This document shows, piece by piece, positions 1-23,115 of a stretch of 23,115 bases of DNA. Source of the stretch: a virus. Location of the stretch: the IMG/VR virus record IMGVR_UViG_3300032105_000054, positions 1 through 23,115 of that record, one strand, 5' to 3'. Positions within the stretch are counted from its first letter, which is position 1. Each line of letters opens with the position of its first letter. Below the pieces are notes generated by a model. The model was not told the DNA's origin and did no database searches. It saw only the letters and a list, made by a program, of their open reading frames with translations. Both the position numbers and the translations under genes were made by a program.

Positions 1-1466
1 TGGAGCCTTGCCTCAAGAGCTATCATAGCTCTTTCCTGATCAGCAATCTCAGTCTTTCTTTGAGCTTGTAGTTGTGATCTCAGAGCAGCTAATTTCTCCC
101 TCGCACGGAGTAAGGTCCCAAGAATCGTCTCCTCAAATGCAGTGAGATTAATAGATTTCGTTTGGATCTTAGCCAGTTCATGTCTAGCCTTTTCTTCGGC
201 CTTGATGCTTATTAATCTATCTTTACTAACCCCCAACTGCCCCTCAGCTAAAAGAAGTCTAATCTGTTCGGACCGAGCTCGCCTAGCAATTCTAAGTTGC
301 CCTCGAGCAGTCCTCTCCTGTTGATCCAATATGACTCTGTCGCGTATCGCTCCGAGGATTACGAAAGCGGCAGTTAGGAGTTCGAAGTCTTCAACAAGCT
401 CAGAGTTGGTCTGATCTGTGGCCCTCTTTCTGCGTTCATCGATAGCCATTCGCGCTGCTATTAAAGCCTCCAGCATCTTGTCATTTTCCCTGATAGCTTT
501 ATCAAAAGTCGAGCCCTGAGCCTTTTCCTGAGCAGCCTTGAACAGAGCTTGAATATCAGCCCGGGCTTGATGGTGACCGGCAACGGCCTGCTCTATTCTA
601 ACATGCGCTTCTCGAGTAAGATTAATTATTTTATCAAAGCCTTCTTTTTCAACTTCAATCTGTTCTCTGATAGCTTCTCGACTCTTAGCCGTCTTAGCCC
701 GACTAAACTGATCAGTGAGTTTTTCTATCTTGCTGTGAAAGGCACTTAATCTAGCGAGGTTAGATCTCAACTGGCCTACATCACCCCCCAGGAGGTCTAG
801 CCCAATTGCCCCGGCCGCCCCTTCAGAACCCGCAGAGATTCTCTGAACCTCACGAAGTTTATCTCTATAAGCTCCAAGTTGAGTTGTCATCTCAGCAGTA
901 ACCTTGGCCATCTCCCGTGCCCGCTTAGCAGCTCCGAAAATCCTATCAATGATCCAAAGTACTCCCTCGAAGGCCAAGAAGGCTATGAGAATAGGCCCTA
1001 GTGAAGCAAGGAAGCCTCTTAGAGCTACTCCAGCAATGACTGCGGCCCCACCTACCCTCTTGAAGGCCACTCCAGCTGCTTTCAGGGGAACCAGAGATTT
1101 ACTAACAGCAGCCCCAAGTTTGATCCAGATTCCAGCTAACCCAGTCAGCTGTTTAGCATGAAGAACCTGACGAGCCTGCAATCTACCTAGTGCTACACGA
1201 GTAACCCTATATTGAGCAGTCAAATTTCCCATACGGAGGATTGCGACCTTCTGGATAACAGTACCCTCTCTCAGAGTTTTCCCATGAAGACGCTCAGTAG
1301 CAGTAAGAATCTTAATAGCTCTAGAATTCTTCTCAACATTGACAGTGAAGAGTGAGACCAATTTCCTTTTAATCCGCAGTGCTATGGAAAGCTTGATAGC
1401 TACTGCTAACCATGCTGCCAAGCCTCCAGTGACAGAAATAACTTTGACTATAGCACCAGTGAATAC
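1..1466 (-). CDS. Tape measure protein, C-terminal part in the +1 frame (partial)
   Basis: This reading frame is open for 488 codons from just after a TGA at 1467-1469 to the window edge. It continues the tape measure protein encoded upstream, but one frame over. The translation looks like real tape measure sequence: a first hydrophobic stretch near its start (GLAAWLAVAIKLSIAL), a second around 1010-980 (GFLASLGPILIAFLAFEGV), then several hundred residues of Ala/Glu/Lys/Arg-rich helix likely to be coiled coil. I see no ATG with a ribosome binding site near its start, so it is probably not an independent gene. A genuine frameshift mutation, a sequence error or a programmed +1 shift near 1455-1470 would join it to the upstream ORF. 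The protein sets tail length and may form the DNA channel; that role is inferred from the family. The C-terminus lies outside the window. Confidence 0.8.
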
Positions 1467-4323
1467 TCATTACTCCGACTAAGTCCCTTAGAGCCCTAGC
1501 AAACCCTTGTCCAATCTTGCGACTCTCACGTAAGATTGAATTAGATTTCTCCATTTTCTCAAAGAATCCACCCGCTGCATTAGCACCCTCGCCGAAGAGG
1601 TTAACCATAGCTTCCAAACCCGGCTTGAGAACGTTGCCCAGGGAAGCTGCGGCCATAAAGACTCGGGTAGAGAATACTGATAAACGACCAGCCAGCGTCG
1701 CGAGCACTTTCTCAGCATCTCCGGCAAAGATGGCACCTTCCTTAAGAATACCATTAAATATGGCCTGTCGTTTCTGTACCTCGGTGAGGCGACCCATGGT
1801 CGTACCAAGTTTGGCGGCATACTCCTTATACATTACAGACAGATTCTTTGTGATCCCCGCATTATCTACCATGATGGAATTTTTTCCGGTAACACTGTTG
1901 GCTACGAAATTGAAGTTAGAGGGGATCGATAAGTCATATGTCTCTGCAAACCCTCGAGACAAAATCCTTACAATCCTGAGGGGCGTTGGGGTACAACTTA
2001 TCGAATTCTTCAAAAGGGATGACAGCCTTCCGGTGAACCTTCCTGTGGCACCCATCACAAAGGGTGAGACCATTTGAGAGTTCATGTCTCCATTCCGGGA
2101 ATTTGGTTTGTGAGAGAATATGATGCGCGTAATTAGTATCTTCGCAAGCTCTACCGCATCTACAACATCGTAACCTATCGCGCTCAAATACTTGTCTCTT
2201 CCATTGCTTATATTCCCTTCGCTGCCGACCGGAGTTTCCCTTCTTAAGACTTTGTCCCTCCTTATATCTGGGATGGTTGGATCCCCTAAACCTGCTGGAG
2301 TATCCATCTGCAGCACATTTCCTTGAACAGTATTTCTTCCCCCTCTCCAATGCTCCAGGGGTAGTAACGAAGACCCCCCTACAAGCCTCACAGACCTTTT
2401 CAACTCTTCCACTATAACGAGGGCTATCTTCGCCAGAGAATTTTCGTCCGAAATTTTCCTTTCTGCAAATTTCAGAGCAAAGTAATCCAAATCCTCTCTT
2501 GACACGTCTTCTAGGAGAGACAAAACTCCTTCCGCAGTTTTCACATCTAACTTCAACGAATTTGCTATGGACCTGACCTGTTTGTCTATACTCCTCATTG
2601 ACCGAATCAACCCAGCATCCTTCACAGAAGCCTTCTCTTCCCCAAGATCTCCTAAGAGAGTCGAGGGAGAGAGAGTTTCCACATCCTTTACAATTCGATC
2701 CTGATTCCATAAACCTTCCTCCTCCTTTTGTTGAATATAAGAAGGAGTAAGATCATTGTCAACCGTTTTTCCATCATGGAATTCACGTCCGTTAGACTTA
2801 TTGAGCATGATGGAGTTTCTAACTCCCTGAAGTTCTTCCTCCACTAACTCTTCGTCCACATAATAAAGAACATCATTTTCGACATCGAGATCTTCCAAGA
2901 ACTTAAACCCACTCTGCGTCAAGAACCGATGATTAGCAGTTGCTTCGATAGTAGTTCCGTTTTCCAGTTCTATTTCAAATACTTCATTCTCCCCGTTATA
3001 ATGTAAGTATTCAGCTTGGGTAACCTCCATTTCCCCTGTCTGTCTATTAACAGATAGTACACAAGGGACAGTGCCTTCATCATGCCACTCTTCAATCGTC
3101 TTGGTTTCTCCCCTTACTGGGTCATAGATTAAGGTGTCATACTTTAAACAGTTCTGGTTCTTAATACCTTGAGTAGCTCCAACAACTGCTTCTCCAAGTC
3201 TCAAAGTCCCCTGTCTATTAAAAGCAGCGGAGTTGGTCAAGGTATCCATCAACATGATAGCTTCCTTCAGACCGAACCCAGCGGAGAGAAGGTTCTTGAG
3301 ACCCGCTGCCGCATCTGCCACATCAACCAACCCCTTAGATGCTAGAGCAAGTGCGGCCTGCTGGGCTGCTTGCATTCCAGCACCTGTATTTATAGCAACA
3401 CTACCAAGACCTTTTAGAGCAGATTCAAGTTTCAGGGATGAACTGAAAGCCTTCTCAAATATACTGACCAAACCACGAGTGGCAAAGGCTAATACCAATA
3501 ACTGATTTCTCAGAGCTCCAAGTCGTCTTCGCAATGCTGGGATAGCACTGGAAGTCAACCGTTGATCTGTCCAAATCTGGAACTCGCGGCCAGCTCTCTT
3601 GACAGCAGCCGTCGTCTGTTTAAATTCACTTTGGATCTTATCTTGACTTTTGGCAGTTCTCTGGGACTGTCTCTCAGCCCTACGAGACGAGTCAGTGAAC
3701 TGCGTCATCTGAGCCTTAGCCAAGACTATTCTATTTCCCAATTTCTTCCATTGAACAATAGACTTCATAGTGCGGCGATCCAGTTGCACCATTCTCTCTT
3801 TACCTATGTTCACCTCTTTGGCCAAAACCCTGAAGGACCTAGCCACCTTATCGAGCTTATCTTTGGCTTTGCCGCTCTGAACCCCAACAGCCCTCTCGGC
3901 CCCAACTAATTGACGTTGAGCTATCCGAGCCTTATCCGTAGCAGCAGAGAACCTCTTCTTAGCCGCTGCACTCTTGTTTTCTTTACCAGTGAGTGCATCC
4001 AAAGCCGCTTGGGCCTTGATATACTCGGCCCTAGCTGCCCCTACGGCCAATGTTTCTTTCTTCTGCTCAGTTGTCAGCGCACGCTGGGCTTCCTTAAGTT
4101 TTGTATGGGCACCCTTTACCCTCTCCAGTGAAGACACATAAGTCTTCAACCTAGCCTTACCCACTCCCAATTCAATCCCATATCCTTTCAAAAATCTCGT
4201 CACTCCACGCAGAGAATTGGAAGTTGCGTCAAGCTTTTGCTTGAGTCCCTTGAGGTTCGAGACGCCTTTCCCTAACGATACCTCTATAAGAAATCTGAAC
4301 CTATTTTCAAGTCTAGGGGGCAA
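1369..4323 (-). CDS. Tape measure protein, N-terminal part with intein (frame breaks near 1465)
   Basis: This is a 984-codon ORF. The start is TTG at 4321-4323, chosen because AGGAGGT lies about nine bases upstream, inside the end of the preceding endonuclease gene. Residues 1-391 are Lys/Arg/Ala-rich helix with a hydrophobic patch near 272-290, typical of tape measure proteins. Residues 392-815 are an intein (Cys392 to Asn815, followed by Ser816). Removing it joins GIKNQN to SIMVDNAGITKN, which reads as a continuous tape-measure-like motif. Residues 816-954 continue as tape measure sequence. From His955 the translation turns Trp/Cys/Ser-rich and ends after 30 residues, while the neighbouring frame continues sensibly to the window edge, so this C-terminus is almost certainly out of frame. 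The gene follows the tail assembly chaperone module, the usual siphovirus position. Confidence 0.88.
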   Translation of the reverse strand: MPPRLENRFRFLIEVSLGKGVSNLKGLKQKLDATSNSLRGVTRFLKGYGIELGVGKARLKTYVSSLERVKGAHTKLKEAQRALTTEQKKETLAVGAARAEYIKAQAALDALTGKENKSAAAKKRFSAATDKARIAQRQLVGAERAVGVQSGKAKDKLDKVARSFRVLAKEVNIGKERMVQLDRRTMKSIVQWKKLGNRIVLAKAQMTQFTDSSRRAERQSQRTAKSQDKIQSEFKQTTAAVKRAGREFQIWTDQRLTSSAIPALRRRLGALRNQLLVLAFATRGLVSIFEKAFSSSLKLESALKGLGSVAINTGAGMQAAQQAALALASKGLVDVADAAAGLKNLLSAGFGLKEAIMLMDTLTNSAAFNRQGTLRLGEAVVGATQGIKNQNCLKYDTLIYDPVRGETKTIEEWHDEGTVPCVLSVNRQTGEMEVTQAEYLHYNGENEVFEIELENGTTIEATANHRFLTQSGFKFLEDLDVENDVLYYVDEELVEEELQGVRNSIMLNKSNGREFHDGKTVDNDLTPSYIQQKEEEGLWNQDRIVKDVETLSPSTLLGDLGEEKASVKDAGLIRSMRSIDKQVRSIANSLKLDVKTAEGVLSLLEDVSREDLDYFALKFAERKISDENSLAKIALVIVEELKRSVRLVGGSSLLPLEHWRGGRNTVQGNVLQMDTPAGLGDPTIPDIRRDKVLRRETPVGSEGNISNGRDKYLSAIGYDVVDAVELAKILITRIIFSHKPNSRNGDMNSQMVSPFVMGATGRFTGRLSSLLKNSISCTPTPLRIVRILSRGFAETYDLSIPSNFNFVANSVTGKNSIMVDNAGITKNLSVMYKEYAAKLGTTMGRLTEVQKRQAIFNGILKEGAIFAGDAEKVLATLAGRLSVFSTRVFMAAASLGNVLKPGLEAMVNLFGEGANAAGGFFEKMEKSNSILRESRKIGQGFARALRDLVGVMSIHWCYSQSYFCHWRLGSMVSSSYQAFHSTAD
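1879..3150 (-). mobile_element. Intein in the tape measure gene, host of a nested HNH gene
   Basis: A 424-codon in-frame insertion runs from a Cys codon (3148-3150) to an Asn codon (1879-1881), followed by Ser. Block A reads CLKYDTLIYDP. Block B has the TANH signature (residues 462-465 of the ORF). Block F/G reads TYDLSIPSNFNFVANS then VTGKN. It aligns without gaps to the usual block ending NFVANGIVVHN, but the block F His is Phe and the penultimate His is Lys, so splicing may be slow or use other residues. The roughly 290 residues between the splicing halves match nothing I recognise in this frame. Most of that stretch overlaps the HNH gene at 1934-2710, which is read in another frame. The extein sequence on each side joins cleanly, which supports the boundaries. 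Confidence 0.85.
1934..2710 (-). CDS. Multi-zinc-finger HNH homing endonuclease nested out of frame in the intein
   Basis: A 258-residue protein lies entirely inside the tape measure intein, on the same strand, its codons starting at the third base of the intein codons. The ATG at 2708-2710 follows an exceptionally strong ribosome binding site (AAGGAGGAGGAAGG), and an in-frame TGA lies about 15 codons upstream, so it is a separate gene rather than a continuation of the intein frame. Cysteine pairs at 7/10, 29/32, 56/59, 78/82, 107/110 and 128/132 suggest three zinc knuckles of CxxC...CxxC or CxxC...CxxxC type. The C-terminal HNH domain has Cys183/Cys185/Cys189, His196-His197, Asn213, then Cys218, Cys221, His222 and His226. 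By family knowledge it would cut intein-less alleles and drive homing. That it recognises the tape measure gene is inferred from its location. Confidence 0.9.
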   Translation of the reverse strand: MESGSNCKGCGNSLSLDSLRRSWGREGFCEGCWVDSVNEEYRQTGQVHSKFVEVRCENCGRSFVSPRRRVKRGFGLLCSEICRKENFGRKFSGEDSPRYSGRVEKVCEACRGVFVTTPGALERGKKYCSRKCAADGYSSRFRGSNHPRYKEGQSLKKGNSGRQRREYKQWKRQVFERDRLRCCRCGRACEDTNYAHHILSQTKFPEWRHELSNGLTLCDGCHRKVHRKAVIPFEEFDKLYPNAPQDCKDFVSRVCRDI

Positions 4324-4324
4324 C

Positions 4325-4981
4325 TTAAGTTACCTCCTCACTGAGAATCAAGTCGAAAATTTTTCTTTTTCTTTCCAAAAAAACTGTAGCATCTCCATAA
4401 ATATAATCGGCGAATCTTTTGATGTCCTCTCGTTTACCGATCTGAAATCTGTGGACTTGAGCTCTAGGTCTTATGTCGTGGATATATCCTAACCCGCCAA
4501 GTTTGTCCTGTATAAACTTTAACACCCTTAAAGTGCCAGTAATAGAAATTCTCTTCTGCCTTGGCCTTGACCGGCGGATAAAGACACTACCGTCCCCATC
4601 GAAATAACCTCTGATCCAATGATTAACTAAAGAATTAGGAACTCCTATCGGAGGTTCTAGAATCAAAGACTTCCTAGGAACGACTCCTTTACTGATTAAA
4701 TCCAGGTACAATTTTTCAGAAGTAATACTAATTTTTCCGCTAAGATGTCTCTTACCATTTGACCTAGTTTCTCTGTCATGAACAGGGTGATTAGCCTCAA
4801 GGTGCTTTTTGAAAACCTCTAATACATTTATATCCTTGATATCTTGAGATAGATGTACTCTGGCCCGGTTTCTATCCAAATAACCGTCGGCTGCAAGAAA
4901 GCCAACCCAATAAGCTTTCACTCCGATGTCTATGGTCTCGAAGAAATTCTCATTAAGACTATATTTTCTGACCCCACTCAT
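4325..4981 (-). CDS. LAGLIDADG homing endonuclease, free-standing
   Basis: A 218-residue protein with two LAGLIDADG motifs, WVGFLAADGYL (residues 25-35, acidic Asp32) and IRGYFDGDGSV (123-133, acidic Asp130). Two motifs in one chain indicate a monomeric enzyme that makes a double-strand break at an asymmetric site. The ATG overlaps the stop of the preceding gene (TAATG at 4979-4983), and the tape measure TTG follows one base after its stop, so the gene sits exactly between two tail genes. Its 3' end supplies the tape measure ribosome binding site. It is a close paralogue of the genes at 16536-17171 and 22831-23115: all share the phrase RGYFDGDGS and a FLERK- or YLERK-like ending. No splicing motifs are present, so it is a free-standing gene rather than an intein. 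Its target is unknown. Confidence 0.93.
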   Translation of the reverse strand: MSGVRKYSLNENFFETIDIGVKAYWVGFLAADGYLDRNRARVHLSQDIKDINVLEVFKKHLEANHPVHDRETRSNGKRHLSGKISITSEKLYLDLISKGVVPRKSLILEPPIGVPNSLVNHWIRGYFDGDGSVFIRRSRPRQKRISITGTLRVLKFIQDKLGGLGYIHDIRPRAQVHRFQIGKREDIKRFADYIYGDATVFLERKRKIFDLILSEEVT

Positions 4982-5670
4982 TAAGCTCTTATCCCTGCCC
5001 GCCAGATATAATCCAGAAGGATGTTACGGATGAGAGATTCATCATCAGTTGTCATATGAAATATGTTAGTTGGCGGTATCGTCACTTCTTTGAAACCTTC
5101 GGAGAGTTTGGAGAGCTGTTCCCACCTCTTAGGACCCCAGTATCTCGAACTACTCATCCCACTGCCTCGGAGTCTATCAGGATCAAAATGTTGGCCTCCT
5201 TTTGGACCAACCCTTACGGGGACATTCCAGATTCCTCCTAGAATTTGCTCCCTATAATACGGAGCTCTACTAGAATTTATCCCTATAGTCATGCGGTGAA
5301 CTTCCCGTTGCCCACCTTCTGCAGATTTAGTAGGCCCAGGCCTTCTACTAACAGCACTCTGTAGTCTTCCAGAAGCTTTCAGAGTAGGACCCTCTGGATC
5401 CTCCCCCCGAGCTCTACGTACATTGCGTGTAAAGCGTGACCTTCGAGTGTTAGCTGGCCGGTACGGAGGCCTACCAAGCTCCCCAGTATCAAAACGGGAC
5501 TTAATCCGTGGTACTATTACTGCCGCCACCTCGTCGAAAGGTTTTGTGAGCTCCCCTAAGACCTTACTCAATTTTGTCAGTCTCCTCTGGATTCCATCGA
5601 ACGCACCTTCTGGCGATGCAAAAATTCGATTTCCGACTTTAAAACTGATTCCTGGGTTAGGTGCGGACAA
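4981..5670 (-). CDS. Phage virion morphogenesis / minor tail protein, putative
   Basis: A 229-residue basic protein. The pattern of an N-terminal helical region (DGIQRRLTKLSKVLGEL), an Arg/Pro-rich middle (GRPPYRPANTRRSRF), LKASGRLQSAV, then a Tyr-Tyr containing turn and PPTNIFHMT resembles the virion morphogenesis (Mu gpG-like) and HK97 gp10-like families that act in head completion or tail joining. The resemblance is by pattern only. The start is taken as TTG at 5668-5670, preceded by GGAG six bases away; an in-frame TGA directly abuts it. It lies between the chaperone pair and the LAGLIDADG gene, and its TAA overlaps the ATG of that gene. In many siphoviruses the tape measure gene directly follows the chaperone, so this placement is slightly unusual. 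Confidence 0.6.
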   Translation of the reverse strand: MSAPNPGISFKVGNRIFASPEGAFDGIQRRLTKLSKVLGELTKPFDEVAAVIVPRIKSRFDTGELGRPPYRPANTRRSRFTRNVRRARGEDPEGPTLKASGRLQSAVSRRPGPTKSAEGGQREVHRMTIGINSSRAPYYREQILGGIWNVPVRVGPKGGQHFDPDRLRGSGMSSSRYWGPKRWEQLSKLSEGFKEVTIPPTNIFHMTTDDESLIRNILLDYIWRAGIRA

Positions 5671-5699
5671 TCATCTCTCCGCCATATAACATTAGTTTC

Positions 5700-6709
5700 T
5701 CATTCCACATTTCTCCTACGGGGGGGTAAGTGACCAGCGGTCGACTCGGGGAGGACCTCCGTTCCAGGACGTGCTGTGCTCTTTTTTGACTTGGCCCTCA
5801 TAACTTCAATCCTAATTCTTTCATATTGATTTCTTTCATACCTAATCGTTGTAAAGGCCTCCAGCAACTTCAGAGGTTGATCCCAAAGTCCTCCGGGAAA
5901 CGGAAGAGTATGATATTCTCTGACCGCTTGTTCTGCCTCTATGAGGAAAACAAGGTAAGAGTCTATCAGAGCTGTAGGGCATACTTCGGGGTCTATGAAA
6001 TAAGTACGAAGAATCTCAAATGGAGGAATATTGAGAAAATGATCTTCAATGGCCTCCATTTCATCAAAGAGACCCTCCATAGTAAGTTCCTTATTCTCAT
6101 GACTGGTGGGTGGGCTTCCTACAGTATCATCAAAGATGGGAACGGGAATAGTATATGATTCCTCTCCCGGCCACTCCGACAGGTAGCATGCCCTACCCTC
6201 ATACATCTTATTCTCTATACAGAACTCACAGTTGTAGAGATTTAATCTGCTACGCTCTTCGCTTTTCCAGAGGCTGAAGTACGTCGTGAGCTGGAGCTTT
6301 TTTTTTCTCCACTCTTCAACATGGACATATTGTTGGCTGCTTCCATGATCTCGATAAGTAGATCCGCGGGAATGTCAACAGCGACCTTCTTAAGCAGCTC
6401 TTCATTCTCGATGACCTTGTGAAGGCCAACCTTTGCTAGTTCTGGATAAGCGTCGGAGAATATGTAATTCTCCACTTTGACTACGATAGCAAGGAACTCT
6501 TGGATGTCGGCAGCATCCAACTTGGTGACACTGAGGTCCCTGTAACCCTTACGACCATCTCGACCCGCCGCCGCATAACGAGCCATGGTTTGATTCGCTG
6601 CATGGCCCGTCTTAGGACGAATCCAGATTACGGCCTGATCCTCTTTCTCAGTCCTCTGATCCTCTGGGACGTAGGGCACCGGCTCGCGTGAGACACCTTG
6701 GATTGCCAT
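5700..6709 (-). CDS. Tail assembly chaperone, -1 frameshift fusion product (GT-type)
   Basis: The chaperone ORF starting at 6709 can be extended by a -1 shift on the nine-adenine run at 6298-6306. After Lys137 the ribosome re-reads one base and enters a frame that is open to the TGA at 5700-5702, giving about 336 residues. The added part starts KLQLTTYFSLW and contains CEFCIENKMYEGRACYLSE, a possible zinc-binding cluster upstream of the only plausible internal start (ATG at 6206). That conserved-looking sequence before the ATG shows the real product begins further upstream, in agreement with frameshifting. In lambda-like phages the G and GT proteins coat the tape measure and recruit tail tube protein; the role here is inferred from the frameshift architecture and position just before the tape measure gene. 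Confidence 0.85.
6242..6709 (-). CDS. Tail assembly chaperone, unshifted product (G-type)
   Basis: A 155-residue protein starting with ATG at 6709 behind AAAGGAGGACACC. The body is helical and acidic (residues 60-130, including DAADIQEFLAIVVKVENYIF) and the C-terminus is a Ser/Lys/Arg-rich tail beginning at the slippery run (Glu135, Lys136, Lys137). The length, the position after the tail tube gene and the A9 slip site near the 3' end all match the first member of a tail assembly chaperone pair. The unshifted protein is normally the abundant product. I see no catalytic motifs, as expected for a chaperone. Its TAA at 6242-6244 is used only when no frameshift occurs. Confidence 0.85.
   Translation of the reverse strand: MAIQGVSREPVPYVPEDQRTEKEDQAVIWIRPKTGHAANQTMARYAAAGRDGRKGYRDLSVTKLDAADIQEFLAIVVKVENYIFSDAYPELAKVGLHKVIENEELLKKVAVDIPADLLIEIMEAANNMSMLKSGEKKSSSSRRTSASGKAKSVAD
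6298..6306 (-). promoter_or_regulatory. Slippery A9 run for programmed -1 ribosomal frameshift
   Basis: On the minus strand the coding sequence reads GAA AAA AAA AGC, a run of nine adenines that contains the A AAA AAA heptamer in the correct phase for tandem slippage to -1. The -1 frame is open both before and for about 600 bases after the site. Similar sites set the ratio of short to long tail chaperones in many siphoviruses. I did not identify a clear downstream pseudoknot. Confidence 0.8.
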
Positions 6710-6836
6710 GGTGTCCTCCTTTTTATTTTAAGGTCTCCCTTTAATCGGGTAGCCTTTTGTTGTATTAACTGACTATCCTACCACATCTTTTGGATCTAAA
6801 TCCAAGAACGTACTTTACCTCCAGTTCAACGTTCTA

Positions 6837-8315
6837 CTAAGTCAGACGATCAAGTTTCGATCCAGCATAATGACAGTAGGCACTGACCGCTGCCCAGACG
6901 GTATCTGTAACTCCGACCAAAGTACACTCAGTCATCAACTCATTATCTCCTGCCATCTCATAATCGGTGACCCTAACATTCACCACCAACGAGAAGAAGC
7001 TGTCTGGATTAGTAGCCGCTGCGTCGTTTTTATAACGATCCATAGCGACCGGAGGATCAAGTCGATAATCATCATAGACATCATCACTGAAGTCTACAGC
7101 AGCCCCACTGATTCCCCAGAACCAGGCAATGAGAAGTGGATCTCCTGCTAGGAATCTAGTGATCATGTAGTTAGTCTCTCCAGCGGCTTGCCCAACACCG
7201 ATTGTAGCTTGACTATAAGGAATAGTGACAGAGCCTTCGACCGTCAATCTCCCCAAGTGAGCTGAGACAGCAACGTCGTCATTATAGAAGTTGAATACGA
7301 CGTTGTTGGTCAAGGTGAATGAGATGGTCGGTGATTTTACATCTACCCACTCAGCCTTGGCAATAGTGGCTACTGCGTCTGGTCCTTCGTCCACAAGAGT
7401 ATCAGTGGCAACAAGAGTGATTGTATTATCTCTTCCAGTAATACCAACATCCGTGATCGTGAGGATTTCATATTGACCATCATTCAATGCAGAGCCTACG
7501 ACAGTAATCTTATCCCCGACCGCAAGTCCATTAACCGTGAAGTCTCCAGGGGCCGCAACAGTAATGGTTCTACCGGCAGCTGCGAACTGCAAATCGCCTA
7601 CTGCGTCAGTGTATTCCTTGGTAGTGGTAAAAACATCTAAGAAAGCGATCGTGGAGTCCTGATACTTAAGTGACTTCTCAATGTCAAAACTGTTTTCCAC
7701 ATTACCAACAACACCTGACAGATCCTTCTGGGCCCATTCAGCTGCCTTCATAACAGCTTCCATGTTGAGAACCCCACCCGTTTCTCCCGTGAATGTCAAC
7801 GAAGCAGCCAGCGTCCCACTTGCCAACTGGTCAATGTCACCTGCTCCACCCGTAGGCTGGAGGAACCGAACAATGTGGGCCCACGTATCAGTGGTAGCCA
7901 CTACGTAAGGGATGTTCGATAGAACGTTGTTGGCAGCCGTCTGTGCGGCCGCTGCCTCTGAGGCCCCACTCTGGAAGAACAGAGGCAACATAGCAGCTAT
8001 GTTATAAGCGTGCGCTTCCATGGGTAGAGTGAACTCAGCAGGTTCGCCCGTTTGGACCGTATTGTATTCCCTGAGATGCCGAGGCGAAATACCTCGGGCC
8101 TGCTCAGAGTCTATAGAACCTGAGGGCGATTTCAAGTTTGCATGGTCTGTAAGAGGCAAAGCAAACTTAGCCGAATCGGCCCCGTTCCCCTGAATCCCAG
8201 TCTTGGTAGCTGCAAAATCAGGATCGGTGGCCACATGTGTGGCAAGAGTCACACCAGCATCGGGGGTAGTGACCTCAATGCCATATATATCTTGCCAAAT
8301 ACTACGATCAGCCAT
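6837..8315 (-). CDS. Major tail tube protein
   Basis: A 492-residue protein with ATG at 8315 behind AAGGAG. It is rich in beta-prone, Thr/Asp/Ala-containing sequence. The N-terminal half has FTLPMEAHAYNIAAMLPLFF and LAASLTFTGETGGVLN, and a C-terminal part has ISFTLTNNVVFNFYND and LTVEGSVTIPYSQ, matching the pattern of siphovirus tail tube proteins. An extra beta-rich module around residues 240-320 (TITVAAPGDFTVNGLAVGDK) looks like a surface-exposed insertion. Its place just before the chaperone pair and tape measure gene supports the tail tube assignment. There is no evidence of a contractile sheath gene next to it. The gene ends with TAG. Confidence 0.8.
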   Translation of the reverse strand: MADRSIWQDIYGIEVTTPDAGVTLATHVATDPDFAATKTGIQGNGADSAKFALPLTDHANLKSPSGSIDSEQARGISPRHLREYNTVQTGEPAEFTLPMEAHAYNIAAMLPLFFQSGASEAAAAQTAANNVLSNIPYVVATTDTWAHIVRFLQPTGGAGDIDQLASGTLAASLTFTGETGGVLNMEAVMKAAEWAQKDLSGVVGNVENSFDIEKSLKYQDSTIAFLDVFTTTKEYTDAVGDLQFAAAGRTITVAAPGDFTVNGLAVGDKITVVGSALNDGQYEILTITDVGITGRDNTITLVATDTLVDEGPDAVATIAKAEWVDVKSPTISFTLTNNVVFNFYNDDVAVSAHLGRLTVEGSVTIPYSQATIGVGQAAGETNYMITRFLAGDPLLIAWFWGISGAAVDFSDDVYDDYRLDPPVAMDRYKNDAAATNPDSFFSLVVNVRVTDYEMAGDNELMTECTLVGVTDTVWAAVSAYCHYAGSKLDRLT

Positions 8316-8368
8316 GAGTTAATCTCCTTAATGAACTAATTTAATGGAAGTCCTATTTTGGTACTTCC

Positions 8369-8704
8369 TTAATTGCGTGATTTTCTATATCTTGGCTTAC
8401 GTGCAGACCCTGCTTCTTCATCCACTCCTTCACTGGAGGAATCAGCCTCCTCAGAATCAGAAGCTTCATTAGCCCTAACATTAGAACTATCAGGTTCTGA
8501 TTCCTGAGTAGCAGAAGGCTCGTTACTGGACGGTACCTTACCAACTATCTCGTAGGACCCCTTCAACAGGTGTCTCAGGTCTCCTTCGTTAATTTCTACT
8601 TCCTCTCCACCGAGCAATCTAGACCGGAGTTCGGCTGGCCTATTCAAAAACTGTTGATGAAATCTAATCCCACGGCCCTTACCTTTGATTACTACATTAC
8701 CCAT
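8369..8704 (-). CDS. Small protein with acidic low-complexity tail
   Basis: A 111-residue protein starting at an ATG behind GAGGTAATC. Residues 1-55 are probably folded (VVIKGKGRGIRFHQQFLNRP and a DLRHLLKGSYEIV segment). Residues 58-100 are Ser/Glu/Asp-rich and probably disordered, and the last ten are basic (RKPRYRKSRN). I do not recognise the family. It sits between the tail terminator-like gene and the tail tube gene, so it is likely a tail or connector accessory protein. Confidence is good for the gene and low for the role. Confidence 0.75.
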   Translation of the reverse strand: MGNVVIKGKGRGIRFHQQFLNRPAELRSRLLGGEEVEINEGDLRHLLKGSYEIVGKVPSSNEPSATQESEPDSSNVRANEASDSEEADSSSEGVDEEAGSARKPRYRKSRN

Positions 8705-8779
8705 GATTACCTCCTATAACTTCATTGTGATCAGACAAGAACCAATTTATCAATCTCAGAATTAAAAGCCAACCATAAC

Positions 8780-9730
8780 TTAGGCTGGAACTGGTAAAGC
8801 CTCTATACTCTCAATATCAATATTTAACGAGCTACCATAGAGTAATTGATTATTGATGGTCAGTTGACCAAAGATCATACCCCTGTAATCGAAGTGTGCA
8901 GCCCTGCCATCCAGATCCTTATTAGCAAAGAATATTCTTCTGCACATATCAACTATCTTTAGGTTCTGCTCCAATGCATCACTCCTATCCAAAAGTTTGC
9001 TCAATACATAAACGTTCACTGAACGAGTCACTTGATCTCGCCCGGTATATTTATGAGATCTGGTCTCCCCCTCGATCCCCACAAACAAAACCGGGTAAAT
9101 CGGCTGAGGGGGAAGGGTGAAACTTTTGAAACTTCTAGTGCTAGAGAGAAAACTCTCGACCCCCACATTATATTTTTTAAAAGTCGAGGTGAGAGTGTCT
9201 ACTAAAGTCTTAGCGTCGGATTCAACCAATTGAGAAGAAGAAGTGCCTCCTACATCGTCGTGGAGCCCATCTCGACTATAACAGTCAAGTTCTATTGAGG
9301 CAGAGCTAATGAATCCATTTCTATAAGGAGTAGGATTGCTTCCGGGGACTATGTTCTCCATCAAGGTCTCATATACCATATCAACTTCGGTATCTGGATC
9401 TGGGATCAACCAATCTGAGGCATTTGTTACAAACAGATCCTTGACCTTCTCGACGATCCCCATAGACGACCGCATAGAAGCTTTACTTTTGCCTTTATGG
9501 GAAAAGGTTTCTATCCGAATCCTCCGGATATTATTCATAACTCCGTTCCAGATGCTGTCAGATCTTTCTTCAATAGGTAAAACGGAGACCACAGGATACT
9601 TCATTGGATTATGGGCCGGACCGAGATAGACCCTCTCAACACTAGTAAGAGTCCCCCCGGTCATAGTCTGGGTTCGAATAGTCTTTTGAACAGACTGTAG
9701 AAGTCTCAGCATGGTCACTGACTCAGACAT
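8780..9730 (-). CDS. Tail terminator/completion-like protein with apparent tandem duplication
   Basis: A 316-residue protein, ATG at 9728-9730, with AAGGAG ten bases upstream inside the end of the preceding ORF. The first half (residues 1-153) contains NPMKYPVVSVLPIEERSDS, an RRIRIETFS strand and ends in ASIELDCYSRD. The second half (165-316) repeats this layout with QPIYPVLFVGIEGETRSH, a RSVNVYVLSK strand and SLNIDIESIEALP. This YPV...VNV...NID pattern is that of small tail terminator/completion proteins of about 130-150 residues, so the protein looks like two copies fused by a Ser/Gly linker (GGTSSSQ). Its position between connector-type genes and the tail tube gene fits a tail-to-head joining role. 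The assignment rests on pattern and context. Confidence 0.65.
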   Translation of the reverse strand: MSESVTMLRLLQSVQKTIRTQTMTGGTLTSVERVYLGPAHNPMKYPVVSVLPIEERSDSIWNGVMNNIRRIRIETFSHKGKSKASMRSSMGIVEKVKDLFVTNASDWLIPDPDTEVDMVYETLMENIVPGSNPTPYRNGFISSASIELDCYSRDGLHDDVGGTSSSQLVESDAKTLVDTLTSTFKKYNVGVESFLSSTRSFKSFTLPPQPIYPVLFVGIEGETRSHKYTGRDQVTRSVNVYVLSKLLDRSDALEQNLKIVDMCRRIFFANKDLDGRAAHFDYRGMIFGQLTINNQLLYGSSLNIDIESIEALPVPA

Positions 9731-9735
9731 CTAAT

Positions 9736-10074
9736 TTAGCTCCTTAAGTGCCTATTGAATTTGAATAGCATGGATTCAGGGATGTAAGGTTCAATTCTCT
9801 CCCGAAAATGAACAGAGCCGTGATCAAGGGTTAATCTTGCATTCTTTCTTCTTGAATTTAAACTTCCATCTCCCAAGACTGTACCTACTAGTAAATCCCG
9901 CTGTTCTTCGATAGGGGTAAAATAACTGTAATCATGTGGACTATTAATTCCCAGAGCCCTAAGCTGTTGTCTGGCCCAACTACTACTATAGCCCATGACT
10001 CGGCTTATCGCCTGGTTAGATAAACCCTGGTCATGCAGGCGCTCTACTTTACTAACTTGTATAATCTCGTTCAT
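9736..10074 (-). pseudogene. Remnant homing endonuclease: helix-turn-helix plus one LAGLIDADG motif
   Basis: A 112-residue ORF with an N-terminal helix-turn-helix (residues about 15-42, LSNQAISRVMGYSSSWARQQ) and a LAGLIDADG motif at 61-72 (LLVGTVLGDGSL) followed by RLTLDHGSVHFRERIEPYI. Members of this class usually have 150 or more residues after the first motif, including a second motif. Here the protein stops 40 residues later, so the second half is missing. Its last codons contain the AAGGAG that serves the downstream tail terminator-like gene. It sits alone between two structural genes, as a decayed mobile insertion would. It could still make a small DNA-binding protein through the helix-turn-helix. 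Confidence 0.7.
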
Positions 10075-10154
10075 TTTCTCTACTCACCAGACATTTTCAA
10101 TAATGCCCAGAAGATCAATGTGGGGGTGTTTTCAGTAACACCTAAGAGCTCAGA

Positions 10155-10943
10155 TCAGACTAAATCCCCTTTCGCTGCAGGCCATTCCAAGTCCCTGTAA
10201 TCCGTAATATCTCTCCCATACTCGTCAACTTCATAATCAACTTGGACTGGGTCAAGGTCCCTAGCAACCATAGCCTTACCCGGGATAGTAATAATCCCTT
10301 GTTGAAGAGCCCTGACCAAACGATCGTAGAGTCGTGTGTACCTTTGAGAAGTAGCTGAAGCATCAGGGACTTCTTCGGTAAAAATAGTATCTAGGATGTT
10401 TGTCGCTGCCAATAAGGCACTGAGATGGACAATCATCCCCGGATAGTTATGAACCCGTATGTAATGGACATCTTCTTTAGCAAATACCCCATTCCAGAGT
10501 TGACTAGGAATGGTCAGGAAGGTGTCCGTAGTTGTGAAAGAGGCAGACTTAGTTCCGCTCCCCTGGTCACCCGTCAGTTCACTCTCTACATCAAAAGCAG
10601 TATCAGAGGTAAACTCAAGTCTATATACCTGAGAAAAAAGAAGTTCAGAAGCCTCAAGCACTGTAAGCTTGTTAGCCCCTGTCGCATCCTGCAAAAGTAA
10701 AGTCCCAGCTCCTTGATTATAAATAGGAGATGGAGGAGCAGGCTGATCAACCCTAGGTGTCTCAGTCAAGTCAGTACCATAATGAAGCTCAAGCTGACCT
10801 CTAAGCTGAGAATCATTCCTGAGAATGAATGCTCTTATCTGCTGAGGATCCAAGACATTGAACTCTTTAGCTTCATCATCAAAGAGCTGCGGAATTAAAT
10901 CCACGATATCTAGATATGTTGAAATAGCTTCAAGAACGGGCAT
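10155..10943 (-). CDS. Putative head-tail connector/adaptor protein
   Basis: A 262-residue protein, ATG at 10943 behind GGAG. The N-terminus (residues 1-60) is helical, with YLDIVDLIPQLFDDEAKEF and a QQIRAFILRNDSQL helix. The middle (about 75-165) is a beta-rich insertion (LLLQDATGANKLTVLEASEL). The C-terminal half returns to helix (LSALLAATNILDTIF, YTRLYDRLVRALQQGIITI). A helical core that covers the start and the end and is split by a beta domain resembles adaptor proteins that bind below the portal. Position after the capsid module and before the tail terminator agrees. No motif is diagnostic, so the role is an inference. Confidence 0.55.
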   Translation of the reverse strand: MPVLEAISTYLDIVDLIPQLFDDEAKEFNVLDPQQIRAFILRNDSQLRGQLELHYGTDLTETPRVDQPAPPSPIYNQGAGTLLLQDATGANKLTVLEASELLFSQVYRLEFTSDTAFDVESELTGDQGSGTKSASFTTTDTFLTIPSQLWNGVFAKEDVHYIRVHNYPGMIVHLSALLAATNILDTIFTEEVPDASATSQRYTRLYDRLVRALQQGIITIPGKAMVARDLDPVQVDYEVDEYGRDITDYRDLEWPAAKGDLV

Positions 10944-11074
10944 CTATTTCTCCATCGTTCAATTGTAATATGTTTCAATACCTCACTCGACCAGAAGACA
11001 GGGCGCTACAGCTCATAGTGCTCGTCTCCATTTGTGTTATAATATAAATTATAAAATAGCAGCCTCACAACACT

Positions 11075-11386
11075 TTAGAGATTAGAAAACACCTCAAAAG
11101 ACCCGATATCTGATTTCCAATCTCCAGACGTCAAGGCTACTCGAGCTTGTATCTCCCAAATCCCTACTTCATCAAGATCATTTGCAACAGTAACATATTT
11201 GATCTTCCCATCTACTCCATCAGTATTAAACACAGCAGCTTTGGTTTTTATACTACCCTTAGGAGGCTTAAGGATAATCTGCTTCGTAATTGTAGCGGAA
11301 GAGACATCCACCGCCCCCGTGCCGTCCTTGAATGTAACGAGAAATACAGTACCAATATCACCCTCATGGATCTCATTAGCGCTCAT
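11075..11386 (-). CDS. Small beta-rich virion protein, possibly Ig-like/baseplate-type domain
   Basis: A 103-residue protein starting MSANEIHEGDIGTVFLVTF. It contains DGTGAVDVSSATITKQIIL, then FNTDGVDGKIKYVTV and VGIWEIQARVAL, ending in GSFEVFSNL. This succession of strands, with a DG-GK-Y hairpin and a GxWxxxxxV strand, is typical of small immunoglobulin-like domains on phage virions, and recalls the N-terminal domain of BppU-type baseplate proteins. The start ATG overlaps the TGA of the preceding small ORF (ATGA), so the two are translationally coupled. The exact role is unknown. Confidence 0.7.
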   Translation of the reverse strand: MSANEIHEGDIGTVFLVTFKDGTGAVDVSSATITKQIILKPPKGSIKTKAAVFNTDGVDGKIKYVTVANDLDEVGIWEIQARVALTSGDWKSDIGSFEVFSNL

Positions 11387-11511
11387 AATTCTAACTCGTG
11401 TTCACTAGACTGATCAATATGCTTGTCCAAGGCAACCGTGGGTTTAATGAAAAGGTCAAGCTCTACCTGCCGGTTTATTTGCAAGTCAAACTCTATCTGA
11501 TCAGCGCTCAA
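11383..11511 (-). CDS. Small 42-residue ORF with a 10-residue repeat, unknown
   Basis: I read this ORF directly: it starts with TTG at 11509-11511, seven bases after GGAG, and its TGA overlaps the ATG of the next gene. The product begins MSADQIEFDLQINR and contains two successive units, QIEFDLQINR and QVELDLFIKP, then VALDKHID. The DNA shows the repeat as related segments at 11455-11469 and 11485-11499, 30 bases apart. It resembles nothing I know. Coupling on its downstream side and a good ribosome binding site make it a likely gene despite its size. Confidence 0.5.
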   Translation of the reverse strand: MSADQIEFDLQINRQVELDLFIKPTVALDKHIDQSSEHELEL

Positions 11512-11531
11512 GATCAAACTCCACTAGTTGC

Positions 11532-11732
11532 TCAATAACTGTATGGGACGGTCAGAAAAGTGGCCCCACCATCTATTGAAAAGTATAGGTCTTGAGTCTT
11601 ATGTCGGTTATATAACCGAATGGCCCGGCTCTTCTTCTTGAAAGTTTTCACGGTGATTGCTGTTGTACCTACTGAGCCAACAGCATGGCCATAAATACCA
11701 CCAACGGCTTGAGCCTGAGATAGCGCCCCCAT
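11532..11732 (-). CDS. Small structural protein of unknown function
   Basis: A 66-residue protein with a strong ribosome binding site (AAGGAGG, ATG at 11732). The N-terminus is Gly/Ala-rich (GALSQAQAVGGIYGHAVGSVG) and the C-terminus is beta-prone: SRAIRLYNRHKTQDLYFSID followed by GGATFLTVP. The phrase of a strand, a short loop and then SxDGGATFLxVP occurs in small virion accessory proteins. It lies between the capsid and connector genes, so a head accessory role is likely but not shown. Confidence 0.7.
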   Translation of the reverse strand: MGALSQAQAVGGIYGHAVGSVGTTAITVKTFKKKSRAIRLYNRHKTQDLYFSIDGGATFLTVPYSY

Positions 11733-11947
11733 AAATTTATTCCTCCTTAATTTTGACCTTTCATCGTCCTACCTGACTTCACCTGGTCCTTAATAAAACG
11801 TGACGTCCGGTACAAGAAGTAGCCGGAATATTTCCCTTTCAATCTCACATTTACTATAGGCTAAAACATCCACTGTATTCACTTTAACGCTCGGATACCG
11901 AGCCGACAAAAAGTCGAGTCGGTATCCGAATACGTAGAGAGGATAGG
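11733..11947. other. Gap between small head genes, with one strong hairpin
   Basis: No convincing gene is visible. The segment holds the ribosome binding site of the 66-residue ORF at its low end and a strong inverted repeat at 11892-11928. One minus-strand frame is open for about 56 codons but lacks a start with a ribosome binding site. Confidence 0.6.
11892..11928. other. Imperfect 14-bp stem-loop, terminator-like without a U tract
   Basis: CGGATACCGA (11892-11901) pairs perfectly with TCGGTATCCG (11919-11928). A further four base pairs (CGAC/GTCG) close a loop of five adenines after a two-base internal mismatch. On the minus strand the sequence after the stem is AGCGTTAAAG, so there is no run of U and a classical intrinsic terminator is unlikely. 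It could be an RNA-stability or processing element downstream of the capsid transcript, or a protein-binding site. Confidence 0.6.
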
Positions 11948-12049
11948 TTAGGATTCAGCAGCCTCTGAGCCCACCACTTCATCCTCTTCACTAAGGTCAT
12001 CATAGGACTCCCCTTCGAAGACAGCTTCTAGCTCTTCAGAGACTTCGGG
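11948..12049 (-). other. Open extension after an in-frame amber codon: acidic tail
   Basis: After the TAG at 12050-12052 the same frame stays open for 33 codons to a TAA at 11948-11950. The would-be extension begins PEVSEELEAVFEGESYDDLS and is strongly acidic, protein-like sequence that would suit the C-terminal tail of the preceding small gene. Either a nonsense mutation has truncated that gene, or some ribosomes read through the amber codon. Confidence 0.55.
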
Positions 12050-12247
12050 CTATGGTTCTACAAGTGCGTCGTCAAGATTAATAGCGTCAACTACACCCTC
12101 ACCATATGCTTCATCCAGTTCTTCTTGGGTGAATGGAATGGGATCCCCACCTATCTGGGGATGAAATACCAGGCGGCCGTTCCGATAGGTACCCATACGC
12201 TCTCGCTTGGTAAAGTATGTACGTACTGGTGCTTTCTTCTTTGCCAT
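12050..12247 (-). CDS. Small protein after the capsid gene, ends at an amber codon
   Basis: A 65-residue protein starting MAKKKAPVRTYFTKRERMGT. The N-terminal 30 residues are basic and the rest acidic (PFTQEELDEAYGEGVVDA, ending DDALVEP). It lies directly downstream of the major capsid gene, where head accessory or cement proteins are common. I do not recognise the family. The stop is TAG, and the same frame continues with 33 acidic codons to a TAA, so a full-length form would be about 99 residues. The ribosome binding site is weak compared with its neighbours (AAAGG about 12 bases upstream), and a stem-loop lies just before it at 12279-12302. Confidence 0.7.
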   Translation of the reverse strand: MAKKKAPVRTYFTKRERMGTYRNGRLVFHPQIGGDPIPFTQEELDEAYGEGVVDAINLDDALVEP

Positions 12248-12278
12248 GATAAAGAGATACCTTTCCTATCTACGGCCA

Positions 12279-12302
12279 GGGGAGAGGTTTTTGCCTCTCC
12301 CC
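12279..12302. other. Perfect 9-bp stem-loop between capsid gene and the next ORF
   Basis: GGGGAGAGG (12279-12287) pairs with CCTCTCCCC (12294-12302) around a six-base loop. It lies 23 bases past the capsid stop codon. On the minus strand it is followed by TGGCCGTAG and has no U tract, so it is not a standard intrinsic terminator. A stem at this place may protect the 3' end of abundant capsid mRNA or reduce read-through into the next genes. Confidence 0.6.
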
Positions 12303-12324
12303 GAACCTCAGATATATTCAGCCG

Positions 12325-13500
12325 TTAGACTGTGCTCTTGACGATGTACCGCCAATCAGTATGACCCACACCAGCGTGGTATGAAAACCTGAAACGAGCA
12401 ACGATCTGGTTAGTGAACGCCAGCTCACTGTCTGCTCCTTGTGAAGCAGTAGCGGGCATAAAGACGTTCAGCCAGAGCAGCTGCTTGTCAAAGGCACCCA
12501 AGTACCAGGTGGTAGTGTCTGCCAAGAAGATTGAAGATATAATGTTAAGATCCCCTGCCCCCAGATCCGCAATCGGATTAAAGGTCGGGATGTTGAGAGC
12601 ATCAGTGCTTCCCTTAGCCATCAACCAAGCACTCTTGAAGATCTCAGCAGCAGTGGCCTTGAGAGCAGTCGGGATCAAGACAACCGATGGTACCACGTCA
12701 ATGGGATTCCCTGCTTCGTCCACCATCTTAGCGAACAGCTGATAAACAGCGTCCACATCGGTATAGTCTACCAGGGCATTGGAAGCAACCAAGTTGTCAT
12801 TGACCTGAGTGTCCAGTGCCGTATGATCATCAGAGTACAGAGTGGCAGCCGCAAGAGCGGTACCCTTATGGATGGCCGCTTCTGAGGAAGTTTCCTCGAA
12901 AGCATCCCGGTTTACCACCTCTACCGTCTGAATGATCATCTTGGCCTTGTGCTGACCTCCAGCTCGCCCAATGTCTCTGGCTAACCGAAGAACTTCACCA
13001 GTCCGGTCTTCGAAGATAACTTCCCTTGTCAGTGAGATCATGCGACCAAAGTCTGCCATGATGATCTTCCAATCTTTCTCACCAAAGTCAGTCTCTTCAT
13101 AAGCCATCGCCTGACGCCTGAGCAATGGTGTAGCATCCGCAGCATTGAAACCAGCCACCAACTCAGAGTCCACGTGAGTAGCCTCCGATTCACTGACCAA
13201 ATTACCGACGTCCCCTATTGCCAGATTATACTCATCAAGGATGTCCTTGTGAATAATCTTCTGGGCAATAGTGGGGAAAGCAGAGGTATTAAGCCCCTCT
13301 GCAACGTCCACTGCTGACTCACCGAGATCAACGTCAACCAACTGGTCGAACAGCTGCCGGATCGAGAAGTCTGACGGTTTCAGTTTACCTGAGTCCAACA
13401 GGCCCTCTACTACCTCCCCAGCTGCCTGATATCCTAGACGGGTGTTACCACCAGCTTGCTCAACCTTTGAATCAACTAATTCACGGAGATTTTTCATCAA
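12325..13500 (-). CDS. Major capsid protein, HK97-like fold
   Basis: A 391-residue protein, first ATG at 13500 with AAGGAG nine bases upstream; a second ATG follows immediately. Features typical of HK97-fold capsids of large siphoviruses are a short N-terminal helical region, the sequence TDFGEKDWKIIMADFGRMIS followed by LTREVIFED (E-loop/spine helix region), PSVVLIPTALKATAAEIFKS in the A domain, and a beta-strand C-terminus ending FSYHAGVGHTDWRYI. It follows the protease/scaffold and decoration genes, the standard order. The protein forms the icosahedral shell. No N-terminal delta domain is obvious; the scaffold function probably lies in the C-terminal half of the protease gene. Length is in the normal range. 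Confidence 0.9.
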   Translation of the reverse strand: MMKNLRELVDSKVEQAGGNTRLGYQAAGEVVEGLLDSGKLKPSDFSIRQLFDQLVDVDLGESAVDVAEGLNTSAFPTIAQKIIHKDILDEYNLAIGDVGNLVSESEATHVDSELVAGFNAADATPLLRRQAMAYEETDFGEKDWKIIMADFGRMISLTREVIFEDRTGEVLRLARDIGRAGGQHKAKMIIQTVEVVNRDAFEETSSEAAIHKGTALAAATLYSDDHTALDTQVNDNLVASNALVDYTDVDAVYQLFAKMVDEAGNPIDVVPSVVLIPTALKATAAEIFKSAWLMAKGSTDALNIPTFNPIADLGAGDLNIISSIFLADTTTWYLGAFDKQLLWLNVFMPATASQGADSELAFTNQIVARFRFSYHAGVGHTDWRYIVKSTV

Positions 13501-13510
13501 TTCAGTCTCC

Positions 13511-13951
13511 TTATGCGCTAACTGGGAACAGTTTAGCTAACAGCAGTACGTCGACCAATACCTTCAATGAGGTCGTACCTGCGCCTTTGGTCTCCCAAGC
13601 CCATGCAATCGTGTTAAAGGCTGCATCAGCCTCGAGAGCTCCGCCGGCAACGTTATATTTCAAACCAGCCCCGAAGTTGTAAGCCGCAGAGACCACTGGG
13701 ACCTCGATGATGCATTGTGTGTAGACAAGCAAGTTGCTAGGACCATCAGCGTCCTCGGACAACATCCCACTAACACCAACGAATGTTGCATCGTCAGTGA
13801 CAGCAGCTAGCTTTTCTACGCCAGTTGCACCCGTTGACTTCAGAAAGTCTCCAATCTGAATATCATCTGCAGCTGTTATCTTCGCAAGGGTTACCCTTCC
13901 AAAGATCGAGTCTCCGGGCTGGTAGACAACAGTGGCTTTGACGTCAGCCAT
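13511..13951 (-). CDS. Head decoration / capsid stabilisation protein, putative
   Basis: A 146-residue, Ala/Val/Gly-rich beta protein, starting MADVKATVVYQPGDSIFGRV. The ATG at 13951 follows AGGGAGGG. The layout (an early GDFLKSTGATGVEKLAAVTD strand-turn segment, FVGVSGMLSEDADG, then EVPVVSAAYNFGAGLKYN) is that of DUF2190-like capsid decoration proteins, in which a short barrel domain binds the capsid surface. Its location between the protease/scaffold gene and the capsid gene is the usual one. The stop lies only ten bases from the capsid start, so the two are probably expressed together. Confidence 0.75.
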   Translation of the reverse strand: MADVKATVVYQPGDSIFGRVTLAKITAADDIQIGDFLKSTGATGVEKLAAVTDDATFVGVSGMLSEDADGPSNLLVYTQCIIEVPVVSAAYNFGAGLKYNVAGGALEADAAFNTIAWAWETKGAGTTSLKVLVDVLLLAKLFPVSA

Positions 13952-13965
13952 GGTTTATACCCTCC

Positions 13966-15228
13966 CTATCTCTTGCGGCTTGATCTTGATTTGATTCCAC
14001 GGACGAGTGAGCTTACATCGCTTTCGCTAATGACAGCAATATCTTCCTCGTCCTCCTCTTCAGCACCTTCCTTCGGGGTTCTCTCTCCGTTGCCTTCAAT
14101 AGAACCGTTATCGGAAGCAGCCTGAACCAACTTTTGCCTGTCAGCAATGCGCTCCTGGATTTCCTCGTCTGTATCTGCCTTCATCAAATCAGCAATGAAG
14201 GTTTCAGACACATGCTCGTCATCCAGATCACTCTTATCAACAAGCTCATGGACCTTCTTACGTTTTCCTGCGATTTGCTCCCTCAGCTCGAATTCATCGA
14301 CCTTAGTCTTGAGTTCATCGCGTTCCCCAGTGACCTCAGAAAGCTCTGTCGTCAGAGTGGCATTCTTCTTCTCGAGGTCGGAGATCTTGTCATCAGTTTC
14401 GGCACTGGCCGCAAATGATTCCTTAACCCCTTTCTCGATTCGAGCTACCAGCTCTGGAGCTCCCTCTCTTAAGGTCTCAAGAGTCAACTCAGAGACTTTC
14501 ATATCTGACTCCTCATCTGGTTTTGAGTTGAACACCATTTCAGCGACCTTGTTATTCCAGCTCTCCATCATCAAGGAGAGCTCTCTCCTCATGGCTTCAG
14601 GAGGAAAGTGAGAAGCCATCAGCTCGACCACCTTGCCTCCTGCAGAAGCATAAGTGACGAAATCTACAGAATTCAAAAACATAATCTTTTCAACAATATA
14701 AGTGGGGGGGGTGGTCTCAAGATCGGGGTCAAAACTATCCTCCCCCCAGAGACGACCGTCCTTTGCAGTAGCTTCTCTGACCTTAGCATGAGCATCGATA
14801 GAGGCCCCTACATCCTCTGGATGATCAGCAGCAAATTGGAATAACCACTCAGTCTCTGGGTTATTTACCATCTCTACAATGGCATAAGAAGCGCCGTTTC
14901 GACTATAACTTTCCCGAGCCATTCCAGTGAGATCACGAAAACTCCGACCAAACCAGCCAAACCCATGATCCAAATACATTTTAGGTCGATCTAGAATCAA
15001 GCCAGCCACCGACTCAGCCACCTTTTTAGAATAGAAATACCTATTCTGGGAAAGACCCTTTTCGATGAGCTTAACAACCAGCTTATCTTTGCCAGAATCA
15101 TCGGCTTCTAAGACTTGTATAGACGAGAACTCCCTGATTGAGATCTCTTCTGTGCCAGAAAGTCGACCTAACTGAGAGGAAGGCCCCGATGGACCATCAA
15201 CGGTAGAGTTGTTAATATGGGTTCTCAT
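13966..15228 (-). CDS. Prohead protease fused to a scaffold-like C-terminus
   Basis: A 420-residue protein with ATG at 15228 behind GGAG. Residues 30-205 are a capsid maturation protease of the herpesvirus/HK97 serine-protease type: LSQNRYFYSKKVAES, then KMYLDHGF with probable catalytic His88, then VGASIDAHAKV with probable nucleophile Ser143, and SVDFVTYASAGGKV. Residues 255-330 form a Glu/Lys-rich coiled coil, and the rest is an acidic low-complexity region (EGAEEEDEEDIAVIS) ending in a basic SRSSRKR. Such C-terminal coiled coils act as internal scaffolds that the protease removes during maturation. It precedes the decoration and capsid genes. The gene ends in TAG immediately before the next ribosome binding site, which shows TAG is a true stop here. 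Confidence 0.85.
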   Translation of the reverse strand: MRTHINNSTVDGPSGPSSQLGRLSGTEEISIREFSSIQVLEADDSGKDKLVVKLIEKGLSQNRYFYSKKVAESVAGLILDRPKMYLDHGFGWFGRSFRDLTGMARESYSRNGASYAIVEMVNNPETEWLFQFAADHPEDVGASIDAHAKVREATAKDGRLWGEDSFDPDLETTPPTYIVEKIMFLNSVDFVTYASAGGKVVELMASHFPPEAMRRELSLMMESWNNKVAEMVFNSKPDEESDMKVSELTLETLREGAPELVARIEKGVKESFAASAETDDKISDLEKKNATLTTELSEVTGERDELKTKVDEFELREQIAGKRKKVHELVDKSDLDDEHVSETFIADLMKADTDEEIQERIADRQKLVQAASDNGSIEGNGERTPKEGAEEEDEEDIAVISESDVSSLVRGIKSRSSRKR

Positions 15229-15310
15229 TTAATTCTCCGGTTCTGGGAGCACGAGTGCACCGCCCTCTCGGCTCTAATTTAAACCAGTCAGTGGTTACAA
15301 ACAAGGAAAA

Positions 15311-15571
15311 TTAAGGGTCATCGAATATTTCTTGCAATTTATGAGTGACCTCTCTCTCTCTAACATCGTTACACGAAGTCCCAAGCACTTTGAGCTCGAA
15401 GGTACCATAATAATTCCCACGATTAAACTTCTTGAGTATGAAGAGAATGCTCATCCAGACCGGAGTCCCCTTTCCGAATTTATTGACATCAAACGCTCTT
15501 TCCAACTCCCCCATGACCTGAGTCTTGATAACATCTCTCTGATCGGGGGTGTACTCTCTGATACTAGACAT
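15311..15571 (-). CDS. Hypothetical protein, 86 residues
   Basis: The ATG at 15569-15571 has AAGGGG seven bases upstream. The product begins MSSIREYTPDQRDVIKTQVM and is a mixed alpha/beta protein with an amphipathic first helix and a hydrophobic centre (VWMSILFILKKF), ending LQEIFDDP. I do not recognise the family. It lies between the nuclease cluster and the prohead protease. An 82-base gap follows before the protease gene, with no clear signal. Confidence 0.7.
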   Translation of the reverse strand: MSSIREYTPDQRDVIKTQVMGELERAFDVNKFGKGTPVWMSILFILKKFNRGNYYGTFELKVLGTSCNDVREREVTHKLQEIFDDP

Positions 15572-15582
15572 CTACAGCCCCT

Positions 15583-16266
15583 TTAATTAAGGTCTTTAAT
15601 TATCGATTCCTCATCAGTAATTATCCTAAGATCCGCATCATGTTTACTCAATAAGCCATATTTAGCTCTGTCTCTGGCTTTGACTTCGTCAAGATTTCCA
15701 TAACCTATTTCTTTATAATAATGAGGCCCATTGAATTCTACTGCGAGATTAATCTGAGGATAAAACAGATCAACTCTCATAGAATAACGAGAGAGTGGAG
15801 ATTTCAACCAAGGCCAAGTATATTCTCTGAGACCCGTTTCACCATATTCAGTATCCAAAGCAGGCTTTATCCTATCTATGACAGTCTCAGTCTTGTAACA
15901 GTGGCCTTCATATTCCAGAAGCCTCTTTAGAAACCTGACCGACAAATCATGAGCCAACCTTATATCACAATATGTACAGCCGGCCTCAATTTCAGCCTTA
16001 ACGACCAGATAGAGAGATTCATTGGCTTTTATCTCGGCCTCTAGTTTTTCTTTTTTAATACGAGCTTTATACCTGGCTTTAGCTCTCTGATGAGAGGCCC
16101 GCTTTGCCATTCTTCTCAGTTTTTTCTTTCCAGGAGACAAGGCTTTAGCTCTAGCCCTATTCTCAGCATTCCTGCAAATCTTACAGCGTGGATGTCGACC
16201 AGCAAGAGGATGAACGTGAAATTCCTCCAAAGGCTTCGTCTCACCACACTCAAGACAGGTTTTCAT
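15583..16266 (-). CDS. Zinc-finger plus Vsr-like (PD-(D/E)xK) nuclease, putative homing endonuclease
   Basis: A 227-residue protein with two parts. Residues 1-35 form a CxxC zinc finger (Cys4, Cys7, Cys28, Cys31; MKTCLECGETKPLEEF), then a very basic helical linker to about residue 75, and another CxxC pair at 97/100. The C-terminal part has the restriction-endonuclease core RVDLFYPQINLAVEFNGPHY (Asp166, Glu177, His182), followed by ARDRAKYGLLSKHDADLRII. That pattern belongs to Vsr-like/DUF559-type nucleases, some of which act as free-standing homing endonucleases in phages. Its ATG overlaps the TGA of the preceding HNH gene (ATGA). It forms a three-gene nuclease cluster with 16263-16520 and 16536-17171. 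Target and activity are not known. Confidence 0.75.
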   Translation of the reverse strand: MKTCLECGETKPLEEFHVHPLAGRHPRCKICRNAENRARAKALSPGKKKLRRMAKRASHQRAKARYKARIKKEKLEAEIKANESLYLVVKAEIEAGCTYCDIRLAHDLSVRFLKRLLEYEGHCYKTETVIDRIKPALDTEYGETGLREYTWPWLKSPLSRYSMRVDLFYPQINLAVEFNGPHYYKEIGYGNLDEVKARDRAKYGLLSKHDADLRIITDEESIIKDLN

Positions 16267-16520
16267 TTCTTCTTTTTTCTTCCATGGGCCCCCCCTTTAC
16301 TAGGGTGGGCACGGTTGTGATCCGCTGGGCTCATCTTCTTAAAATTGCTAGGTCTATTATCACTTTTTTTCTTGTTTTTGTGATGTACGATTTGACCAGG
16401 CTTCGCCTTGGTCACACGACGCCTAAAAGATTTACTTCTCCCACCTTTCCATCTAGGATTACTCTTTCCAAATTGACTGCGACCCTTCCTACCATGCACT
16501 CTAGGCTTACCCTCTGCCAC
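16263..16520 (-). CDS. Small basic HNH endonuclease-like protein
   Basis: An 85-residue, very basic protein. The start is GTG at 16518-16520, with AGGAGG about nine bases upstream. An N-terminal segment (GRSQFGKSNPRWKGGRSKSF) resembles a NUMOD3-like DNA-binding stretch. Residues 44-71 hold IVHHKNKKKSDNRPSNFKKM and then SPADHNRAH, the HNH layout of His-His, Asn and His seen in phage HNH endonucleases. The C-terminus is Lys-rich. At 85 residues it is short, but the active-site layout is complete. It lies in the mobile nuclease cluster and its stop overlaps the start of the next gene. Confidence 0.7.
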   Translation of the reverse strand: MAEGKPRVHGRKGRSQFGKSNPRWKGGRSKSFRRRVTKAKPGQIVHHKNKKKSDNRPSNFKKMSPADHNRAHPSKGGAHGRKKKK

Positions 16521-16535
16521 TAGACATCACCTCCT

Positions 16536-17171
16536 TTAATAACTTTGAAAGACCAACTTCTTTCGTTCTAAGTAAACACCACTTGACCCATACATGAACT
16601 CATAGATCTTCCTTGGAGAGAAGTGAATATGAAATTTATTCCCCTCGCTTGATATCCAACCAAAACCCAGAATACTGTGTATCCATTCAAGAATTTTAAG
16701 AGAAGCAGAAGTAATCTTAGCCCTAAGTCTTCCACTGTAGTTATGGAAATACACACTTCCGTCTCCATCAAAATAACCCCGAATAAAATGCAGATTCAAC
16801 CTAGAAGGAATCCCTGTAGGAGGCCCCAGAGAAAAAGTCTTCCTAGGCGTAATACCGTGAGACTCCAAATCCCTACACATCTTAGCTGAAGAGATAGTCA
16901 AACGGTAACCACCATTAGGTCCCCTACTTTTCCAACGCCTGAGAGGCCCCGAGGACCCCAAGGTAGAGTTCAATAAGATCAAGTGAGATCTATCCTTAGC
17001 AGAAAGGTTTAGAGTGAGTCTTCTTCCACCACCATGTTTTGGAGACCTTAGCCCACCGTCTGCAGCTATGAAACCCAGCCAATAAGCCTTTTCCGGACTA
17101 TCTATCCTCTCAAAGAAATCTTCTCGGTCTAAAGAGTATTTTCTCTCTGGTCCAGTCCTACTCTTTGCCAT
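16536..17171 (-). CDS. LAGLIDADG homing endonuclease, free-standing
   Basis: A 211-residue paralogue of the gene at 4325-4981. The two motifs are YWLGFIAADGGL (residues 30-41, Asp39) and FIRGYFDGDGSV (129-140, Asp137), so it should act as a monomer. The N-terminus (KYSLDREDFFERIDSPEKAY) matches the start of its paralogue (KYSLNENFFETIDIGVKAYW). The C-terminus, with YLERKKLVFQSY, matches the same family ending. The ATG overlaps the TAA of the preceding tiny basic gene (TAATG), the same kind of junction as at 4981. It is inserted between the tiny basic genes and the small HNH gene. Confidence 0.92.
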   Translation of the reverse strand: MAKSRTGPERKYSLDREDFFERIDSPEKAYWLGFIAADGGLRSPKHGGGRRLTLNLSAKDRSHLILLNSTLGSSGPLRRWKSRGPNGGYRLTISSAKMCRDLESHGITPRKTFSLGPPTGIPSRLNLHFIRGYFDGDGSVYFHNYSGRLRAKITSASLKILEWIHSILGFGWISSEGNKFHIHFSPRKIYEFMYGSSGVYLERKKLVFQSY

Positions 17172-17260
17172 TACCGCTTACCCTTCTCTTTCTTCGATTT
17201 CTTCTTCCTGGCCTTCCGTATCTGCTTCTTCTGTTTCTTACTGTGCTTGTGGAGAGCCAT
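17171..17260 (-). CDS. Tiny polycationic peptide, 29 residues
   Basis: I read this ORF directly. The ATG at 17258-17260 follows AGGAGAAG, and overlaps the TAA of the preceding ORF (TAATG). The peptide, MALHKHSKKQKKQIRKARKK followed by KSKKEKGKR, is more than half Lys and Arg. It is the last of a chain of basic ORFs. Function is unknown; a nucleic-acid-binding or virion-internal peptide is a reasonable guess. Confidence 0.55.
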   Translation of the reverse strand: MALHKHSKKQKKQIRKARKKKSKKEKGKR

Positions 17261-17403
17261 TACTTCTCCTTCTTTTTCCTCTTACCATTAGGACCAGAAC
17301 TAATCTTCATCCTATGATTCTTTCTAACCCCATCTTTAAACCGATTGTCAACCTTCTTGTGAAGGGCCTTAGCTTTACTGCGTTTTGACTTGTGCCTTGA
17401 CAT
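17260..17403 (-). CDS. Tiny basic protein, 47 residues
   Basis: Read directly: ATG at 17401-17403 overlapping the TGA of the preceding ORF (TGATG), behind GGAGAAG. The product starts MSRHKSKRSKAKALHKKVDN, has a short less-charged middle (RFKDGVRKNHRMKISSGPN) and ends GKRKKKEK. It is translationally coupled on both sides. I know no family for it. Confidence 0.6.
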   Translation of the reverse strand: MSRHKSKRSKAKALHKKVDNRFKDGVRKNHRMKISSGPNGKRKKKEK

Positions 17404-17585
17404 CACTTCTCCTTCTTTTTCCTGTGAAGTTTAAACTTCTTCTTCGCCATAGAAACTCCCAAAGCGAAAGGATTTTTGATCCCAGGTTTCCCTTTCAACT
17501 TTTTTGCAAATCTATGGCCCTTCTTTAGAACAGACTTGGGAAGTTTCCTACCTTTGCTTTTTCTTCCTCTTCCGTGCTCTGACAC
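17403..17585 (-). CDS. Small basic protein, 60 residues
   Basis: The start is GTG at 17583-17585, with AGAGGAAA upstream. The product starts MSEHGRGRKSKGRKLPKSVL and has a more ordered segment, KNPFALGVSMAKKKFKLHRK. The NPFAxGxSMAKKK phrase recalls short conserved motifs in small phage proteins of unknown role. It overlaps the end of the 35-residue ORF upstream by 38 bases in a different frame, which is more overlap than at the other junctions. Confidence 0.65.
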   Translation of the reverse strand: MSEHGRGRKSKGRKLPKSVLKKGHRFAKKLKGKPGIKNPFALGVSMAKKKFKLHRKKKEK

Positions 17586-17655
17586 GTTTTTTCCTCTTGA
17601 GTTTTAGAGTTCGTTTTTTACTCCGAATAGGAAAATGAGTAGTTGTCAGGGTCAT
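17548..17655 (-). CDS. Tiny Arg/Lys-rich peptide, 35 residues
   Basis: Read directly: ATG at 17653-17655 overlapping the TGA of the preceding gene (ATGA); ends at TAG. The product is MTLTTTHFPIRSKKRTLKLK followed by RKKRVRARKRKKKQR. It has no clear ribosome binding site of its own and so would depend on re-initiation. Alternatively a -1 slip on the six adenines before the stop of the preceding gene would append it as a basic tail. Because it overlaps the next ORF by 38 bases, it may not be real. Confidence 0.4.
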   Translation of the reverse strand: MTLTTTHFPIRSKKRTLKLKRKKRVRARKRKKKQR

Positions 17656-17807
17656 TTTTTCTGGTGCTTAAAAAATTGAACCTGTTTTTCTCTCTTCTTC
17701 GCAGCGGACCGACTACCCCAACGACCCAGACGTTTCTTACCGTCTTTTGAAAAGAGGGCGTACTGCGTCCTCTTCCCACTTCCCCTAGATTTAATTATTT
17801 CTTTCAT
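17652..17807 (-). CDS. Small basic protein, 51 residues
   Basis: Read directly: ATG at 17805-17807 overlaps the TGA of the gene upstream (TGATG). The product starts MKEIIKSRGSGKRTQYALFS, continues KDGKKRLGRWGSRSAAKKRE and ends KQVQFFKHQKK. It reads as a compact folded motif: a GSGK turn, a beta hairpin (QYALFSKDGKKRLGRW) and a helix (SAAKKREKQVQFFK). Small proteins of this layout are frequent near the portal in phage genomes, by my recollection. Function is unknown, with nucleic-acid binding possible. Confidence 0.65.
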   Translation of the reverse strand: MKEIIKSRGSGKRTQYALFSKDGKKRLGRWGSRSAAKKREKQVQFFKHQKK

Positions 17808-18025
17808 CAGTTTATAGTCTCTTCACTCTCTCCTAGATTAACCAAAATATAATTCCTGATGTCAATTTCATTCGTGACATCTATAGCATAAGGTTGGGCT
17901 TGACCCTTTAATCTCAGAATAATGATAATTTCTTCTACCACTTCATCCAGATCTTCGACAGAACTCACGTCTTCATCAAGTATTAGTCCCGGGATCCTAG
18001 TACCCTCCCCCCTAGGAGTCTTCAT
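17807..18025 (-). CDS. Hypothetical protein after portal, 72 residues
   Basis: I place the start at the ATG at 18023-18025 because AGGAG lies seven bases upstream; a longer frame reaching 18070 has no such site and would overlap the portal gene further. The product starts MKTPRGEGTRIPGLILDEDV and is acidic, with a helix-like centre (EDLDEVVEEIIIILRLKGQA) and ITNEID-like end. It overlaps the portal stop by 14 bases. I do not recognise the family. Confidence 0.7.
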   Translation of the reverse strand: MKTPRGEGTRIPGLILDEDVSSVEDLDEVVEEIIIILRLKGQAQPYAIDVTNEIDIRNYILVNLGESEETIN

Positions 18026-19784
18026 TGCCGTTCTCCTCTTCTTCCCCATCCCCATCCATTTCGGCCTCATCAGCCAGCCTCATAGCCCTCTCTTTTGCCA
18101 TCCTATCCATTTCTTTCTCCCAGTTGTACCCCGCTCTAGCAGACAACGTGGCCTTGCTGGCGATACCCATTTCATCATGTATTTTCATTACCTCAGCCTG
18201 TTCCTTCATATCGTCAGTCATGATAGCGGGGAACTCTATGAAAATGGGAACCCTTTCTGTAGATACCCTCTTCATAGTTACACTAGAATCCATCTTGGCT
18301 CTAATTTGCCCCCAAATCTTCTCCTGATCGTCTCCCCTCAGAACAGCTTCATTTACCATAGTCTTAATGGCTTCAATATTCTTTATAGAGTAAGTTGGGA
18401 CCTTGACTGTCATCTTCAATGTGCCAGCTTCTATAGCAGCCTTAATGACCACCCGGTACATCTCCTCAAACACCTCAACAAAGAATTCCTGCTGCGCCCT
18501 AATGAACTGACTGAACGGAGTATCGGCCTTGCGGATTGAGGCATAAACTTGCTGATCTGTTCTCTGGACTAAGATATGAATCGGAAGTTTTGTACCAGCT
18601 CCTATATTATACAGAATAGCTAATCCATCCTCTTTAGCATCATCTGATCCAAGCTTGGGAGCCTCGATCCTATACGAAACATTCTCTGTCTCTATCAACA
18701 TAACCCCACCGCGTGGCGAACGACGTTGACGAGTTGTATCTTCTGTAGTCCTTCCTCCTTTGATCTCTTTGATCCAGACTACCTTGGCTCTCTCGTGGTT
18801 CAAACGGATTCTATCCATCAACCAATCTTCAAAGAACTTCAGATGCCGCATGACTGGTTGAAGAGGAACTCTACCCCTTAATTCAACATCAATTCCAGTT
18901 TTAACATGTTGGACCCAGGGTGCCTTGTTTTGTATAGCCTCGTCCTTCTGACTCGTCCGATTCTTCTGCTTCTTAATGACCTTAGCGGGACTTTTGACAG
19001 GTTCAACATCCTGCATATACTGCACAAGATCAGGGACCCATCTACTCACCTCCCGAGCCTGGTCTGACCCAGTAGGAGTATAACTATATTGCCAGAAATA
19101 ACCTTCTCGAGTCTCAATATCTTCTTTATCAGTCCGAATATTCTGGATTTCTAGAGGGCGTATACGGCGGATAGAGACGTCGCCCGTCTTTTGGTCAATG
19201 TAATAAGCAATGAACAGTTCACCCTCTATATTGAACATCTTAACTAATTGTTTCTCACGTCTGATCATCTTATTCTTGTTACGGAATGAATTGATGACCT
19301 CCATAATTTTAGGATTATCGACGTGGACCTTGACCCCACCCCCCACCGTGTAACTAGTCCAATTATCTATGATGCTGGTACAAAGAGGATCTACGAAATA
19401 CTTATGCAGAGCAGCAGCCTGCATAGTGTGTAGTTCTTCTAATGCCTGTCCATCGTGCTCGGTAAAATAGACTCCAGAGATGTAGGTCCCAACAAAGTGC
19501 TCTATAACAGTCCTCAGTTGACCTGTGAGCTCTTTGAATTTCCCAGCGATTTTAACTTTTGGTTTCTGAGTAGGCTCTTCGGTTTCATAGAGATAAGAAT
19601 AGTCCTGTGGCTCAGCCTGCAACTTACCATTGCCGCCTGAACCATGCCACCTTTTCTCATCTGCAGCACCTTCAACTGCAGCTTTCCCTGCCTGCGCCTG
19701 AGCATCTTCTATACTTATCAGAGAGCCAGGCCTAAAGATTCTGACGAGTAGACCAGGAACTTTAGGCTTTATATCACTTACCAT
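18012..19784 (-). CDS. Portal protein
   Basis: A 590-residue protein with ATG at 19784, overlapping the terminase stop by seven bases. It has the features of a phage portal: a long N-terminal arm, a helix region (QAAALHKYFVDPLCTSIIDN), the strand pair TVGGGVKVHVDNP, NIEGELFIAYYIDQKTGDVS with IRRIRPLEIQNI, and the wing/stem helices (FEDWLMDRIRLNHERAKVVW). The conserved GAGTKLPIHILVQRTDQQVY segment and a FSQFIRAQQEFFVEVFEEMY helix complete the clip/stem region. It should form the dodecameric DNA entry channel at one capsid vertex. The C-terminus is acidic and low complexity (DEAEMDGDGEEEENGNEDS). It lies directly after the terminase gene, the usual order. Confidence 0.9.
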   Translation of the reverse strand: MVSDIKPKVPGLLVRIFRPGSLISIEDAQAQAGKAAVEGAADEKRWHGSGGNGKLQAEPQDYSYLYETEEPTQKPKVKIAGKFKELTGQLRTVIEHFVGTYISGVYFTEHDGQALEELHTMQAAALHKYFVDPLCTSIIDNWTSYTVGGGVKVHVDNPKIMEVINSFRNKNKMIRREKQLVKMFNIEGELFIAYYIDQKTGDVSIRRIRPLEIQNIRTDKEDIETREGYFWQYSYTPTGSDQAREVSRWVPDLVQYMQDVEPVKSPAKVIKKQKNRTSQKDEAIQNKAPWVQHVKTGIDVELRGRVPLQPVMRHLKFFEDWLMDRIRLNHERAKVVWIKEIKGGRTTEDTTRQRRSPRGGVMLIETENVSYRIEAPKLGSDDAKEDGLAILYNIGAGTKLPIHILVQRTDQQVYASIRKADTPFSQFIRAQQEFFVEVFEEMYRVVIKAAIEAGTLKMTVKVPTYSIKNIEAIKTMVNEAVLRGDDQEKIWGQIRAKMDSSVTMKRVSTERVPIFIEFPAIMTDDMKEQAEVMKIHDEMGIASKATLSARAGYNWEKEMDRMAKERAMRLADEAEMDGDGEEEENGNEDS

Positions 19785-21775
19785 GGGTCAGGCCTCTCTG
19801 TTTGCTCATTTTCCTGAGGTTCGTAATATTCATCATCATCAAAATCAACTCTTTCATAGAAATCGTCCTGTACTTGGGCCTGAGCTTCATCGTCTTCCAT
19901 ATACTCAAACTCATTATTTATTAAATTATAAACCCCACCCGCCATGCTCTGGAGTAAATCGATGGAGCCCCGTGGCTTATGGTCCACTTTATTCTTTTTA
20001 TAGTCGATCTCTGCACCCCTAGCTTCAATCTTCCAATGCTCATGCCGAGGCAGTAATAATCTATCATCGTAAAGAACATCTTTCAGCGCCTGCATAGGCC
20101 CTAAAATCTGACCTTCGGTAGAGTGCCTCAGTAGCCCACTCCCATCAGGAGCTCTCTTATCTAAGATAACCTTTGTAGCCGTTCTGTCAATAGAAAGTCT
20201 AGCAATCTTGTAGCCTTGAGAGCGTAGAATTTGAATTGAATCAATTGAATTATGGACAAATATTCCAGCGCTAAGGGCGAAGTTATGATAAACGGGTACT
20301 TCTATGTCATAGACGTCCTGAAGAGGTCCCTCCTCTATTTTTACAACCTTGTGATTATAATAAACCCTCTTTCCCTGTTCTTCATCAAACCTCCACTTCT
20401 TACCTCGGATCCCAGACTGACGATCCACCCCCACCCTCTTAGCCCTATATTCCGGATCTTCCCATTTCTTCCTAACGATCTCTGCGATAGACTCCCTGGT
20501 GGACAAACTATGATTTTTACCTTTATTAAACCTACCGTTGGTATTACCCATCATAGACTTAGAACGCTTTTCACAGGCCTCCGGGGATCTTGCAGATTCC
20601 ACTGCTCTTTTGTTCATTGCCAGTAATTTCTTCCTCTCAGAGCCTCTCCACCGAGTACGCATGGCCCTACTCTTCTTTTCCCTAGCCAATCTCCTTAATT
20701 CAGAATCCGACTGAACAGCAGCCCAATAAGAGAGAAACCCAAAACTAGGAGAGCCCTTATGAACCTCGAGATGTTCCTCTACAGTTAACATTTGGAGATT
20801 CTCCGGAGTGTTGTTAAAGGGATTTCGGTCAACATGGTGTACGTTATAACCCGGTGGAGCTTTACCTTTTACCATTTGATGAATATATTCCCAGGACTCC
20901 TTCTGAGGTTGATATATCTTCTTATGTCTTCTTAATTTACTAGCCTTGCTAGCCTTCAACTGCTTAGTAAGGAATGGCATTAAAGATTGACCGGGACTCA
21001 AGGATCTAGCCGGAACATATTCTCCATTCCTGAGCATGAACGGATGATTAGGAGTGCACTGAATAATCTCTCCATTGTCTAGATGAATCTTAAGCGTCCT
21101 CGCTTTACGTCCTGTCTTTCTTACGTTCTTAGCCTTAGCTGGAACAATCTTCTCTCCGTCAAAAGCGTATACCCAAAATTCCTTATCTCTTCCGAACTCA
21201 TCAACCAAGTCTCTAATTGGAACATCTCTTCCGTCTAATAAAGCTATTTTAGTATCCCCCACCAAACATTGAAACCCGTCAAAAGTGATAAGAGCCAAAT
21301 AGAAACCTCTGCGACTTATTTCATAAATCAGCTCTCTAATCCGACTTAACAAGATTTCCTCACCCCGTACTGACTTAATACGACCTAGAAAATCAAATTT
21401 TACGGAAGGTACTCTGACCGAGTGACCGATCATCTTCTTATCATCAAACTCAATCTCTTCTCTGTCTTCGAAACCAGGAGAGTGACACATAGAGATACCA
21501 ACGGCATCTTTAGTGAGTCCCAAGTCGACATGCATAAACCTTCTATGTACATCGTCGACACAGGACCTAAAGTCTTCATCAAATTCTAGAGTTTGATCAT
21601 TAAATGGATTTTTAAACCCCTTCTCAAACGCCTCTATTATCTTATCATGTCTCTTGAAAAAAGGCCTGGTAGACTCAGTGGAGATACACGCAACGTCGCG
21701 AATAAAATTTTCGGGATCCTTCAGGAACAGGGCCTTCAGCTCCAGAGGAACAGTGATGGTATGGCGCTTAGTCAA
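19778..21775 (-). CDS. Terminase large subunit, nuclease half, interrupted by an intein
   Basis: A 665-residue ORF that becomes 325 residues after intein removal. Extein residues 1-60 (ITVPLELKALFLKDPENFIR) look like the linker that follows the ATPase domain in large terminases. The nuclease core has the acidic residues Asp84 (MHVDLGLTKDAVG), Asp166 (ALITFDGFQ) and Asp606 (PRGSIDLLQSMAGGVYNL). No Walker A, Walker B or adenine-binding motif is present, so the ATPase half must be a separate gene further upstream or absent. The only available start is TTG at 21773-21775, overlapping the lysozyme stop, because a TAG lies five codons upstream. The terminase cleaves concatemeric DNA and drives packaging through the portal, which is the next gene. 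The C-terminus is acidic. Confidence 0.88.
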   Translation of the reverse strand: MTKRHTITVPLELKALFLKDPENFIRDVACISTESTRPFFKRHDKIIEAFEKGFKNPFNDQTLEFDEDFRSCVDDVHRRFMHVDLGLTKDAVGISMCHSPGFEDREEIEFDDKKMIGHSVRVPSVKFDFLGRIKSVRGEEILLSRIRELIYEISRRGFYLALITFDGFQCLVGDTKIALLDGRDVPIRDLVDEFGRDKEFWVYAFDGEKIVPAKAKNVRKTGRKARTLKIHLDNGEIIQCTPNHPFMLRNGEYVPARSLSPGQSLMPFLTKQLKASKASKLRRHKKIYQPQKESWEYIHQMVKGKAPPGYNVHHVDRNPFNNTPENLQMLTVEEHLEVHKGSPSFGFLSYWAAVQSDSELRRLAREKKSRAMRTRWRGSERKKLLAMNKRAVESARSPEACEKRSKSMMGNTNGRFNKGKNHSLSTRESIAEIVRKKWEDPEYRAKRVGVDRQSGIRGKKWRFDEEQGKRVYYNHKVVKIEEGPLQDVYDIEVPVYHNFALSAGIFVHNSIDSIQILRSQGYKIARLSIDRTATKVILDKRAPDGSGLLRHSTEGQILGPMQALKDVLYDDRLLLPRHEHWKIEARGAEIDYKKNKVDHKPRGSIDLLQSMAGGVYNLINNEFEYMEDDEAQAQVQDDFYERVDFDDDEYYEPQENEQTERPDPW
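20249..21268 (-). mobile_element. Intein with HNH endonuclease in the terminase nuclease domain
   Basis: A 340-residue in-frame insertion from Cys170 (21266-21268) to Asn509 (20249-20251), followed by Ser510. Block A is CLVGDTKIALLDG, block B has TPNH at 241-244, and block F/G reads VYDIEVPVYHNFALSAGIFVHN split before Ser, with both usual histidines present. The splicing halves are interrupted by an HNH domain in the same frame: NVHHVDRNPFNNTPENLQML then HLEVH (residues 311-339), followed by a NUMOD3-like stretch (GNTNGRFNKGKNHSLSTRES). It sits inside the FDGFQ-S motif next to the second active-site Asp, so the terminase cannot be active until the intein has spliced out. Confidence 0.93.
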
Positions 21776-22293
21776 ACTTCGAGGGTCCTACTAATCCAGC
21801 CTTCAAGGAACCGTATTAGCTTCGGCTTCCTTGCTACTAAAATACAGTAGGAAAATATGCGAGCGGCCCTGATTTTTCCAATATCGACCTTATGGCGCCT
21901 AAGTGCCTCCATAGTCTTCGGCCCAATCCTACCATCCACCGCAAGAGGTGGATCCACAATGCCGTTTGCCCCTCTCTGCATAGCTCTGTTAGCCTTCCCA
22001 GGACCCACATTAACCACCATATCCATATAGACGTGTCTAAACTTCTTCGGCATATGCTCCACTGCATATCTGTCCCAATAATCCTTTTTGTAGAGCTTAA
22101 CGGCCTGCTCTCGAGTCAATTTCCTAATGTTCTCACGTGGATATCTTTTTTTTGAAATCCCAAACTTAGTTCCTCCACCGGGGTCCTTGGGATCCTCAGT
22201 ATATTTAGCCCCACCCTCGTGTTCGATTATGGCGTCAATTACTTCATCAAATGTAACTAGAGTACCTTTGGGTGTCCTATCTAAGAAAGACAT
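21772..22293 (-). CDS. GH108-type lysozyme (endolysin) with peptidoglycan-binding segment
   Basis: I place the start at the ATG at 22291-22293, behind AGGAG, giving 173 residues; a longer frame to 22341 adds 16 residues without a ribosome binding site. The product begins MSFLDRTPKGTLVTFDEVID. Residues 18-48 contain IIEHEGGAKYTEDPKDPGGG then TKFGIS, the signature of N-acetylmuramidases of the GH108 family, with probable catalytic Glu26. Residues about 85-140 (VVNVGPGKANRAMQRGANGI, then DGRIGPKTMEALRRH) match the C-terminal substrate-binding domain of these enzymes. It should cleave peptidoglycan at lysis. No signal peptide or membrane segment is seen, so a holin is needed; none is visible in the window. 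Its stop overlaps the TTG of the terminase fragment. Confidence 0.85.
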   Translation of the reverse strand: MSFLDRTPKGTLVTFDEVIDAIIEHEGGAKYTEDPKDPGGGTKFGISKKRYPRENIRKLTREQAVKLYKKDYWDRYAVEHMPKKFRHVYMDMVVNVGPGKANRAMQRGANGIVDPPLAVDGRIGPKTMEALRRHKVDIGKIRAARIFSYCILVARKPKLIRFLEGWISRTLEV

Positions 22294-22342
22294 GATTAAT
22301 CTCCTAAGTTGAAACCAGAAACATTCCTTGAAACCACACACC

Positions 22343-22831
22343 CTACACCCACCCCCCAGAATACTTCATTATTCCCAGCAGTATTTCGACATCCCCCAAT
22401 GCAGAGTGACGTGTACCCATTCTAACTCCTAAGTATTCAGCGACAGTATGCATTTTGTGATTTTCCAAATACGGGTAACATTCTCTCATGTCTGGAAGGT
22501 AGTCATGATAAGACAGATGGCTGAAGCGCTGATCATTGACCACTAAAAAACGTTTATCAAAATCAACGTTGTATCCAACAATCAGCCCTGCTTTACAGAA
22601 AGTATACAATTCATCCCGAATATCTTTGAAATCCGGAGCATCTTTTAAAACCTTATCATCCAATCCAGTCAGTTCTACAATATGAGGAGGGAGAGAACGA
22701 TGAGGATTAACTAAGGATGAGAAGGTCTCCACAATCCTCCCTCGATTAATCCTGACTACTGCGATCTCAATGATAGCATCATCAGTCGGACTAAAACCGG
22801 ATGTTTCAATATCCAAGATTAACATAGACAT
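22343..22831 (-). CDS. DnaQ-like (DEDDh) 3'-5' exonuclease
   Basis: A 162-residue protein with all three exonuclease motifs. Exo I is LILDIETSGF (Asp7, Glu9), Exo II is VGYNVDFDKRFL (Asp92) and Exo III is TRHSALGDVEILL (His142, Asp147), so it is of the DEDDh type. This family removes nucleotides from 3' ends, for proofreading or RNA/DNA turnover. The ATG overlaps the TGA of the upstream endonuclease (TGATG at 22829-22833) and the gene ends with TAG. A replication-type enzyme between lysis and terminase genes is a little out of place and may reflect rearrangement with the homing endonuclease beside it. Confidence 0.88.
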   Translation of the reverse strand: MSMLILDIETSGFSPTDDAIIEIAVVRINRGRIVETFSSLVNPHRSLPPHIVELTGLDDKVLKDAPDFKDIRDELYTFCKAGLIVGYNVDFDKRFLVVNDQRFSHLSYHDYLPDMRECYPYLENHKMHTVAEYLGVRMGTRHSALGDVEILLGIMKYSGGWV

Positions 22832-23115
22832 CAGAACCTTATCTTTTTTCTTTCCAAGAAAACAGTAGCATCCTTGTAAACGTATTGCTTAAACTCTTCA
22901 ACGTCTCGTTGAGCACCAATGATAAGACTAAATGCCTTAGAATTAGGACGGGGACGAGTATTTCCAACCCATCCTAACCTATTTTTAATAAATTCTAAAA
23001 CTTCCTTGGTACTAGTTATTTGGACTCTCTTATATTTATATCTGCGTTCTCCATACCTAGAGATACTGCCATCTCCATCGAAATATCCTCGGATCCAATG
23101 GTGAATTAAAGAGTC
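22831..23115 (-). CDS. LAGLIDADG homing endonuclease, 3' end only (partial)
   Basis: Read directly from the right edge: 94 codons and a TGA at 22831-22833. The visible part starts DSLIHHWIRGYFDGDGS, with the second LAGLIDADG motif (IRGYFDGDGSI), and ends KDATVFLERKKIRF. It matches the C-terminal half of the gene at 4325-4981 closely, including NHWIRGYFDGDGSV and GDATVFLERK, so the two are recent relatives. The 5' part is outside the window. It immediately precedes the exonuclease gene with a one-base overlap. Confidence 0.92.
   Translation of the reverse strand, partial: DSLIHHWIRGYFDGDGSISRYGERRYKYKRVQITSTKEVLEFIKNRLGWVGNTRPRPNSKAFSLIIGAQRDVEEFKQYVYKDATVFLERKKIRF

Follow-up and report, generated by a model that had tools for sequence, protein, structure and literature searches.

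The usual picture of an intein is a single polypeptide serving both splicing and homing, and in those of the ordinary kind, with an HNH or LAGLIDADG domain in frame, the two HINT halves flank the homing endonuclease at a conserved insertion site. Group I introns with endonuclease ORFs also encode a free endonuclease within a self-removing element. Dassa et al. (2009) reportedly described fractured genes with split inteins, in which a free-standing endonuclease gene lies between the halves. The most similar hidden endonuclease is that of ShiLan, where an out-of-frame zinc-finger HNH gene lies within an insertion in a phage DNA methylase gene (Arsenault, Gosselin, Gogarten 2025, Genes; PMC11855218). 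The ShiLan insertion has no splicing motifs and is thought to be retained in the protein, and its HNH gene has no detectable ribosome binding site (PMC11855218). In the open-licence literature on inteins with an out-of-frame endonuclease we found only the ShiLan work and one genome note, the latter concerning an out-of-frame HNH in a methylase.

The locus considered here lies in a 23,115-base IMG/VR virus record (the window, i.e. the whole stretch of DNA that was analysed), which carries tailed-phage structural genes on the minus strand. We think it likely that its tape measure gene harbors a mobile intein in which the homing endonuclease, rather than being an intein domain, has a separate and complete gene nested out of frame. 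As in ShiLan, the HNH gene is out of frame within an insertion that is open in the host gene frame, the distribution is patchy, and the relative frame is the same, as judged from the published positions (GTG at base 18 of the insertion; PMC11855218). In contrast to ShiLan, the insertion is a recognisable intein with a splicing domain, so that an out-of-frame HNH gene in an open insertion is found together with splicing elements, and the HNH gene has a strong Shine-Dalgarno sequence. Ordinary inteins, e.g. a second one in the window (19778-21775) and intein 1 of the phage contig L036, differ in that their endonuclease shares polypeptide and frame with the intein. The split inteins of fractured genes resemble the locus in having an endonuclease gene between intein halves that is translated on its own, but there the intein frame is divided between two genes and splicing is in trans, whereas here it runs without interruption. 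Group I introns differ in that removal would here occur at the protein level, and no intron family was matched. Such an intein, hiding a nested endonuclease gene, therefore appears to be undescribed, although an earlier report outside the open-licence papers is possible.

The tape measure gene and its intein

The tape measure gene runs in frame from 4323 to 1369 on the minus strand and is interrupted by one intein of 424 aa (1879..3150, minus strand; C1 to N424, then Ser+1). Its limits were set by motifs (C1 after GIKNQN, N424 before Ser) and by the empty sites of relatives. The N-extein (3151..4323, minus strand) has the C-terminal end ...GATQGIKNQN, which is kept in 33 relatives, and the C-extein (1475..1878, minus strand) starts with SIMVDNAGITKNL... 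and has a one-base frame slip near 1460-1480. An uninterrupted GIKNQN-SIM was present at the exact junction in 33/33 related IMG/VR tape measure genes, and a degenerate search for empty junctions returned 30 matches, every one of them on contigs of the same set of relatives. Pfam Intein_splicing was matched in the tape measure frame (E 5.8e-9), as two halves split by a long middle, and the tape measure frame remains open across the HNH ORF, which bears out the first-pass annotation in that the splicing frame of the intein is open from end to end. The hallmarks of class 1 inteins are present, namely C1, T71-A-N-H74 (the block B TxxH), N424 and Ser+1, together with a conserved insertion site that has intein-free alleles (33 empty sites), and by these motifs 1879-3150 is a class 1-like intein.

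Two auxiliary residues are missing from the window copy, the block F His and the penultimate His, which are replaced by NFNF and TGKN (vs xHN), while the intein of L040, a divergent IMG/VR phage, has both (DHN in block F and a penultimate VTHN). Both residues vary in some inteins, and their loss therefore weakens the case for efficient splicing but not that for homology; splicing of the window intein may accordingly be slow or lost. Taken with the slip near 1460-1480, the two absent His residues raise the prospect that this copy may be ageing or may carry an assembly error. The slip may itself represent a sequencing error, a real lesion or a frameshift, and given its presence the tape measure gene as assembled in the window may be broken or misassembled, unlike that of L040, whose tape measure frame is continuous. 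Past the slip, downstream of the intein, the tape measure protein runs on in ORF 3-1421.

In a structure predicted from a 3-row alignment, only the splicing ends of the intein were modelled, and these ends match the HINT fold of the DnaB and RecA mini-inteins (Foldseek E 1.7e-7). The overlap region of the intein-frame model has a pLDDT of about 25, and hence no fold can be claimed for the intein linker. The intein is not split in the manner of fractured genes, a single open frame running from C1 to the terminal Asn, which is N424 in the window and N428 in L040. At gathering scores, no Rfam family, the group I intron core included, was matched in the window, and an intron as the explanation for the insertion was rejected on this ground.

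The nested HNH gene and its counterpart in a divergent phage

Within the intein, and in the -1 frame relative to it, lies a zinc-ribbon HNH endonuclease gene of 258 aa (1934..2710, minus strand), recognised by profile matches and by its homologue in L040. The ORF is as the first-pass annotation had described it, with correct coordinates, CxxC pairs and an HNH core in its translation. Database searches matched both translations to the expected families, the intein to Intein_splicing as given above and the nested ORF to phrog_1271, an HNH endonuclease family (E 2e-16), while its Pfam HNH match (E 0.0011) was slightly under the gathering score. Residues C182, C185, H196, H197, N213, C218, C221, H222 and H226 of the HNH core are invariant among four relatives. 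The GVE2 HNH structure 5h0m matches the nested HNH by sequence (E 1.7e-4) and superposes on the HNH model at 1.7 A over 68 columns with a non-significant Foldseek E of 0.39; no Foldseek match to the HNH model fell below E 0.001. Single-sequence searches of IMG/VR with the HNH protein and with the intein N-half confirmed no close relative.

The start of the gene is preceded by the Shine-Dalgarno sequence AAGGAGGAGGAAGG (2714..2727, minus strand), which reads KEEEG in the intein frame. A ribosome binding site had been claimed at this position from the first reading of the sequence, and AAGGAGGAGGAAGG indeed ranks as the best Shine-Dalgarno among the 71 possible starts in the window intein (P ~0.0025 vs random positions). 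The 3' end of the gene is likewise double-coding (1933..1980, minus strand), with the block F strand LRIVRILSRGFAETYD in one frame and the HNH C-terminus and its TGA in the other, an arrangement that recurs in L040. The TGA falls within the Y-D codons of block F, and the final HNH codons therefore also encode the conserved intein strand LRIVRILSRG.

L040 was found by a search of IMG/VR for the motif GIKNQNC. Its intein of 428 aa occupies exactly the same tape measure site, between GIKNQN and S, and nests a homologous HNH gene in the same relative frame, with the intein frame open. As this locus was found by its motif and not by openness, its open intein frame was not selected for. The window and L040 share 33% identity over 206 aa between HNH proteins (E 5e-31) and 30% identity over 455 aa between whole inteins (E 9e-51). 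In both loci the HNH stop lies inside the block F (Y/F)-D-L codons, these being the F-D codons in L040, and the Shine-Dalgarno of the L040 HNH is modest, ranking 13th among the 66 starts of that intein. Apart from L040, no locus matched the junction pattern HN-[S]IM.DN, and a scan of genome contigs for GIKNQNC gave chance matches only. Two independent examples of the nested layout were found, the window and L040. A phage-record match to tape measure plus intein, LR745208, was rejected because its intein is of the ordinary in-frame kind and lies in a helicase-like gene.

The first-pass annotation had named two grounds on which the nesting would have to be abandoned, compensating indels that had displaced an in-frame HNH domain and a closed intein frame in relatives. 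Both fail on L040, which has the same frame relation and an open intein frame; with the same site, the same frame and an open intein frame in a second phage, two compensating indel errors are not credible. The nested arrangement is thus confirmed as real and not a sequencing artefact.

Constraint on two frames and competing readings

In a stop test, the HNH protein was held fixed while its codons were redrawn, or the gene's own codons were shuffled, and stops in the intein frame were counted. The intein frame of the window has 0 stops vs 5.6 expected (P = 8.5e-4, or 0.046 with the own-codon shuffle), and that of L040 has 0 stops vs 14.7 expected (P < 5e-5, or 2e-4 with the codon shuffle); none of the control genes of the window was open in the same test. 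The chance figure of about 4 in a million that had originally been attached to the overlap is consequently too strong for the window gene alone (P = 8.5e-4, with 5.6 stops expected), because the intein frame is naturally stop-poor for this HNH protein, and the case against chance rests on the window and L040 together.

A comparison of the two loci over the overlap, of the kind first proposed for relatives, bore out constraint on both frames, at z ~5 to 7 for the intein frame and z 14 for the HNH frame when the intein frame was held fixed. Intein-frame similarity was greater than under synonymous recoding (z 7.2; codon shuffles, z 5.9), in contrast to four control gene segments at the same offset from the same phage pair (z -0.8 to 1.6), and the excess persisted when the simulations were forced to an open frame (z 5.0). 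Fourfold third positions of the HNH gene, which are second positions of the intein frame, were identical at 12/19 sites vs 26/93 in the controls (Fisher P 0.006). The unused third frame was also in excess (z 2.0-3.6), and part of the signal may therefore derive from slow synonymous change in the HNH genes. The intein-frame signal lies mainly opposite HNH residues 53-104 and 183-208 and at both ends; the residues most conserved against L040 are those opposite HNH residues 53-104 (2398..2553, minus strand; z 3.8 and 3.3), and no intein-frame conservation was found in the middle of the overlap (HNH residues 105-182). Since stops are absent and the intein-frame similarity is in excess without a like excess in the controls, both frames are probably under purifying selection.

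The most likely course of events is the following, in which splicing, internal initiation and cleavage of empty sites are predicted from the sequence. Translation of the tape measure in its own frame would produce one long precursor, in which the two terminal intein halves would fold as a HINT splicing domain and the overlap region would form a long linker, and excision of the intein would restore ...GATQGIKNQN-SIMVDNAG..., protecting the tail protein. Internal initiation at the Shine-Dalgarno and the ATG at 2710 would yield a free 258-aa zinc-ribbon HNH protein. This protein would cut or nick tape measure genes that lack the intein, at the best-conserved part of the gene, and the intein would be copied in during repair of the cut or nicked empty allele. 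A free endonuclease, homing apart from splicing and separate expression levels for the two would all be compatible with the anatomy. A stronger and more doubtful reading, which we offer tentatively, is that the nested-intein lineage has true dual coding, with a free HNH in one frame and, in the other, a conserved helical linker that is functional in its own right, perhaps by assisting splicing or by keeping the two halves of the intein associated.

An alternative view is that an unrelated, free-standing HNH gene landed in the intein linker and has its homing target elsewhere. The overlap would then have no function in the intein frame, which would be kept open only by the need to make the essential tail protein. 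The family is indeed widespread as a free-standing gene, and both the unconserved stretch opposite HNH residues 105-182 and the low-confidence model of the overlap (pLDDT about 25) fit this view; however, the same nesting at the same site in L040, at 33% HNH identity, implies long co-inheritance, and several stretches of intein-frame residues are conserved beyond mere openness, which leaves a chance landing improbable. The endonuclease could instead be in effect part of the intein polypeptide, if the HNH were fused to the intein N-half by -1 ribosomal frameshifting. Purine-rich Shine-Dalgarno-like stretches can promote frameshifting, one lies upstream of the window HNH, and in each locus the open HNH frame extends a few codons upstream of its ATG; but 7 to 14 codons upstream that frame is already closed, the ATG is correctly spaced behind the Shine-Dalgarno, and no canonical -1 slippery heptamer was seen by eye near either HNH start, so that we hold such a fusion to be very unlikely. 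Least credible of all is an artefact, i.e. an HNH once in frame and displaced by two compensating assembly indels, or a decayed and unexpressed copy. The frame slip near 1460-1480 and the missing block F and penultimate His of the window speak for it, yet L040 independently has the same frame relation, compensating errors would not place the HNH stop at the same point of block F in both loci, and both frames are constrained.

On the preferred reading, that of a mobile intein with a nested and separately initiated out-of-frame endonuclease, splicing and homing could be expressed at different levels. It would also suggest a route from a contiguous intein to a split intein with a free endonuclease gene, since a single stop arising in the intein frame would produce such an arrangement, and would tie the hidden methylase HNH insertions, which have no known splicing route, to a setting in which removal is expected. 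The locus further provides a conserved case of long same-strand gene overlap in which both frames are testable, and dual coding, if true, would mean that homing and splicing evolve in the same bases but are controlled separately.

Possible movement of the intein, and other endonuclease genes

The N-half of the window intein is 81% identical over 97 aa to an intein of L036 (IMGVR_UViG_3300009285_008404), whereas the tape measure N-flanks are only 33% identical, which suggests horizontal movement of the intein. At the same tape measure site, L036 carries two directly adjoining inteins (10519-12240). Intein 1 has an in-frame HNH of the same family as the nested HNH and directly precedes the window-type intein 2, such that its +1 residue would be Cys1 of intein 2. 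One site is thus used by two kinds of intein, with the endonuclease in or out of frame. A stop cuts the window-type intein 2 short; next come tRNA-Lys, tRNA-Ile and tRNA-Ala, and past these tRNAs, at the contig end, lies a recombinase-like ORF on the opposite strand; the contig is possibly a chimera.

The window is unusually rich in homing endonuclease-like genes. Its second, ordinary intein (19778-21775), beside the portal gene in a large terminase candidate, has an in-frame HNH_3 and a weak NUMOD3 match. LAGLIDADG_3 was matched at 4325-4981 and 16536-17171, with a similar candidate ORF at 22831-23115, and a small HNH (16263-16520) and a short HTH/LAGLIDADG_2-like ORF with weak matches (9736-10074) are also present. 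Outside the window, Escherichia phage BUCT618 (OM735461.1, 36396-38258; L053:1998-2603) has a 202-codon zinc-ribbon HNH frame in an open methyltransferase gene, an apparent further case of the ShiLan type with the same offset; BUCT618 is not named in the main text of the ShiLan paper (PMC11855218). In Mycobacterium phage Techage (L055), an HNH match lies on the strand opposite the annotated hypothetical gene 59, which sits between two pieces annotated as DNA methylase.
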